The notes below the pieces were generated by a model. The model was not told the DNA's origin and did not search any database. It was given only the letters and a program-made list of their open reading frames with translations. DNA of 64,000 bases from NCBI RefSeq assembly GCF_026191375.1, contig NZ_JAODTL010000033.1, forward strand, positions 62,001 through 126,000, read 5' to 3'. Source of the DNA: Marinomonas pontica. Its GTDB lineage: Bacteria; Pseudomonadota; Gammaproteobacteria; Pseudomonadales; Marinomonadaceae. The position numbers and the translations under genes were made by a program. Positions 1 to 64,000 of this stretch are shown piece by piece (within the stretch, counting starts at the first letter, position 1; every line of letters begins with the position of its first letter).

Positions 1-2437
1 GGTTGGCGGATACGGGCGTGGAGAGCTGCACCCAAAATCAGACATTGACCTACTCATCTTGATCGAGAATGAAACATCGGCTCCTAAAGACAAAATAGAG
101 TCCTTCATTACGTTTTTATGGGACATTAATTTAGACGTTGGGCACAGCGTGCGCACTATAGATCAATGTACCGAGATGGCCGCAAAAGACATCACAGTTA
201 TTACTAACTTAATTGAGTCTCGCACCTTAATCGGCCCCGTTGACTTGCTCGCAACATTAAAACTGCACGTTGACATCTCTCAAATGTGGGATGGACACTC
301 CTTTTATCAGGCAAAACTGACTGAACAAAAACAACGTCACGCAAAATATCAAAACACCGCCTACAACCTAGAACCCAACCTAAAAGAGTGTCCAGGCGGC
401 CTAAGAGACATGCAGGTGATTGACTGGGTAGCAAAACGCCACCTTCACACCCATCGACTTAGCGCACTAATAGAGAAGCAATTCTTATCAGAAGATGAAT
501 ACATTCAGCTCAAAGGCGCAGTAAGCAACTTATGGCGCATACGCTGGGCTTTGCATATGGTGGCGGGACGAAAAGAAGATCGACTTCTTTTTGACCACCA
601 ACGCACCTTAGCCAAACTGTTCGGCTTTGATGACAATGACTTAAAGCGCAATGTTGAGCGTTTTATGCAAGGCTATTACCAAAGCGTTGCCGCAATCCAA
701 CAACTCAACGACTTGCTCCTTCAGCATTTTGAAGAATCCTTTTTAGCCAAAGACGAAATCAATGTTGTCGAAGTCCTAAACGACCATTTTCAAATTGCCA
801 ATGGTCAGCTTGAAGCACGCTCTAATACGCTCTTTCAAGACAATCCTTCAAGCATGCTTGAAATATACGTCTTACTTGGTGCCCACGAACACATCAAAGG
901 TATTCGTGCCAACACCATGCGACAGCTACGCGACAACTTAGACCTAATTGACGACGACTTTAGAAACAATAAAGTCAATACAGATCTCTTTCTTGATATC
1001 ATTGCCAGCCGATATCGCCTTACCAGCATATTAAGATCAATGAAACACCTTGGGCTACTTGGTCGATACTTACCAGAGTTTGGTGCCATTATTGGGCAAA
1101 TGCAGCACGACCTATTCCATATTTATACGGTAGATGCTCATACCCTCCAGCTGGTCGAGAATTTGCGACGCCTATGGTTACCCGAATTCAAACAAAAATT
1201 CCCGATTTCTGCTCAGGCCATTCGCCATGTAGCAAAAGTCGAGTTGCTCTATATCGCTGGTTTGTACCACGACATCGCGAAAGGACGTGGCGGGGACCAT
1301 TCGGAACTGGGTTGCGTTGACGCTCAAGCCTTTTGTGATCGACACGGTCTGCCAAAGCGAGACACCGACCTTGTCGTCTGGCTGGTTCGAAACCACCTCT
1401 TCATGTCTGTGACAGCCCAACGCAAAGACATTTCAGATCCAGAAGTCATCTGGGAATTTGCCAGCTATGTGAAAGACCAAGAACATCTGGATTACCTTTT
1501 CATTCTAACCGTAGCGGACATCAACGCCACCAACCCGACAATGTGGAACAGTTGGCGCGCGTCTCTTATGCGTCAACTTTATTTGGAAACCAAGCGAGCC
1601 TTGCGCCGTGGTCTAGACTATCCAATTGATGCCGACATGATCAGTGACGAACACAAGCAACGCGCACTGGAAATTATTATCGAGCGAAATGTCGATATCA
1701 TGGAAGCCGAAACCATTTGGGAAACCATAGAAGAAGAGTATTTCATACGCTCAAATGGCGATGAAATTGCCTGGAATACCGAAGCCATTTTGCGTCATAG
1801 ACCAAGCGATAAACCACTGATTGCGATCACCCCACTTGGCGGTCGAAATTTTTCTGGTGCCAGCAAAATTTTTATTTACACGCCCATTAGCAAACACCTG
1901 TTTGCCGTTACGGCCGCCACATTCGAGCAGCTTGGGCTGACTATTTTGGACGCCAAAATCAGCCACACCACCAACAACTACAGTCTAGATAGTTTTGTCG
2001 TTATGGACAGCAACGACAACGACACCAATCTTCATTTAGACAAAGAACGCATTACCTTGATTCGTAAAACCTTGATGGAGCAACTTGAAACACCGTCTCT
2101 TTTCGAGAGTGTCGTACAGCGCCACACACCCAGAATACTCAAAATATTCAACTCCCCGTCAACGGCTCATTTTGTTAGCCAACCGGAAGAAGTGTGGTCT
2201 GCGCTCGAAATAACCGCACCCGATCGACCTGGCCTGCTGGCTCTCGTCGGACAATTTTTCATGAACCACAATATCATGCTGCACAAGGCCAAAATCGCTA
2301 CCCTAGGTGAGCGAGTGGAAGACACTTTCTACATCACAGAGGAAAATGGCGACCTCATCACGGATCCTGACACCATGAACAACATCTGCACCCTTTTAAA
2401 AGAGAAAATAGACCGTTTTTCTCAAGCAATGGACTAA
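1..2437 (+). CDS. glnD: Bifunctional uridylyltransferase/uridylyl-removing enzyme GlnD, 5' end missing
   Basis: GlnD uridylylates PII proteins (GlnB/GlnK) under nitrogen limitation and removes UMP under nitrogen excess, so it is the cytoplasmic nitrogen sensor. The reading frame is already open at base 2, and roughly the first 80-90 residues of the usual 880-900 lie outside the window; 811 residues are visible. At the very start is the nucleotidyltransferase motif GGYGRGEL followed by the DID metal-binding pair. An HD phosphohydrolase motif (LYHDIAKG, His-Asp near visible residue 423) supplies the UMP-removing site. Two ACT domains follow: one starting around ITPLGGRNFSG and a C-terminal one around APDRPGLLALVG, which bind glutamine in the family. 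It ends 6 bases before the dapC start, so co-transcription with dapC is likely. Identification is secure. Confidence 0.97.
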   Translation, partial: VGGYGRGELHPKSDIDLLILIENETSAPKDKIESFITFLWDINLDVGHSVRTIDQCTEMAAKDITVITNLIESRTLIGPVDLLATLKLHVDISQMWDGHSFYQAKLTEQKQRHAKYQNTAYNLEPNLKECPGGLRDMQVIDWVAKRHLHTHRLSALIEKQFLSEDEYIQLKGAVSNLWRIRWALHMVAGRKEDRLLFDHQRTLAKLFGFDDNDLKRNVERFMQGYYQSVAAIQQLNDLLLQHFEESFLAKDEINVVEVLNDHFQIANGQLEARSNTLFQDNPSSMLEIYVLLGAHEHIKGIRANTMRQLRDNLDLIDDDFRNNKVNTDLFLDIIASRYRLTSILRSMKHLGLLGRYLPEFGAIIGQMQHDLFHIYTVDAHTLQLVENLRRLWLPEFKQKFPISAQAIRHVAKVELLYIAGLYHDIAKGRGGDHSELGCVDAQAFCDRHGLPKRDTDLVVWLVRNHLFMSVTAQRKDISDPEVIWEFASYVKDQEHLDYLFILTVADINATNPTMWNSWRASLMRQLYLETKRALRRGLDYPIDADMISDEHKQRALEIIIERNVDIMEAETIWETIEEEYFIRSNGDEIAWNTEAILRHRPSDKPLIAITPLGGRNFSGASKIFIYTPISKHLFAVTAATFEQLGLTILDAKISHTTNNYSLDSFVVMDSNDNDTNLHLDKERITLIRKTLMEQLETPSLFESVVQRHTPRILKIFNSPSTAHFVSQPEEVWSALEITAPDRPGLLALVGQFFMNHNIMLHKAKIATLGERVEDTFYITEENGDLITDPDTMNNICTLLKEKIDRFSQAMD

Positions 2438-2443
2438 AGACCA

Positions 2444-3631
2444 ATGAACCCTCTTATACATTCTTTGCACCCATACCCATTCCAGAAGCTTGCTGAGCTG
2501 ATCGAAGGGTTAACGCCCAATCCAGAAAGCCTCTGATTAAACTGACCATTGGCGAACCTCAGCATGAAGCACCCGCGATTGTGCTTGAAACACTCGCCAA
2601 TAGTTTGGGTGGCGTGAGCAAATACCCAAGCACTAAAGGGGAGCTTCCTCTTCGGGAAGCCATTAGCAAATGGGCTATGAAGCGCTTCAATTTGGATGCA
2701 CTCAATCCAGACACAGAAGTATTACCGGTGACAGGCACTCGTGAAGCATTGTTTGCCATCACGCAGACCTTAGTCGGTGAAAAAGAACAACCTCTTGTCG
2801 TCAGCCCAAATCCGTTTTACCAAATTTATGAAGGAGCCGGCATTCTTGCGGGTGCTGACCTACACTTTTTGCCTTGCGGCTCAGAAACGAACTATAAAGT
2901 CGACTACCAACAAGTAAGCGATGAGACATGGCAGCGCTGCGAAGTACTGTTTGTGTGCTCTCCTAATAACCCAAGTGGCAGTATTACCACCCTAGAGGAA
3001 TACGCCTACCTTATCGAAAAAGCACAAGCGTTTAACTTTACCATTGTTGCTGATGAGTGCTATTCAGAAATTTATTTTGGGGAACAAGCACCTCTGGGCT
3101 TATTAGAAGCATGCCAGCAACTTGGTCACACCACGTACAAGCATTGCCTTATCTTCCAGTCGCTGTCCAAACGCTCTAACCTGCCAGGCTTAAGATCCGG
3201 CTTTGTCGCTGGTGATGCGACTATTCTTAAGCCGTTTTTGCTGTATAGAACATACCAAGGCTGCGCAATGCCAATACACCACCAAGACGCATCCATTGCC
3301 GCTTGGAATGATGAAGAACACTGTCATTAAAAATCGTGAAATTTACACTCGCAAATTTGACTCTGTATTAGAAATACTGTCCCCCGTCATGCCCATTTCA
3401 AAACCCGAAGCCGGGTTTTACCTGTGGCCTGAACTTACTATGACAGACGAAGACTTTTGCACTTTGCTGTATCAAGAAGAATCGGTTTTAGTTCTACCAG
3501 GCAGCTATTTAGGCAGAGAAGACAACGGCAACAACCCTGGCAGCCACCACGTAAGAATGGCGCTCGTTGCAGAAGAGTCTGAATGTGTTGAGGCCGCCAA
3601 AAGAATCCGGAATTTCTTAAGCCGCAGATAA
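2444..3631 (+). CDS. dapC: N-succinyldiaminopimelate aminotransferase DapC, frame broken by two indels
   Basis: PLP-dependent fold-type I aminotransferase that makes N-succinyl-L,L-diaminopimelate in the succinylase branch of lysine and peptidoglycan-precursor synthesis. The ATG at 2444 opens MNPLIHSLHPYPFQKL, then hits a stop at about 2536; adding one A in the GAAAG at about 2529 joins it to KPLIKLTIGEPQHEAP. A second break near 3313-3318 (CACTGTC, one extra base) is needed to pass from DEEH to VIKNREIYTRKF. Repaired, the gene encodes about 395 residues, the normal length. Visible family features are FVCSPNNPSGS, the VADECYSE strand, and the PLP-lysine region FQSLSKRSNLPGLRSG. It lies between glnD and dapD, as in Pseudomonas. 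Net frame change is zero, and I take both breaks as sequencing errors. The other possibility is a real pseudogene. Confidence 0.9.
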
Positions 3632-3671
3632 TTACCAAATTTTAGTTAGACAACTCAGTTGGAGAGCACAC

Positions 3672-4709
3672 ATGAGCAATACCATTTTCGCATTCGGTCT
3701 AGGCATCGGAGCACAAAACAAAGAAGGCAACTGGCTAGAGGTTTTCTACCCGACACCGAGCCTTAATGTTGAAAAAAGCACACAAGATGCACTTCTGGAA
3801 AGCACCAATTATGAAGGTGGAAACAGCACCATCGTATTAGACGAAGGTGACTTGAACCGTCTTCACATGAGCCTTTTAAAAGCAGGCAACATTGAGCAAG
3901 CAGAGCTTGCCTCGCGCCTAAAAGCCTCGACAAAACCTGTGATTCTATGTGTGCTTGCGACCGACGAAGTGCCAAGCAACCCAGCTGAAGTCTATCTAAA
4001 GCTTCAGCTAATCTCTCACCGCCTTGTTCAACCACACAACACCGTGTTGGATGGCATGTTCGGCTTGTTGATCAATACCGCTTGGACAAGCGAAGGTCCT
4101 ATTGATGTTCGTGAATTGGCAGATCGTCAGTTAAGCGCACGCATGGAAGGCCGCACAATCGAGGTCTTTAGCGTTGATAAATTCCCTAAAATGCTTAATT
4201 TCATCGTTCCTACTGGCATTCGTGTAGGCGACGCAGCACGAGTACGCTTAGGCGCACATTTAGCCGAAGGCACAACCGTGATGCACGAAGGTTTTGTCAA
4301 CTTTAATGCTGGCACACTAGGTAACAGCATGGTTGAAGGCCGTATTTCTGCGGGTGTTGTTGTAGGAAATGGCTCTGACCTTGGCGGCGGTTGCTCGACA
4401 ATGGGAACTTTATCTGGTGGTGGCAACATTGTCATTGCAGTTGGTGAAAAATGCCTAATTGGCGCCAATGCGGGTATCGGAATCGGTCTTGGTGATCGTT
4501 GTATTATTGAATCTGGTCTGTATATTACAGCGGGTTCTAAAGTGGCCGTTCTTGATGAAAACAACCAAGTTGTTTCTACAGTGAAAGCGCGTGACTTGTC
4601 TGGTCAATCAGACCTTCTATTCCGTCGCAACTCTTCAACGGGCGCGATTGAGTGCAAAACAAACAAAACCGCCATCGAATTAAACGAGGCGTTGCACGCT
4701 CACAACTAA
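3672..4709 (+). CDS. dapD: Tetrahydrodipicolinate N-succinyltransferase DapD (long, Pseudomonas-type)
   Basis: Transfers succinyl from succinyl-CoA to tetrahydrodipicolinate, the first committed step of the succinylase lysine/DAP route. At 345 residues it is the long form found in pseudomonads, not the 274-residue enterobacterial form. The N-terminal half (MSNTIFAFGLGIGAQNKEG) is the family-specific part. The C-terminal half, from about residue 170 to 310, carries glycine- and valine-rich hexapeptide turns of a left-handed beta-helix (VRLGAHLAEGTTVMHEGFVN, then GISAGVV-like and GANAGIGIGLGD turns). Start ATG at 3672 follows the purine-rich sequence TTGGAGAG. It sits 40 bases after dapC. Its 3' end is followed by a strong intercistronic stem-loop. 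Confidence 0.96.
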   Translation: MSNTIFAFGLGIGAQNKEGNWLEVFYPTPSLNVEKSTQDALLESTNYEGGNSTIVLDEGDLNRLHMSLLKAGNIEQAELASRLKASTKPVILCVLATDEVPSNPAEVYLKLQLISHRLVQPHNTVLDGMFGLLINTAWTSEGPIDVRELADRQLSARMEGRTIEVFSVDKFPKMLNFIVPTGIRVGDAARVRLGAHLAEGTTVMHEGFVNFNAGTLGNSMVEGRISAGVVVGNGSDLGGGCSTMGTLSGGGNIVIAVGEKCLIGANAGIGIGLGDRCIIESGLYITAGSKVAVLDENNQVVSTVKARDLSGQSDLLFRRNSSTGAIECKTNKTAIELNEALHAHN

Positions 4710-4730
4710 TTCAGTACCAAGAACCAACAA

Positions 4731-4760
4731 GCGCCATTTTGAACCTTTTCAAAGTGGCGC
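4731..4760 (+). other. Intercistronic stem-loop between dapD and the ArsC-like gene
   Basis: GCGCCATTTTGAA (4731-4743) pairs with TTCAAAGTGGCGC (4748-4760): 13 pairs with one G-U and a four-base loop. No T-run follows, and the next gene starts only 16 bases later, so it is more likely an RNA-stability or processing hairpin, or a partial terminator, than a full intrinsic terminator. Confidence 0.6.
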
Positions 4761-4776
4761 ATTGCGGGGAAATAAA

Positions 4777-5121
4777 ATGATTGAAATATATGGCATTAAA
4801 AACTGCGATACCATGAAAAAAGCCTTTCGTTGGCTAGATGACAACAACCTTGACTATTCGTTTCACGACTATAAAAAAGAAGGCGTTAACGAAGCGCAAG
4901 CAAAAGCATGGCTTGAACAACTTGGCTGGGAAAATGTCATCAATAAACGCGGAACAACATGGCGTAAATTAGAAGAAGACGTCAAAAATACAATGGATAA
5001 CAACAGCGCCATCCAAATTATGTTGGCTCAACCCTCGATTATTAAGCGACCTCTCATCACGTTTAAAGAGTCCATTTTACTGGGCTTTAATGCAGAGGAA
5101 TATAGCCAAAAATTGCTTTAG
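4777..5121 (+). CDS. ArsC/Spx-family (YffB-like) protein
   Basis: A 114-residue thioredoxin-fold protein of the arsenate reductase-like family, in the YffB/Spx branch (start IEIYGIKNCDTMKKAFRWLD, one Cys near residue 9). The NCDTMKKA segment matches YffB-type proteins. The later RPLI segment (IIKRPLITFKES) is the family's conserved cis-proline region. The ATG at 4777 is preferred over an in-frame TTG at 4762 because GGGGAAATAAA lies just upstream and the family begins directly with the first beta-strand. Genes of this family sit between dapD and dapE in many gammaproteobacteria. Role in the cell is uncertain: YffB binds glutathione, but true arsenate reduction is not shown. Confidence 0.85.
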   Translation: MIEIYGIKNCDTMKKAFRWLDDNNLDYSFHDYKKEGVNEAQAKAWLEQLGWENVINKRGTTWRKLEEDVKNTMDNNSAIQIMLAQPSIIKRPLITFKESILLGFNAEEYSQKLL

Positions 5122-5130
5122 GTTGATCCA

Positions 5131-5325
5131 CTAACGCAGTACAGGTGTGTAAATGCGAGGGGTTTCTTTTCTCTGAGTCATCGGTGCCACAGTTGGTGTA
5201 TAGCCAGAAGAAGAAACATCCGAGCGAATAACAGGGACAAAATAAGATTCTTGAATAACAGGTTGCTGAAAAAGGCTACAACCAGTGGAAATCAACCCTA
5301 AAAAAACAATGACACCTAACTTCAT
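5131..5325 (-). CDS. Small predicted lipoprotein
   Basis: A 64-residue protein with a type II signal peptide: MKLGVIVFLGLISTGC, with a short positive end, hydrophobic core and lipobox ISTGC, so Cys16 would be the lipidated residue. The remaining 48 residues are polar and proline/threonine-rich with no family I recognise. The start ATG is preceded by TAAGGTGGGG at good spacing. It is transcribed against its neighbours, convergent with the ArsC-like gene (9 bases between) and divergent from dapE. Function unknown. Confidence 0.65.
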   Translation of the reverse strand: MKLGVIVFLGLISTGCSLFQQPVIQESYFVPVIRSDVSSSGYTPTVAPMTQRKETPRIYTPVLR

Positions 5326-5401
5326 AACCCCACCTTAATTTGAATCTCCTGTTATAGTAACAGAATCTTCCATAAGGTAGCGAAATCCAATACAAAGGTA
5401 A

Positions 5402-6561
<1,160 letters not shown>

Positions 6562-6585
6562 ACCGATACGAAAAAGCCACGCAAA

Positions 6586-6852
6586 ATGAGAAACATCATA
6601 CACAAAGCGGCCATGAAACTGGGAAATAACCCAAGACAGGCCTTAATAAAAATGATCCAAGGTGGATTGGTGTTTGTCTTTGGCGTGCTAATGCTTATGG
6701 TGGCTGACCGCGTTATCGCAGAATCGTTGGCCCAAGAAATCATCGCATTGTTTGGGCTCATCCTTGCAGGTTGTGGCGTGTTATGGACATTAATAGGTTA
6801 CCTATCCATGAGTGTTCTGCGAATTTATCACATGATTAAAAAGAAGGATTAG
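6586..6852 (+). CDS. Small inner-membrane protein, unknown function
   Basis: Predicted 88 residues with a basic amphipathic start (MRNIIHKAAMKLGNNPRQALIK cut short here) and two membrane segments: about residues 26-41 (GLVFVFGVLMLMVA) and 50-75 (IIALFGLILAGCGVLWTLIGYL), then a basic tail ending KKKD. It lies 24 bases after dapE and 4 bases before the next gene, so it is probably part of the same operon. I do not recognise the family. Confidence 0.7.
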   Translation: MRNIIHKAAMKLGNNPRQALIKMIQGGLVFVFGVLMLMVADRVIAESLAQEIIALFGLILAGCGVLWTLIGYLSMSVLRIYHMIKKKD

Positions 6853-6856
6853 AACG

Positions 6857-7231
6857 ATGCAAACGGATATCGAAATATATGTATTGTCTTGCCCGACAGA
6901 GAAGATCATCAATTGGCTAGAAAGCACCTTTACTCTTGTTAAAAAAAGCGCGCCTTCTTCTCTGTGTTCTAAAGTAACAGTAATAATGAATGACCATGAT
7001 GTCGAAGTCACAATTTTAGAACAAGCTGCAGGAAAGCGATTCACCTCTATTTGGTTTAACTCCGACCAAACCCCTTGGGAAAATGACATTGCCTGCGCAA
7101 AACAAGCGTTTAACGCACTAAATTGCGAGGTGCGGTGTAACTTTCAAGGATGGGAAGAAGAAGGCGAACAGGACCCAGACCAATGGTGGCGAATCAATAG
7201 CCACGAAGAAGGCCCTTTTATTTGGAACTAA
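6857..7231 (+). CDS. Conserved hypothetical cytoplasmic protein
   Basis: A 124-residue acidic soluble protein without signal or membrane segment. It has a beta-rich opening (DIEIYVLSCPTEKIINWL), a central segment LEQAAGKRFTSIWFNS, and a C-terminal Trp- and Glu-rich tail (FQGWEEEGEQDPDQWWRI). It follows the small membrane protein by 4 bases and precedes panD, so it is probably translated from one dapE-to-panD transcript. I recognise no characterised family and assign no function. Confidence 0.7.
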   Translation: MQTDIEIYVLSCPTEKIINWLESTFTLVKKSAPSSLCSKVTVIMNDHDVEVTILEQAAGKRFTSIWFNSDQTPWENDIACAKQAFNALNCEVRCNFQGWEEEGEQDPDQWWRINSHEEGPFIWN

Positions 7232-7283
7232 CCTTCCACATTGATAAAAATAGCAAAACAGAAAGATTAAGAGAGACATTTAC

Positions 7284-7664
7284 ATGCAAATTACACTTCT
7301 CAAAGGCAAGCTTCACATGGCCAGCGTCACCCAAGCAGAGCTTTGGTATGACGGTTCTTGCGCCATTGATAAAGACCTTGTAGAGCTTGCTGGCTTTAGA
7401 GAATTTGAACAGATAGACATTTACAACGTGGATAACGGAGAGCGCTTTCACACCTACGTAATTCTTGCAGAAGCTGGCTCAGGCACCATTTCAATGAACG
7501 GTGCGGCAGCAAGAAAAGTGCAAGTGGGTGACCGTGTCATTATTGCCGCTTATGGACAAATGAACGAAGCAGAAGCCGACGAGTTCAAGCCAAAGTTAGT
7601 TTATTTAAACAAAGATAACACGGTAGAAAGAACAACCAACACGATTCCTGTACAAAAAGACTAA
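7284..7664 (+). CDS. panD: Aspartate 1-decarboxylase PanD (pyruvoyl enzyme precursor)
   Basis: Decarboxylates L-aspartate to beta-alanine for pantothenate and coenzyme A synthesis. The 126-residue proenzyme cleaves itself between Gly24 and Ser25 in the visible WYDGSCAID, turning Ser25 into the pyruvoyl cofactor. The catalytic Tyr region is [16 protein letters not shown], and [13 protein letters not shown] matches the family. Start ATG follows AAGAGAGA. It ends the + strand run that starts with glnD and is followed by a strong terminator. The usual partners panB and panC are not in this window. Confidence 0.97.
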
Positions 7665-7704
7665 ACACGTCCAGCCTCGCACTGCAAAAAGCGATTTCAA
7701 GAAC

Positions 7705-7747
7705 AAAAAAAGGCCGCTTCTACATTTTATTAGAAGCGGCCTTTTTT
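7705..7747. terminator. Bidirectional intrinsic terminator between panD and tpx
   Basis: AAGGCCGCTTCTA (7710-7722) pairs with TAGAAGCGGCCTT (7731-7743) around the loop CATTTTAT. It has an A-run on the left and a T-run on the right, so it can end both the panD (+) and tpx (-) transcripts. Confidence 0.92.
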
Positions 7748-7758
7748 ATATTCAGAAA

Positions 7759-8256
7759 TTACGCTAAAGCAGCCAAAGCGGCTTCGTAATCTGGCTCATC
7801 AGCCGTCTCTGCAACTTGTTCCGTGTAGATTACAGAACCCGTCTCATCCAAGATAACAACTGAACGTGACAAAAGCCCAGCAAGAGGACCGTTTGCAAAA
7901 GCAAGCCCGTAATCCTTACCAAACGTTGAGCGAAATGTTGAACCAGTATCAACATTATCAATACCTTCTGCACCACAAAAGCGCGCTGCTGCAAAAGGCA
8001 AGTCAGCCGAAACGCACACAACATTAACGCCTTTTAATGCCGCCGCAGATTCGTTGAATTTACGAACAGACATAGCGCAAGTTGGCGTGTCTACAGAAGG
8101 AAAAATATTCAGTACCAACTTAGCACCAGCATAATCTGCCAACGTCGCTACTGACAAATCTGTTTTTACCAGCTCAAACGCTGGTGCTGCAGAACCTACC
8201 GCAGGAAGAGAGCCAACAGTCTCAAAAGGGTTTCCTTTTAGCGTAACAGTTGCCAT
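7759..8256 (-). CDS. tpx: Thiol peroxidase Tpx
   Basis: Atypical 2-Cys peroxiredoxin that reduces hydrogen and alkyl peroxides using thioredoxin. The 165-residue protein has the peroxidatic site NIFPSVDTPTCAMSVRKF (Thr and Cys of DTPTC) and a resolving Cys about 34 residues later in ARFCGAEG, the spacing that distinguishes Tpx. The C-terminal half LLSRSVVILDETG is typical. I chose ATG at 8256, not the GTG two codons upstream, because the family begins MATVTLKG and GAGGTG lies just before it. It shares a terminator with panD and lies 26 bases downstream of the cold-shock-type gene. Confidence 0.96.
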   Translation of the reverse strand: MATVTLKGNPFETVGSLPAVGSAAPAFELVKTDLSVATLADYAGAKLVLNIFPSVDTPTCAMSVRKFNESAAALKGVNVVCVSADLPFAAARFCGAEGIDNVDTGSTFRSTFGKDYGLAFANGPLAGLLSRSVVILDETGSVIYTEQVAETADEPDYEAALAALA

Positions 8257-8282
8257 AAACACCTCATAAATATAGTAAAGAA

Positions 8283-8753
8283 TTAACCGCGAATAATAGA
8301 AACGTTTTCTGCTTGCTTACCTTTCTCGCCCTCTGTCACGTAAAAACGCACCAGCTGACCTTCTACTAGAAAACGACGACCACGGCCACGAATCGCACGG
8401 TAATGAACGAAAACATCATCACCATTTTCCATCGTCAAGAAACCAAAGCCTTTTGAAGAGTTGAACCATTTAACCGTTCCTTGCTCACGATCATCATCTT
8501 CGTCTTCTTCAGACTCTGAATCAAATCCCGTTGAGCTGGCTTGGCTTACCATAGCACCAACATAAACAGACACTAAAATAAAAGCAAAATATACAAGGAA
8601 ATTTGCGCCCATCTCTTCTTTCAATACGCCCGCAATTAGTAAAGGCACAATCAAAGCAATTACAAGGCTAACGATAAACGTGCGCAATGAAAATAAACCG
8701 GAACCAACAGAAGACCCTTTACTACGTGAAACATTATCCTGATGATCATTCAT
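8283..8753 (-). CDS. Membrane-anchored cold-shock-domain protein
   Basis: A 156-residue protein with an unusual build. There are two hydrophobic segments, about residues 22-43 ([22 protein letters not shown], cut) and 50-72 ([20 protein letters not shown]), then an acidic linker ([13 protein letters not shown]), then a C-terminal cold-shock domain from about residue 90. The domain has both RNA-binding motifs, KGFGFLTM (RNP1) and DVFVHY (RNP2), and the opening GTVKWFN. Ordinary Csp proteins are about 70 residues and soluble, so this one probably holds a nucleic-acid-binding OB fold at the inner membrane. Upstream is a roughly 290-base AT-rich region (8754-9041) in which I see only likely promoter sequence for this gene and slyX. 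Role unknown. Confidence 0.85.
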
Positions 8754-9041
8754 AAAAATATATCTCTTATTAAATTGAATATTATTGTGAAGCAGAGACT
8801 ATCCTAAAAAATAGACTCCGTATTAGTGCATAAAATGAATAAATAAATATTATTACTAAACTCTTTTCGAAATCACCATGTGAAGCTAAAGAAGATAGTA
8901 GTAAAATACTTATCTTCATTTTAGAGCAATTTTCACGCCACTCTTACACTGAACATGACCAAGAATTGCATCATATATTTGTATAGAATCGCTTATAAAG
9001 CACGAATTTAGTTTCGTAAGGTTAACACACAGAAGGTATCT

Positions 9042-9254
9042 ATGAACACCTCACAAATCAATCAACGCATTGACGAATTGGAATTCAAACTGCAATTTCA
9101 AGAAGATACAATTGACAGTTTAAATCAAGCGCTTATCAGTCAACAGAAAGACATGTTACTAATGCAAGAAAAGCTTGTGTTATTGGGTAATCAGCTAGAA
9201 TCATATCGACAGCAGCAACCTATTCACGATGGCGATCGACCACCACATTATTAA
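9042..9254 (+). CDS. slyX: SlyX family protein
   Basis: A 70-residue, mostly coiled-coil protein: INQRIDELEFKLQFQEDTID is the family signature, followed by heptad-like hydrophobics and the typical basic/aromatic end DRPPHY. SlyX proteins occur widely in proteobacteria, but their function is not established. The ATG follows AGAAGGTATCT. It is convergent with rsmJ, with 10 bases between. Confidence 0.88.
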   Translation: MNTSQINQRIDELEFKLQFQEDTIDSLNQALISQQKDMLLMQEKLVLLGNQLESYRQQQPIHDGDRPPHY

Positions 9255-9264
9255 TGCACAAAGT

Positions 9265-10059
9265 TTATGATGTGGAAGAGTCCAGAGATTTAGAAACATA
9301 AATATCAAATCGCCCTGATTTACCTTCCAGTTGATACGTTGGTTCAGAACCATTCAAAAAAGGAGCGCCTTTAGGGCGCTTCACTACCACTCGATACTCT
9401 GCAATAGACAAAGCAAACGGCAGTAATTGGTCTGCGTCTGAGTCTTTCCCGATCAGATCTCTAAAAAAAGCCATTTCTTTCTTAGCCGCGGCAGAAGACT
9501 TATCGGTGTGAGGGTACATTGGGTCTAAATACACGACATCAAACCGAGTGCCTGGAGGAATCGTAGTGATGTCACCGCTTAACAGCGTCATATCGTTAAC
9601 AATTTCAGCCACTTCCTCATGAAGTGAGGCACGATACAAGCCATCCTCTAGCATCGCTCTAACAAAGCCCACTCGCTCACAAAGAGAAAGAGAGCACCCC
9701 AAACACGCCAACACAAAAGCATCGCGACCCAATCCAGCCGTAGCGTCTAAAACCGATAAATTCGCGCGTTTATTTAGACCAACCGCTTTCGCTATGTCTT
9801 GCCCTTTGCCGCCGCCAAATTTACGGCGATGATCAACTGCCCCTGATGTAAAGTCGACATATACTGGCTTAGGTGCTCCTTTTCCTGTCTTTGCAATCGC
9901 CACACCATCCCATGTTTTCAGAAGCAAATAATCATATTGAGAAACAAACTTAATGGGTTCCTTCAACAGTATAAAATCGAGGTTCAGCGACGTTGCCAAC
10001 ACGCGGCATTCTGCCACTAGCGCTTTATCATTTGTCGCAACAGCAATCGAATTAAGCAA
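9265..10059 (-). CDS. rsmJ: 16S rRNA (guanine-N2)-methyltransferase RsmJ
   Basis: Methylates G1516 of 16S rRNA using S-adenosylmethionine. The 264-residue protein has the SAM-binding glycine loop [16 protein letters not shown] near the middle and the catalytic-type motif [17 protein letters not shown]. The preceding [15 protein letters not shown] and the final RFDIYV strand are characteristic of the former YhiQ family. The gene appears monocistronic on the minus strand. Confidence 0.94.
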
Positions 10060-10521
10060 TGACGCCCTCTCATAAAATCAATACAGAAAAACGATGTGAA
10101 TAACTGGGTATCGTAGAGTAGATCAGCCATTCAATTTAAAAGCGTAAACTAAAAATGGAATACAAAAATAAGCATTTAAAAATAATGACTAACCATGAAT
10201 TGTAAACAACCATACTCAGTCTCATTCCATGTGATATAGAAATGAAAAAGTTGATGGTATTTGTCTAGTTTAATAAAAGATAACGGCAATAGTCAGTTAA
10301 GACTAACGACAACATCAACTCTCGCCATCGCTCATACACGCTATATGATAGACAGTGCTCAAACGGCTTTAAAGCACCAACAGCCACGACCGGAAAACCA
10401 GACAATGACCACCCATTCTTCTAAGTAACAGAGTGGGAAGAATGAGGTGAGCAAGACAGTGATCAGAATTCAATAACGTCTTGAATATCCGCTAAAATGG
10501 TTTAGGAACCAGCGAATCACA
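10060..10521. other. Intergenic region without a recognisable gene
   Basis: This 462-base stretch between rsmJ and tsaB is AT-rich with stops in all frames. The only structure seen is an imperfect inverted repeat near 10407-10450, CATTCTTC / GAAGAATG around a 16-base spacer, without a T-run. It presumably holds the rsmJ promoter and the 3' end of the adk-tsaB transcript. No tRNA or known ncRNA was seen. Confidence 0.5.
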
Positions 10522-11229
10522 CTAACGTTTTCCTATCCGAGGCGCCTGTTTCTCCCAACTAATTTCGTCTCGCAAATACGTTGGAATAGCATCATAAGAA
10601 GATACCACTTCACCTTGCTGCCACTTCAACAAAGCAAGCTCTGCAATACACGCGGCACGTGGTGCTAAATCAACCAAGACATGTTCAGGAGTGTCAGGAA
10701 GCAAAGAAGACAGAACGGATTCATAACACCAGCCAGATCCTATCCCATCAAACTGCTCGTTAAAAGCAACCAGCGATTCGGGTTTCACCACACATTCATC
10801 AATCAGTGGTCGAATTTCATAGTTTCCAGCCACTTTATTGACGTGATAGCCACCCAAATAAATTTCGCCCATTCGAGCATCCAATGCAGCCAGCCAGTTG
10901 TTTTTACCCGTTTTCTGAAAACCTTCTAATGATAAAGCAGCCAAGGTAGAAACAGGAATAACAGGAAGATCAGAGCCAAAAGCAAGCCCCTGCACCACAC
11001 CTGCACTGATCCGTAATCCCGTGAAGGATCCAGGGCCACGCCCAAATGCGATAGCATCGACATCAGCCAGTGTAATTTCAGCCTGTGCCAAAATTTGATC
11101 CACCATTGGCAAAATCAAATCATTATGTAGACGTGGAGCCATGCGGAAATCTTCCAGCACGACGCCATTAAGATTCAACGCCACAGAACAAGCTGGCGTT
11201 GATGTATCAAGAGCTAAAATAACCGCCAT
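10522..11229 (-). CDS. tsaB: tRNA threonylcarbamoyladenosine biosynthesis protein TsaB
   Basis: Non-catalytic partner of TsaD in the complex that makes the t6A modification at position 37 of ANN-decoding tRNAs. It is 235 residues in the ASKHA fold: N-terminal LALDTSTPACSVAL and the strongly conserved FGRGPGSFTGLRI segment near residue 65. It lacks the metal-binding HxxxH of TsaD, as expected for TsaB. It starts 7 bases after the end of adk, so the pair is probably one transcript. Confidence 0.95.
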   Translation of the reverse strand: MAVILALDTSTPACSVALNLNGVVLEDFRMAPRLHNDLILPMVDQILAQAEITLADVDAIAFGRGPGSFTGLRISAGVVQGLAFGSDLPVIPVSTLAALSLEGFQKTGKNNWLAALDARMGEIYLGGYHVNKVAGNYEIRPLIDECVVKPESLVAFNEQFDGIGSGWCYESVLSSLLPDTPEHVLVDLAPRAACIAELALLKWQQGEVVSSYDAIPTYLRDEISWEKQAPRIGKR

Positions 11230-11236
11230 GAAAAAA

Positions 11237-11914
<678 letters not shown>

Positions 11915-11955
11915 TTAACTGATAAGCAAGGATGACCGACACAGCGCACCATCGA

Positions 11956-11970
11956 CGTGCAATTTGCACG
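11956..11970. promoter_or_regulatory. 15-bp perfect palindrome upstream of adk
   Basis: CGTGCAA-T-TTGCACG is a perfect 7-1-7 inverted repeat about 63 bases before the adk start and after the ppc terminator. Size and position suit a repressor or activator operator. No T-run follows, so a terminator is unlikely. The binding protein is unknown. Confidence 0.4.
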
Positions 11971-12004
11971 GCAGCACAATGAAAGGTCAAACCATTTGCA
12001 TACT

Positions 12005-12043
12005 AAAAAATTGAATGGCCGCCAAGCATACCCAAGCAGCCAT
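12005..12043 (-). terminator. Intrinsic terminator of ppc
   Basis: Read on the minus strand, ATGGCTGC pairs with GCGGCCAT (8 pairs, one G-U) around a 13-base loop, and TCAATTTTTTAG follows. It lies about 75 bases after the ppc stop and ahead of the adk promoter region. Confidence 0.75.
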
Positions 12044-12117
12044 CCTTTATGCAAATTTACGTGCCTTTTTTTATCATTTTCTTACCCATACTGGGCATTT
12101 ATCAACCATATTTGCAA

Positions 12118-14748
12118 TTAGCCTGTATTTTGCATACCACTTGCAATGCCCGCCATCGTGATCATTAATGCCTTATTCACCTCGGCATTTTCCTCATCTT
12201 TGCGACTGCGGTATAAAAGTTCAGCTTGCAAATAATGCAGAGGATCAATGTAAGGGTTACGCACATCTATCGATTGGCGAATGGTTTTATTGTCTTCAAT
12301 CAGTCGCTCTTGTTTCTTAAGCATTTTGACCAAATCACTCACCTGTTTCAACTTGGCTCGCAACAAACGCCCTAACCCTTGAAGCTCTTCTCCTACTAGG
12401 CGCTTTTCATAGTACTCAGCAATTTCCGGCTCAGCCTTGGCCAAGACCATGTCGAGCATATCCAAATACGCCCCAAAGAATGGCCATTTTTTGTGCATTT
12501 CTCTGAGCTTTTCTAAATTCCCAGACTCTACACCTTGCTGGAGTGCACTTTCAGCACCCAACCATGCCGGTAGCATAAGGCGAATCTGCATCCATGCAAA
12601 AATCCAAGGTATAGCTCGTAAGCTTTCCACCCCGCCATCAGAGCGTCTGCGCGCAGGGCGCGACCCCAATGGCAATTTTGCTAATTCTTGTTCTGGTGTC
12701 GTCGCCCTGAAATAAGGTACAAAATCATCATGACCGCGGACAATAGATCGATATTGATTCATCCCCACTTCGGCCATTTCATCCATAATGGCACGCCACT
12801 CTTCTTTCGGCGGTTCAGCCGGAATCAAAGACGCCTCCATAACCGCAGAGCAATACAACTCCAAAGAACGTACCGCAATATCAGGAATACCGAATTTAAA
12901 GCGAATCATTTCACCCTGTTCGGTCACTCGAATCGCCCCATTCACCGAACCTGGCGGCTGAGACAAAATAGCCACATGTGCTGGACCGCCGCCACGACCC
13001 ACAGTACCACCACGACCATGGAACAAGGTCAGATGAATACCGTGTTTCTTACATAGCCGCGTTAAGGCTTCTTGAGCGCGATATTGACCCCATGTTGCGG
13101 CGATTTGCCCTGCGTCTTTGGCGGAATCAGAATAGCCAATCATCACCTCTTGGCGACCATTGATGTAGGCTTTATACCAAGGCAAAGAGAATAATTGCTC
13201 AATGATAGGTTCTGCGTTGTCCAAATCAGCCAATGTCTCGAACAGAGGCACAATACGCATAGGGAAGCTGACGCCTGACTCTTTTAACATCAACGCAACA
13301 GCCAATACATCAGAAGGCGCACTGGCCATGGAGATAACATAAGAGCCAAAAGAGTTTTGCTGCCCCTTAGAAATCATACTAAAGGTGTCCAACACCTCTT
13401 TTACTTCAGCGGTTGGTGTCCATTCCATCGGCAAAAGTGGTCGCTTTGAGTTCAGCTCCGTCAACAAGAAAGCCTGACGAGATGCTTCATCCCACTCGGC
13501 ATAATCACCCAATCCATAAAAGCGAGTAATCGCTGATAAGGCATCAATGTGACGAGACGCATCTTGTCGTACGTCCAGACGCACCAAGGTAGCTCCAAAC
13601 GTCGCAGCACAACGAATCAAATCCAATAACGACCCATTTGCTATGACTTTCATACCGCAATCTAATAACGACTGATAACACAAAATCAGATCGTCAGTGA
13701 GCTCTTGCGCATCCAGAAAGATATCGTCTTCCGGAATAGGTTTTCCGTCTAGACACGCTTTTGCCCAATTTTTGGTCGCCAGCATTTTGTTTTCTAGGTA
13801 TCGCAACACTTCACGATAAGGCTGAGCACTGTCACCAACACGCTCACGTAAAGCAGCGTTGCATTGCGTCATCGAAAATTCGGAGCGCAACACGTTTAAA
13901 TCTTTTATATATAAATCTGCGGCCATCCAACGTGCCAACAAAGTCACCTCTTTGGTCACTTTATGAGTCACATTCGGATTGCCATCTCGGTCACCGCCCA
14001 TCCAAGTCGCGAAACGGATAGGAGCTAAATCTAAAGGCAATCTTTCGTCCTTAGAAAACACACTGAATTGCTCATCTAACTGACGAAAAAAACGGGGCAC
14101 GGCTTGCCACAATGATTGCTCAATAACGGCAAAACCCCACTTCGCTTCATCGACAGGCGTTGGACGCTCTTCCCGAATCTCATCCGTATGCCAAGCTTGA
14201 GTGATGATTTCTTTTAGGCGTCGAACGTGTTTGGTTTCTTCCAGAGGCAGAATGTTGTCTTTGTCTAGCGCTTCTAATTCGCTGGAAATATTGTCGTATT
14301 TGCGAATCAAAGAGCGACGCACTACTTCGGTTGGATGAGCCGTAAGAACCAGTTCAATCGACTGAGACTGCAAGGACGCAAGCATTTGCTCGGCGGTGAA
14401 GTTTTGTTTATCGAGGCGGGACAGCAAATCACCAACAGGGTTATGGTACACCCCTAAACTTTCATTGGTTCTACGGCGATGGACTCGATGATATTGTTCT
14501 GCAATGTTGGATAAATTCAAAAACTGATTAAACGCTCGAGCAACGGGAACGATTTCTTTATCGTCCAATGCTTCCAAGGCCTGAATAAGAGCAGCAGAGT
14601 CTCCGGATTGACGCCCATCTTTTGATAGCAATCGAATGTTTTCTACTTTCTCAAGAAAATCATCCCCTAAATGGTTACTCATGCTTTCGCCAAGACAATC
14701 GCCTAGCAACCTAACATTTTCACGTAATGACGCCTGTCGATCACTCAC
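12118..14748 (-). CDS. ppc: Phosphoenolpyruvate carboxylase
   Basis: Anaplerotic enzyme that carboxylates PEP with bicarbonate to oxaloacetate. At 876 residues it has the usual length. The catalytic His lies in VLTAHPTEVVRRS near residue 138. The glycine-rich loop LFHGRGGTVGRGGGP near residue 575 and MIGYSDSAKDAG just before it are the second catalytic signature. The C-terminal NTG end, a feature of the family, is present (GMQNTG). Start is GTG at 14748, supported by AGGAGG five bases upstream; no in-frame ATG competes. It is probably transcribed alone and ends at its own terminator. Confidence 0.98.
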   Translation of the reverse strand: MSDRQASLRENVRLLGDCLGESMSNHLGDDFLEKVENIRLLSKDGRQSGDSAALIQALEALDDKEIVPVARAFNQFLNLSNIAEQYHRVHRRRTNESLGVYHNPVGDLLSRLDKQNFTAEQMLASLQSQSIELVLTAHPTEVVRRSLIRKYDNISSELEALDKDNILPLEETKHVRRLKEIITQAWHTDEIREERPTPVDEAKWGFAVIEQSLWQAVPRFFRQLDEQFSVFSKDERLPLDLAPIRFATWMGGDRDGNPNVTHKVTKEVTLLARWMAADLYIKDLNVLRSEFSMTQCNAALRERVGDSAQPYREVLRYLENKMLATKNWAKACLDGKPIPEDDIFLDAQELTDDLILCYQSLLDCGMKVIANGSLLDLIRCAATFGATLVRLDVRQDASRHIDALSAITRFYGLGDYAEWDEASRQAFLLTELNSKRPLLPMEWTPTAEVKEVLDTFSMISKGQQNSFGSYVISMASAPSDVLAVALMLKESGVSFPMRIVPLFETLADLDNAEPIIEQLFSLPWYKAYINGRQEVMIGYSDSAKDAGQIAATWGQYRAQEALTRLCKKHGIHLTLFHGRGGTVGRGGGPAHVAILSQPPGSVNGAIRVTEQGEMIRFKFGIPDIAVRSLELYCSAVMEASLIPAEPPKEEWRAIMDEMAEVGMNQYRSIVRGHDDFVPYFRATTPEQELAKLPLGSRPARRRSDGGVESLRAIPWIFAWMQIRLMLPAWLGAESALQQGVESGNLEKLREMHKKWPFFGAYLDMLDMVLAKAEPEIAEYYEKRLVGEELQGLGRLLRAKLKQVSDLVKMLKKQERLIEDNKTIRQSIDVRNPYIDPLHYLQAELLYRSRKDEENAEVNKALMITMAGIASGMQNTG

Positions 14749-14817
14749 TTCATCCTCCTAATATTGCCATTCACGCCCATAACTAAGCATTTATTATTCT
14801 TTACAACAACACCGTAT

Positions 14818-15621
14818 TTACAGACCTTCTAGCTTCGCTTGATCCCAATAGCGATCTAGCTCCTCCAAAGTACACTCGTTTAATGACTTTTTTTGTTCCG
14901 CCACAAGCGTTTCAATTCGGCCAAAGCGTCGACGGAACTTTACATTTGTTTTATTCAGCGCGATGTCCGGCGACACATCCAGGTGTCTTGCTAAATTGGT
15001 CATCGCAAACAAAATATCGCCCATTTCCTCTTCGATATGCGGACGATCTTGTTCTTTTATCGCGTCTTCAAGCTCATCAAGTTCTTCTCTGATCTTGCTA
15101 AAAACGGGGCCTATGTTATCCCAATCAAATCCGACCTTTGATACTTTTTTCTGAATCTTAACCGCTTGCATTAAGGCAGGCATTGACGCGGGAATATCGT
15201 CCAATAATTGTCTAGGCGTATCGCCCTTCTCTTGCGCTTTGATTTGCTGCCATTGCGCTGAAATTTGTTCGTCGGTGAGCGATGTGGGTTCACCAAAGCG
15301 CGCAATTTCCCCCTCAGGAAAGACATGAGGGTGACGCCTTAGCATTTTTTCAACGATCCCTGCAGCCACATCATTAAAGTCAAAACGCCGCTCTTCTTGG
15401 GCCATTTGCGCATAGAAGATCACTTGGAATAACAAATCCCCAAGCTCTTCTTTTAAATGTTCAAAATCTTCACGCTCAATAGCATCCAGCACTTCATAGG
15501 CCTCTTCAAGCGTATAAGGCGCGATACTTTTGTACGTCTGTTTTTTGTCCCATGCGCAACCAAATTGCTCATCTCTCAAACACGCCATTAAATATTGCAA
15601 TTGGCTAATCGCGTTACTCAA
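14818..15621 (-). CDS. mazG: Nucleoside triphosphate pyrophosphohydrolase MazG
   Basis: Hydrolyses (d)NTPs to NMP and pyrophosphate. In E. coli MazG lowers ppGpp. The 267-residue protein has the tandem MazG-domain layout. The first domain shows the metal motif LKEELGDLLFQVIFYA, and the second repeats it as IEEEMGDILFAMTNLARH, each with Glu pairs and a downstream Asp. The start overlaps the relA stop by 4 bases, so translation is probably coupled. The order rlmD-relA-mazG is conserved in gammaproteobacteria; no mazEF toxin pair lies between, unlike E. coli. Confidence 0.96.
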   Translation of the reverse strand: MSNAISQLQYLMACLRDEQFGCAWDKKQTYKSIAPYTLEEAYEVLDAIEREDFEHLKEELGDLLFQVIFYAQMAQEERRFDFNDVAAGIVEKMLRRHPHVFPEGEIARFGEPTSLTDEQISAQWQQIKAQEKGDTPRQLLDDIPASMPALMQAVKIQKKVSKVGFDWDNIGPVFSKIREELDELEDAIKEQDRPHIEEEMGDILFAMTNLARHLDVSPDIALNKTNVKFRRRFGRIETLVAEQKKSLNECTLEELDRYWDQAKLEGL

Positions 15622-17868
15622 AAGTCTCTCTCTCTAAACACATTTAAGACATTCGGCAGCTGGTTAATACGGTGCAATAATTTGCTCAATACACTTAACT
15701 CGCCCACTTCTATGGTGAAGCGTATGCTCGCCGTATGATTTTCCTTTGCGGACAAGGTATTCATCGACAACAAATTGACTTTCTCATTCGCCAGCAAGCT
15801 TGTAATGTCATTCAGCAAGCCCGTTCGATCGTAGGCTTCAACTTGGATATTGACAGGGTACTGATTATCGAGCTCTTCACCCCAGCTTACGTCAATGATC
15901 CTTTCAGGTTCATCCAACCCTAGCTGAACGATGTTGATACAGTCCTGTCTATGGACAGAAACGCCGCGCCCTTGAGTAATAAAACCAACGATGTCATCAC
16001 CAGGAATGGGGGTGCAACACTTCGCCATTTGCGTTAATAATTTACCCACCCCCAGAATATGAATGTCATTATCTGATGATTTATGGCGGCTCTTTTTCAA
16101 ACGGATAGGTCGCGTCGGTGTCGTTTCGCCATTGAGATTATAAAAATCATCAATCACTCGCAGTACACGCGCTAACTGAATGTCACCAGCCCCCAACGCC
16201 ACATACACTTCGTCAGCGTAAGAAAAGTTAAAACGGGATGAAATGGCTTGAAGATCAATACGATTATCTTCAAGGCCAAGCCGTTTCAGCTGTTTGTCCA
16301 AAAGCTGTTTACCGGCTTCTAAGTTTTTCTCACGGTCTTCTTTTCTAAACCAGTTTTGGATTTTGGCGCGTGCACGGTTAGTCTGAACGTAACCCAGTGT
16401 CGGATGCAGCCAATCTCGGCTAGGCCCACCTTCTTTTCGTGGTTAAGATTTCAACCTTGTCACCCGTTTTTAAATGCGTGACCAAAGAAATAATTTTGCC
16501 ATTCACTTTCGCGCCACGACAGCGATGCCCAATCTCAGTATGAACTCGATATGCGAAGTCCACAGGCGTTGCATTAATGGGCAAATCCACTACATGCCCA
16601 TCTGGCGTGAAGACATAAATGCGGTCTTGTTCGATATCGCTACGAACTTGCTCCGACAGCGACTCCAAATCCCCTTGGACTTCATGAAAGTCTAAAATGG
16701 TTCTTAGCCATTGCAGCTTTTCTTCATAGCTGGTGCTGTTGGAACTTAAATCGGTTCCTTTGTATTTCCAATGCGCGCAAACACCAAGCTCGGCATCTTC
16801 ATGCATTTTATGAGTACGAATTTGTATCTCAAGAGCCCGCCCTTGAGGACCAATGACAGCCGTATGCAAAGACTGATAACCGTTTGATTTGGGGTTACTG
16901 ATGTAGTCATCAAACTCTTGAGGAATGGGCCGCCATAAATTATGAACCACGCCAAGTACGCCATAGCATTCCATGGGTTCGTCCACCAAAATACGTACCG
17001 CACGTACGTCATACACCTCATCAAAGCCAATGTTCTTGCGCTTCATTTTGCGCCAGATACTGTAGATGTGCTTTGCTCGTCCCATTAAGTCTGCATGAAT
17101 GTTAATGGCTTTAAGCCGCTCGTCTAGAAGCTTAATCACATCATCAATGTATTGCTGACGATCTAAACGCTTTTCATCCAACCATGTTGCAATGCGTTTA
17201 TAGTCTGAAGGATAAAGGTAACGAAAAGATAAATCTTCCAATTCCCATTTGATATGACCAATACCAAGTCGATGAGCCAAAGGAGCGTAGACACTTTGAA
17301 CTTCTAATGCGACAGCAACGCGTCGCTCTTCACTTTGGTGTTTAGCCTCTTTAATCGCACACGCGCGTTCGGCTAGCTTTATCAACACAACACGAACATC
17401 ATCGATGATAGAGACCAGCATTTTTCGCAGTGACTCTAATTGATTTTCGCTGCTACCAAGCACCTCGGCCGCGGTATCGGCGGTCAGGTTCTTGGACACT
17501 TCGCCCATTTTAATTACGCCTTCGATAATCAAAGCCACCTTGCGGCCAAACATATCGGTTACACGAGAAATAGGCAGCTGATCTTCTCGGACGGCACGAT
17601 AAAGCGCTGCGGCCACCAAGGAATCTTGGTCAGCACGAAAACCGGATAAAATCTCGACCATTTCCAGTCCAGCACGAAAAGTACTTGCTTGCGCTCCCCA
17701 ATAGGAAGGTCTAGCACATTGCAATTCAGCTTGACGAGCCAACTCACAGGCCATACGCAATGGAACCCGCGTACTGTCGTCAATCAAGTGCGCAAAATGC
17801 CCCATCCATGCGTCAATATCGACACTACCATCCTCTAAAACAGGGTGATCTTTTCTTACCGTTACCAT
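15618..17868 (-). CDS. relA: (p)ppGpp synthetase RelA, one indel
   Basis: Ribosome-associated synthetase of the stringent response. N-terminal part: a degenerate HD region (AALYRAVREDQ where bifunctional enzymes have HD...ED), so hydrolase activity is not expected. The synthetase domain shows the acidic RelA-type motif in PQEFDDYISNPKSNGYQSLHTAV. A TGS domain (IYVFTPDGHVVDLP) follows, then a C-terminal ACT domain (DRTGLLNDITSLLANE). The frame breaks in a run of four T (plus strand 16434-16437). Removing one base converts TKRRWA-stop to TKEGGPSRDWLHP, and the remainder reads through to 15618, giving about 749 residues, the normal length. It sits 16 bases after rlmD. I treat the break as a sequencing error. 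Confidence 0.94.
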
Positions 17869-17884
17869 TTATCCGCCCTTCAAT

Positions 17885-19201
17885 TTACTTCTTTTTGTGC
17901 AGCAACATCATGGTTTCTACATGAGACGTTTGAGGAAACATATCCATCAAACTGACTCGCTCAACACGATATCCTTTTGCAACTAAATACTCGGCATCCC
18001 TTGCTAAAGTAGAAGCATTGCAAGAAACATACAATATTTGTGTTGGTCCTATTTTTATTACACTATCTAAAAACTCAAACGCCCCAGCACGAGGTGGATC
18101 CAACAACACTTTGGTTATCTTGGTCTTAAAAAGTTCCTGGTTAACCGGCTTGGTTAAATCCGCTGCAATAAACTGCGCATTATCCAAACCATTTAAACGT
18201 GCATTTTCCCGCGCGGCAACCACCATACTGTCTTGAACTTCAACACCAATAACAGACTCTGCCTGTTGCGCTAACGGCAAAGAAAAGTTCCCCACTCCAC
18301 AAAACAAATCCAACACGGTGTCTTGCTTATTTGGACGTAGCCAATCCATGGCCTGAGCGACCATTTTTTGATTCATACTGGCATTGATTTGAATAAAATC
18401 TTGAGGATGATAACTCAACGTCAAATCACCAAGATCATAATGACGCATTTTTGCTATTGCGACTTCAGCTTTGCTCGCTTTTGGTGCTTGCCAATACAAG
18501 GCAATGCGTTCTTTTTCGGCCCATGCATCCCAAGCGGCTTCAAGTGTTTCTGATATCGACACTGTTAGTCGAAATAAAACAGACACGCCCTTCGTGTCTT
18601 CAAGCAACTCAATGTGCCCCAACGCGCCCGCCAATTCATCGTTTACTAAGGTATTTTTCAACGCTAAAAAAACCTTTTGCAACCCATCCGTCAATACAAC
18701 ACATTGACTGATGGAAACAATATCACTGGACGCTTTACCTCGAAAGCCCAATACAATATCCCCTTTAATGCGATCGATCGCAATACGAGCACGACGACGA
18801 TAACCAAAAGGAGCATCAGACAAGGGTTCAAGTTCTTGGGTGATTATCAGATTACGCAACTGCCCCTTCAACCAATCTTGTTTGGCGGCAAGCTGTTTTT
18901 CATCGGATAGATGTTGGAAACTGCAACCGCCACACACCGTAAAATGCGGACAAGCAGGTTCAACACGGTGGGGACTGGGGTCAATAATAGACGTTAAAAT
19001 CGCCTCATCGAAACGGCGACCGGTTTTGGTAACTTGCGCCGTCACGGTTTCGCCAGGCAAAGCGCCATCGATAAACGTAACTTTACCTTGTAGACGCGCT
19101 ACGCCTTTTGCTTCATGGGTTAAACCGTCCACATGAAAGGTCTGAACTGGACCAATAGGTTGTGGTTTGGGTGTTCGACGAGGGGATGTTCTTCTTCTCA
19201 A
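17885..19201 (-). CDS. rlmD: 23S rRNA (uracil-1939-C5)-methyltransferase RlmD
   Basis: SAM-dependent methylation of U1939 in 23S rRNA. The 438-residue protein opens with a basic tail, then a TRAM domain (residues about 17-75). The iron-sulphur cysteines lie in ACPHFTVCGGCSFQHL, and the SAM loop is VLDLFCGVGNFSLPLA. The catalytic Cys is in YVSCNASTLARD, and the conserved DPPRAG precedes it. AAGGAGG-like sequence (TTTGAGAAGAAG in the gene, GGAGGCTCT region upstream) marks the start. It heads the rlmD-relA-mazG unit. The 179-base gap to cysM (19202-19380) shows no gene. Confidence 0.95.
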   Translation of the reverse strand: MRRRTSPRRTPKPQPIGPVQTFHVDGLTHEAKGVARLQGKVTFIDGALPGETVTAQVTKTGRRFDEAILTSIIDPSPHRVEPACPHFTVCGGCSFQHLSDEKQLAAKQDWLKGQLRNLIITQELEPLSDAPFGYRRRARIAIDRIKGDIVLGFRGKASSDIVSISQCVVLTDGLQKVFLALKNTLVNDELAGALGHIELLEDTKGVSVLFRLTVSISETLEAAWDAWAEKERIALYWQAPKASKAEVAIAKMRHYDLGDLTLSYHPQDFIQINASMNQKMVAQAMDWLRPNKQDTVLDLFCGVGNFSLPLAQQAESVIGVEVQDSMVVAARENARLNGLDNAQFIAADLTKPVNQELFKTKITKVLLDPPRAGAFEFLDSVIKIGPTQILYVSCNASTLARDAEYLVAKGYRVERVSLMDMFPQTSHVETMMLLHKKK

Positions 19202-19380
19202 AGGAGGCTCTCTTCTTCCTGAGTATTAGGTATACGCTCAGCCATTCTATCGCATCTGTTGATAGAACTGTACGCGAAAGCGCTCCTTAATACGTGAAAG
19301 ATACCAAGACCTCTGCACGATGTCCGAGCTCACCATACTCTCTCGAGCAGGATCAGACACTCACATCGTGCAAAAGTAAA

Positions 19381-20274
19381 TCAGCTGTCAAAAACGCCCG
19401 TTGATAAATAACGATCCCCACGATCACAAACAATGGCAACAATGACTGCATTTTGTAACTGTTCAGATAACGCCATAGCCATCGCAACCGACCCACCAGA
19501 AGAAACACCACAAAAAATACCTTCTTCTTTGGCTAAACGACGCATCGTGACTTCTGCGTCATGCTGAGAAACATCCATCACAGTGTCCACTCGTGTTTCG
19601 TCAAAAATCGTCGGTAAATACTCTTTTGGCCAGCGACGAATCCCCGGAATACTGGCACCGTCTTGCGGCTGTAAACCAACAATTTGAATCGCATTATTTT
19701 GCTCTTTCAAATAGGTGGACACCCCCATGATAGTTCCAGTTGTTCCCATTGAGCTTACAAAATGCGTGATTGTCCCTTGTGTCTGTTGCCAAATTTCAGG
19801 GCCGGTCGTTAAGTAATGCGCATTAGGGTTATCTTGGTTAGCAAATTGATTTAACACCACCCCCACACCTTGGTCTTGCATTTCTTGGGCGAGATCTCGA
19901 GCACGCTCCATGCCTTCTTCTTTTGTAACCAAATGCAAGATAGCACCATACGCCGTCATCGCAGACTTGCGCTCTTGGCTCATATTGTCGGGCATAATAA
20001 GGTGCATTTTATACCCTTTGATTGCCGCTGCCATGGCTAAGGCTATCCCAGTATTTCCACTGGTTGCTTCAATCAGGCTATCACCTGGCTTTATGTCGCC
20101 GCGAAGTTCCGCTTGAACAATCATGTTCAATGCAGGACGATCTTTAACAGACCCAGCAGGATTCTGACCCTCAAGCTTTAATAAAATAGTATTACTCGGA
20201 TTAGGATTGATGCGCTGCAAGCGAACCAAAGGTGTTTGTCCGATCAAGGACTCTATTGTTGGGTATTCGATCAT
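19381..20274 (-). CDS. cysM: Cysteine synthase B (O-acetylserine sulfhydrylase, CysM)
   Basis: PLP enzyme that makes cysteine from O-acetylserine and sulfide or thiosulfate. At 297 residues it is in the CysM range. The PLP lysine is K44 in NPAGSVKDRPA, the substrate loop is EATSGNTGIALA, and the phosphate-binding loop is GTTGTIMGVS. The segment RRWPKEYLP is typical of CysM rather than CysK. Its position between rlmD and the divergent GacS/BarA kinase resembles the Pseudomonas arrangement. Confidence 0.94.
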   Translation of the reverse strand: MIEYPTIESLIGQTPLVRLQRINPNPSNTILLKLEGQNPAGSVKDRPALNMIVQAELRGDIKPGDSLIEATSGNTGIALAMAAAIKGYKMHLIMPDNMSQERKSAMTAYGAILHLVTKEEGMERARDLAQEMQDQGVGVVLNQFANQDNPNAHYLTTGPEIWQQTQGTITHFVSSMGTTGTIMGVSTYLKEQNNAIQIVGLQPQDGASIPGIRRWPKEYLPTIFDETRVDTVMDVSQHDAEVTMRRLAKEEGIFCGVSSGGSVAMAMALSEQLQNAVIVAIVCDRGDRYLSTGVFDS

Positions 20275-20474
20275 AAAAAAACTTCATTGACATTGATGAC
20301 TTAGGGAAAGAAACTTAACGTATTAAGCCTATTTAAGACCACTTAGACTAAACAGTACAATAAGAAAGCGTTATAAACTTAGTGTCGGTTTCACGTTTTC
20401 AAAGATATAACAGGATATCTTACCTTTGTATTGTCGTACCGTCCTACTCTGTGGCCCCATATTGGACAAATTTT

Positions 20475-20699
20475 ATGCTCATAGTTCGCATTGTCGCACT
20501 GCTATTTTTTACACTAATCCTAAGTGGCTGCGATACGTCGACAGAAGACCTTTCTGAGATGAACAATGCCGAGCTCAGAAAACAATGGCGAGCCTGCGCT
20601 TACCTCACCGACCCATCACGCAATGAACAAAAGACCTGTACCCTTTATGAAAATGAGTGCAGCTCACGCAAAGAACAAGGACGCTTGGCATGTTATTAA
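20475..20699 (+). CDS. Small predicted lipoprotein
   Basis: A 74-residue protein with signal MLIVRIVALLFFTLILSGC, where the lipobox LSGC predicts lipid attachment to Cys19. The mature part has five further cysteines (RACAYL, KTCTLY, NECSSR, LACY and the lipid Cys excluded), suggesting two disulfide bonds in the periplasm. A longer open frame begins at 20382, but ATG at 20475 makes a standard signal peptide. It ends 9 bases before the sensor kinase, possibly co-transcribed. Family not recognised. Confidence 0.65.
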   Translation: MLIVRIVALLFFTLILSGCDTSTEDLSEMNNAELRKQWRACAYLTDPSRNEQKTCTLYENECSSRKEQGRLACY

Positions 20700-20708
20700 C
20701 GGATTCTT

Positions 20709-23528
20709 TTGATTCTGCACAACAGAATGGCATTACCTGTGATTAAGCTTCCTACGCTCAGCCTGAACAGCAAGTTATTTTGGGTTTTGTTCGCACCCGC
20801 CTTCCTTGTGTCCATTTTAGTTGGCGTCTTTCTGCTCTCCACCCGCTTTAACGATCTGAACCGTAATTTAGTCGAACGAACTCAACACATCACAGATCAA
20901 GTCGCCAACACCAGTGCGTATGCCATTGTATTTTCAGATCAAAATATGATGTATCGAATTTTACAGAACGCGCTCAACAACCCAGACATTAGCAGTGTGC
21001 AGCTCTTCAACAGTGAGCAAAAAATGATTGCTGAGCTGGGAAAAACCTCCTCATCAGATAAAATCCTCCTAACCGAAAACAGCGGCATCACAGAACAAAA
21101 TGGCCGTCTCGAATCCATTAGTGCCATTCATTATACAAGCAACGCACTCGACGACGTTTTTAACGGGCAAACCGATTTATTTAACACCCAAGACCAACGA
21201 ACACTCATTGGTTGGGTGAAAATAGAAGCCAACAAAGCCAGCATTCAAATTGAAAAATACCAATATACCGGTCTCATTGTTTTTATTTTGGTGCTGTTTA
21301 ATATACTGATCATTTTGGGCGCGTTTCATGCGTCAAAAACGCTGACCCAACCCATTAATAAACTGGCGTCCGCACTCAATAAATTAGTGAAAGGTCAATT
21401 TTCCACCGCCAAGCTAATGAAATTACCACCAGAGTACACAGCCATACAAAAAGACTTACTCGATTTAACGGAAAGACTAGAACACCACAACGAAGAATTG
21501 ATTGCCGGCATTGAGCAATCCACCGAGGACATACGTCGCAGCATGGACAGCATGGAAGAAAAAAGTGCCCAGCTGCACATAGCAAACCGTGAAGCAATGG
21601 AATCAAATCGTCTAAAGTCTCAATTCCTTGCCAACATAAGCCATGAAGTCCGAACGCCTCTTAATGCTATTTTGGGCTACACAAAAACACTGCAAAAAGA
21701 CATCGCTGATCCACAACACCGCATTTATGTCGACACAATTGAACAGTCCACCAACAGCTTGTTGGCCATTATTGGCGACATTTTAGATTTCTCAAAAATT
21801 GAAGCCGGAAAGCTCAGTTTAGAAAACAACCATTTCAATCTTAAAACGCTCATCGATGAGGTTTACCAAACGCTCAGCATTAACCTACTCAGCAAAGACA
21901 AACAAATTGATTTGGTACCGGAATTCGGACAGGACGTGCCTGAGTGGTTTATTGGAGACAGCACGCGGGTTCGTCAAATTTTGACCAACTTGATAGGCAA
22001 TGCCATCAAATTCACCCACCAAGGCTCCGTCAGAACCAGAGTTACCATTGCAACACAAAGCGCCCCAGACATCACATTATCCTTTCAGATCATAGACACG
22101 GGGATCGGCATTGCAGAACATAAAATAAACCGCCTATTCAAACCTTTTTCACAAGTGGACACCAGCACCACCAGACAATTTGGCGGTACAGGTCTTGGGC
22201 TTGTCATTACCAAAAAACTGGTCGAGCAGATGAACGGTAAAATTGAAGTCAGTAGCGACCCCAGCATTGGATCAACCTTTCGCTTTACCATAAATTTAAA
22301 AGCCTCTTCCAAAGGCAGAGCCAATCACCTTCCACTCAATTTTCATACCGTACTACTGGAACCTAGCCAAACCTATAAAAGTTATTTGGATGGGTATTTA
22401 AACAGCATCGGAGTGAGCTGCAGCACATGTTCGGACTTAGAACAGATGGTCATGATGTTAAACAAAAATCATCGTGACATTGATGTCGTTTTACTGAGTG
22501 TGGCGCCAAATGACCAAAGTGTTGCAGAAGCCAGAGAGCTGGTACTTTATTCCGCTCAACAGTTCTCCATCCCTTGTATTCTGATGATCCAGCCACCGGG
22601 GCAAATTACGCATTACCCAGACCTAAAAAACATTTGCAGCGACATACTTCTGAAACCCATCAGCCATGATCGCCTTTACCATGCCTTACAAAACCTCAAT
22701 GCTGCGCCTTCAAGCGTACCTTCGATTCCTAAACTCAACGCACAACATGAGAAAATCAAGGGACTTAGCATACTGGCCGTGGACGACTCTCCGATCAATC
22801 TACAGCTTCTAAATCATTGGCTTTTACCAATAGGTTTGGATGTTTCTTTAGCGTACAGCGGACAACAAGCCATCGATATGGCAATGAGCAAGCATTTCGA
22901 CCTCATTTTCATGGACATACAAATGCCGGAAATGGATGGCATGGAAACCACGCAACACCTTCGCCAATTAGACACCTACAAAAACATTCCAATTATCGCC
23001 CTGACTGCTCATGCGCTCGGTTCTGAACAACAACAGATGCTCAGCAGCGGTATGAACGCTTATTTAACCAAGCCTATTGATGAAGAACTGCTCATCAGCA
23101 CCATCGAAAAATGGTGTTCGAATACCGACTCCTTCCAAGATCAAGTCGACGCCAAACTGGTTGGCATCTTTGACTTAGATAAAGCGCTGTCAATTGTTGA
23201 CGGCAAAGAGGAAATTGCCAAAGAAATGTTCGATATGCTCGCAGACTCGTTGAGCGCGGAAAAGAAACTTATCCAACACCATTTAGAGAATCAAGACACG
23301 CAAAAACTGATTGAAGTGGTGCACAGAATACACGGTGCCTCGAAATACACCGGCACCATTAATATTGCCCGCCACGCCAATTTTTTAGAAACCCATCTAA
23401 AAGAATTAGGAATGGAAGAAGTAGAAGGCGTCGCCGACGATTTCATTGAAGCCATTGACGAACTGTTGAGTCACCGCCAGCTTATCCCTTGGACTCAAGC
23501 CTTAGATTCAAGCACAACAAACGCCTGA
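20709..23528 (+). CDS. barA: Hybrid sensor histidine kinase, GacS/BarA type
   Basis: Inner-membrane tripartite kinase that, in this family, phosphorylates the response regulator GacA/UvrY and controls the Csr/Rsm small-RNA pathway. Order over 939 residues: TM1 at about 22-44; periplasmic loop; TM2 at about 186-207; HAMP; phosphoacceptor His312 in NISHEVRTPLN; ATPase with LIGNAIKF and GGTGLGLVI; a degenerate receiver (about 545-665); a true receiver with phosphoacceptor Asp736 in LIFMDIQMPEMDG; and a C-terminal Hpt domain with His872 in VVHRIHGASK. Start is TTG at 20709 or ATG at 20727. The neighbours cysM, rlmD and relA resemble the gacS region of Pseudomonas. gacA is not in the window. Confidence 0.92.
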   Translation: MILHNRMALPVIKLPTLSLNSKLFWVLFAPAFLVSILVGVFLLSTRFNDLNRNLVERTQHITDQVANTSAYAIVFSDQNMMYRILQNALNNPDISSVQLFNSEQKMIAELGKTSSSDKILLTENSGITEQNGRLESISAIHYTSNALDDVFNGQTDLFNTQDQRTLIGWVKIEANKASIQIEKYQYTGLIVFILVLFNILIILGAFHASKTLTQPINKLASALNKLVKGQFSTAKLMKLPPEYTAIQKDLLDLTERLEHHNEELIAGIEQSTEDIRRSMDSMEEKSAQLHIANREAMESNRLKSQFLANISHEVRTPLNAILGYTKTLQKDIADPQHRIYVDTIEQSTNSLLAIIGDILDFSKIEAGKLSLENNHFNLKTLIDEVYQTLSINLLSKDKQIDLVPEFGQDVPEWFIGDSTRVRQILTNLIGNAIKFTHQGSVRTRVTIATQSAPDITLSFQIIDTGIGIAEHKINRLFKPFSQVDTSTTRQFGGTGLGLVITKKLVEQMNGKIEVSSDPSIGSTFRFTINLKASSKGRANHLPLNFHTVLLEPSQTYKSYLDGYLNSIGVSCSTCSDLEQMVMMLNKNHRDIDVVLLSVAPNDQSVAEARELVLYSAQQFSIPCILMIQPPGQITHYPDLKNICSDILLKPISHDRLYHALQNLNAAPSSVPSIPKLNAQHEKIKGLSILAVDDSPINLQLLNHWLLPIGLDVSLAYSGQQAIDMAMSKHFDLIFMDIQMPEMDGMETTQHLRQLDTYKNIPIIALTAHALGSEQQQMLSSGMNAYLTKPIDEELLISTIEKWCSNTDSFQDQVDAKLVGIFDLDKALSIVDGKEEIAKEMFDMLADSLSAEKKLIQHHLENQDTQKLIEVVHRIHGASKYTGTINIARHANFLETHLKELGMEEVEGVADDFIEAIDELLSHRQLIPWTQALDSSTTNA

Positions 23529-23880
23529 GCGTAGGCTTTTTCATCCGTCAAACTTAAATGCCAAGACAGCGGCATATCATAGCGCTCTGAAATAACATCA
23601 TCCACAACAAGCACCGGCTGACCCGATGGTAAGTTTACAACCGAAAAGTGCTGAAAACTGACCCCCGAGCCAATGCCTGTACCTAGGGCTTTTACGGCGG
23701 CTTCTTTAGCAGCAAAACGTTTTGCGACAAAGGCATTCGCCTTGCCTTCATTGCTGATTTCAGCCCAGCGTTTTTTTCATCTGCCGTTAAAATTCGGTCA
23801 ATGAATCGCTCCCCCAAACGAGAAATGGACTGCGCAATACGGGCAATTTCAACCAAGTCCGTTCCCACACCAATAATCAA
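23495..23880 (-). CDS. acpS: Holo-[acyl-carrier-protein] synthase AcpS, one indel
   Basis: Transfers phosphopantetheine from CoA to apo-ACP, an essential step for fatty acid synthesis. The start MIIGVGTDLVEIARI contains the metal-binding Asp. The frame fails in a run of seven A (T-run on the plus strand, about 23770-23776). With eight, TADEKN becomes TADEKKRWAEI and continues into AFVAKRFAAKEAAVKALGTG, the second catalytic signature with its Glu and Lys, ending LESKA at 23495. That gives 128 residues, the expected size. The 3' end overlaps the convergent barA by 34 bases. It follows recO by 21 bases; pdxJ, often between them, is absent. Confidence 0.9.
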
Positions 23881-23901
23881 AATATACCTCTTATAATGTA
23901 T

Positions 23902-24645
23902 TTACGCTGTCAACGAACGAAAAATTGGAACGCCCAAGTGACGCTCCCCCTGAAAGGGCTGTGATGGCAATAATCGCCTAGACACTATGGATTTTCCGTT
24001 CAGCAAACCGTCTAGCCAATTACGATGCAATTCTTTTGCAAGACTCAAAACCTGCTTATCCATCCATTTGCCAGCATGATAATCCAGCGCGATCTGCCCC
24101 TCAACAAACAACATAGGCAGTTGTTTCGGCGTTTCACCATAGTAAGGACGCAAACCAAACTTGTAATGAAACTGATAAAGTTGGCGAGCCTCAACAGGCT
24201 CTCCTCGTCCGGTAGAAAGCATATTAATGCCTACCCCCAATTCGGAGAACAACCCCACCTCAAAGCGTCGCAATATAGGCGCAATGGGGGCTCCCGAATG
24301 CAAACTTTCAATCAGCCATTTATACAGTTCAAAAACATCAGGCAAAGGAAGGTTAAGAGGCAGCAGCTTTTCTAACAACTCGTGAACATACAGCGCGGCG
24401 TACAGAGGCAACCCCTCCAAAGAAGACGCAGACTTAACCGACTCTAGACTTTTTATCGTTTTTAAGTCGCTGCGTCCGACGAACTCCACCTCATAACATA
24501 AAAAAGGCCCAGGTATGACCCGAGCCTCTTTTTTAGGTAATCGCCACACTCCTCTGACCAACCCATGCTCTCGTGTTAGCACATCGAGAAGGATCTTGCC
24601 GTCCTGAAAAGGCCGAGTATGAACAACATACGCCGATGCGCGCAT
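23902..24645 (-). CDS. recO: DNA repair protein RecO
   Basis: Recombination mediator that loads RecA on SSB-coated gaps in the RecFOR pathway. The 247-residue protein has the N-terminal OB fold (AYVVHTRPFQDGKILLDVLTR, cut), followed by the alpha-helical domain with YVHELLEKLLPLNLPLPDVFELY. The zinc cysteines of some RecO proteins are absent, as in other gammaproteobacteria. It starts 5 bases after era in the conserved rnc-era-recO order. Confidence 0.93.
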   Translation of the reverse strand: MRASAYVVHTRPFQDGKILLDVLTREHGLVRGVWRLPKKEARVIPGPFLCYEVEFVGRSDLKTIKSLESVKSASSLEGLPLYAALYVHELLEKLLPLNLPLPDVFELYKWLIESLHSGAPIAPILRRFEVGLFSELGVGINMLSTGRGEPVEARQLYQFHYKFGLRPYYGETPKQLPMLFVEGQIALDYHAGKWMDKQVLSLAKELHRNWLDGLLNGKSIVSRRLLPSQPFQGERHLGVPIFRSLTA

Positions 24646-24650
24646 TAGAA

Positions 24651-25553
24651 TTACTCTTCTTGATAACCCAAGCTGGCTAACGCACGCTCGTCATCAGACC
24701 AACCTGAACGCACCTTAATCCAAAGGTTCAACATGACTTTATGCTGGAACAGGTTTTCCATATCAATACGAGCTTCTTTGCCAATGAGCTTAATTTTATC
24801 GCCACGTTCACCGATAATAATGCGCTTTTGTCCATTTCTTTCGACCAAAATCAACGCACTGATATGAATAGCCGATTCTTCAAAAACAAACTCTTCTATT
24901 TGAACCGCCACTTCATAAGGCACTTCTTGCCCCAACTGACGGGTGATTTTTTCACGAACGATTTCTGCCGCCAAAAAGCGAGAGCTACGGTTAGTAATCT
25001 GATCTTCTGGATAAAACTGAGTGCCTTCAGGAATATAGCTTTCCACCAAACGCTCTAGACGATCCAAATTGTTGTTTCGTAGAGCAGAAATTGGCACGAT
25101 TTGCGCGAAATTCATACGCTCTGACAAATTCGCCAAACGCGGTAAAAGACTCTCTTTTTGATCGAGTTGATCGACTTTGTTTACCACCAAAATCACAGGA
25201 CAACGAGCGTGTTTTACTTTTTGCAAAACCGACTCATCTTCTTCCGTCCAGCGATCGGCATCAATTACGAACAACACCACATCAACGTCCTTCAACGCCG
25301 CCGCGGCCGTTTTGTTCATGATGCGGTTAATGGCTTTGGCTTCACCTATGTGCAGCCCAGGTGTATCAACATAAATAGCCTGAACATGGCCCTCTGTTTT
25401 TACACCTAAAATTTGATCACGAGTCGTCTGAGGCTTACGTGAAGTAATGGATAACTTTTGACCTAATATGTGGTTAAGCAATGTCGATTTACCCACATTA
25501 GGGCGACCAACAATGGCAATGTATCCACAGTGCGTAACTTCAACGTCAGACAT
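24651..25553 (-). CDS. era: GTPase Era
   Basis: Essential small GTPase that binds 16S rRNA near its 3' end and helps 30S assembly. It is 300 residues. The GTPase part has G1 [13 protein letters not shown]3 DTPGLHIG and G4 NKVDQLD. The C-terminal KH domain begins near residue 200 ([20 protein letters not shown]) with the [15 protein letters not shown] loop. The rnc stop codon overlaps its ATG region, so translation is probably coupled. Confidence 0.97.
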
Positions 25554-26229
25554 CTTTCTTTTCCAATTGTTTCAAGGCTTTCGAAGCCGCATTCTGTTCC
25601 GCAATTCGACGGCTGTTGCCCTTCCCTTCGATCGCGTTTTCACAAAGTTCAATGTGACAGTGTACATAAAACGTCTGATCATGAGGTTTCACCCACAATA
25701 TCCACTACGTCATATTGAGGCAAAGCGTGCTTACGAGCTTGTAAATATTCTTGCAAGCGGGTTTTCGCGTCTTTTGTCACTATCTTTAGAGATGTGGCAT
25801 CCAAACGCTCCTTGTACCAAGACAAAATATGTTGACGGCAAATGTCCATCCCAGCATCTAAATACATGGCACCAATGATACCTTCTACCGTATCGGCCAA
25901 AATAGAGTCTCGTCTAAACCCACCACTCTTTAGCTCTCCAGCGCCAAGCTTCAAGTAATCCCCTAACTGGAACTCACGAGCAAGTTCAGCCAGCGTGTCC
26001 CCTTTTACCAATGAGGCACGCAAACGACTCAACTCGCCTTCCTTAGCTTTTGGAAAACGATGAAATAAATCTTCCGCGATCACATAGTTAAGGATCGAAT
26101 CGCCCAAAAATTCTAGGCGTTCATTATTTTTTCCACCAAAACTACGGTGCGTTAGCGCCAGCTCAAGCAGTCCAAGGTCAGCAAAAAGTAACCGATTCGC
26201 CGACTCAGCTTCTGATACAATGAACTCAA
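25546..26229 (-). CDS. rnc: Ribonuclease III, two indels
   Basis: Double-strand-specific endonuclease for rRNA and mRNA processing. The TTG start at 26229 follows GGAG and reads [14 protein letters not shown]. One T must be added in a run of five (plus strand 26183-26187) to continue into [14 protein letters not shown] and the catalytic signature [15 protein letters not shown]. The middle ([14 protein letters not shown]) holds further acidic active-site residues. Near 25675-25681 (ACCTC) one base must be dropped to join VDIVGET to [12 protein letters not shown] and the double-stranded RNA-binding domain, which ends EKKDV. Repaired length is 227 residues, as in E. coli. The changes cancel in frame. 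I consider both to be sequencing errors. Confidence 0.92.
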
Positions 26230-26247
26230 AATTTCTCCAAAAAATAC

Positions 26248-27072
26248 TTATTCAATCAAACCGTTGTTTTTAAAGCTTGGAATGCTGAAAAACTGATCCC
26301 AATGCAGCCATACATAAAATGCACGGCCTTTCATATTTTCATCGGGAACAAAGCCCCAGAATCGACTGTCTGCGCTATTATCTCGGTTGTCACCCATCAC
26401 AAAATAATGCCCCGCAGGAACCGTCCATTCACCTTCATGCGGTGTAAAACGATAACTGTTATAGATATCGTGCTGAACACCCCCCAAGTTTTCACTAAAC
26501 AGGTCAACAGGCTCTTGATTTGGGTTCAACGAAATGGGCAGCTTTGCCAAAAACTCTTTGCTCACTGGCTGCCCATTTACGGTTAACACTTTATTATGGT
26601 AACTAATCTGATCACCTGGCAAACCAACCAAACGTTTAATGTAGTTTAAACTAGGATCACGAGGGTATTTAAACACCACAACATCACCACGTTTTGGTTC
26701 TGTCGTGGGAATAATAGTGGTATTCAAAACCGGTAAACGCAAACCATAATCGAATTTATTCACAAGAATAAAATCGCCAATTTTTAACGTTGGCAGCATA
26801 GAACCCGAAGGGATCTGAAACGGTTCGACCACAAACGAGCGCAGTCCAAAAATAATCGCAATAATGAAGAAGTAGGACTTCACCTCCACCACCAATTTCG
26901 GCGTTTGTGCCAAACGCTGTTGAGCGTCCTTATCCAGCACTTTACGAGCTTCTTCTGTCATGTTCGCCAAGGCGGCTTTTCGCTTAGGCAAATACATAAT
27001 ACGATCGTAGACCCAGAAGACACCGGTTACCAAAAATGCAATGGCCAGTATCAATTCGAAATCAAAACCCAT
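26248..27072 (-). CDS. lepB: Signal peptidase I
   Basis: Membrane serine protease that removes signal peptides from exported proteins. The 274-residue protein has an N-terminal TM (about 5-22), a cytoplasmic stretch rich in Lys and Arg, and TM2 at about 66-80. The catalytic Ser lies in [11 protein letters not shown] and the catalytic Lys in [12 protein letters not shown], followed by box [12 protein letters not shown]. It lies between lepA (50 bases upstream) and rnc (18 bases downstream), the standard gene order. Confidence 0.96.
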
Positions 27073-27122
27073 ACTTCATTTCTCCATCAAGGTGCAAACA
27101 CACCGGTTGATTGATTATCTGG

Positions 27123-28928
27123 CTAGCTATCCAATTGCAAAACCGCAAGGAAAGCAGATTGTGGCACTTCAACGTTACCCACTTGCTTCATGCGCTTTTT
27201 ACCTTCTTTCTGTTTCTGCAACAGCTTCTTCTTACGACTCACGTCGCCACCGTAACACTTAGCAATAACGTTTTTACGCAAAGCTTTCACCGTGGTACGA
27301 GAAATGATTTTTGCTCCCACAGCCCCCTGAATAGCCACATCAAACATCTGACGTGGGATCAAATCTTTCATTTTTTCACACAGAGCACGGCCTTTATACT
27401 GCACATTATCTTTGTGCATAATTAACGCCAGCGCATCCACTCTCTCACCGTTGATTAGGATATCCAAACGGCATAGCGGTGCAGGACTAAAGTGTGAAAA
27501 GCTGTAATCCAAAGACGCAAAACCACGGCTGCAAGATTTCAGTTTATCAAAGAAATCCATAACTACTTCGTTCATCGGTAACTCATAGCGCAATTGCACC
27601 TGACGACCAACATACAACATGTCTTTTTGGATGCCGCGCTTTTCTACACACAAAGTAATCACGTTACCCAAGTATTCTTGTGGCACCAAAATATTGGCTT
27701 CCACAATAGGCTCGCGCATTTCTTTGATGGTGCCTGGGTCTGGCATTTTGGACGGGCTGTCTACATAGATCACTTCACCATTATTCAACTCAACTTCAAA
27801 CACCACGGTTGGTGCTGTAGTAATTAAGTCCAAATCGTATTCGCGCTCTAAACGTTCTTGAATAATTTCCATGTGCAACATTCCTAAGAAGCCACAACGG
27901 AAACCAAAGCCCAATGCATCTGAGCTCTCAGGCTCAAAAAACAGTGACGCATCGTTTAATGTCAGTTTGTCTAACGCAACACGGAAATCTTCATAGTCAT
28001 CAGAACTGACCGGAAATACGCCCGCATAAACCTGAGGCTTAACTTTTTGGAAGCCTGATAATTGAGGAACATCTGGCGTTGTCGCATGCGTGATGGTATC
28101 ACCGACTGGCGCACCATGAATGTCTTTAATACCAGCGACAACGTAGCCCACTTCACCCGCTTTTAGGATGCCAGTCTCTTTACGTTTTGGGGTAAAAATA
28201 CCAGCCATATCAACAGGATGAGTTTGTTTAGTAGACTTGATGAAAATCTTGTCTTTTTTACGCAATGTGCCCTGCTTAATTCGAACCAGCGAGACAACAC
28301 CCAAATAGTTGTCAAACCACGAATCAATAATCAACGCTTGAAGCGGTGCATCGATGTCCCCTTCTGGTGGTGGAATCGTTGCGACTAGACGCTCAAGTAC
28401 ATCATCAACCCCCATGCCAGTTTTCGCAGAACAGGTCACAGCATTCATAGCATCGATGCCAATAATCTCTTCAATCTCGGCACTAACACGCTCAGGCTCG
28501 GCTTGCGGCAAGTCAATTTTGTTTAATACCGGCATCACTTCGAGACCTTGCTCAATCGCGGTATAACAGTTAGCAACAGACTGAGCTTCAACTCCTTGAG
28601 CCGCATCCACTACCAACAAGGCACCTTCACATGCGGCAAGTGAGCGAGACACTTCGTACGAAAAATCGACGTGTCCAGGGGTATCAATGAAGTTCAACTG
28701 ATAGGTTTGTCCGTCTTTCGCATAGTAGTCCAACGTCACACTTTGTGCTTTGATGGTAATGCCACGCTCACGCTCGATGTCCATGGAGTCAAGAACTTGA
28801 GCGGACATTTCGCGTTCACTTAGACCTTCACAAGTCTGGATGAAGCGATCGGCTAACGTCGATTTCCCGTGGTCGATATGAGCTATAATACTGAAATTGC
28901 GTATGTGCTTAAGATTATTGGAAGACAC
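27123..28928 (-). CDS. lepA: Elongation factor 4 (LepA), back-translocating GTPase
   Basis: Ribosomal GTPase that acts on stalled or mistranslocated ribosomes. The 601-residue protein has G1 [14 protein letters not shown]2 [11 protein letters not shown]3 [12 protein letters not shown] and G4 [11 protein letters not shown]. The specific LepA C-terminal domain ends [19 protein letters not shown] and [10 protein letters not shown]. Upstream, 28929-29169 (241 bases) separates it from ribE and shows no gene. First gene of the lepA-lepB-rnc-era-recO-acpS run. Confidence 0.98.
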
Positions 28929-29169
28929 TATTTACTCACACTTTAAAAGCGATTTTTGAATGATTATCTGTTGATAAAAAAGAGACATATGCACACTTAT
29001 CACACGATTTGGCTGAATAAAGTAAGCACCAATACCGTGTCTGGCCTATGTAAAAATATCATCAACACATTTTTAGGTTAGAAATTGGCGAGCATTCTAC
29101 CGAAAATCGAGCAGGGACTCCATTTATTTCAGAGATCAAACAAGATCAAACCCAGCAAGCAAAGTCGAA

Positions 29170-29802
29170 TTAAGGCAGCGCAATGCCTTTCTCTTTTAGG
29201 ATCCGCTCAACCGTATCAACGGTCGCTTGAGTATGCGCATCGATCTCAAGATTGACTCGATCCCCCACCGACAACTCACCAAATGTCGTCAATCGCAACG
29301 TTTCTGGAATCAATGAGACTTCCAACCAATCATCACCAATGTCACTGATCGTCAAACTGGCACCGTTTAAACCTACATACCCCTTGTTAAATAAGTAACG
29401 TCTGGCATCAACGTCATGCTGTCGATCTGTCGTAAATCGTAGGTGGACGCTTTCTTCGATTTTTTCGATCCGGCTAACACTGACCGATGTCATGATATGA
29501 CCCGACATAACATGCCCGCCAATTTCATCGCCCATTTTAGCGGCGCGCTCAAAATTCACCGTATCGCCTGCGTGTAATAAACCAATATTGGTCAACGCCA
29601 AGGTGGTATCGATGACATCAAATGTCAGTACATCATGGCCAATTTCAGCCACGGTTAGACAAACACCATTTATCGCGACACTCGCGCCTAACTGCTGTCC
29701 CAACATAACCCCCGCTGGAAAAGACACTTCGAGACGCTTATTACGCCCCATTTGCTCAGCAAGCTGAACGGTCGCTGTACCTTGTACGATACCCGTAAAC
29801 AT
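29170..29802 (-). CDS. ribE: Riboflavin synthase, alpha subunit
   Basis: Dismutates two 6,7-dimethyl-8-ribityllumazine molecules to riboflavin. The 210 residues form two lumazine-binding repeats. The first begins MFTGIVQGTATV and contains INGVCLTV; the second, from about residue 98, contains GHIM and LNGASLTISDI. The protein stands alone here, not beside ribD or ribH. No FMN riboswitch was recognised upstream. It precedes lepA on the same strand by 241 bases. Confidence 0.95.
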   Translation of the reverse strand: MFTGIVQGTATVQLAEQMGRNKRLEVSFPAGVMLGQQLGASVAINGVCLTVAEIGHDVLTFDVIDTTLALTNIGLLHAGDTVNFERAAKMGDEIGGHVMSGHIMTSVSVSRIEKIEESVHLRFTTDRQHDVDARRYLFNKGYVGLNGASLTISDIGDDWLEVSLIPETLRLTTFGELSVGDRVNLEIDAHTQATVDTVERILKEKGIALP

Positions 29803-30112
29803 AAAGATTCCTCATATATAGGTGAAAAAATGAACCATATTTTATCGTTAACTTGTTCTTAACCCGTGACTGAAGAAGAAATGAACACCTGTATTCAAAG
29901 CGGCATCACAACTGGTTTTGCGCAAGTTATCACAATGTCACCAATAGGGTTATCCACAGGTTACGGGGATAACCAAAATTCAATCAAAAGAACTAAAAAA
30001 CCAAACCCTACTAATGCGACCATTTTACGACTTTTCAAGCAAAACAATGACAATTAGTGAAGAATGTCCCCTTTAAAAAAGCCCATGGCCATTTTATTTT
30101 ACCCAAAAACAA
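29803..30112. other. Intergenic region with a hairpin containing one DnaA-box match
   Basis: Between ribE and the glgC terminator lies non-coding sequence. An inverted repeat GGTTATCC (29948-29955) / GGATAACC (29967-29974) with an 11-base loop encloses TTATCCACA (29950-29958), a perfect DnaA-box match. A short open frame at 29866-30057 has no clear RBS or family resemblance and is not called. Confidence 0.45.
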
Positions 30113-30140
30113 GAAAGCCGCTTCCATTGAAGCGGCTTTC
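30113..30140 (-). terminator. Intrinsic terminator of glgC
   Basis: GAAAGCCGCTTC pairs perfectly with GAAGCGGCTTTC over 12 bases with a four-base loop CATT. On the minus strand TTGTTTTTGGG follows, giving a fair T-run 34 bases after the glgC stop. Confidence 0.8.
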
Positions 30141-30173
30141 AAAAACACCATGCATCACACTATCAAACCTAGG

Positions 30174-31430
30174 CTATGATTCAGACAAGGCCTCTATCAT
30201 GCCCTGCGTAACCAATGTGATTCCGTCTGAATTGCGGTAAAAACGAGCCGCATCAGCCACCGGATCCTCTCCGATTACCGTTCCTTCAGGAATAGAGCAA
30301 TCCGAATCAACCACAACTTTATTCAGCCGGCAATGACGACCAATATCACAACGAGGCAATATCACTGACTTATTGACATGGGAGTAGGAGTTAACTCGAA
30401 CATTGTTAAAGAGAATAGACTGTTCAACCGTTGAGCCAGATACAATACAACCAGCAGAAACAACGGAATTCAAAGCCGTACCAATACGCTCTTCATAATT
30501 GTAATTAAATTTAGCCGCTGGACGCTGATATTGAGTCGTACGAATAGGCCAATCCTCGTCATACAAATCCAACTCAGGCACCAAACGCGTCAAATCCATA
30601 TTGGCTTCCCAATAGGCCGTCAACGTTCCTACATCACGCCAATAAGGCTCGTCCGGATAGCTTTTGTTGTCGATTACGCTGTTCGCAAAATGGTGCGCTT
30701 TAATGTTACTTCTTCCAACAAACAATGGAATCAAGTCTTTCCCAAAATCGTGACTCGAATCGTCATCACTGGCATCAGAGCGTAAATTGTCCGACAAAAA
30801 TTTCGTGTTAAAGATATAAATCCCCATGCTTGCAAGCGATACATCTGGCTTACCAGGCATAGTCGGAGGGTTGGATGGCTTTTCTTCGAAAGCAATAATA
30901 TTGTCGTTTTCATCTACGTGCATGATACCGAATTGATCGGCTTCTTTAAGAGGTACTTCAATGCATGCCACCGTGACATCCGCGCCACTTTCGATGTGTT
31001 CTTGCAGCATGACGCTGTAGTCTTGCTTGTAAACATGGTCACCAGCGAGAATCAAAATATACTCACTTTCTAGACCATCAATCATACTCAAATTCTGAAA
31101 TACAGCATCGGCCGTTCCACGATACCAGTCACCACCCGTTTGTTGTTGAGCTGGCCAAAGCTCAATGAACTCATTGAAGTCAGAACGAAGAAAGTTCCAA
31201 CCTCTTTGCACGTGTTGATTCAGGGTATGAGAACGGTATTGAGTCAAAACAGCAATGCGTCGCATACCTGAGTTGATACAATTAGAAAGCGGGAAATCAA
31301 TGATTTTATATTTACCGGCAATAGGCACTGCAGGTTTAGAACGATTGTCTGTTAATTGCTTTAATCTTGAGCCACGTCCACCGGCTAGAATAATGGACAA
31401 AGTTTTCATACGCGCCGTATTTAAATCCAT
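30174..31430 (-). CDS. glgC: Glucose-1-phosphate adenylyltransferase
   Basis: Makes ADP-glucose from glucose-1-phosphate and ATP, the regulated first step of glycogen synthesis. The 418-residue enzyme has the nucleotide-binding motif ILAGGRGSRLKQLTDNRSKP, the FPLSNCINSG segment, the catalytic-domain GTADAVFQN and GDHVYKQDY motifs, and a C-terminal beta-helix (LNSVVSAGCIVSGSTVEQS, cut). ATG at 31430 follows AAGGG; an alternative start MKTLS lies seven codons in. It is divergent from glgA across a 93-base promoter region rather than in one operon with it. Confidence 0.95.
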   Translation of the reverse strand: MDLNTARMKTLSIILAGGRGSRLKQLTDNRSKPAVPIAGKYKIIDFPLSNCINSGMRRIAVLTQYRSHTLNQHVQRGWNFLRSDFNEFIELWPAQQQTGGDWYRGTADAVFQNLSMIDGLESEYILILAGDHVYKQDYSVMLQEHIESGADVTVACIEVPLKEADQFGIMHVDENDNIIAFEEKPSNPPTMPGKPDVSLASMGIYIFNTKFLSDNLRSDASDDDSSHDFGKDLIPLFVGRSNIKAHHFANSVIDNKSYPDEPYWRDVGTLTAYWEANMDLTRLVPELDLYDEDWPIRTTQYQRPAAKFNYNYEERIGTALNSVVSAGCIVSGSTVEQSILFNNVRVNSYSHVNKSVILPRCDIGRHCRLNKVVVDSDCSIPEGTVIGEDPVADAARFYRNSDGITLVTQGMIEALSES

Positions 31431-31523
31431 GTGATGCCCTTAAAATTTTTATCAACACACTCTACTTGAAGTTCCATTTAGGTATACTCTTATCATTATT
31501 CCAAATCAACAAGATGCCTAATA

Positions 31524-32958
31524 ATGAAAATACTATTTGCTGCCTCTGAAATTTACCCCTTAATTAAAACTGGTGGGTTAGCCGATGTGGCAGGCGCACT
31601 CCCCGTTGCTTTGAGAAAAAAGGTCACGATGTCAAACTTATTATGCCTGCTTACCAAGGCATACTTGAAAAGGTAGCGCCAATTCAAAAGAGTATCAACC
31701 TCGGAAACCCATTTGGCGTCGGAGATTTGTTACTTCTTGAAACTCATATACCTGAAAACGACACCCCGATTTATTTGCTTCAGTGCCAAGCACTTTACGA
31801 GCGAGAAGATGGGCCTTACGTTGATAAAAACGGGCTAGATTTTGAAGACAACCACATTCGTTTCGCGGCGCTATCATGGGCGACAGCCACATTAGCTCTG
31901 CACGGAAGTCTCATTGAATGGCAAGCCGATGTGCTGCATTTAAACGATTGGCAAACAGGCTTCGCTGCCGCTTATCTAGAAAGCTGGAAAGTAAAACATC
32001 TGCCCGTTGTCACGACTGTGCATAATTTACGATATAACGGCAGTTTTGACATGAATCAATTTTCTAGCACGCATCTGTCTACTGAATTGCTCAGCATGCA
32101 TGGCATGGAATTCTATGGTCGCTTCTCTGGTCTTAAAGCAGGATTGGTGTATGCCGACGCCATCACCACAGTCAGCCCAACCTACGCAAAAGAAATACTA
32201 ACCCCGGAATACGGTGACGGCTTAGATGGAACGCTAAAAGCGATCCAACACAAGCTCACTGGCATTTTAAATGGCGTTGATTACGATCAATGGGCTCCAG
32301 AAGTCGATTCACTCATTCCACAAAACTACAGCATCGAAAGCCTAGCGCTGAAACAAACGAACAAACTGGCCCTGTTGCGAGAAAATGGGTTATCAGAAGA
32401 CCTAAGCAAACCAGTGTTTGGCGTAGTCAGTCGACTGACAGAACAAAAGGGTTGGATCTTGTTCTGCAAGCCATGCCCGCTATGCTAGAAAAAGGCGCTC
32501 GGTTAGTGGTATTGGGGTCCGGTGACAAACATTTAGAGTCAGCCTATTTAGCACTTCAAGAAAATTATCCAGATCAAGTCTCTGTTCGGATTGGCTATTT
32601 TGAAGATTATTCACACCGAATCCAAGCTGGCATTGATGCTTTGCTCATCCCATCACGATTCGAGCCTTGCGGCTTAACTCAACTATACGCATTAAAATAC
32701 GGCACCTTGCCCATCGTGAGACAAACGGGCGGATTAGCAGACACGGTATTTGAAGGCACAGATAACGCAAATGGATTTGTATTTTCAAAAGCCACCAGCG
32801 AAGAACTGGAAGCAGCGATAGAACGCTGTATGACCTGTTTTGACGATAAAGAGCACTGGCAAGCACGACAAATAAATGCCATGCGCTGCGATCATAGCTG
32901 GGAAGCCGTTACTGACCAATGGACCGCGCTTTATCAATCCTTAATCGAAAACGCCTAA
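31524..32958 (+). CDS. glgA: Glycogen synthase GlgA, two indels
   Basis: Adds glucose from ADP-glucose to alpha-1,4-glucan chains (GT5, GT-B fold). The start [25 protein letters not shown] contains the ADP-glucose-binding KTGGLADV. One A must be added in the six-A run at 31616-31621 so that LRKK continues [13 protein letters not shown], and one T near 32452 so that TEQKG continues [12 protein letters not shown]. Repaired length is 478 residues, as in E. coli. The C-terminal catalytic region [19 protein letters not shown] and QTGGLADTV is intact. Both errors are in or beside homopolymers and probably come from sequencing. No glgB, glgX or glgP is in the window. Confidence 0.93.
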
Positions 32959-32976
32959 CAAGTAACGCATGCGCTA

Positions 32977-33010
32977 GATGGTTTGTTCCTTACTGAAGGG
33001 ATAAACCATC
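32977..33010. terminator. Possible shared terminator of glgA and the solute-binding protein gene
   Basis: GATGGTTT (32977-32984) pairs with AAACCATC (33003-33010), with an inner CCTT/AAGG pairing. It sits between two convergent genes and overlaps the last codons of the minus-strand gene. There is no clear T-run, so its role is uncertain. Confidence 0.4.
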
Positions 33011-33814
33011 GTGGCGGCTGATTTCCCACAACCTCTCACCATCAATGAGAGCCTGCTCCATGAAACCGTCTTGCTTCATTTCTTGTAACGCCACCGCAAT
33101 CCGGTATTTCAGATCCTCATTGTTACAAGGGGATTTTTTAGACATGGTCAAATACAAGCCTTCACTGCTTACAAAAGGTTGTTGCGCAACAATAATGTCG
33201 GACAAACCCAATATAACTGAGTACGCATAGGCAGGACTTTTTTCATACAATACATAATCAACACGATCCGCGGCCAACATCCGTAATGCTTGGGATAAGC
33301 TGGCTACTGACAATATATTCAAATTACGTTGAGCGTACTGATCAAATTCCTGGCCGAAACTATTATTAATGACCGTTACGCCCCACTTACCGGCTAAATC
33401 TTCTTTTTTATTAAATGGAAAACGCTTGTCTTTACGCTGCCAAACAACGCTCGTTGTGTGCAACATCACTGGCGTAAAGTAATCCATATAATCCGCACGT
33501 TCGGTGGTATAAAACGCCCCCGCCATTAAGTCCACACGGCCATTTTTAACTTCACTTTGCGCTCTAGACCATGGACCTACATGCATCAACTCAATGGGAA
33601 TATGTATACGACGACTTAACTCATCGATAATAATGCGATTGACGCCATTTAACAGGGTAGAAGATGATTCTTCACGCCACAGAAAAGGAGGGTATTCAGA
33701 ATTGCCTGACGCAGTAAGTTCAGAACAAACTGCATTGTCAGCCGCTAGAGATAAGTTACTGTTAAAAAAGGCCACCGCCAACAAGCAGTAAACGATGTGT
33801 GTGTGTAGCCGCAT
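32990..33814 (-). CDS. Periplasmic solute-binding protein, family 3 type
   Basis: A 274-residue secreted protein with an N-terminal signal (VYCLLAVAFFNSNLSLAA). It has the two-lobe pattern of family 3 binding proteins: YPPFLW near the start of the mature protein, VDLMAGAFYTTERADYMDYFTPV in the first lobe and LAADRVDYVLYEKSPA in the second. No permease or ATPase genes are adjacent, so it could be an orphan binding protein that serves a remote transporter or a sensor. The ligand cannot be read from sequence. The 260 bases upstream (33815-34074) are AT-rich and without a gene. Confidence 0.8.
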   Translation of the reverse strand: MRLHTHIVYCLLAVAFFNSNLSLAADNAVCSELTASGNSEYPPFLWREESSSTLLNGVNRIIIDELSRRIHIPIELMHVGPWSRAQSEVKNGRVDLMAGAFYTTERADYMDYFTPVMLHTTSVVWQRKDKRFPFNKKEDLAGKWGVTVINNSFGQEFDQYAQRNLNILSVASLSQALRMLAADRVDYVLYEKSPAYAYSVILGLSDIIVAQQPFVSSEGLYLTMSKKSPCNNEDLKYRIAVALQEMKQDGFMEQALIDGERLWEISRHDGLSLQ

Positions 33815-34074
33815 ACCGCGCCACTCCCCTTATAAATACTTTCAAACTACAAGTGACGCCATGCCTATAAGATGATTACGTTACAATGAAAAAATACGTA
33901 AGTACACTAACCATTTAGACAGACTTTTTAAACCAACTCACCTTTTCAGTACTCATCAAGTTGATCAAGGATAACGTCAATAAAAACATCATAATGTGTT
34001 TATTTTCAATCACCTATGAGGCTATAGAAGAAAGAAACAATAATCAATAAACTTTTATTAACCAAAAGGACACA

Positions 34075-36373
34075 TTAAAAAGGCCAAAAACATGAACTGC
34101 TGTCCTTCGGTTCCGTACCCAAAATAAACGCCAAAGACGTCTTCTCTGCGCAGCGTGATGACGCAATTTCAAAGGCATCATTCAGTACGTCGAACCTAGC
34201 CGCCCCTTGGGCAAGCTTTCTGGTAGCGAAGTAGGGTTCACATTTGTGTAAAATCAATCCAAACTTTTTGAGCACCACTGCTCCCCGTGATGCTTAAAGG
34301 CACATTGTCGTCGTCACCCAACCACACCGTTGAAGAATAATCGCCCGTTATCCCAACAAACCAGCTGTCTTTTTGTTGATTGGTTGTGCCCGTCTTGGCG
34401 GCAAAACGCAGGTTTGGAAACGCAGCTTGAGCCGCACGAGCGGTGCCTATTTGTGGTGTCTTTGTCATGCCGTCCAACGTGACCGCAAGCAACGCGTCTG
34501 TGAAAGGAACATCATTTTGCTGATCAAACCGCTTCATTAAACGATCTTCTTGATCCATCACAGCAAGTACCACCCCCAACTCACTGCTTTTCCCTTGAGA
34601 AGCAATAGGCTGATACAGGCGAGAGACTTCAAACGGCGACAATTCTAACGCCCCCAATGCCATCGCAGGATGCATAGTAAATGGCCGCTTTACGCCCAAC
34701 TGTCTTAATGTATCGCCAACGCGATCAAAACCAATTTGTTGCGCTAATGACACAGTCGCCAAATTGTAGGATTTCGCCATGGCTTCAAAAAGATGAACAA
34801 CACCATGTGTTTCTCGGTCGTAATTTTCAGGCTCCCAAATTTGCCCGCCAACATTAAAACGCATGCGTTTATCTTCAATGTTGGACCACCAAGTATAACG
34901 CCCCGTTGCCAATGCAGATAAATACAATGGCGGTTTTACTAATGAACCTATCGGTCTAACAGCACCTAACGCTCGGTTAAAACCAGTGTAATACGCGCCA
35001 CTGGAACCAACAATCGCACGCACTTGGCCAGTAACGCGATCAGTCACAACCATCGCACCCTGTAGGCCCTTCAGTCGAGCATCTCGTTTTTCTAGACTCG
35101 CCACCTGACGCTGCATGGCCACACTCGCCGCTCGTTGTGCTCGTATATCAACACCCGTATAAATGCGTAAATTTTTTGTCGCTAATGTCGTCTCATCGAA
35201 GTCTCGGGACAGTTGCATGGCCACCAAGTCCAGATAATCGCCATACACTGAGCGCTCTTTTTGTTTACTGGCCAAGCGAATAGGTTGTTTTATCAAATAG
35301 TTGTAATCTTTATCGGATAATCGGCCCTGCTCTTTTAATACCGCCAATACCGTATTGCGACGTGCTTTCGCTCGGTTTGGAGAGCGCTCTGGATTGTACA
35401 AAGAAGGCCCTTTGACCATTCCCACCAACAAGGCGAACTCATCGATGTTTAATTCATTTAAAGGCCGACCAAAAAAGTGCTGGCTCGCGGCAGCAAAACC
35501 ATGCAATGCACTGCTGCCTAACTGAGCAAGGTACACCTCGTTCATGTACGCTGTGATAATGGCTTGTTTTGAATAATGGTATTCAAGCAAGACACTCATC
35601 ACGACTTCCGTCAGTTTACGCGTATAGGTTCGCTCCGAACTCAAATACATGTTTTTCACCAACTGTTGAGTCAAGGTAGAACCACCTTGGCGCCTCGCCC
35701 CTTGAGTCAAATTCACCACAATCGCTCGCGCGATTCCAGTAAGAGAGATCCCCCAATGCTGGTAAAAATCCTGATCTTCCACCGCCACCAAAATATCAAG
35801 CAGCGGCTTGGGTATCTCGTTATAGCTTAGGATTTCACGACTTTCAGTGTTACCGCCGTATAAGTAACCGATACGCTGCGGTTCGATTCTAGCCTCGCTG
35901 ACCTCATCCCCGTTTAGTGCCTGAATCACCAAACGTCCTTGTTCAAAGGAAAAAATACGCCTTTCGCTTTCATGAAACCCTAAATGATCGACATAGGAAC
36001 GCAAATGCGCACTCACCTTGGTCTGGCTTCGTGCCGCCCACCCAACTTTTTGACTGTTGCGGCCAAATCGATAACCGGTTTCTTCCAATAAGTTCTCAAG
36101 ATCTTGCTTTTTCCAAGGGGCGCCATTCACTAAAACAATCGGCGCACTGTAGACTTCAGAAGGTACTTGCCATTTTTGTCCCTCAAAACGAGACACAACT
36201 TGTCCATTCAACCACCAAACCCAAATAGAAAACGGAATGCTGCCCAACAAGGAAAGGATCAACCCCCATTTGAAACAGAAACGAAAGGACCTCTTCAAGA
36301 ATGAAGATTTAGGGGCTTTTTTAGATGATGTCGGCGATTTGCGCCTAGATTTTACGGGAGTTTTTTTGGCCAT
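34075..36373 (-). CDS. mrcB: Penicillin-binding protein 1B, two indels near the C-terminus
   Basis: Bifunctional class A PBP that polymerises and cross-links peptidoglycan at the inner membrane. A basic N-terminal tail (MAKKTPVKSRRKSP) is followed by one TM (WGLILSLLGSIPFSIWVWW). The GT51 domain has VAVEDQDFYQHWGI and RQGGSTLTQQLVKN. The transpeptidase has SLVK (in RPIGSLVKPPLYL), SYN (AKSYNLATVS) and KTG (FAAKTGTTNQ). The frame breaks at 34243-34245 (one A missing) and 34203-34206 (one G missing). Repair continues KVWIDFTQ into NVNPTSLPESLPKG and AARFDVLND, ending at 34075. ATG at 36373 is preferred; an in-frame start at 36406 would add 11 residues. Total is about 766 residues. Confidence 0.92.
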
Positions 36374-36652
36374 AGCGCGCAAGTATAAGGAGCTTACTGA
36401 ACGCAATCAACGACCCAAAACCAACTAACTCAATTCTTACATATTGACTCGTATGCCATAGAGTTTTAGAGTCTTTGCTCACGAAAAATTGAATTAACTG
36501 ACATTTTTCTGAACTTTATTCACTTAGTCGACCGTAGAATTGAAATAAAACGTCACTAGGATTCCCTAATTGACAGTTAGGCGAGCTTCATTGAAGAAGC
36601 ATTGATTCTCTTAAAATAAGCAATATTCATTATAAAAAAGTGCGGTAATCAC

Positions 36653-36981
36653 GTGTTTAATAAGCATCTTATACCTAATGCGCAAAACCTTCCTGAAGGG
36701 CAAGCTCTTAACATCAACATTGAAAAATGCAGCTTTTTGGTGACCAAACAAAAAGGCCAAATTATTGCCTATGAAAACCTGTGTCCTCACCAGAAAAAGC
36801 CGTTAACGTGGTCTTCGAATCCTGCACTGGATGACGACGGGGACTATTTAAAATGCCACCATCACGGCGCGCTTTTCTCTCCAGCCGATGGATCTTGTAT
36901 CACAGGGCCTTGTCAGGGAAGCCACCTAAAAAAGCAACCGTTGGTATTGAGCAGGGTAATTGCTACTTGCTGTTTGCCTAA
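36653..36981 (+). CDS. Rieske [2Fe-2S] protein, probable indel near the 3' end
   Basis: Small Rieske-type iron-sulphur protein of about 109 residues, starting at GTG 36653. The cluster ligands are in NLCPHQKKPLTW and YLKCHHHGALF (Cys-x-His and Cys-x2-His). Read literally the frame runs on to 37009 with an odd tail (LSRVIATCCLPKAVNF). Adding one base at about 36946 gives VIEQGNCYLLFA and a stop at 36981, a much more typical Rieske end, so I favour another indel. It lies 30 bases before modA. The partner, perhaps an oxidoreductase or a nitrite-reductase-like small subunit role, is unknown. The upstream region 36430-36652 has two small hairpins but no gene. Confidence 0.75.
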
Positions 36982-37011
36982 GGCTGTAAATTTTTATCTG
37001 TTTGGATAACC

Positions 37012-37803
37012 ATGATCAACAAGACGACGCTCACTAAATTGCATTGTATTTTCTATCGTCGCCCCGTCGTCTTGTTATTCATGACTTTGACTTGTTTAAG
37101 TCTGTCGGTGACTTCTCAAGCCAGAGCGCTTCATTTGGCTGTCGCCTCTAATTTCATAGCCCCCATTAAGCAATTGGCAATGGAATTTCAACAAGAAACT
37201 GGAAACGACATCACCTTATCATTTGGGTCTTCCGGCAAACTCTTTGCACAAATCCAGCATGGCGCCCCGTTTGATATTTTCCTCTCTGCCGATGTGGCGA
37301 AACCTGAAGCCTTGATAAAAAACCGTCTTGCAGAACCTAACAGTCTGGTTATTTACGCCAAGGGCAAATTAGCATTGTGGTCAGTACATCCGATGACAGG
37401 CAGCCTAGAAGATGTACTGCAACGCGCTCATCGCATTGCCATCGCTAACCCTAAATTAGCACCATACGGAAAAGCAGCAAAAGAAAGTCTCATGTCTTTA
37501 TCCCAGTGGGATACAGTCAAAACTAAAATCGTTCAAGGCGAAAACATAGGTCAAACATACCAATTTGTTTATTCCCAAAATGCAGACATTGGTTTTGTTG
37601 CCTACTCACAAGTCTTAGCTGGCGACATCAAGGGCGATATCATTGCGATACCCAGTCAACGTCATAGCAAAATAAACCAAGCGGCCGTTGTGGTATCTCA
37701 ATCCAAGAACAAAGAACTAGCAAAGCAATTCATGGCCTTTTTAATGCGACCAGACATACAGACTAAAATCGCACGATTTGGCTATTCCACCGCAGCAGAC
37801 TAG
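37012..37803 (+). CDS. modA: Molybdate-binding periplasmic protein ModA
   Basis: Captures molybdate in the periplasm for the ModABC transporter. The 263-residue protein has a signal segment ending near SQARA, then LHLAVASNFIAPIKQLAMEF and the oxyanion loop FGSSGKLFAQIQHGAPFDIFLSADV (cut). IANPKLAPYGKAA and GQTYQFVYSQNADIGFVAYSQ (cut) are characteristic of ModA. An internal Met near residue 24 is an alternative start. modB and modC follow closely. Confidence 0.94.
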   Translation: MINKTTLTKLHCIFYRRPVVLLFMTLTCLSLSVTSQARALHLAVASNFIAPIKQLAMEFQQETGNDITLSFGSSGKLFAQIQHGAPFDIFLSADVAKPEALIKNRLAEPNSLVIYAKGKLALWSVHPMTGSLEDVLQRAHRIAIANPKLAPYGKAAKESLMSLSQWDTVKTKIVQGENIGQTYQFVYSQNADIGFVAYSQVLAGDIKGDIIAIPSQRHSKINQAAVVVSQSKNKELAKQFMAFLMRPDIQTKIARFGYSTAAD

Positions 37804-37814
37804 GTTATCGAATC

Positions 37815-38513
37815 ATGCTTCTAAGCCCCGAAGACCTTGGCGCCATTTGGTTAACATTAAAGCTCGCTAGCCTAGTCACACTCTTACTGATTGTTTTATG
37901 TACCCCTCTTGCATGGTGGCTAGCCAGAACTCAATCTTGGCTAAAAGGCCCAATCAATGCCATTGTAGCGATGCCTTTGGTGCTGCCACCAACGGTGCTG
38001 GGATTTTATTTATTGCTGCTTTTGGGCCCTCAAGGTAGCGTCGGAGCATTCTTAGGTCAGATTGGTTTTTCTGCTTTGCCCTTTAGCTTTGCAGGTTTGG
38101 TTGTCGCGTCCATGTTGTATTCTCTTCCTTTCGTGGTACAACCCATTCAAAATGCCTTTATAGCAATTGGCACTAAGCCCCTCGAAGCCGCTGCAACCCT
38201 TCGCTCCTCACCGTGGGATCGTTTTTTATATGTTGCTCTTCCCTTAGCAAAGCCAGGCTACATAAGCGCGGCTATTTTGGGGTTTGCACATACTGTTGGA
38301 GAATTTGGCGTTGTGCTGATGATTGGCGGAAATATTCCCTATGAAACCCGAGTTATTTCCATACAAATATACGATCATGTCGAAGCGTTAGAATACGGCC
38401 AAGCTCACACACTCTCTTTATTAATGATGGCCTTTGCCTTTATCGTGCTTGCCTTTTTATATGGCAACCAAAAACGTCAGAAACACCATGTCGTTGCTGG
38501 TGGCGTACTATGA
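37815..38513 (+). CDS. modB: Molybdate ABC transporter permease ModB
   Basis: Inner-membrane permease of the molybdate importer. The 232-residue protein has five or so membrane segments; PLVLPPTVLGFYLLLLLG and the EAA-type loop EAAATLRSSPWDRFLYVALPLAKPG (cut), which contacts ModC, are visible. GFAHTVGEFGVVLMIGGNIP is the conserved ModB end. It starts 11 bases after modA and overlaps modC by 4 bases. Confidence 0.95.
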   Translation: MLLSPEDLGAIWLTLKLASLVTLLLIVLCTPLAWWLARTQSWLKGPINAIVAMPLVLPPTVLGFYLLLLLGPQGSVGAFLGQIGFSALPFSFAGLVVASMLYSLPFVVQPIQNAFIAIGTKPLEAAATLRSSPWDRFLYVALPLAKPGYISAAILGFAHTVGEFGVVLMIGGNIPYETRVISIQIYDHVEALEYGQAHTLSLLMMAFAFIVLAFLYGNQKRQKHHVVAGGVL

Positions 38514-39568
38514 ATTTACCAACGGACAACATGTTATGTGTGCAGATAAAACAACCGGCCACATCACAGTCGAGTTTCTCGCTTGATGTTGACCTATTGT
38601 TACCAAGTACTGGAGTAACCGCCCTATTTGGGGCATCGGGCTCAGGTAAAACCACGATATTACGCCACATAGCCGGACTAAACATTAGCCAACACAGCCA
38701 TGTCAGTCTAAACAACAATATTTGGCAAAGTGCTGGGGGTTCAGTACCACCTCATAAACGCCCCATTGGCTTTGTGTTTCAAGAAGGCAACCTTTTTGAG
38801 CACCTCACCGCAGAAGGAAACTTACGCTTTGCGATGAAGCGAGCGAACACAGGGTCATCAATCATTGCATTCGATGAAGTGATTGAGCTGATGAATATTA
38901 GGGGTATCCTGACGCAATTTCCTGCCCAGCTGTCTGGCGGTGAGCGTCAGCGTGTTGCCATCGCCAGAGCACTGTTAATACAACCTCAGCTGCTACTTAT
39001 GGACGAACCGCTAGCGGCACTGGATGAAACCTTGAAGCAAGATATTCTTCCGTATTTAGAAGCCCTCTGTCATCGTGCGAATATCCCCATTTTGTATGTC
39101 AGTCATTCATTGGATGAAGTCATTAGGCTCGCAGACCACATGGTGGTTCTGGAGAAAGGCAAAGTCACTGAACAAGGAGCAGTCCATTCACTTCTAGGAA
39201 AGTTGGGGACTTCGTTTTCACGATATCAGGACGCCAGTGTGGTCATATCCGGTGTGGTGACCAAACAAGAAAAACAATGGGGGTTGTCATGGCTTGAATT
39301 TGATAACCAAACCATCGCCTTCAAACAAGGCAACGAAAGCATAAATGACACGATCAGACTGCGAATCCAATCGAAAGATGTCAGCATAACGCTCAGCAAA
39401 GACAATCATTCTAGTATTTTAAATCACATTGAAGCCATTGTGGATGAAACAGAAAGAGACCCACAAGACCCAAGCACAATCCGGGTTCGGCTGTTAGCAG
39501 GAAACACACCGATTCTAGCGAAAGTGACCGCATTATCAGCTCATCGGCTGGCCTTGAAAAAGGCCTAA
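38510..39568 (+). CDS. modC: Molybdate ABC transporter ATP-binding protein ModC
   Basis: ATPase of the molybdate importer. The 352-residue protein has Walker A FGASGSGKTTILRH, signature LSGGERQRVAIARAL, Walker B LLLMDEPLAALDE and the switch His in YVSHSLDEV. The C-terminal part from about residue 290 (SILNHIEAIVDE through LAKVTALSAHRLAL) is a molybdate-binding TOBE/MOP domain. Its ATG overlaps the modB stop, so translation is coupled. No ModE box was recognised before the cluster. Confidence 0.95.
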   Translation: MNLPTDNMLCVQIKQPATSQSSFSLDVDLLLPSTGVTALFGASGSGKTTILRHIAGLNISQHSHVSLNNNIWQSAGGSVPPHKRPIGFVFQEGNLFEHLTAEGNLRFAMKRANTGSSIIAFDEVIELMNIRGILTQFPAQLSGGERQRVAIARALLIQPQLLLMDEPLAALDETLKQDILPYLEALCHRANIPILYVSHSLDEVIRLADHMVVLEKGKVTEQGAVHSLLGKLGTSFSRYQDASVVISGVVTKQEKQWGLSWLEFDNQTIAFKQGNESINDTIRLRIQSKDVSITLSKDNHSSILNHIEAIVDETERDPQDPSTIRVRLLAGNTPILAKVTALSAHRLALKKA

Positions 39569-39632
39569 CCGTCATCGCTCAAATCAAATCGACAGCAGTG
39601 TTAGCCTAATCAAGCATCCCTCCCTACTAGTG

Positions 39633-40085
39633 TTAAGCAGGCTTCGCCCAAAAAGCCGCTAATTTCGGTTTGATCACCAACGACATCAAGATGGAAATCA
39701 CCAAACCTGCCGGCAATGCCGAAACAAACGTCGCCAGCCAAAGCTCAAAAAACGCTTTTAACACCACTAACCCATGTAAATTAATGGTCGTCACCAACGC
39801 CATAATGGATTCCATGATCACCGCCATAATCAAACCAAAAACCAAATTCTGTTGCAGGGCTGAGACATTAGGAAGCACACTTTTTACTACACGATGCACC
39901 AAAAATGCAATAACCCCACCAATCGGTGCAATACACAAAATACACAACGCAAAAGAGGATAACCAAGCCCCCATAAAACCATCGGAAAAGCCGATGTTCC
40001 TCCAGGTCATTAAAAAGGTTAAAAAACCGCCAAAAACGATAACGATACTAGCAATAATGCCGATTTTCTGAACTTTTTTTGACAT
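39633..40085 (-). CDS. DUF2798 family membrane protein
   Basis: A 150-residue protein with four hydrophobic segments in two similar halves: IGIIASIVIVFGGFLTFLM, LCILCIAPIGGVIAFLV, FGLIMAVIMESIMALVT and ALPAGLVISILMSLVI. The pattern matches DUF2798 proteins, whose function is unknown. ATG at 40085 is preferred over 40142 because AGAGAGAAG precedes it and the upstream part would run through the operator. It is divergent from a MarR-type regulator, which probably controls it. Confidence 0.75.
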   Translation of the reverse strand: MSKKVQKIGIIASIVIVFGGFLTFLMTWRNIGFSDGFMGAWLSSFALCILCIAPIGGVIAFLVHRVVKSVLPNVSALQQNLVFGLIMAVIMESIMALVTTINLHGLVVLKAFFELWLATFVSALPAGLVISILMSLVIKPKLAAFWAKPA

Positions 40086-40129
40086 ACGTCTTCTCTCTAT
40101 GAATGATAAGGTTAAAACCAAAAATAATA

Positions 40130-40142
40130 TTGACTTAGTCAA
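40130..40142. promoter_or_regulatory. Putative MarR operator, copy 1
   Basis: TTGACTTAGTCAA is a 13-base palindrome (TTGAC-TTA-GTCAA) in the divergent promoter region, about 45 bases upstream of the DUF2798 start. Its half-sites are shared with the second copy 28 bases away. Confidence 0.65.
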
Positions 40143-40157
40143 CCATATTTAATTTAA

Positions 40158-40170
40158 TTGATAAAGTCAA
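40158..40170. promoter_or_regulatory. Putative MarR operator, copy 2
   Basis: TTGATAAAGTCAA repeats the first palindrome with one changed base in a half-site. It lies 18 bases before the marR-type start codon, well placed for autorepression by the adjacent regulator. Confidence 0.65.
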
Positions 40171-40188
40171 CTATATGAGTGAATTGTA

Positions 40189-40635
40189 ATGGCTATTCCC
40201 GAATCAGAACTTCAAGCCCTTTTTATGCATACCATCACTGGCTTAAAAATATCGATGAAAAACATCATGAAAGACAAAGCACTGAGCTTATCGCCTTTGT
40301 ACTTTATGCTGCTAAAAACCATCCACGATACGGAAAATTGCACCGCAAATTACCTTGCTGATGCAACAGAAAGAGACAAAGGGCAAATCACCCGTTTGGT
40401 AAAAGAAATGATGCAGCAAGGACTCGTGCAAAAGCAGCCAAACCCCCACGATAAACGCAGTCAGTTTTTACAACTAACTGAGTCTGGGCTGGGCTGCTTC
40501 GAACAATTAGCCATTGCAGATCAAGCGGTATTAAAAGAAATGCGAGCCAACGTAAGCGATGATGAGTTAACAACATTCTTAGAAATAGGGAACAAGATGC
40601 TACAGAATCTACATAAGATTAATGGCAAACCCTAA
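40189..40635 (+). CDS. MarR family transcriptional regulator
   Basis: A 148-residue winged-helix regulator. The recognition region is TANYLADATERDKGQITRLVKEM (cut) followed by the wing LVQKQPNPHDKRSQFLQLT, where DKRS is the usual wing-tip motif of MarR proteins. Flanking helices would form the dimer interface. The divergent DUF2798 membrane gene and the twin palindromes between them suggest local autoregulation. The inducing ligand is unknown. Confidence 0.88.
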   Translation: MAIPESELQALFMHTITGLKISMKNIMKDKALSLSPLYFMLLKTIHDTENCTANYLADATERDKGQITRLVKEMMQQGLVQKQPNPHDKRSQFLQLTESGLGCFEQLAIADQAVLKEMRANVSDDELTTFLEIGNKMLQNLHKINGKP

Positions 40636-40646
40636 GAAGAAAACCT

Positions 40647-41294
40647 TCACACCTCTAACGCCAATTGCGCCAAGAATGAACGCATTACGTCTTCTCGTCG
40701 TTTGCCTTCCCTTTGGGCTGAAAGCGTATGTAAATGCGAAGAAATGCGAAACAACTTGCGGTAAAAGTGGTCAATGGAGTACAAAGAGTCATTGGGCTCC
40801 CGCTCTAAACAGAAAGGGTCTTCAAGACTGTATAACGCTCTATTTAATGACCCACTTACCTGCATGCAGCGCGCAATTCCCACCGCGCCCAACGCATCTA
40901 ACCGATCCGCGTCTTGAACTATTTTGGCCTCCAATGCAGTTGGCTCAATATTGGCACTAAAACTGTGTGCACAAATCGCATGGTGGATCGCATTCATGTA
41001 CTGAGTGGGGTAGCCGATCGACGTTAGGAATGTAACAGCTTTATCTGCTGCCAATGTAGAAGCTGAGGATCGATCTGGGTGATTTTTCGGTAATGAAACA
41101 CAGTCATGAAGCCAGGCGGCGGGTACCACAACGGCGAGATCAGCCCCTTCCTCCAATGCTAATTGCTTAGCCGTTTTGACCACGCGAGAAAGATGACTAA
41201 TGTCGTGAGCAGCGTCTGATTGCCCCTGAGTAAGCAAAAACTCACGGCAATCACGCTCAAAATTAGGACAGAAATTTAACAAGAAAGCTCCCAT
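40647..41294 (-). CDS. HD-domain phosphohydrolase (YedJ-like)
   Basis: A 215-residue cytoplasmic protein with metal-binding HD residues: the first His in AAHDISHLSRVV, the His-Asp pair in AAWLHDCVSLP, and a later Asp in KIVQDADRLDALGAVG. This spacing matches the YedJ/YpgQ-like group, some members of which hydrolyse nucleotides. It is convergent with the MarR gene (11 bases). The physiological substrate is not known. Confidence 0.82.
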   Translation of the reverse strand: MGAFLLNFCPNFERDCREFLLTQGQSDAAHDISHLSRVVKTAKQLALEEGADLAVVVPAAWLHDCVSLPKNHPDRSSASTLAADKAVTFLTSIGYPTQYMNAIHHAICAHSFSANIEPTALEAKIVQDADRLDALGAVGIARCMQVSGSLNRALYSLEDPFCLEREPNDSLYSIDHFYRKLFRISSHLHTLSAQREGKRREDVMRSFLAQLALEV

Positions 41295-41553
41295 TATGTT
41301 GGCTAAATCATTCGAACTGGATGATCACAATTGAATCATAGAAATTAAGATTACAATCATTAGTGTGTTAAAAATAGACCTAAAAAGCCTGCCTGACGCC
41401 ACCTCTTCAAAGCGCTTTTTCCACGCTGTCTTTATGGTAAAAAAGTCAATTATTCACTCACTAGTAAACCAAAAAAACCCAACAGGTAAACTATTTTACC
41501 ATTCCTCAATAAATAGGTACACTTTGCAAAATTTTTTCTGGAATTAGATCACT

Positions 41554-42429
41554 ATGCCAATACTCATTGCCGTCACCCTACTTTGGGCATTTTCCTTTAG
41601 TTTGATTGGGGTTTATCTAGCAGGCCAAGTTGACGCTTGGTTCTCTGTGTTAATGCGCGTTGCGCTAGCAACCGCCGTCTTCCTGCCGTTCTTAAAGCTG
41701 CGTCAAATCGAAGCCAGCATTGCCTTTAAACTGATGGTATGTGGCGCTCTGCAACTTGGCATCATGTACGGGTTTTACTATCAATCTTTCTTGTATTTAT
41801 CCGTACCTGAGGTCTTGCTCTTTACGGTGATGACACCGCTTTATGTCACACTGATAAACGACATGCTTGATCGTCGAATTAACATCGGCTTCGCAATCAG
41901 TGCTTTACTTGCCATTCTGGGCGCGGTGGCAATCCGCTATCAGGGCGTCGATGAAGGTTTCATCAAAGGTTTGCTTATCGTCCAGGGCGCAAATATCTGC
42001 TTTGCGGCCGGACAAGTTGGTTACAAACGCGTGATTGCCAAAGAGCGTCCAGATTTACCACAACGTACCGTATTTGGCTGGTTCTTCCTCGGGGCACTTG
42101 CGGTTGTTGTCCCTTGTTACTTAGCCCTTGGCAACTTAGACAAGTTACCAACAACGACGCTACAGTGGTCTATTCTTGTCTACTTGGGGATTGTTGCTTC
42201 TGGCCTTGGTTACTTTGCTTGGAACAAAGGCGCCACCATGGTGAATATTGGAACACTGGCTGTAGCAAATAACTTATTGATTCCGGCAGGCATATTGGTA
42301 AACGTTATTTTCTGGAACCGTGACGCTGACATTTTACGTTTGAGTATTGGCGGCGCCATTATCTTACTGGCACTTTGGGTAAACGATAAATTCAACCAAA
42401 AAATCAGTAAAACACACGCTGCGCACTAG
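41554..42429 (+). CDS. EamA/DMT-family transporter
   Basis: A 291-residue membrane protein of the drug/metabolite transporter superfamily with ten predicted membrane segments in two EamA repeats. The first begins ILIAVTLLWAFSFSLIGVYLAG (cut); the second begins near residue 145 with GLLIVQGANICFAAGQVGYK. The conserved late segment LGIVASGLGYFAWNKG matches carboxylate/amino-acid exporters of the family. The substrate cannot be assigned. It is followed by an intrinsic terminator. Confidence 0.85.
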   Translation: MPILIAVTLLWAFSFSLIGVYLAGQVDAWFSVLMRVALATAVFLPFLKLRQIEASIAFKLMVCGALQLGIMYGFYYQSFLYLSVPEVLLFTVMTPLYVTLINDMLDRRINIGFAISALLAILGAVAIRYQGVDEGFIKGLLIVQGANICFAAGQVGYKRVIAKERPDLPQRTVFGWFFLGALAVVVPCYLALGNLDKLPTTTLQWSILVYLGIVASGLGYFAWNKGATMVNIGTLAVANNLLIPAGILVNVIFWNRDADILRLSIGGAIILLALWVNDKFNQKISKTHAAH

Positions 42430-42456
42430 ACAATACTCTGCCCTTGTAACATCGCG

Positions 42457-42508
42457 CCCTATAACATCACACGATGAATAGCGGCATGATGTTACAGGGT
42501 GTTTTTTT
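42457..42508 (+). terminator. Intrinsic terminator after the EamA transporter gene
   Basis: CCCTATAACATCA (42457-42469) pairs with TGATGTTACAGGG (42487-42499), 13 positions with one mismatch, followed by TGTTTTTTT. It lies between convergent genes. Confidence 0.75.
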
Positions 42509-42519
42509 ACATAGTGCGT

Positions 42520-43248
42520 TTATTCAGCGACCAACCATGTTTGAAACGCCTTCTGTGAGTCTTTATCTGCTTTATTGAACCAAAATTGAGACATTTCCAA
42601 TTGGATATTCGACACCGTAGGCTTGTATAACGCGTCCGCCAACCAAATTCGTATTTCTTTTCTTGTTGCATCATCGGATTGATTATACCAAAACTCCATC
42701 ATTCGCAACGCCACATCCTCTTCCATCAGAATTGGGGCGGCGACAGGGCCGGAATCAGAACGATACGTGGGTGAGTCCGGCGCGGTTAATCGCTCGATTT
42801 CATCAATAAAATCTCGCGAATTTTGCAATCCCGATTTCGTTGCCAAAATTTGCTGTTTATAATCCACAGTATGGCCACTGACAACGTCATAAATGCTAAA
42901 TTGTGGATCTTTCGCATTGGCTTCTGCTTGTTTGAGCGTAGAAACGTAAGGGGCTTTTAATGTTAGATAGGTGCTCTTTTCAAACTGCAAATCCAGAACA
43001 ATGGGTTCCGATTGAAAAGTTTGTGTGTCTCCACCACTGCGCAGCATTTTATTAAAGCGCACAACAATTTGATGTGGGCCTTCGTCAACGTCCACCCTAA
43101 AATCATTACCAAATTGATGAGCACTTTCGAGGTCAACATACATAATTTCAAAAGAGCGAGGGACTTCGAAAGTGACGGCAACAGCAGGCAACGCAGTAAA
43201 ACCACAAAACAGTAGACCATAGGCTACCATACGATTTGGAAACGTCAT
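42520..43248 (-). CDS. DUF2057 (YccT-like) secreted protein
   Basis: A 242-residue protein with signal segment VAYGLLFCGFTALPAVA, then the DUF2057 pattern FEVPRSFEIMYVDLESA, GPHQIVVRFNKML and PIVLDLQFE. The C-terminal part has two similar short repeats, MEFWYNQSDDATRKEIRIWL and MSQFWFNKADKDSQKAFQTWL (cut), which look like a duplicated helical motif. ATG at 43248 gives a standard signal peptide; a longer frame begins at 43293. Periplasmic, function unknown. Confidence 0.75.
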   Translation of the reverse strand: MTFPNRMVAYGLLFCGFTALPAVAVTFEVPRSFEIMYVDLESAHQFGNDFRVDVDEGPHQIVVRFNKMLRSGGDTQTFQSEPIVLDLQFEKSTYLTLKAPYVSTLKQAEANAKDPQFSIYDVVSGHTVDYKQQILATKSGLQNSRDFIDEIERLTAPDSPTYRSDSGPVAAPILMEEDVALRMMEFWYNQSDDATRKEIRIWLADALYKPTVSNIQLEMSQFWFNKADKDSQKAFQTWLVAE

Positions 43249-43515
43249 TATTAACACCCATTTACATAAGAATAGTTCAAACGAATCTAACATATCATTC
43301 TGTTTTATTTGATCGATATGATGTACTTTAAAGACACTTACTTGATTTTATCTTTTTTGCCAAAAAGGCGATAAAATCGTCAATTTCGCACCGGTAAAGT
43401 ATCAATGACATCCTTTTTCCTAGATACGTTGCACGAATAGGGTAAATTCAAGCTTGTTTATATCGTGTTAAATAGGCCGTTTTCTCATTTTTAAACAGGA
43501 TCACTGCGCAGCGGT

Positions 43516-44553
43516 ATGTCAAACAACACCCAAGCAAAATTCAATCATAACCTTACTCTCAGAGTGATTGAGCTGGCTATTATTACAATGGCCATAACAC
43601 TGGTACTTCGGCCATTATTTGTGACCTTGCCAACCCTGTTTACAGTATTAAACTTGGCCAATTTGGTGCTCGCTTTGGTGTTTTATACCCTTGTGCGTTT
43701 GGATCTTTTCCCAAAATGGGAATGCATCTTATCTTTAGTGATCGCGATTATACTGATCATGCCCATGCTTGCTTTATCCGGCGGGGTCAACAGTCAAGTG
43801 GCTTGCATCCTACCGCTGTACCCTGTCTTCGCGGCATTAATTGGCGGCTACAAAGAGTCTTTACTGGTCACCATATTTCTTACGGTTTGTGTGGTTTTGG
43901 CGACAATATTCAGTACCGATATTGTGGACTTATCGGAAGCAGACTATTCGCGAGAAAAATCAGTAGTACGCGGTTTTTGGTTAACCATGTCCATTATCTT
44001 TAGCGGTGTTTTTGGCCGTTTTTTTCTGAAAAAATACACCGAATTTACCGACCAATTAAGAGACGAAAACATCCATGACCCATTGACTGGATTGCTTAAT
44101 CGCCGAGGGCTAAACCGTAACTTTAGCCGAGAATTAGACAATGCCAGCCTATCAACATCCCCTTTAAGTGTTCTGCTTATCGACATCGACTACTTCAAAA
44201 AAGTAAACGATATGTATGGGCATGACACGGGAGACATTTGCTTAGTTCAGGTAGGAAAATTACTGGCAGACAACATCAGAAAAAGCGACACCATTGCACG
44301 ATTTGGAGGAGAAGAGTTTATTATTCTTCTGCCCGGCACAACCCAACTGGATTCAGTGAAAGTGGCAGAATACCTAAAAGGAATCGTGGCTCAAGGCAAG
44401 TTCAGTGACTTCAACCTTCCCCTTACAATAACGATTGGTATCACCGAACGACACCCGCAAAATGACAACGCTCTGAAAATGATAAAACGCGCAGACAAAG
44501 CCCTTTATAAAGGCAAAGATAAAGGTCGAAATTGTGTCGAAGTGTCTGAATAA
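43516..44553 (+). CDS. Membrane-bound diguanylate cyclase (GGDEF)
   Basis: Makes cyclic di-GMP from two GTP. About residues 17-175 contain six hydrophobic segments (for example LAIITMAITLVLRPLFV and LSLVIAIILIMPMLAL), a sensor-type membrane module. The C-terminal GGDEF domain begins DPLTGLLNRRGLNRNF and has the active site ARFGGEEFIILLPG, with the GGEEF variant compatible with activity. No RxxD inhibitory site is evident directly before it (KSDTIARFGGEE). The ATG follows GCGCAGCGGT; expression signals are weak. It is convergent with the MgtC-like gene. Confidence 0.93.
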   Translation: MSNNTQAKFNHNLTLRVIELAIITMAITLVLRPLFVTLPTLFTVLNLANLVLALVFYTLVRLDLFPKWECILSLVIAIILIMPMLALSGGVNSQVACILPLYPVFAALIGGYKESLLVTIFLTVCVVLATIFSTDIVDLSEADYSREKSVVRGFWLTMSIIFSGVFGRFFLKKYTEFTDQLRDENIHDPLTGLLNRRGLNRNFSRELDNASLSTSPLSVLLIDIDYFKKVNDMYGHDTGDICLVQVGKLLADNIRKSDTIARFGGEEFIILLPGTTQLDSVKVAEYLKGIVAQGKFSDFNLPLTITIGITERHPQNDNALKMIKRADKALYKGKDKGRNCVEVSE

Positions 44554-44567
44554 ACAGTTAACCCGAA

Positions 44568-45047
44568 TTAATCTCTTTTGCGCCAGCGACTGTATTTAGA
44601 ATGCACTCCGCGTGTAAAAGCAGACGAATATTCTTCTAATATATCCACCCCATACAAAATGGCGACTACGATGAAAGACAGCTTAATCGCCACATAAGAG
44701 CCAATAATGGCAATGCACACACCAATGGCCGCTAACGTCCAAATCGTCGCGGCCGATGTCACACCAATCACCGCTCCGTCTTTAGACAACATCACACCGG
44801 CACCAAGAAAACCTATCCCCGTGATCACCTGACCAATAATACGTGAAGGGTCTGTTGTATCAGCCGCGACAAACATCGAAGACGCAATAAACACATATGT
44901 CCCCAACACAATCAGTGCCGAGGTTCTAATGCCGACAGGTTTGCCTCTCAACTGCCGCTCTAATCCCACAATAACACCGCAAAAAATCGCGGTCACAATC
45001 GACCCCCAACTATAGGGAGCAATGGAAAATACTGATTCTATCGTCAT
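44568..45047 (-). CDS. MgtC/SapB family membrane protein
   Basis: A 159-residue inner-membrane protein with four or five membrane segments. The family motifs GVIVGLERQLRGKPVGIRTSALI (cut) and GIGFLGAGVMLSKDGAVIGVTSAATIW (cut) are clear. MgtC-type proteins are linked to magnesium limitation or acid stress, but many are of unknown role. The open frame extends to 45191, but ATG at 45047 places the protein like other members. It lacks the long C-terminal ACT-like domain of Salmonella MgtC. Confidence 0.88.
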   Translation of the reverse strand: MTIESVFSIAPYSWGSIVTAIFCGVIVGLERQLRGKPVGIRTSALIVLGTYVFIASSMFVAADTTDPSRIIGQVITGIGFLGAGVMLSKDGAVIGVTSAATIWTLAAIGVCIAIIGSYVAIKLSFIVVAILYGVDILEEYSSAFTRGVHSKYSRWRKRD

Positions 45048-45191
45048 ACACACTGTCTTAGGGCAAACGCCATCATGAGAAAAACGTAACATCACACTAT
45101 AATGTACTGAATTTTTACGCTTAGTACAGCGGTTAATCTCACACCCGTTTAGACACCAATAAGCACAATGCCCATAAAAAAATAACACCAA

Positions 45192-45486
45192 ACGGCATTC
45201 CTATTAAGGTTTTTTTGCTCTAACTGCCCTTTGGTTGAGCAAGTAGCAAAGTCGTCATCGTTCAACATACCCAGATGAGTGTTATCAATCACCTACCAAT
45301 GCTTTACTCACTGGCTTAATGCCTTTTTCCGTCAACGCCTCCCAGCCATCTTCTGCCACTTCAAATAGACCGATTCAAGATGCACAAGCGGCCATAGGAA
45401 CGCTTTTCCTTTACCCTATTCGACACTGTAATCGGCATTTGTCCACGTTCAGTCAGCACATAAAACTGGCTCGCTTGGTTTAGGAC
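45192..45486 (-). pseudogene. Possible gene remnant, weakly AbrB-antitoxin-like
   Basis: This non-coding stretch between the MgtC gene and the aceA terminator holds, on the minus strand, a fragment YVLTERGQMPITVSNRVKEK that recalls the AbrB/MazE-type TxxGQ motif. In another frame downstream is LFEVAEDGWEALTEKG followed by PVSKALVGD and a stop. No intact gene can be assembled. It may be a decayed antitoxin-like gene or chance. Confidence 0.25.
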
Positions 45487-45522
45487 AAAAAAAAGCCAAC
45501 AGGGGGAAGACTGTTGGCCTTT
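45487..45522 (-). terminator. Intrinsic terminator of aceA
   Basis: GCCAACAG (45495-45502) pairs with CTGTTGGC (45511-45518), extended by A-T pairs. On the minus strand the stem is followed by a run of eight T. It lies about 50 bases after the aceA stop. Confidence 0.88.
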
Positions 45523-45571
45523 GGCTATCAATGTGTGCGATTTGTGTTGCCACAAACCCGATCAAACAACA

Positions 45572-47173
45572 TTAGATCGCAAATTGATTCATCGTGTTGT
45601 CTTTCCCTGACGCTTTTAACGCTTGCGCACCAGAGAAGTACTCCTTGTGATCATCGCCAATGTTCGACCCTGACATGTCCTGATGCTTCACACAGGCCAA
45701 GCCTTGGCGAATTTCTTTGCGTTGAACTTCTTTAACGTAGCCCAGCATTCCTTGATCACCAAAGTAATCTTTCGCCAAATTGTCAGTAGACAGCGCCGCT
45801 GTGTGGTACGTCGGCAAGGTAATCAAATGGTGGAAGATTCCCGCTTGTGCCGCCGCGTCTCTTTGGAAAGCACGAATGCGCTCGTCTGCTTCGGCTGACA
45901 ATGGCGTATTATCGTAATCCTGAGACATCAATTGATCACGACGGTACTCCGCCACGTCTTTACCTTCTGCTTGCCAAGCATCAAACACTTGCTGACGGAA
46001 GTTCAACGTCCAGTTGAAAGACGGGCTGTTGTTGTACACCAGTTTCGCGTTTGGCATCACGTCGCGAATGCGGTTTACAATGCTCGCAATTTGCCCGATA
46101 TGAGGTTTTTCTGTCTCGATCCACAACAAATCCGCGCCATTTTGCAGAGAAGTGATGCAATCCAGTACCACACGGTCTTCACCGGTATTCGCTTTAAAAC
46201 GCACCAAACCGTTGGCCAAACGAGTGGGCTTAATCAATCGATCCCCCTGCTTAATCGCCATGTCACCAGATTTCATTTGCTCTAAAGACGTCACTTCTTC
46301 ACCGTCAATAAACGCATTATACTGATCCGCTAAATCGCCCGCCGCTTGAGACACCGGAATTTTTTGTGTCAAACCAGCACCCAAAGAATCGGTACGCGCT
46401 ACAATGACACCATCGTCCACACCCAACTCTAAAAAGGCATAACGTACCGCGTTAATCTTTGCCAAAAAGTCTTCGTGCGGCACAGTTACTTTGCCATCCT
46501 GATGGCCGCATTGTTTCGCATCAGACACTTGGTTCTCAATTTGAATGCAGCATGCGCCCGCTTCAATCATCTTCTTCGCCAACAAATACGTGGCCTCTTC
46601 ATTACCAAAACCCGCATCAATATCCGCGATAATAGGCACTACATGGGTTTCAAAATTATCAATTTTTTGCTGCGCCGCTTGCTCACGAAGCTGATCGCCT
46701 GCCTCTCTGGCATCGTCTACTTCTTTGAACAAATGTTGCAACTCACGAGCATCCGCTTGCTTCAAGAAGGTATAAAGCTCTTCGATCAACGCTGGCACAG
46801 ACGTTTTTTCATGCATAGATTGATCTGGTAATGGGCCAAACTCAGAGCGCATGGCCGCCACCATCCAACCAGACAAGTACAAGTAGCGGCTTCGTGTTGT
46901 GCCAAAATGCTTCTTGATAGAAATCATTTTTTGCTGGCCAATAAAACCATGCCAGCATCCCAAAGATTGAGTGTAATTCGCAGAATCTTTGTCGTAGCTT
47001 GCCATGTCTTCACGCATTATTTTTGCTGTGTATTTGGCAATGTCTAAACCGGTATTAAAGCGGTTTTGCAGTTGCATTCTTGCTACTGATTCTGGATTAA
47101 TCGCCGCCCAAGTCGCACCTTGTTGAGTGATGGTTTGATTCGCTTGCTGCATTTTATTTTTATAAGTTTGCAT
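45572..47173 (-). CDS. aceA: Isocitrate lyase (long form)
   Basis: Splits isocitrate to glyoxylate and succinate, the first step of the glyoxylate shunt used on acetate and fatty acids. The 533-residue length and catalytic loop KQCGHQDGKV (for KKCGHMGGK in the short type) place it in the long subfamily found in Pseudomonas and related marine bacteria. PIIADIDAGFGNEEATY holds metal ligands, and VARTDSLGAG and WIETEKPHIGQ are further conserved parts. It lies 59 bases downstream of glcB on the same strand, so both shunt enzymes are probably co-transcribed and end at the terminator at 45487-45522. Confidence 0.97.
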   Translation of the reverse strand: MQTYKNKMQQANQTITQQGATWAAINPESVARMQLQNRFNTGLDIAKYTAKIMREDMASYDKDSANYTQSLGCWHGFIGQQKMISIKKHFGTTRSRYLYLSGWMVAAMRSEFGPLPDQSMHEKTSVPALIEELYTFLKQADARELQHLFKEVDDAREAGDQLREQAAQQKIDNFETHVVPIIADIDAGFGNEEATYLLAKKMIEAGACCIQIENQVSDAKQCGHQDGKVTVPHEDFLAKINAVRYAFLELGVDDGVIVARTDSLGAGLTQKIPVSQAAGDLADQYNAFIDGEEVTSLEQMKSGDMAIKQGDRLIKPTRLANGLVRFKANTGEDRVVLDCITSLQNGADLLWIETEKPHIGQIASIVNRIRDVMPNAKLVYNNSPSFNWTLNFRQQVFDAWQAEGKDVAEYRRDQLMSQDYDNTPLSAEADERIRAFQRDAAAQAGIFHHLITLPTYHTAALSTDNLAKDYFGDQGMLGYVKEVQRKEIRQGLACVKHQDMSGSNIGDDHKEYFSGAQALKASGKDNTMNQFAI

Positions 47174-47232
47174 AATATTCTCGCTCTATTTGGATGATAT
47201 AAAGGGGTTGTTCACATTAAAAATCACTTAAC

Positions 47233-49407
47233 TCAATTCGCTTCTTTTACACGTAGTCGATAAGCGTGCAATAACGGTTCGGTGTAGCCATTTGCTTGAA
47301 TCACACCTTTAAAAATCAAATCTTGCGCCGCTTTAAAGGCAAAGCTGTTTTGCGTATTAGGCGCCATTGGACGATAGCCTTCAGTGGCTGTATTTTGCTC
47401 ATCCACGACGTGCGCCATACGCTGCATCACTGCATCGATCTGTTCTTTGCTGCACACACCATGCAACAACCAATTCGCTAAATGCTGGCTGGAAATACGC
47501 AAGGTCGCACGGTCTTCCATTAATCCAATATTGTTAATATCAGGCACCTTCGAACAACCTACGCCCGCCTCAACCCAGCGCACCACGTAACCCAATAATC
47601 CCTGCACGTTGTTCTCTATTTCTCGATCAATCACTTGATTCGACAACGTCAAATTGCTTGGGATCGTCGGAATCGTCAGCAAGTCCGTTAAACTGGCTTG
47701 CTCTCGCGTCTTAATCCGATCTTGCACTTCAAACACATTCACTTGGTGATAGTGCAGTGCGTGTAAGGTCGCCGCCGTTGGCGAAGGCACCCACGCTGTA
47801 TTGGCTCCGGCTTTTGGGTGCGCAATTTTAGCCGTCATCATGGCCGCCATATCATCAGGCATGGCCCACATGCCTTTGCCGATTTGCGCTTTGCCTGGTA
47901 AGCCACAGCGCAAGCCGATGTCCACATTGCGGTTTTCATACGCCTGAATCCAAGGTTGGTTCTTAATCTGATCTTTTGGCAAAAATGCACCGGCCTGCAT
48001 GCTGGTGTGAATTTCGTCACCGGTACGATCTAAAAAGCCGGTATTGATAAAAAACACCCGAGATTTCGCCTGACGGATACACTCTTTTAAATTCACTGTG
48101 GTACGACGTTCTTCATCCATGATGCCGATTTTCACTGTGTTTTCTGGCAAGCCCAGCATCTCTTCCACACGGCGAAATAATTCACAGCTGAACGCCACTT
48201 CCTCTGGGCCATGCATCTTAGGTTTCACCACATATATGCTACCTGTTCGGCTGTTGCGCATGCCTTCGGTACGCTGTAGATCAAGCGCGCCAATCAATAT
48301 TGTGACCACCGCGTCCATAATGCCTTCTGGAACAAAGTTACCTAATGCGTCTTGCATCAGATCGCATTCCATCAAGTGCCCAACATTGCGCACTAATAAA
48401 AGCGAACGACCATGTACGCGGTATTCTTGGTTATCTAAATCGGTGAAAATACGGTCAGGATTCATTCGACGCGTTTGGCGCTGACCGTCCTTTTCAAAGC
48501 TTGCCTCTAACGTGCCTTGCATCAGCCCTAACCAATTGCGGTAAACTTCTATTTTGTCTTCGGCGTCCACCGCAGCCACAGAATCTTCACAATCAATAAT
48601 GGTGCTCAGCGCCGATTCGATGACGATGTCATTGATATTGGCTTTGTCTTTTGCCCCATTTTTGCCATTACGATCAAACTGAATCTCTACGTGTAATCCG
48701 TTGTTCTTTAATAAAATGGCCTCTGGTTCGCTGCGTTGACCGTTCACAGCCACCAGCTGACATGGCTGTTTTAATCCGCTTTGACTGCCATCATCGAAAA
48801 AGGCCAACAAGTGATGGTAGTAAACAACGTAACTCGTCACGTCATTGTGTGACCCCGTTTCCAGTGGAAACACTTCATCCAAGAAAGCCTTGGCTTTACT
48901 GATAACCTGATCGCCACGGATTGAGTTGTAGCTTTTGCTCGTCGCAAGTTCGCCCGTTTTAGGAATAACATCCGTTCCGTAAAAGGCATCGTACAAGCTT
49001 CCCCAGCGAGCGTTCGCAGCGTTTAATGCAAAACGTGCGTTCTTCACCGGTACAACTAGCTGAGGCCCAGCCAAACTGGCAATTTCTGCGTCCACGTTGG
49101 TCGTGGTAATGCTGAAATCTTCACCTTCTGTGACGATGTAACCAATCTCGCGCAAAAAAGAGTCATACGCTTTTATGTCCATGGCTTGACCTTTATGAGC
49201 AAGGTGCCATTGGTCAATCTGTTGCTGTAGCGCGTCTCGAGTCGCCAACAATTGGCGATTTATGGGAGCCAAATCGATCATTAACTGTTCTAGGTCTCGC
49301 CAAAACCTTGTCTGATCGATGGCGTGAAGAGGCAGCACTTCTTCATTGATGAAGCGACAAAACCCGGGATGAATTTCACTGTTATTTTTAGGTTGAGGCA
49401 TATTCAT
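47233..49407 (-). CDS. glcB: Malate synthase G
   Basis: Condenses glyoxylate with acetyl-CoA to malate, the second step of the glyoxylate shunt. The 724-residue monomeric G form has IEVYRNWLGLMQGTLEASF-like and RTGSIYVVKPKMHGPEEV segments. The catalytic region is VKIGIMDEERRTTVNLKECI, with the Mg ligands in the following FINTGFLDRTGDEIHTSM. The ATG at 49407 is preceded by AAAGGAAAG. It heads the glcB-aceA unit and is divergent from a large XRE-type regulator 142 bases away. Confidence 0.97.
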   Translation of the reverse strand: MNMPQPKNNSEIHPGFCRFINEEVLPLHAIDQTRFWRDLEQLMIDLAPINRQLLATRDALQQQIDQWHLAHKGQAMDIKAYDSFLREIGYIVTEGEDFSITTTNVDAEIASLAGPQLVVPVKNARFALNAANARWGSLYDAFYGTDVIPKTGELATSKSYNSIRGDQVISKAKAFLDEVFPLETGSHNDVTSYVVYYHHLLAFFDDGSQSGLKQPCQLVAVNGQRSEPEAILLKNNGLHVEIQFDRNGKNGAKDKANINDIVIESALSTIIDCEDSVAAVDAEDKIEVYRNWLGLMQGTLEASFEKDGQRQTRRMNPDRIFTDLDNQEYRVHGRSLLLVRNVGHLMECDLMQDALGNFVPEGIMDAVVTILIGALDLQRTEGMRNSRTGSIYVVKPKMHGPEEVAFSCELFRRVEEMLGLPENTVKIGIMDEERRTTVNLKECIRQAKSRVFFINTGFLDRTGDEIHTSMQAGAFLPKDQIKNQPWIQAYENRNVDIGLRCGLPGKAQIGKGMWAMPDDMAAMMTAKIAHPKAGANTAWVPSPTAATLHALHYHQVNVFEVQDRIKTREQASLTDLLTIPTIPSNLTLSNQVIDREIENNVQGLLGYVVRWVEAGVGCSKVPDINNIGLMEDRATLRISSQHLANWLLHGVCSKEQIDAVMQRMAHVVDEQNTATEGYRPMAPNTQNSFAFKAAQDLIFKGVIQANGYTEPLLHAYRLRVKEAN

Positions 49408-49525
49408 CGTTACTTTCCTTTTTCTTTTTTTATCTGGCTCGTATGGTTAGCAATGCGTTTGAACTCGTTAACGATTGCTTGATTTATAGTCTATGCGCAA
49501 CTAAGCTAAAATTTCACAATAAGAA

Positions 49526-49538
49526 TTACACAGTGTAA
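49526..49538. promoter_or_regulatory. Palindrome in the glcB/regulator divergent promoter region, copy 1
   Basis: TTACAC-A-GTGTAA is a perfect 6-1-6 inverted repeat. It overlaps the second palindrome by five bases and ends 11 bases before the start codon of the regulator, a good place for autoregulation. Confidence 0.55.
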
Positions 49539-49546
49539 ATTTTACA
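49534..49546. promoter_or_regulatory. Palindrome directly before the regulator start codon, copy 2
   Basis: TGTAAA-T-TTTACA is a perfect 6-1-6 inverted repeat that ends three bases before the ATG at 49550. Bound protein here would block ribosome access or transcription start. Confidence 0.55.
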
Positions 49547-49549
49547 AAA

Positions 49550-51076
49550 ATGAAAAATAAAAATAGCCTCAACCGCAAAGCCCATTTTCTGGGCACAAAG
49601 ATCCGCAACCTCCGTAAACGCAACCGTTTGACGATGGAAGACCTGTCGGCACGATGTATAAAAATCGACGCAGAATGTGCGCCATCGGTGTCATATTTGT
49701 CGATGATAGAACGGGGGAAACGCATTCCAAGTGAAGACGTTTTACAGGTTATTGCCAGCGTTTTTCAAAAAAATGTTGAATGGTTTTTAGACGATATTCC
49801 CGAAGAAGAAGCCATTACGCCATCAAAAGGCTCCGGTGGTGGTATCGATGGCATGGCGTTAGAACCAAACTTTTTATTCTCCAAAGAAATCTTGCAGATT
49901 GCCATTCCTGAGATGCTCTCCCAAACGGGCACCAGCGGTCGCCAATTTGCGCATCTATTGATTCGCGCTCACCAAGAACACCATCAAAACCATTTCCCAG
50001 ATTTAGAGCGCGCGGCAGAAGAAGTCGGACTCAAACGCTTGCCATTGAGCCTTGACGAGATTGTCGACATCACCAAACAAATGGGACTGCAAATCAAGTG
50101 GTTCCGCAAAACGCCTTTGGCGGTATTACAAGAAATGGGCATCAGTGAAAGCCACGTGGTCACATCCTTTTTTGATCCGCCAAGCACCATTTACATCAAT
50201 CAGATCATGAAGTCACAGCCACAACGCTTGAAGTACAACCTGGCCGTACACATAGGTCACACCGTATTACACGATAAAGACGGCCTCAAAAATGTCTTGG
50301 TCACTGGGCGTAACGAAATTTCACCACTGCAAGCGCAGACGGCCAAAATACAATCATCGGGTATGGACGCCCAAGACATTCTTTACGCATGGCGAGACTT
50401 CGAGTGCAGCTTCTTTGCTGGCGCGTTACTGTGCCCCAAAGTACCTTTTCGACACCTGCTCGATCGCAACGGATATGAAATTCACACGGCGAAATTGGCG
50501 GGCGTGTCAGAGTCTGTCGCTATGCGCCGTATGACCGCCACGTCTCCCTATCCACATTGGCATTATTTTGATGCCTACGCACCGGGTAAACTTAAAGCCG
50601 TGTATCGTGGGAATGGCATTCCACTGCCATGGGGAAACATGAGCACAGTGGAAGATCCTTGCCAACACTGGTCTGTGTTTCGCAAAATCAGCGAACCCAG
50701 CACGGGTACCTCGGCGCAAATATCGATACTTAACGTTGGTGACGAACCGCGAATTTACGCTTGTGAGTCCATCAAAGTAGAAGACCTAGCTGGGAATAGC
50801 CACGTACTGTGTTCTGGCATCGATTTGAACCCAGCGATCAACGCCCAAGGCAAAGATGCGCTGTCCATCGCCCATGATTTAAAACAAACGTGCGTCAAAG
50901 GTGGAGGCTCCGCACATATCCCCAAAAGCATTAAAAAGGACCTCATGAGCGTGGCGAAAATTCTCAACATCAATTGGGTGGAACGGGGGATCGACAACGA
51001 CGCTCGACTAATTTGCTCTCGTGGCGCCGTCTGCCCAAGATCACCCAGCTGTTATCAGCAATGCGGTAACCGCTGA
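49550..51076 (+). CDS. Large XRE-family regulator, probably of the glyoxylate shunt
   Basis: A 508-residue DNA-binding protein. The N-terminal helix-turn-helix (about residues 13-80: LGTKIRNLRKRNRLTMEDLS, then SYLSMIERGKRIPSEDVL) is of the Cro/C1 type. The middle and C-terminal parts resemble the large short-chain acyl-CoA-responsive group (RamB/ScfR-like; I recall the label DUF3612 for close relatives). They include an IrrE-like NLAVHIGHTVLHD and a cysteine-containing end (SRGAVCPRSPSCYQQCGN). RamB controls aceA/aceB in actinobacteria, and this gene is divergent from glcB-aceA, so control of the shunt is a reasonable inference. No Shine-Dalgarno sequence precedes the ATG; a leaderless mRNA is possible. 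Confidence 0.8.
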   Translation: MKNKNSLNRKAHFLGTKIRNLRKRNRLTMEDLSARCIKIDAECAPSVSYLSMIERGKRIPSEDVLQVIASVFQKNVEWFLDDIPEEEAITPSKGSGGGIDGMALEPNFLFSKEILQIAIPEMLSQTGTSGRQFAHLLIRAHQEHHQNHFPDLERAAEEVGLKRLPLSLDEIVDITKQMGLQIKWFRKTPLAVLQEMGISESHVVTSFFDPPSTIYINQIMKSQPQRLKYNLAVHIGHTVLHDKDGLKNVLVTGRNEISPLQAQTAKIQSSGMDAQDILYAWRDFECSFFAGALLCPKVPFRHLLDRNGYEIHTAKLAGVSESVAMRRMTATSPYPHWHYFDAYAPGKLKAVYRGNGIPLPWGNMSTVEDPCQHWSVFRKISEPSTGTSAQISILNVGDEPRIYACESIKVEDLAGNSHVLCSGIDLNPAINAQGKDALSIAHDLKQTCVKGGGSAHIPKSIKKDLMSVAKILNINWVERGIDNDARLICSRGAVCPRSPSCYQQCGNR

Positions 51077-51084
51077 AAAGTGGC

Positions 51085-51121
51085 GGTAAAGACGAATAAA
51101 TAGCAATTTTTCGTCTTTACC
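51085..51121 (+). terminator. Strong stem-loop after the XRE regulator, possible terminator
   Basis: GGTAAAGACGAA pairs perfectly with TTCGTCTTTACC over 12 bases around a 13-base loop, 8 bases after the stop. No T-run follows on either strand, so termination is not certain. The rest of 51122-51376 is AT-rich, presumably promoter for the next gene. Confidence 0.5.
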
Positions 51122-51376
51122 TCACTAAATCAATTCCTCCTAAACTGGCTACACCTTATTGATATCAATGAATAAAATACGGCCTTTCCTATTAATCCCT
51201 CACTGCCAAACGGCCACCAAACAGAAAATTTGTCATTCAATTTTAAATTCAAGAAACCGCGCTAACTTACTAGTTCGACATAAAAATGCCATTTATCCGT
51301 AATCAACCCTATCGAAATACGCCCACAAGTATTAAAATCAGCGCAAATTCCCCTACCCCTTAGTTAAGGATCTTCC

Positions 51377-52588
51377 ATGACTTTGTCGACCGGCCAGTCA
51401 ACTAATGTTGTTGTAGTTAGTAACTCTTCCGATAACCCTTTCGCTATTGATGTCGCCTATGCAATGGGCCAACACGAAGACATTGCTGATTTGATCAGTA
51501 TGAAGCAGTTCATGAACTCCGAATTTTGCCCGCGTTTCATTTCTGACGAAGCAGATTTCGATAACATTGGCCGCAAATTAAAAGGCAAGTCTGTCATTAT
51601 TGTGAGCACTGGAAGCCATGTAAAAAGTCGCCAAGAATTGGCAATGGCAAACTTAATCATCGCTCGTGCTGCAAAAGAAAACGGTGCCGACCGCGTCATT
51701 CTGGTTGAGCCAGATCTATTTTACAGCGCCCAAGATCGTGGCCCTCATAAGAGCCTTGGTGAAACCAGCTTTGAACGCGATATCCAAGACGTTAAAAAGT
51801 TCGACGGCCAGCCGTTTACGGCGAAACTCTATGCTCAACTATTAAAACTGTCTGGTGTGGATACAGTGATGACCATTCACAACCACTCAGACTCTGTTCA
51901 AAAAATGTTTACCGAAGTGTTTGGTGGTGATTTCCATAACCTAATCCCTTATGAGATTTACGCGCACTATTTACTAAATTCAAACATTTTGAATTACGGT
52001 GAAGACGGTGAAGGGCTTGTGCTTTGCGCACCAGACAAAGGCGCACGTGATTTCGTTAAAGAAATGTTCAAAACACTGGGTCTGAAAAAAGCAAAATTCA
52101 TCATGCTGGATAAAGACCGCACCGCTGAACGCAAAGTAGAAATCACTCTACACAAAGAAAGCGAACACACATTCGACGGTCTAGATGGCGCGAGCATTGT
52201 GTTGTTCGATGATATGGTTCGTACCGGCTCTACCGTGGTGAAATCTTGCCAGTTCTTGCAGCAAATCAATCCCGAACGTATGGTGTTTGCGGTATCGCAT
52301 TTTTATGCCAGCGATGAAGGTCGTGAGCGCATGGCGCACCCAGCGATTGGTGAAATTTTGACCCTAAACACCTTACCAACGATTTTGAACCGTGATGAGC
52401 AAGGTCGCTTACGTAAGAAAATGGTCGTGCTAAAAGTAGAAAAATGGCTAGCTCAAGAGCTTTGCAACATTCTTGACCTGCCACAAACTCATGAGCCAAA
52501 CCCTTACAAAATCGATATGTCGTCTAAAAACCCACGTTTTAAACGCAAAATTTGGTTCAGTGAAGAGTTGTCCGAGCTGAAAGGCTGA
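51377..52588 (+). CDS. PRPP-synthetase-like phosphoribosyltransferase-fold protein
   Basis: A 403-residue cytoplasmic protein resembling ribose-phosphate pyrophosphokinase but about 90 residues longer than the usual 315. The tandem-domain pattern is visible: VSTGSHVKSRQELAMANLIIARAAKENGADRVILVEPDLFYSAQDR (cut; the catalytic-loop region of Prs) and, near residue 277, the PRPP-binding loop VLFDDMVRTGSTVVKS. The usual second Prs motif region reads VLCAPDKGARDFVKEM. The C-terminus has an extra basic segment (MSSKNPRFKRKIWF). ATG follows AAGGATC. It stands alone before a terminator. A housekeeping prs may exist elsewhere, so a specialised role is possible. Confidence 0.75.
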   Translation: MTLSTGQSTNVVVVSNSSDNPFAIDVAYAMGQHEDIADLISMKQFMNSEFCPRFISDEADFDNIGRKLKGKSVIIVSTGSHVKSRQELAMANLIIARAAKENGADRVILVEPDLFYSAQDRGPHKSLGETSFERDIQDVKKFDGQPFTAKLYAQLLKLSGVDTVMTIHNHSDSVQKMFTEVFGGDFHNLIPYEIYAHYLLNSNILNYGEDGEGLVLCAPDKGARDFVKEMFKTLGLKKAKFIMLDKDRTAERKVEITLHKESEHTFDGLDGASIVLFDDMVRTGSTVVKSCQFLQQINPERMVFAVSHFYASDEGRERMAHPAIGEILTLNTLPTILNRDEQGRLRKKMVVLKVEKWLAQELCNILDLPQTHEPNPYKIDMSSKNPRFKRKIWFSEELSELKG

Positions 52589-52615
52589 GACCAATTTCAA
52601 TAAAAAGTAACCAAC

Positions 52616-52643
52616 AAAAATGCCGCGATTACGCGGCATTTTA
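52616..52643. terminator. Bidirectional intrinsic terminator
   Basis: AAAATGCCGCG pairs with CGCGGCATTTT around the loop ATTA, with A- and T-rich flanks. It lies between two convergent genes, the PRPP-synthetase-like gene and the next minus-strand gene. Confidence 0.85.
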
Positions 52644-52666
52644 TGTCTGATCGCTGAAAACGTTCG

Positions 52667-53251
52667 TTAAGCACGAAATGCCAATAAAAGAATGTCTTTG
52701 ATTTTCCGATCAATGTTTATTTGAGCCGTGTCAAAATCGGCACGCTCTACGTTGTATAAAAACGGCTGAACCTCACGTAGCTTTTTGATCGCTTCAGGAT
52801 CTTCCGCCAGCAATACGGCGACGTAAGAGAACGCGTCGTAATAAGGAAAAGCTTGTTCACGCAACGCGTTCAAATACGAGTCGACAGACTCCTCACCGAA
52901 TACTTGTTTGATGGCGGTAATCGCTCCAAAAACAGCAACGCCTTCACACAAGGCTGGCGTAGTAGCGCCGTCAAAGCCAACTGGATATTGGCCGCGCACC
53001 ATCTCTTGAATAACATCCGCCAACAGCATGACATCATTGCTGAATACTCGGGCTGGCATTTGAATGTTATAACGATATGGCTCATCTGGGTGTTTAAATA
53101 CAGCACCAGGTTTGGCAATACCATCACTGACCTCAAAGCCATCAAACTTAGCGTCAGCAACCGCTTTGCCAAAAAGAAACTCTACTGCTGGAAGCCAAGC
53201 TGCGCGTAATTTTTCTAATTTATTTACTTCTGTTGAGTAAGTGTCGGCCAC
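52667..53251 (-). CDS. Conserved hypothetical protein, unknown function
   Basis: A 194-residue soluble protein, alpha-helical in appearance, without signal peptide, membrane segment or metal motif that I recognise. Distinctive stretches are YNIQMPARVFSNDVMLLADVIQEMV (cut), GATTPALCEGVAVFGAI and YYDAFSYVAVLLAEDPEAIKKL (cut). GTG start is preceded by GGATGAGG. The sequence is coherent over its full length, so it is a real gene. The middle ALCEGVAVF segment recalls helices around a metallopeptidase site, but no HExxH is present. Confidence 0.7.
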   Translation of the reverse strand: MADTYSTEVNKLEKLRAAWLPAVEFLFGKAVADAKFDGFEVSDGIAKPGAVFKHPDEPYRYNIQMPARVFSNDVMLLADVIQEMVRGQYPVGFDGATTPALCEGVAVFGAITAIKQVFGEESVDSYLNALREQAFPYYDAFSYVAVLLAEDPEAIKKLREVQPFLYNVERADFDTAQINIDRKIKDILLLAFRA

Positions 53252-53386
53252 AACCTCATCCTTATTAATTCTGAAAGAAACAGAGCATCAGATTCGTTGT
53301 CAAAACGCCCTTTTAGATAGGCGAAACCTTACCATATTGCAGGCATTCAAGCAGGGGAAATTCTCGTTAACCAATGAGATAAATCA

Positions 53387-53650
53387 TTATCTTAGTTGGC
53401 TGTCTTTACTGCCAGCTCGATTGTACAAAGCAGAACGGCCTTTCTTCTCTTGCTCAGACTGGCATTGGATACACAAACGTACACCTTGAATCGCTTTGCG
53501 ACGCGGCTCAGGAATCACTGCATCGCATTCTTCACAATGAGTCAGGCTCTCGCCTTTTGGCATGCTGTTTTTTGCGCGTTCCACTTCGGAATCAACCGTT
53601 GCGTCTATTTGATCTTGTACCGCGCCATCTTGCGCCCAACCACTTGCCAT
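53387..53650 (-). CDS. DksA/TraR-type C4 zinc-finger protein (YbiI-like)
   Basis: An 87-residue protein with the four-cysteine zinc finger HCEECDAVIPEPRRKAIQGVRLCIQCQ (cut; Cys-x2-Cys, 17 residues, Cys-x2-Cys). Such small TraR/YbiI proteins share the finger of DksA but lack its full coiled-coil, and their effect on RNA polymerase is not established for most. ATG at 53650 is preferred over the longer frame to 53749 because AGAGGG precedes it and relatives are about 88 residues. Confidence 0.85.
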   Translation of the reverse strand: MASGWAQDGAVQDQIDATVDSEVERAKNSMPKGESLTHCEECDAVIPEPRRKAIQGVRLCIQCQSEQEKKGRSALYNRAGSKDSQLR

Positions 53651-53787
53651 CTGTGTCCCTCTTGTTATCCTTTTTCTTATTCGCAAGACTATAGCCTTAT
53701 CGTTTAGACACGACAAACTGAAAAAATCGTTAGAGCTCAGTGACATCATTCAACTTATCATGTCATTAGGTATGTTAGAATCTTCAC

Positions 53788-53845
53788 TTCCAGCCGCAAG
53801 AGCGGTGGTTAGGGAAGACTATTTTATAAGGTCTTTTATTTATAT
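53788..53845 (+). other. Folded leader of the HupE/UreJ gene
   Basis: Before the gene, CTTCC...GGAAG (53787-53816) encloses CCGC/GCGG around AAGA, and AAGAC/GTCTT forms a second small hairpin followed by a T-rich stretch. It may be an attenuator or RBS-proximal structure. It is too short for a cobalamin riboswitch. Confidence 0.35.
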
Positions 53846-53865
53846 ATTTTTTTGGAGACAACACC

Positions 53866-54450
53866 ATGCGTTTATCTACGCTTAAAATGGGATTGGCGGC
53901 ACTGGTTGCGGCAATACCAGCTCTTGCATTGGCTCATCCTGGACACGAACACACTACGAGTTTTATGACTGGCTTTATGCACCCTATGGGTGGTTTAGAT
54001 CATTTATTAGCGATGTTAGCCATTGGCCTTTGGGCTGCGAGCCTTGGCGGCCGTGCTTTGTGGGCTGTACCGGCTGCATTTGTTGGGACTATGTTGGTTG
54101 GTGGCGCTTTGGCCGTTGCTGGCGTACAGGTTCCTTTCATTGAGCAAGGTATTGTCTTGTCAGTGATTCTGATGGGCGCATTGCTTCTTGGCGCTGCACG
54201 CTTCTCTGTTGTTACTTGTGCCGGTATTGCTGGGTTGTTTGCTATTTTCCACGGCGCCGCTCACGGCTTAGAAATGCCACTGAATGCTAACGGCGCGGAA
54301 TACGCATTGGGCTTTGCGGTCGCGACTGCGTTGTTGCATGTTGTGGGCATTGGTTTTGGGGCTGTTATTGCTCGCTTCCAAGCGCCTATTGTAACTCGCG
54401 TAACAGGCAGCGTTATTGCCATTGCAGGTTTATTCCTTGCACTAGCTTAG
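53866..54450 (+). CDS. HupE/UreJ family metal transporter
   Basis: Inner-membrane protein of 194 residues with six or so segments, proposed to import nickel or cobalt. The family signature follows the signal-like start: AHPGHEHTTSFMTGFMHPMGGLDHLLAML (cut), where HPMGGLDH carries the metal-binding His and Asp. A second His-bearing motif FHGAAHGLEMP lies in the middle. Neither urease nor hydrogenase genes are in the window, so nickel versus cobalt cannot be decided. The start ATG is preceded by TTGGAGAC. Confidence 0.88.
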   Translation: MRLSTLKMGLAALVAAIPALALAHPGHEHTTSFMTGFMHPMGGLDHLLAMLAIGLWAASLGGRALWAVPAAFVGTMLVGGALAVAGVQVPFIEQGIVLSVILMGALLLGAARFSVVTCAGIAGLFAIFHGAAHGLEMPLNANGAEYALGFAVATALLHVVGIGFGAVIARFQAPIVTRVTGSVIAIAGLFLALA

Positions 54451-54464
54451 TTTTTTAAAGCAAG

Positions 54465-54489
54465 CCACGTTGTTTTTAGGGCAACGTGG
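54465..54489 (+). terminator. Possible terminator after HupE/UreJ gene
   Basis: CCACGTTG pairs perfectly with CAACGTGG around a nine-base T-rich loop, 15 bases after the stop. No T-run follows, so confidence is modest. Confidence 0.45.
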
Positions 54490-54684
54490 TGATGCCAAAT
54501 GACAGCAAAAAGGGACATAAACTTTCAATTAACACGACAAAAAATTAAAAACATTACACGGAATTTAGATTATAATTCGTACAATTAATGGCCGTATTTA
54601 TTGATGAGATATGTCATCAAGTCGATACACACCGACCGATATAATCTTCATATGTTTCATCCATTACCAGTAAAGGACAGTTAG

Positions 54685-56883
54685 TTGAAGAAAGCCGAAT
54701 TTAAGCAGCCTTCCGCCTTAATTATTTCATTGATTGCTTTCTTTGCCATTGCATCCTTTGGAGGTTATTGGACTCAGTCAACAAACCAATCCATTGTTAA
54801 TCAACAGCAATCCTTGCTAAGCGGCGTCTCTCGCACTCAAGCCTCTGTATTAGAAAGACGACTGTCTTCTGCGTTCACCTCTGCTCAAATCCTAGCCTAT
54901 GAAGTCGAACAAAATAATGGCGCTGGCGAATGGTTCCCTAGTTATGCCAATAAGTTGATCGACTCCATCGGTGGTATTGAAAATTTGCAATTAGCCCCTG
55001 ACGGTATTATTTCAGACATTTACCCAATGGAAGGCAATGAGGCGGCAATCGGCTTAGACATTTTAACCACCGACAGATTTAAACAAGAAGCCATGCTGTC
55101 CATTTCCAATCATCGCATGTTTGTCATCGGGCCTGTTGCTTTAGTACAAGGGGGTGTGGCAGTCATCAGTCGTGCGCCCATTTTTTTGCATAAAGACACA
55201 CAACGAGAACTTTTTTGGGGGTTTGCTTCAGCGGTTATTTATTTAGATAACTTACTAGAAGCCACGCAACTAAAGCGATTGGAAAGTGAAGGCTATCAAT
55301 ACAGTTTATCAAGACAACACGCCACGAGTAGAAAAACGATTGTCTTGTCCTCCTCATTAAGCCCATTGACAGACATACAAGCGTCAACCGATCTCATTTT
55401 ACCCGTTGGCACTTGGAATCTTAAAATAAGCAAAGCACTTGACGGTCAGCTGAAAGAGAGAAGTGTCACCGGATACGGCTTCAGCTTACTGGTTGCACTG
55501 TTATTGTCTATTGCCTTGTATGCGATTTTAGTTCAGCCCTTAAAGCTAAGAAATCTAGTGAAAGAAAAAACAGCAGAACTTGAAGAATTAGCCTACAAAG
55601 ACCCTCTCACTAAATTACCTAATCGCCGCTTCCTACAAGACAACTTACCCAAAATATTATCCAGCAATGTGAAATATCGCCGTATTTCCGCGTTTATTTA
55701 TTTTGATCTGGACAATTTTAAACGCATTAACGACACCATAGGTCACGATGTTGGTGACCAAGTGTTAATGATCGTCGGTGAGCGATTAAACACCTTAAAA
55801 AACAAATCGGACTTTGTGGCACGATTGGGCGGTGACGAATTTGGTATTTTCTTAGGAAATATTCATAACGAACAAGAAGCAGAAGACTACGCCAACCGAA
55901 TTCTACAAGGCATTAGAGCACCCGCAAAATTAGACAATCGAGAGTATGTACTAAGTACTTCCTTAGGTATCGCAATGATCCCAGAACATGGACAAGATCT
56001 TGTGACCATCATGCAAAATGCTGACATGGCACTGTATCAAGCCAAATTGCAGGGGAAAAACCAGTTCGCTTTTTATACAGAAACCATGAAAATCAGCACC
56101 CATAACCTCATCAAAGCAGAAGATGACCTTACTCTTGCTTTGTTGAGAAACGAATTTGAAATGTATTATCAGCCTCAGTTCGACCTTCGCACAAATCATG
56201 TTTTTGGTGCGGAAGCATTAATTCGTTGGAATCACCCAGAAAAAGGGCTCATCTTTCCTGATAGCTTTATTCCATTGGCCGAAAGTACCGGAAAAATCAT
56301 TGAGTTAGGCTATTGGATTGTCGAAAGCAGCATTGCTTACCTGGCTAAACGAAAGCAAGAAGGTCGAGTGGATCTGTTACTGCATATTAACCTCGCCTCA
56401 CGTCAGTTGTCTGATCCGCACTTTGTCGAGGTGGTACAAAGGCTGTTAAAAGAATACGACGTCCCTGCCCATTTAATTGGTTTTGAGATTACCGAAACGT
56501 CCATCTTAGAAGACATTCACCTAGCAAGAGGCTTACTGCAAACCTTTAAGGACATGGGGATTTGCATTGCTATTGACGACTTTGGTACAGGCTATTCATC
56601 ACTTTCTCAACTAAAGAACCTCCCTGTTAATCTGCTGAAAATTGATCGCAGCTTTATCATGGATTTAGAGAATGATGCGGATGATAGAAAAATTGTCGAG
56701 GCCATTATCGCCATGGCGCACAAATTGAATATCAAAGTGCTCGCAGAAGGGATAGAAACCAGAGAACAATGGAAAATGTTGGTGTCATTTCAGTGCGACT
56801 TTGGCCAAGGCTACTATGTCAGTAAAGCCATCACTGTTGATGAATTTAACCAAGCCGGGCCAATTGTACATAACGACATTTAG
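54685..56883 (+). CDS. CHASE-GGDEF-EAL protein, cyclic di-GMP turnover
   Basis: A 732-residue inner-membrane protein. TM1 at about residues 10-27; a periplasmic CHASE-type sensor domain (signature around IISDIYPMEGNEAAIGLDIL); TM2 at about 268-288. The GGDEF domain begins DPLTKLPNRRFL and has the intact site ARLGGDEFGIFL. The EAL domain has EALIRWNHP, the metal residues in IAIDDFGTGYSSLSQL and LKIDRSFI, and AEGIET. Both halves look catalytically competent, so it may synthesise or degrade c-di-GMP. Start is TTG at 54685, backed by AAGGACAG. It is followed by a strong terminator. The other GGDEF protein lies at 43516. Confidence 0.93.
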   Translation: MKKAEFKQPSALIISLIAFFAIASFGGYWTQSTNQSIVNQQQSLLSGVSRTQASVLERRLSSAFTSAQILAYEVEQNNGAGEWFPSYANKLIDSIGGIENLQLAPDGIISDIYPMEGNEAAIGLDILTTDRFKQEAMLSISNHRMFVIGPVALVQGGVAVISRAPIFLHKDTQRELFWGFASAVIYLDNLLEATQLKRLESEGYQYSLSRQHATSRKTIVLSSSLSPLTDIQASTDLILPVGTWNLKISKALDGQLKERSVTGYGFSLLVALLLSIALYAILVQPLKLRNLVKEKTAELEELAYKDPLTKLPNRRFLQDNLPKILSSNVKYRRISAFIYFDLDNFKRINDTIGHDVGDQVLMIVGERLNTLKNKSDFVARLGGDEFGIFLGNIHNEQEAEDYANRILQGIRAPAKLDNREYVLSTSLGIAMIPEHGQDLVTIMQNADMALYQAKLQGKNQFAFYTETMKISTHNLIKAEDDLTLALLRNEFEMYYQPQFDLRTNHVFGAEALIRWNHPEKGLIFPDSFIPLAESTGKIIELGYWIVESSIAYLAKRKQEGRVDLLLHINLASRQLSDPHFVEVVQRLLKEYDVPAHLIGFEITETSILEDIHLARGLLQTFKDMGICIAIDDFGTGYSSLSQLKNLPVNLLKIDRSFIMDLENDADDRKIVEAIIAMAHKLNIKVLAEGIETREQWKMLVSFQCDFGQGYYVSKAITVDEFNQAGPIVHNDI

Positions 56884-56931
56884 TCGTACTCGACGTCAAT
56901 ATTCACGCTTAAAAACAAATCCTGCAGACAT

Positions 56932-56967
56932 AAAAAAACCAAGTATTTTTCATACTTGGTTTTTTTG
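56932..56967. terminator. Bidirectional intrinsic terminator
   Basis: AAAAAACCAAGTA pairs with TACTTGGTTTTTT around TTTTTCA, flanked by A- and T-runs on both sides. It lies between the convergent CHASE-GGDEF-EAL and aspartate kinase genes. Confidence 0.9.
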
Positions 56968-57031
56968 ATCTGCTAATGATACGAATAATGCCTTAATAAG
57001 ACACGCTAAGATCACTGAGGAGACAGGTAGA

Positions 57032-58474
57032 TTACGAAGCTAAACAAATGGCGCGGCCATGGTTATGCACTTCTACCAATTCTTTGTGTAAGCTGCAAAT
57101 TGCTTTTTCGTAGTCTTCTTCATCAACGACAAACTGCATATCTACCTGACGCATAGATTGGTGCATCGCCAACACGTTAACATCTTGTTCAGCAATGGCT
57201 TTTACGGCTTTAGCAAGCATACCCGTCGTCTTCATGTCACTGCCAATTGCAGACACAATCGCCACTTTACGCTGTGTAATTTCTGCGTCTTCAAAACGCT
57301 CATGCAACACTCGCATAACACGCTTTAGGGTTTTCAAGTTGATCGCTAAATAATGCGTAATGGTATTGGCATTAATGTCTTTCGCAATGATATGAGCATG
57401 AAACTGATTCAGTACTTTTAGAATGGCAACATCAAACTTATCAATGTCACCCGCCATGTCTTGGTCAAACAGCTCAACGGCAAATACACCACGACAACCC
57501 GCGATAATTTCTACACAAGGTGCGTCACTGACATAGTCACCCGTGATCAAAGTACCTGTATGATCTGGTTCAAACGTGTTTTTCACGCGCAGTGAAATGC
57601 CACTTTGACGTAAGCCTTTCGCCGCTTTCGGGTGGATGGCTTCCATTCCAAGGTTGGCAAGTTGATCCGCCACGTCATAATTCGTACGACCAATCGGCAC
57701 CGCCTTGCTTTCACCCACTAAACGAGGATCAGCACTGCTCAAATGGAATTCTTTGTGGATAACCGCTTCACGGGCTTCCGTCAAAACCGCAATTCGGCTA
57801 AAGGTCATTTCACTGTAACCACGGTCAAAAGTAGACATTAGACCCGTTTCACTGTGCGCATAACCCGTAGCGATTGGTAGCTCTTTGCTCAAATCAACGC
57901 CCTTAAATGCGTCAAGAATACGCTCATCAAGCGACATATGGCTTGGACTATTCCAGCCAGTTAGATCGACAAATACCGCATTTACGCCATCACGCTGTAA
58001 TAAATGAGCCGTATTCCAAGCACTGTGTGCTTCACCGATACTGGCTAACATTTCACGCACGGTAGCTAGATGTTCGCTGATTGAGAAATGACCATGCTGG
58101 CAAAGACGATGTAAGTCTTCCAAACATTCTTGCGCGTCTTTCAAACGGCTATTTAAAAATGCGTCGGCTTTTTCACGCAGCTCACCCGCTTCAAACAAGG
58201 TGTGGTTTATTTCCAACATTGCGGCGCGTACGTCTTGCAACGCAGGGAACCAATTATTTTGCTTACGTTCTTGGGCGAACAAAGCAAACACACCAGCGTC
58301 GCCAGTTTTTTTGTGTTCTAACAGCTTATCTGTCATACCAGCATAAGCAGAAACAACAAAAATACGCTGGTACATGTTGTTCGCTTGAGTTGGCTTGAAA
58401 ATAATATTATCTCGAACCGAACGGTAGTCACTCATGGACGTACCGCCAATTTTTTCAACTGTATGTTGTCCCAT
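57032..58474 (-). CDS. ask: Aspartate kinase, ectoine-cluster type
   Basis: Phosphorylates aspartate to feed aspartate semialdehyde into ectoine synthesis. The 480-residue protein is of the Ask_Ect group: N-terminal VEKIGGTSMSDYRSV replaces the usual VxKFGGTSV, and MSTFDRGYSEMTFSRIAV is its kinase motif. Two C-terminal ACT regions follow (FDVAILKVLNQFHAHIIAKDINANT, cut, and VAIVSAIGSDMKTTGMLAKAV, cut). In the ectoine group the enzyme is considered insensitive to the usual lysine/threonine feedback. It lies downstream of ectC, separated by 305 bases rather than tightly linked. Confidence 0.94.
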   Translation of the reverse strand: MGQHTVEKIGGTSMSDYRSVRDNIIFKPTQANNMYQRIFVVSAYAGMTDKLLEHKKTGDAGVFALFAQERKQNNWFPALQDVRAAMLEINHTLFEAGELREKADAFLNSRLKDAQECLEDLHRLCQHGHFSISEHLATVREMLASIGEAHSAWNTAHLLQRDGVNAVFVDLTGWNSPSHMSLDERILDAFKGVDLSKELPIATGYAHSETGLMSTFDRGYSEMTFSRIAVLTEAREAVIHKEFHLSSADPRLVGESKAVPIGRTNYDVADQLANLGMEAIHPKAAKGLRQSGISLRVKNTFEPDHTGTLITGDYVSDAPCVEIIAGCRGVFAVELFDQDMAGDIDKFDVAILKVLNQFHAHIIAKDINANTITHYLAINLKTLKRVMRVLHERFEDAEITQRKVAIVSAIGSDMKTTGMLAKAVKAIAEQDVNVLAMHQSMRQVDMQFVVDEEDYEKAICSLHKELVEVHNHGRAICLAS

Positions 58475-58779
58475 TATTTACCCAATTTATCTAGGGGTCG
58501 AAAGCAAACTTCGACCGGAGTCAAAAACTGCCGCTATATTGTCATAAGGTTGCGGAAAATTTAAGCATTAATCGCATTTTTTAAGCACAGTAATCCATAG
58601 ACAAAGCGTGATCTAACAAGGCTTTATGATTTATGTTTTCTGAACGAAACAGAATCACAATAAAGGACAATAAGATGCAGCAGAAAAGTGAATATGTATA
58701 ACGTTATGCGCACTAGTCAAAGACGCATAACGCTCACAATACAATGCAAACTAAAAAGAGTTCGCGTCAAAACATACGC
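58475..58779. other. ectC-ask gap with stem-loop and a tiny open frame
   Basis: The 305-base spacer contains a 9-base perfect inverted repeat CGTTATGCG / CGCATAACG (58702-58710 / 58724-58732) with no T-run. It also has a GTCGAA/TTCGAC hairpin near the ask start. On the plus strand an eight-codon frame (58675-58701) with AAAGGAC upstream ends right at the stem-loop. It probably carries a separate promoter for ask. Confidence 0.4.
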
Positions 58780-59169
58780 TTAATCAATTAACTCGTAAGC
58801 GCCTTCAGAGTTATGCACTTCTTTACCCGTGATTGGTGGGTTAAAAACACAAGCCAATTTCAGTTCTTTGAAGGCTCTCAAGGTATGCGCATCATGCTTA
58901 TCTAAGACATACACAACACCCGGTTTAATATGATGTTTTTGGCCTGTTTCGCGGCTTTCTACTTCGCCTTCGCCAGAGATGCAGTACACAGATTCAAGGT
59001 GATTTTGATAATGCATATCAAAATCTTTGCCTTCATAAATCGTCGTAATATGAAAAGAAAAACCCATGTTGTCTTCTTTCAACAACAAACGTGTGCTTTC
59101 CCAATTGCCATCTGGTGACACTACGCGGCGGTCGGTTTTTTCACATTCTGCTAAATCACGTGCAAACAT
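58780..59169 (-). CDS. ectC: Ectoine synthase EctC
   Basis: Cyclises N-gamma-acetyl-diaminobutyrate to ectoine, a compatible solute. The 129-residue cupin begins [19 protein letters not shown] and has the iron-binding cupin pattern in [18 protein letters not shown], with the conserved late His in [11 protein letters not shown]. The terminal [17 protein letters not shown] is typical. It lies 146 bases downstream of ectB on the same strand. The start ATG is preceded by AAGGAGAAAAG, a strong RBS. Confidence 0.97.
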
Positions 59170-59315
59170 TCTTTTCTCCTTATGATCCGAAGATCGATTA
59201 AATGCCGGTATCAGTACCGAAAGAAACTTGAGGTTTCGAACTTACTATTTACTTCACTCAAGTGAGGGACTGGAACCACCGTTAAAATAACGCAGCGGTT
59301 CCATGAGAAGAGGAA

Positions 59316-60629
59316 CTAGACAGCAATGTCATAGTTCTCATCGAAGTAGCTCTTGGCTTCTGGCATGTCGTCTTCCTTAGCACACACATCACGAATAGCG
59401 CGCTCTAGAATATCAATACCTTGTTTTAGTTCTTCATCGCTGATAATTAGAGGGCAAAGGAATTTAACCACCTGGTCATCAGCACCTGATGTTTCAATCA
59501 TCAGACCATTCTGGAAACATTTCTTGGTAATCTTGCCCGCCAACTCACCGCTAACACAGTTGATACCACGCATCATACCTCGACCTTGAAGGGTAAAGTT
59601 ACCTTCTCCAAACTCATTAACGATGGCTTGTGTACGCTCATGAATGTACTCACCTTTGCGCTTGATTTCTTTTTCAAATGCGTCGTCTTTCCAGTAAGTT
59701 TCAATCGCCACTTTAGCGGTAACAAACGCTAGGTTATTACCACGGAACGTACCGTTATGTTCGCCCGGCTTCCATTCATCTAATTCTGGACGCATTAGAA
59801 CAACCGCAAACGGAAGACCATAACCGCTCAATGATTTAGACATTGTAACAATGTCAGGTTTAATACCAGCGTCTTCAAAACTAAAGAAAGTACCCGTACG
59901 ACCACAACCTGCCTGAATATCATCGACAATCAATAGCACGCCGTGTTTTTTACATACAGCTTCTAAGTTTTGTAACCAGCCAAAGCTCGCGGCATTAATG
60001 CCACCTTCACCTTGCACAGTTTCAACAATCACTGCGGCTGGTGTATCAACACCACTACTGGAGTCAGACAACACTTTGTCTAGGTATTCTGTCGTCTCAA
60101 TACCCTCGCCCAAATAGCCATCAAACGGAACGGTTGAAACACCAGCACCCAAACTTGTACCTGCCGCGCCACGGTGATGGGAGTTACCCGTGACAGATAA
60201 CGCCCCCAAACTACAGCCATGGAAACCATTAGTGAAACTAATAACATTTTCACGGCCAGTAACGTTGCGCGCTAATTTTAATGCGGCTTCAACCGCATTC
60301 GTCCCTGTTGGACCGGTGAACTGCATCATGTATTCAAGGCCACGAGGCTCTAAAATGTATTTTTTGAACGTTTCCAGAAACTCGCCTTTGGCCTTTGTAT
60401 GCATATCAAGGCCATGTGTAATGCCGTCTTCCATGATGTATTCAACCAATTTTTTCTTAAAAACTGGATTGTTATGACCGTAGTTCAAAGTACCCGCACC
60501 CGCTAAGAAGTCGAGGTATTGGTTGCCTTCTTGGTCGTACAAATGCGCACCCAGTGCACGGTGAAAAACACGAGGGAAAGAGCGAGCGTAAGATTGTACT
60601 TCTGATTCAATTTCGTCAAAAATTTTCAT
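59316..60629 (-). CDS. ectB: Diaminobutyrate-2-oxoglutarate transaminase EctB
   Basis: PLP aminotransferase that makes L-2,4-diaminobutyrate from aspartate semialdehyde. The 437-residue protein has [12 protein letters not shown]-like start features, [14 protein letters not shown], the PLP Asp in [13 protein letters not shown] and the PLP Lys in [19 protein letters not shown] at 60629 is preferred over the frame start at 60680 because AGGATGATAACA precedes it and relatives begin [12 protein letters not shown]. It lies in the standard ectA-ectB-ectC order. Confidence 0.97.
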
Positions 60630-60724
60630 ATTGTTATCATCCTTTAAATTAATTAAATAGTAGCTGTATTTAGAAAACAACGTCGAGAGCGAAAGCCTAG
60701 CTTTCCAGCGTCTCGGCTTCTAAA

Positions 60725-61234
60725 TCACACGGTTATTGGACCGATTCGAACGAGATGCTCGGTATCGTGTTGCCCTTTAAAATGATCCTGCTTATCAAAC
60801 AGGATAGATTCTTCTAACGAGGTACTAAGTTGATCGGCAAGGCGGCGGAACAATGCCCAAGAGCCATCATTTGTTGCGGTAATACTGGTTTCGATGAAAC
60901 GCACGCCAGAACAGCTAGATCGTTCAAGCAGTGATGAAACCATTTTCTTTGCCAGTCCCTGACCACGTGCTTTTTCACTTACGGCCACCTGCCAAACAAA
61001 TAACGTGTCTGGTCGGTTAGGGATCACATAGCCAGAAACAAAACCCACCAACTCACCATCTACTAAACGCGCTGCTATCGAAGTGTCACTAAAATGGCTT
61101 GCTTGCAGTAAGTTGCAATAAACGGAATTGGTGTCCAGTGGAGGGCACGATGCCACTAACTGGTGAATCGCCATTCCATCTGCTGCACTCGGTGCTGAAA
61201 ACACTATTTTTTTTGAATTCATACCTTTATCCAT
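60725..61234 (-). CDS. ectA: Diaminobutyrate acetyltransferase EctA
   Basis: GNAT-fold enzyme that acetylates diaminobutyrate using acetyl-CoA, the second step of ectoine synthesis. The 169-residue protein has VSGYVIPNRPDTLFVWQVAV (cut) and the acetyl-CoA loop VSEKARGQGLAKKMVSSLL. The specific SVYCNLLQASHF segment near residue 38 and FIETSITATNDGSWALF are conserved in EctA. Translation could also begin at Met5. First gene of the ectABC unit; its promoter region is 61235-61400. Confidence 0.96.
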   Translation of the reverse strand: MDKGMNSKKIVFSAPSAADGMAIHQLVASCPPLDTNSVYCNLLQASHFSDTSIAARLVDGELVGFVSGYVIPNRPDTLFVWQVAVSEKARGQGLAKKMVSSLLERSSCSGVRFIETSITATNDGSWALFRRLADQLSTSLEESILFDKQDHFKGQHDTEHLVRIGPITV

Positions 61235-61334
61235 TAGAAATCAAAGTATTTAACGTCTCTCAAAACTGAGTCGTTCTCTCATGTTTGCCATCTTAGTCGC
61301 AAGAAAAAGAAAGCAATTGATTTGATGTCTAAAC

Positions 61335-61340
61335 ATTATA
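61335..61340 (-). promoter_or_regulatory. Candidate -10 element of the ectABC promoter
   Basis: On the minus strand TATAAT lies about 100 bases upstream of the ectA start, preceded by AT-rich GGGATTTGTTTTTAAG. No good -35 (17 bases up is CTGGCC), which would fit an activated or sigma-S-type osmotic promoter, but this is inference from one hexamer. Confidence 0.4.
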
Positions 61341-61515
61341 CTTAAAAACAAATCCCTGGCCAGCATTTATTTAGAGATCTAATCATTACATAACTAACAT
61401 TTCTCATATTTATACCGCACCAAATTCAAAAAAATGCACTTAATAGAAGCAAATAGAATAAAAAAGTCTTTTTTTGTTGCATAAACGCACTGAAATTCGG
61501 AAAATCCTGCCCCTA

Positions 61516-61594
61516 TTCGGAGCTTTGCTTACCAGTTTCTTAACAAACTGGTAAAAGTGGGAAGCAATGGTTTGGCTATGAAACCAGCTCCGAA
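61516..61594 (+). ncRNA. Structured leader element, three-stem fold upstream of the Na+-dependent transporter
   Basis: A 79-base segment with nested perfect pairings. P1 is TTCGGAGCT (61516-61524) with AGCTCCGAA (61586-61594), nine pairs. Inside, P2 is TTGCT (61525-61529) with AGCAA (61563-61567), continued by TACCAGTTT (61530-61538) with AAACTGGTA (61545-61553), and a nine-base bulge AAAGTGGGA on its 3' side. P3 is GGTTT (61569-61573) with AAACC (61581-61585). The three stems meet with almost no unpaired bases. It ends 39 bases before the transporter ATG. This resembles a riboswitch-like or other cis-regulatory RNA. I recognise no known class, and there is no T-run, so it is not a simple terminator. 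Orientation is inferred from its closeness to the plus-strand gene. Confidence 0.6.
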
Positions 61595-61633
61595 CGCTGT
61601 TTATATATTGCTATCAATCATTTAGAGATAACT

Positions 61634-62992
61634 ATGACAAATAAAACATCAATCCAAGGCTCATGGGCGAGCCGATGGATTTTCATTTTAGCGGCAACAG
61701 GTTCCGCTGTTGGTTTAGGTAATATCTGGAAATTTCCTTACATCACAGGTGAAAACGGTGGTGGGGCTTTTGTATTAGTGTATTTGGCTTGCATATTATT
61801 GGTGGGTATCCCAATCATGATGGCCGAAGTATTCATTGGCCGTCGCGCTCGTAAAAACCCCATCAACGCCTTAAGCGATGTCGCAGAAGAATCAGAAGGT
61901 AGCCGCTCTTGGGGCATCATTGGCTTCATGGGAATGCTGTCTGGCGTTTTGATTTTCTCATTCTATTCTGTTGTGGGTGGCTGGGTATTACATTACATCA
62001 AGGCCATGGTAACGGGCGAAATGCTAGGCGTAACATCTGATGCGGCCGGCGCTACATTTGGTGCGTTATTGGCGGATCCGGCCACGTTGCTGGGTTGGCA
62101 CACACTCTTCAGCATCATGACAGTTGCCGTCGTTGCCGCTGGTATAAATAAAGGCATTGAAACAGCCACTCGCATCATGATGCCTGCGTTGTTTGTTCTT
62201 TTGATCATCTTACTTGGCTATGCCATGACAACCGATGGTTTTGCTCAGGGTTGGAACTTCATGTTCGAGTTTGATTTCAGCAAACTTACGTGGAACGCAG
62301 CGCTAATTGCATTAGGTCACTCGTTCTTTACCCTATCATTGGGTATGGGAACCATCATGGCTTATGGCTCATACATGACTCAAAAAGCGTCTATCGGTAA
62401 AACGGTATTGGCAATTGGTGCATTGGATACGCTGGTAGCATTGGTTGCAGGTTTGGCTATCTTCCCTATTATCTTCTCTAACGGAATGGATCCTGCGGCT
62501 GGTCCTGGCTTGATGTTTATCTCTTTGCCAGTTGCCTTTGGACAAATGCCATTCGGACAACTATTTGGCATCTTGTTCTTTGTTCTAGTCGGTGTTGCGG
62601 CATGGACCTCTGCGATTTCTTTGCTAGAGCCAACAGTGGCCTTCTTGGTAGAGCGTTTCAAAATGAAACGAATCACCGCTTCTATTGGTTTAGGAATTGT
62701 TGTTTGGGGACTGGGAATTGCGTGCCTAGGCTCATTCAGCTTCATGTCTGATGTCACGTTATTCGGCAAGAATACATTCGACTTCTTAGACTACATCACA
62801 GCCAATATTATGTTGCCATTGGGCGGCATCCTTATTGCTTTGTTTGCCGGCTGGGTAGTGAAAGACAAATTCGCTCAAGAAGAGCTTCAGCTTCCAAGCA
62901 CAGTGTACACGCTGTGGAATTTTTCCATGAAGTTCACTGCACCAATCGCTGTGGCGGTAGTACTGTATTTCTTGATCAATCCAATGTCTTAA
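61634..62992 (+). CDS. Sodium-dependent transporter, NSS (SNF) family
   Basis: A 452-residue inner-membrane symporter of the bacterial neurotransmitter:sodium symporter family with 11 or 12 membrane segments. The TM1 signature WASRWIFILAATGSAVGLGNIWKFPY (cut) carries the sodium and substrate-site residues (GSAVGLGNIW). TM2 follows with GGGAFVLVYLACILLVGIPIMMAE (cut). TM6 and TM8 regions (FFTLSLGMGTIMAYGSYM; VGVAAWTSAISLLEPTVAF) match. Substrates in this family include amino acids and betaines; none can be assigned. It sits beside the ectoine genes and behind a folded leader, so a link to salt or osmolyte response is plausible. An intrinsic terminator follows. Confidence 0.9.
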   Translation: MTNKTSIQGSWASRWIFILAATGSAVGLGNIWKFPYITGENGGGAFVLVYLACILLVGIPIMMAEVFIGRRARKNPINALSDVAEESEGSRSWGIIGFMGMLSGVLIFSFYSVVGGWVLHYIKAMVTGEMLGVTSDAAGATFGALLADPATLLGWHTLFSIMTVAVVAAGINKGIETATRIMMPALFVLLIILLGYAMTTDGFAQGWNFMFEFDFSKLTWNAALIALGHSFFTLSLGMGTIMAYGSYMTQKASIGKTVLAIGALDTLVALVAGLAIFPIIFSNGMDPAAGPGLMFISLPVAFGQMPFGQLFGILFFVLVGVAAWTSAISLLEPTVAFLVERFKMKRITASIGLGIVVWGLGIACLGSFSFMSDVTLFGKNTFDFLDYITANIMLPLGGILIALFAGWVVKDKFAQEELQLPSTVYTLWNFSMKFTAPIAVAVVLYFLINPMS

Positions 62993-63016
62993 ACCTAATC
63001 GGTTTACGATATAAAA

Positions 63017-63056
63017 AACCCCACTGGTGCTGATGCTTCAGTGGGGTTATTTTTTG
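63017..63056 (+). terminator. Intrinsic terminator of the NSS transporter gene
   Basis: AACCCCACTG (63017-63026) pairs with CAGTGGGGTT (63039-63048), followed by ATTTTTTG. A-run upstream makes it possibly bidirectional with the convergent DUF2061 gene. Confidence 0.9.
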
Positions 63057-63080
63057 TATGCGCAACACACTTTACTGACA

Positions 63081-63320
63081 TCACATGGATCTCAGAGCGT
63101 AGTTTTCACCAGCAGTACGAAGTGTACTACTCAATTCTGATGCAACGTCCGATTGCTGTACTTTATTCCAAATAATCTCATGGAAATAAAAAGCAACGGT
63201 GTTGATTGCCGGTTCTACAATGGCCACTAAACCACCCACCAATAGACTGCCAGTGATGAGATACGCGACCGAAAACGCAATTGAAAAGTGCATTACTGCG
63301 AAAGTCATTGTCTTAGCCAT
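63081..63320 (-). CDS. DUF2061 membrane protein
   Basis: A 79-residue protein with two hydrophobic segments (MTFAVMHFSIAFSVAYLITGS cut, and LLVGGLVAIVEPAINTVAFYFHEIIW cut). The motif EPAINTVAFYFHEIIW is the mark of DUF2061. Function unknown. The start is preceded by AAAGGAGATAAAAA, a strong RBS. Confidence 0.82.
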   Translation of the reverse strand: MAKTMTFAVMHFSIAFSVAYLITGSLLVGGLVAIVEPAINTVAFYFHEIIWNKVQQSDVASELSSTLRTAGENYALRSM

Positions 63321-63412
63321 TTTTTATCTCCTTTACTTAATTAATAGAGATAATAAATGACCGCATCAAATTGCAAAAATATATTATATAAATCCAATCA
63401 ATAGTTTTTTCC

Positions 63413-64000
63413 TTACTGTTGTACCGCAATCACTTGGTTCATAAAATCCATTACGCCATCGAAAGGGTCTGAATAGACTTTAACGCCATTGATCGTTGTC
63501 GCACCGGCTTCATGAGCTGCCAACCAAACACTGGCACCAACCACCCCCACAGGCCGCTCCCATTGCTGCATACTATTGAGTAAATCAGTGGTTTTGCTCG
63601 CCACATCCTGTTCACAAAATGCCAGCACCGACGACGCTTTGGTACCAGCGACCAGCTCTGACCAATCATCACTGTGCTGAACATTTGCGACCACTCGACA
63701 AGATAAGCCTTTGTCCATCAAAAGCGCGGCTGCCATATAACACCAAAGACTCCGCTGCCCCATTAACCCTGTAATAAGTACGTTTGAACGCGACTTTTGT
63801 TGAGCTTTAACTTGGTTAACCCTAGCGACCAATCCCCCCAACATAATCGACTCACAAAACGCGAGAGCCGCACTCTTACCCAATTGCTCAAAGCTTGGAA
63901 GCAACCAATCCTTCACCGCGATTTGTGCGGGATATTGAGAAAAAATTTGCTGATACATTTGCTCAATTTTGTCAGCTTGAAAGGCTTTCGCTGCGTTTAC
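63413..64000 (-). CDS. C-terminal part of a regulator with a cobalamin-binding-like domain, 5' end outside window
   Basis: The frame is open to the right edge, so the 195 visible residues are the C-terminal portion of a longer protein. An alpha-helical part (LLPSFEQLGKSAALAFCESIMLGG, cut) is followed by a Rossmann-like part (SNVLITGLMGQRSLWCYMAAALLMDKGL, cut). This layout matches the B12-binding-type region of MerR-family light or stress regulators (CarH/LitR group). The usual cobalamin ligand His (in DxHxxG) is replaced by MGQRSLW, so cobalamin binding by that route is unlikely. The N-terminal HTH cannot be seen, so MerR membership is inference. Confidence 0.45.
   Translation of the reverse strand, partial: VNAAKAFQADKIEQMYQQIFSQYPAQIAVKDWLLPSFEQLGKSAALAFCESIMLGGLVARVNQVKAQQKSRSNVLITGLMGQRSLWCYMAAALLMDKGLSCRVVANVQHSDDWSELVAGTKASSVLAFCEQDVASKTTDLLNSMQQWERPVGVVGASVWLAAHEAGATTINGVKVYSDPFDGVMDFMNQVIAVQQ

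Follow-up and report, generated by a model that had tools for sequence, protein, structure and literature searches.

The compact fold that precedes a sodium-dependent transporter gene of Marinomonas pontica raises the question of whether it is a cis-acting RNA and, if so, by what means it might act on the gene behind it. In the window, i.e. the whole stretch of 64,000 nucleotides analysed, the two neighbours proposed in the initial annotation were both identified by profile matches: ectA (60725-61234, minus strand; TIGR02406) and, divergent from it, the open reading frame (ORF) of a sodium-dependent symporter of the SNF/NSS family (61634-62992, plus strand; PF00209, 1.4e-50; NF037979, 1.3e-32). 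The best relative of the symporter among solved structures, by sequence, was 4us3 (4.3e-108), which corresponds to MhsT, a hydrophobic amino-acid transporter. Further along, the protein encoded at 63413-63958 (minus strand) had no Pfam or NCBIfam matches and occurred in 33 of 123 loci, a count that includes duplicates.

A protein search across 48 genomes of the genus yielded 43 symporter orthologues with at least 70% identity, and the leaders of all 43 were compared. Eight of these leaders were also present as duplicates under species names (L009-L016: Marinomonas alcarazii, shanghaiensis, profundimaris, rhizomae, algarum, atlantica and phaeophyticola, and Maribrevibacterium harenarium). A divergent upstream ectA accompanied 38 of the 43 leaders but none of 72 outside loci (L017-L088, covered over up to 2.5 kb), and the arrangement suggests that ectoine synthesis and the symporter may be connected. 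Four leaders (L119, L129, L130, L131) had no ectA within about 3.0 kb upstream, and L120 lies at a contig end. As these four still carried the GUGGG motif described below, the leader is not dependent on its ectA neighbour; the association with ectA suggested initially was thus recovered as a gene arrangement, but not as a dependence.

The fold occupies positions 61516-61594 of the plus strand and possesses the three pairings first described for it. The closing stem P1 joins 61516-61524 to 61586-61594 (9 bp). Inside it, P2 comprises a lower stem (61525-61529 with 61563-61567; 5 bp) and an upper stem (61530-61538 with 61545-61553; 9 bp), with the bulge AAAGTGGGA (61554-61562), which holds GUGGG, on the 3' side, and P3 pairs 61569-61573 with 61581-61585. 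The minimum free energy (MFE) structure of the bare 79-mer kept 8 of the 9 P1 base pairs, at -29.1 kcal/mol compared to a shuffled mean of -17.09 (sd 2.81; z = -4.27), and none of 200 shuffles was as stable. The gap of 39 bases between 61594 and the ATG at 61634 was confirmed, as was the absence of a T-run, and the fold is not a plain terminator. No terminator was found between the fold and the ATG, the sole terminator-like site in 60900-61750 lying inside the ORF (61658-61673). The hexamer CGCTGT directly 3' of P1 (61595-61600) was the commonest 6-mer at leader positions 25-120 (23 of 43 leaders). A Shine-Dalgarno-like AGAGA (61624-61628) sits outside the fold, and in folds with 30 ORF bases added the ribosome region was unpaired at a mean of 0.585, exceeding 0.5 in 36 of the 43 leaders, so that no hidden ribosome site was found. 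The lack of a terminator together with this mostly open ribosome region argues against the usual riboswitch platforms.

Within its own genome the leader DNA matched in full once; the second-best match covered 34 bases (85% identity) and fell in a terminator-like GCCCC...GGGGC stretch. This rules out the dispersed repeat raised initially as a counter-explanation. The symporter leader is not in Rfam 15: searches at gathering scores gave no match in the window and, as the annotation had proposed checking, no known class was matched either in the 451 bases around the fold, where a search up to E = 10 returned four unrelated minus-strand hits, all far below cut-off, or in eight homologous loci. A title-level literature search returned no description of a Marinomonas symporter leader, although absence from print is not claimed.

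Stems at the 5' end with a shuffle p of at most 0.05 were present in 25 of the 43 leaders, the other 18 showing none that was significant; among the 25, L116 has a best partner other than the P1 strand. Five remote leaders (L119, L120, L122, L125, L129) kept a 5'-end stem with different letters. The null used for covariation let each column evolve on its own along the symporter gene tree. In a P1-only test on 31 leaders, two pairs covaried (E = 0.018 and 0.052); of the 12 leaders excluded, 11 yielded no 3' anchor and L129 was removed by hand, while the gap of L125 was placed by hand and the anchor of L112 is one base off. In 19 leaders, the whole-helix p of P1 was 0.0005, the floor of 2000 simulations, while its bare fraction of paired cells did not exceed the tree null (p = 0.31); pair 8/85 reached an E of about 0.68 in the 19 alignable leaders. 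The eight P1 pairs included 12 G-U and no A-C cells, indicating that the plus-strand RNA is what is kept, and RNAalifold predicted P1 only, and neither inner fold, from 19 leaders. This comparison among leaders shows P1 to be a real RNA helix.

The P1 5' strand (61520-61527) has a second complement in codons 8-10 of the ORF (61655-61662, CAAGGCUC), a rival pairing found in several species. When 30 ORF bases were included, P1 was lost from the MFE structure in 6 of the 8 leaders folded, with its 5' strand pairing to codons 8-10. In the window leader, the one folded in longer context, the seven inner P1 pairs regained probabilities of 0.88-1.00 once at least 47 ORF bases were included, and the pairing with the codons was rejected on this ground.

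Upstream of the fold, a -35-like hexamer TTGCAT (61477-61482) and a -10-like hexamer GAAAAT (61500-61505), the latter followed by the GC-rich CCTGCCCC, lie on the plus strand. A comparable pair preceded the fold in all 43 leaders, with a spacer of 17 bases in 42 and 18 in L131; the pattern used (17 bases, with 16-18 allowed for L131) was a looser one, tuned by eye after stricter patterns had missed most leaders, and the 43 of 43 is descriptive rather than blind. In the window the pair fell below the threshold of a generic promoter scan. The shared pair at 61477-61505 places the predicted RNA start at 61512-61515, 1-4 bases before P1, and a start downstream of 61594, which the initial annotation had named as a counter-indication, is not supported by this prediction. 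Across leaders folded with 30 ORF bases added, the first paired base was within 6 bases of the predicted start in only 22 of 43. The GC-rich stretch directly after the -10 (window 61506-61513) recurs across leaders (e.g. CCCGCCCC or CGCCCGCC) and resembles promoters under stringent control. A pairing of GUGGG with this stretch was discarded, as the stretch is kept in leaders devoid of GUGGG (L107-L109, L111-L113) and probably lies before the start. A small upstream ORF was likewise discarded, since the positions and frames of AUG codons vary among leaders (by eye).

Within P1, one P2 pair (columns 25/39, upper stem) covaried strongly, with an E below 0.002 (0 of 500 simulations, 19 alignable leaders, tree null), while the best single P3 pair (61/79) reached only about 0.5 in the same leaders. 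Helix p values were 0.0005 for P2 upper, 0.003 for P3 and 0.010 for P2 lower, for which four alignment pairs were scored. Pair 30/46, outside the model, had an E of 0.25 in 19 leaders and is unexplained. The covariation anticipated for homologous leaders was thus obtained for P1 and one P2 pair, and more weakly for the rest.

A rival helix, F2, shares strands with both P2 and P3 and excludes both: the counterpart of 61545-61553 in other leaders can pair with the region of about 61566-61575. Among 2775 possible 6-bp helices, 81 had at least 70% paired cells, and the top covariation, calculated without a tree, belonged to three families, P2, F2 and P1. The F2 core had a helix p of 0.001, as a helix chosen post hoc, and every single F2 pair fell short of significance against the tree null (lowest E = 23). 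G-U and A-C cells numbered 13 and 11 in P2 upper (no asymmetry), 9 and 5 in P2 lower (little) and 39 and 3 in F2 (much). Pair counts favoured fold A (P2 with P3) and fold B (F2) equally. Energies were calculated by imposing the aligned pairs on each leader, a procedure that overstates the gaps: fold A was better by 11.8 kcal/mol in the window and fold B by 21.8 to 30.1 kcal/mol in four leaders (L101, L105, L106, L110). The gap exceeded 4 kcal/mol in 13 of 19 leaders, was within 1 kcal/mol in L093, L096 and L097, and came to about 1.0 kcal/mol in L099. Because each inner fold is backed in some species and most species do not keep both, structural turnover inside a kept P1 is favoured over a switch common to all species.

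The GUGGG motif was found at positions 25-120 in 25 of the 43 leaders, compared to a shuffled mean of 1.6 and maximum of 8 (shared ancestry not removed). None of the GUGGG variants searched for was present in nine of the 43 (L098, L102, L107, L108, L109, L111, L112, L113, L124). In folds of the leader alone, the motif is a bulge in the window and wholly or largely a hairpin loop in L106, L110, L119, L120 and L121; with 30 ORF bases added, it was unpaired at a mean of only 0.55 over the 25 leaders and 0.23 in the window, which counts against a displayed loop. The motif reads GUGGGU in L129 and L131. The window bulge also contains GGA, a triplet present in 31 of 43 leaders and in 32.2 in shuffles, i.e. 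not enriched.

A covariance model (R1) built from 19 leaders found exactly one match in each of 20 of the 48 genus genomes, at the symporter gene; these were the 19 training genomes and one new one (G046, leader L111). Among held-out leaders, it placed L111, L114, L115 and L116 (E = 6.7e-8 to 1.8e-4) and L125 (E = 0.024) correctly, and missed 19 of 24 at an E of 0.05 (L108 at 1.5, the remainder without a hit). With 5 of 24 held-out leaders found, the model fits one sub-group well and remote leaders poorly. Under stricter filters, R1 was found in five of 244 genomes of the order, all in the genus, which has ten members among the 244, and had no hit among the 234 genomes from other genera. Applied to the outside loci L017-L050, R1 gave a chance-level hit (E = 1.1) within the gene of L048, and by eye nothing similar was seen ahead of the 11 closest orthologues from outside the genus (L017-L027). 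As far as searched, the leader is restricted to the genus.

Seven leaders, those of the M. atlantica group, are longer and carry an additional six-helix domain, placed after the first fold and before the ribosome site (L120:1456-1565, minus strand, and the same place in L121, L122, L123, L126, L127 and L128). In this second domain, 93.4% of cells were paired, 12 of 28 pairs had changed on both sides (six distinct rows), and GCAG and TTAACA stretches were conserved. A model built from the seven (R2) matched the same seven of 48 genomes, once each, and in the order 2 of 244 genomes, both in the genus. Rfam gave no match to the longer leader of L127 up to an E of 5. The second domain may be more riboswitch-like than the first fold.

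Overall, helix covariation beyond phylogeny and a fixed position upstream of one gene mark this element as a structured leader, and a cis-acting leader RNA is well supported by the combination of covariation, the G-U asymmetry of P1 for the plus strand, the fixed position and the single locus. This part of the initial reading held, while its extension to a sensor of sodium, an osmolyte or the transported solute stays conjectural: no Rfam class and no expression platform were found, and the inner fold varies by species. The explanation put forward here, tentatively and on comparative grounds, is that the fold is the structured 5' leader RNA of one symporter mRNA, combining a stem that would shield the 5' end with a loop that would be read by a trans-acting factor. 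With a predicted start 1-4 bases before it, P1 could keep end-dependent decay from attacking the mRNA at its 5' end. The closed domain would present the GUGGG(AAG) loop, which is a bulge in the window and a hairpin loop in certain other species, to a protein or small RNA that might then set the stability or the translation of the symporter mRNA. Weighing against this reading are the 19 held-out leaders missed by R1, the 18 leaders lacking a significant 5'-end stem, the nine without any GUGGG variant searched for, and a paired fraction of P1 that stays within the tree null; the partly paired GUGGG and the loss of P1 in folds with 30 ORF bases added lower confidence in it slightly.

The simpler possibility, that P1 protects the mRNA by itself as a 5'-terminal stabilising stem of the ompA type and that its interior is free filler, accounts for the nearness of P1 to the predicted start, for pairing kept while letters drift and for an interior that varies among species, but it leaves the strong covariation of P2 columns 25/39 and the recurrence of GUGGG far above shuffles without a role, and is judged rather unlikely. 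A riboswitch or ion sensor, in which sodium, an osmolyte or the transported solute would convert the interior of a closed P1 from P2 with P3 to F2 or back, thereby changing translation, is also unlikely. It would explain why the mutually exclusive P2 and F2 stand beside P1 as the top covarying families (no tree), why the post hoc F2 core helix has so low a p value and why three leaders have folds within 1 kcal/mol, and the same genome does carry nqrA-Marinomonas, likewise a structured leader that is specific to the genus and precedes a sodium gene. Against it stand the 13 of 19 leaders whose folds lie more than 4 kcal/mol apart (a gap that forced pairs exaggerate), the lack of any single significant F2 pair, the absence of both inner folds from the RNAalifold prediction, the lack of a terminator or other expression platform beside a mostly open ribosome site, and the absence of an Rfam match. 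Its most elaborate form is doubtful: a bistable switch of Marinomonas in which, under a closed P1, 61545-61553 would choose P2 (with P3) or F2, turning the GUGGGAAG loop from bulge to hairpin loop in response to sodium, an osmolyte or a solute, and to which one sub-group would have added the second multi-helix domain behind.

CsrA/RsmA binds GGA in loops. That the leader is a target of this protein agrees with the csrA gene of this genome and with the GGA in the window bulge, but is very unlikely given that GGA is no more frequent in the leaders than in shuffles, that L129 and L131 have GUGGGU, and that the ribosome site AGAGA is without GGA. Folding energy alone being weak evidence for function, a chance fold or a dispersed palindromic repeat was also weighed; it is highly improbable in view of the single copy, the covariation and the one R1 match in each of 20 genus genomes. 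The shielded leader with a recognised loop stays the preferred, if tentative, reading.

Among known systems, the ompA leader is a 5'-terminal stabilising stem. The symporter leader resembles stems of this type in having a stem a few bases from the predicted 5' end that is kept by pairing over sequence, but differs in forming a bigger closed domain in which a loop motif recurs, and its stabilising role is a proposed one. It also offers an example of a leader whose outer stem and loop motif recur while the inner fold differs by species. The opuB motif, described in PMC11109978 as a candidate riboswitch of transporter genes, is likewise a 5' leader upstream of a transporter gene, whereas no ligand or expression platform was found for the symporter leader, which belongs to one genus and one gene. 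The nqrA-Marinomonas RNA, presented in the same source as a rare motif of the genus that might be a riboswitch (PMC11109978), was found before nqrA in the same genome (RF03035; 122.2 bits; L149:1346-1477), and RF03035 had no match in the window or in the 451 bases around the symporter-leader fold. Both are structured leaders before sodium-related genes in the same genus and genome, but they correspond to different models and different genes: the symporter leader belongs to the same broad class and is a separate RNA. With it, the genus gains a candidate regulatory leader beside an existing sodium-linked one of unproven function, and the two could be tested jointly for a common sodium or osmotic signal.
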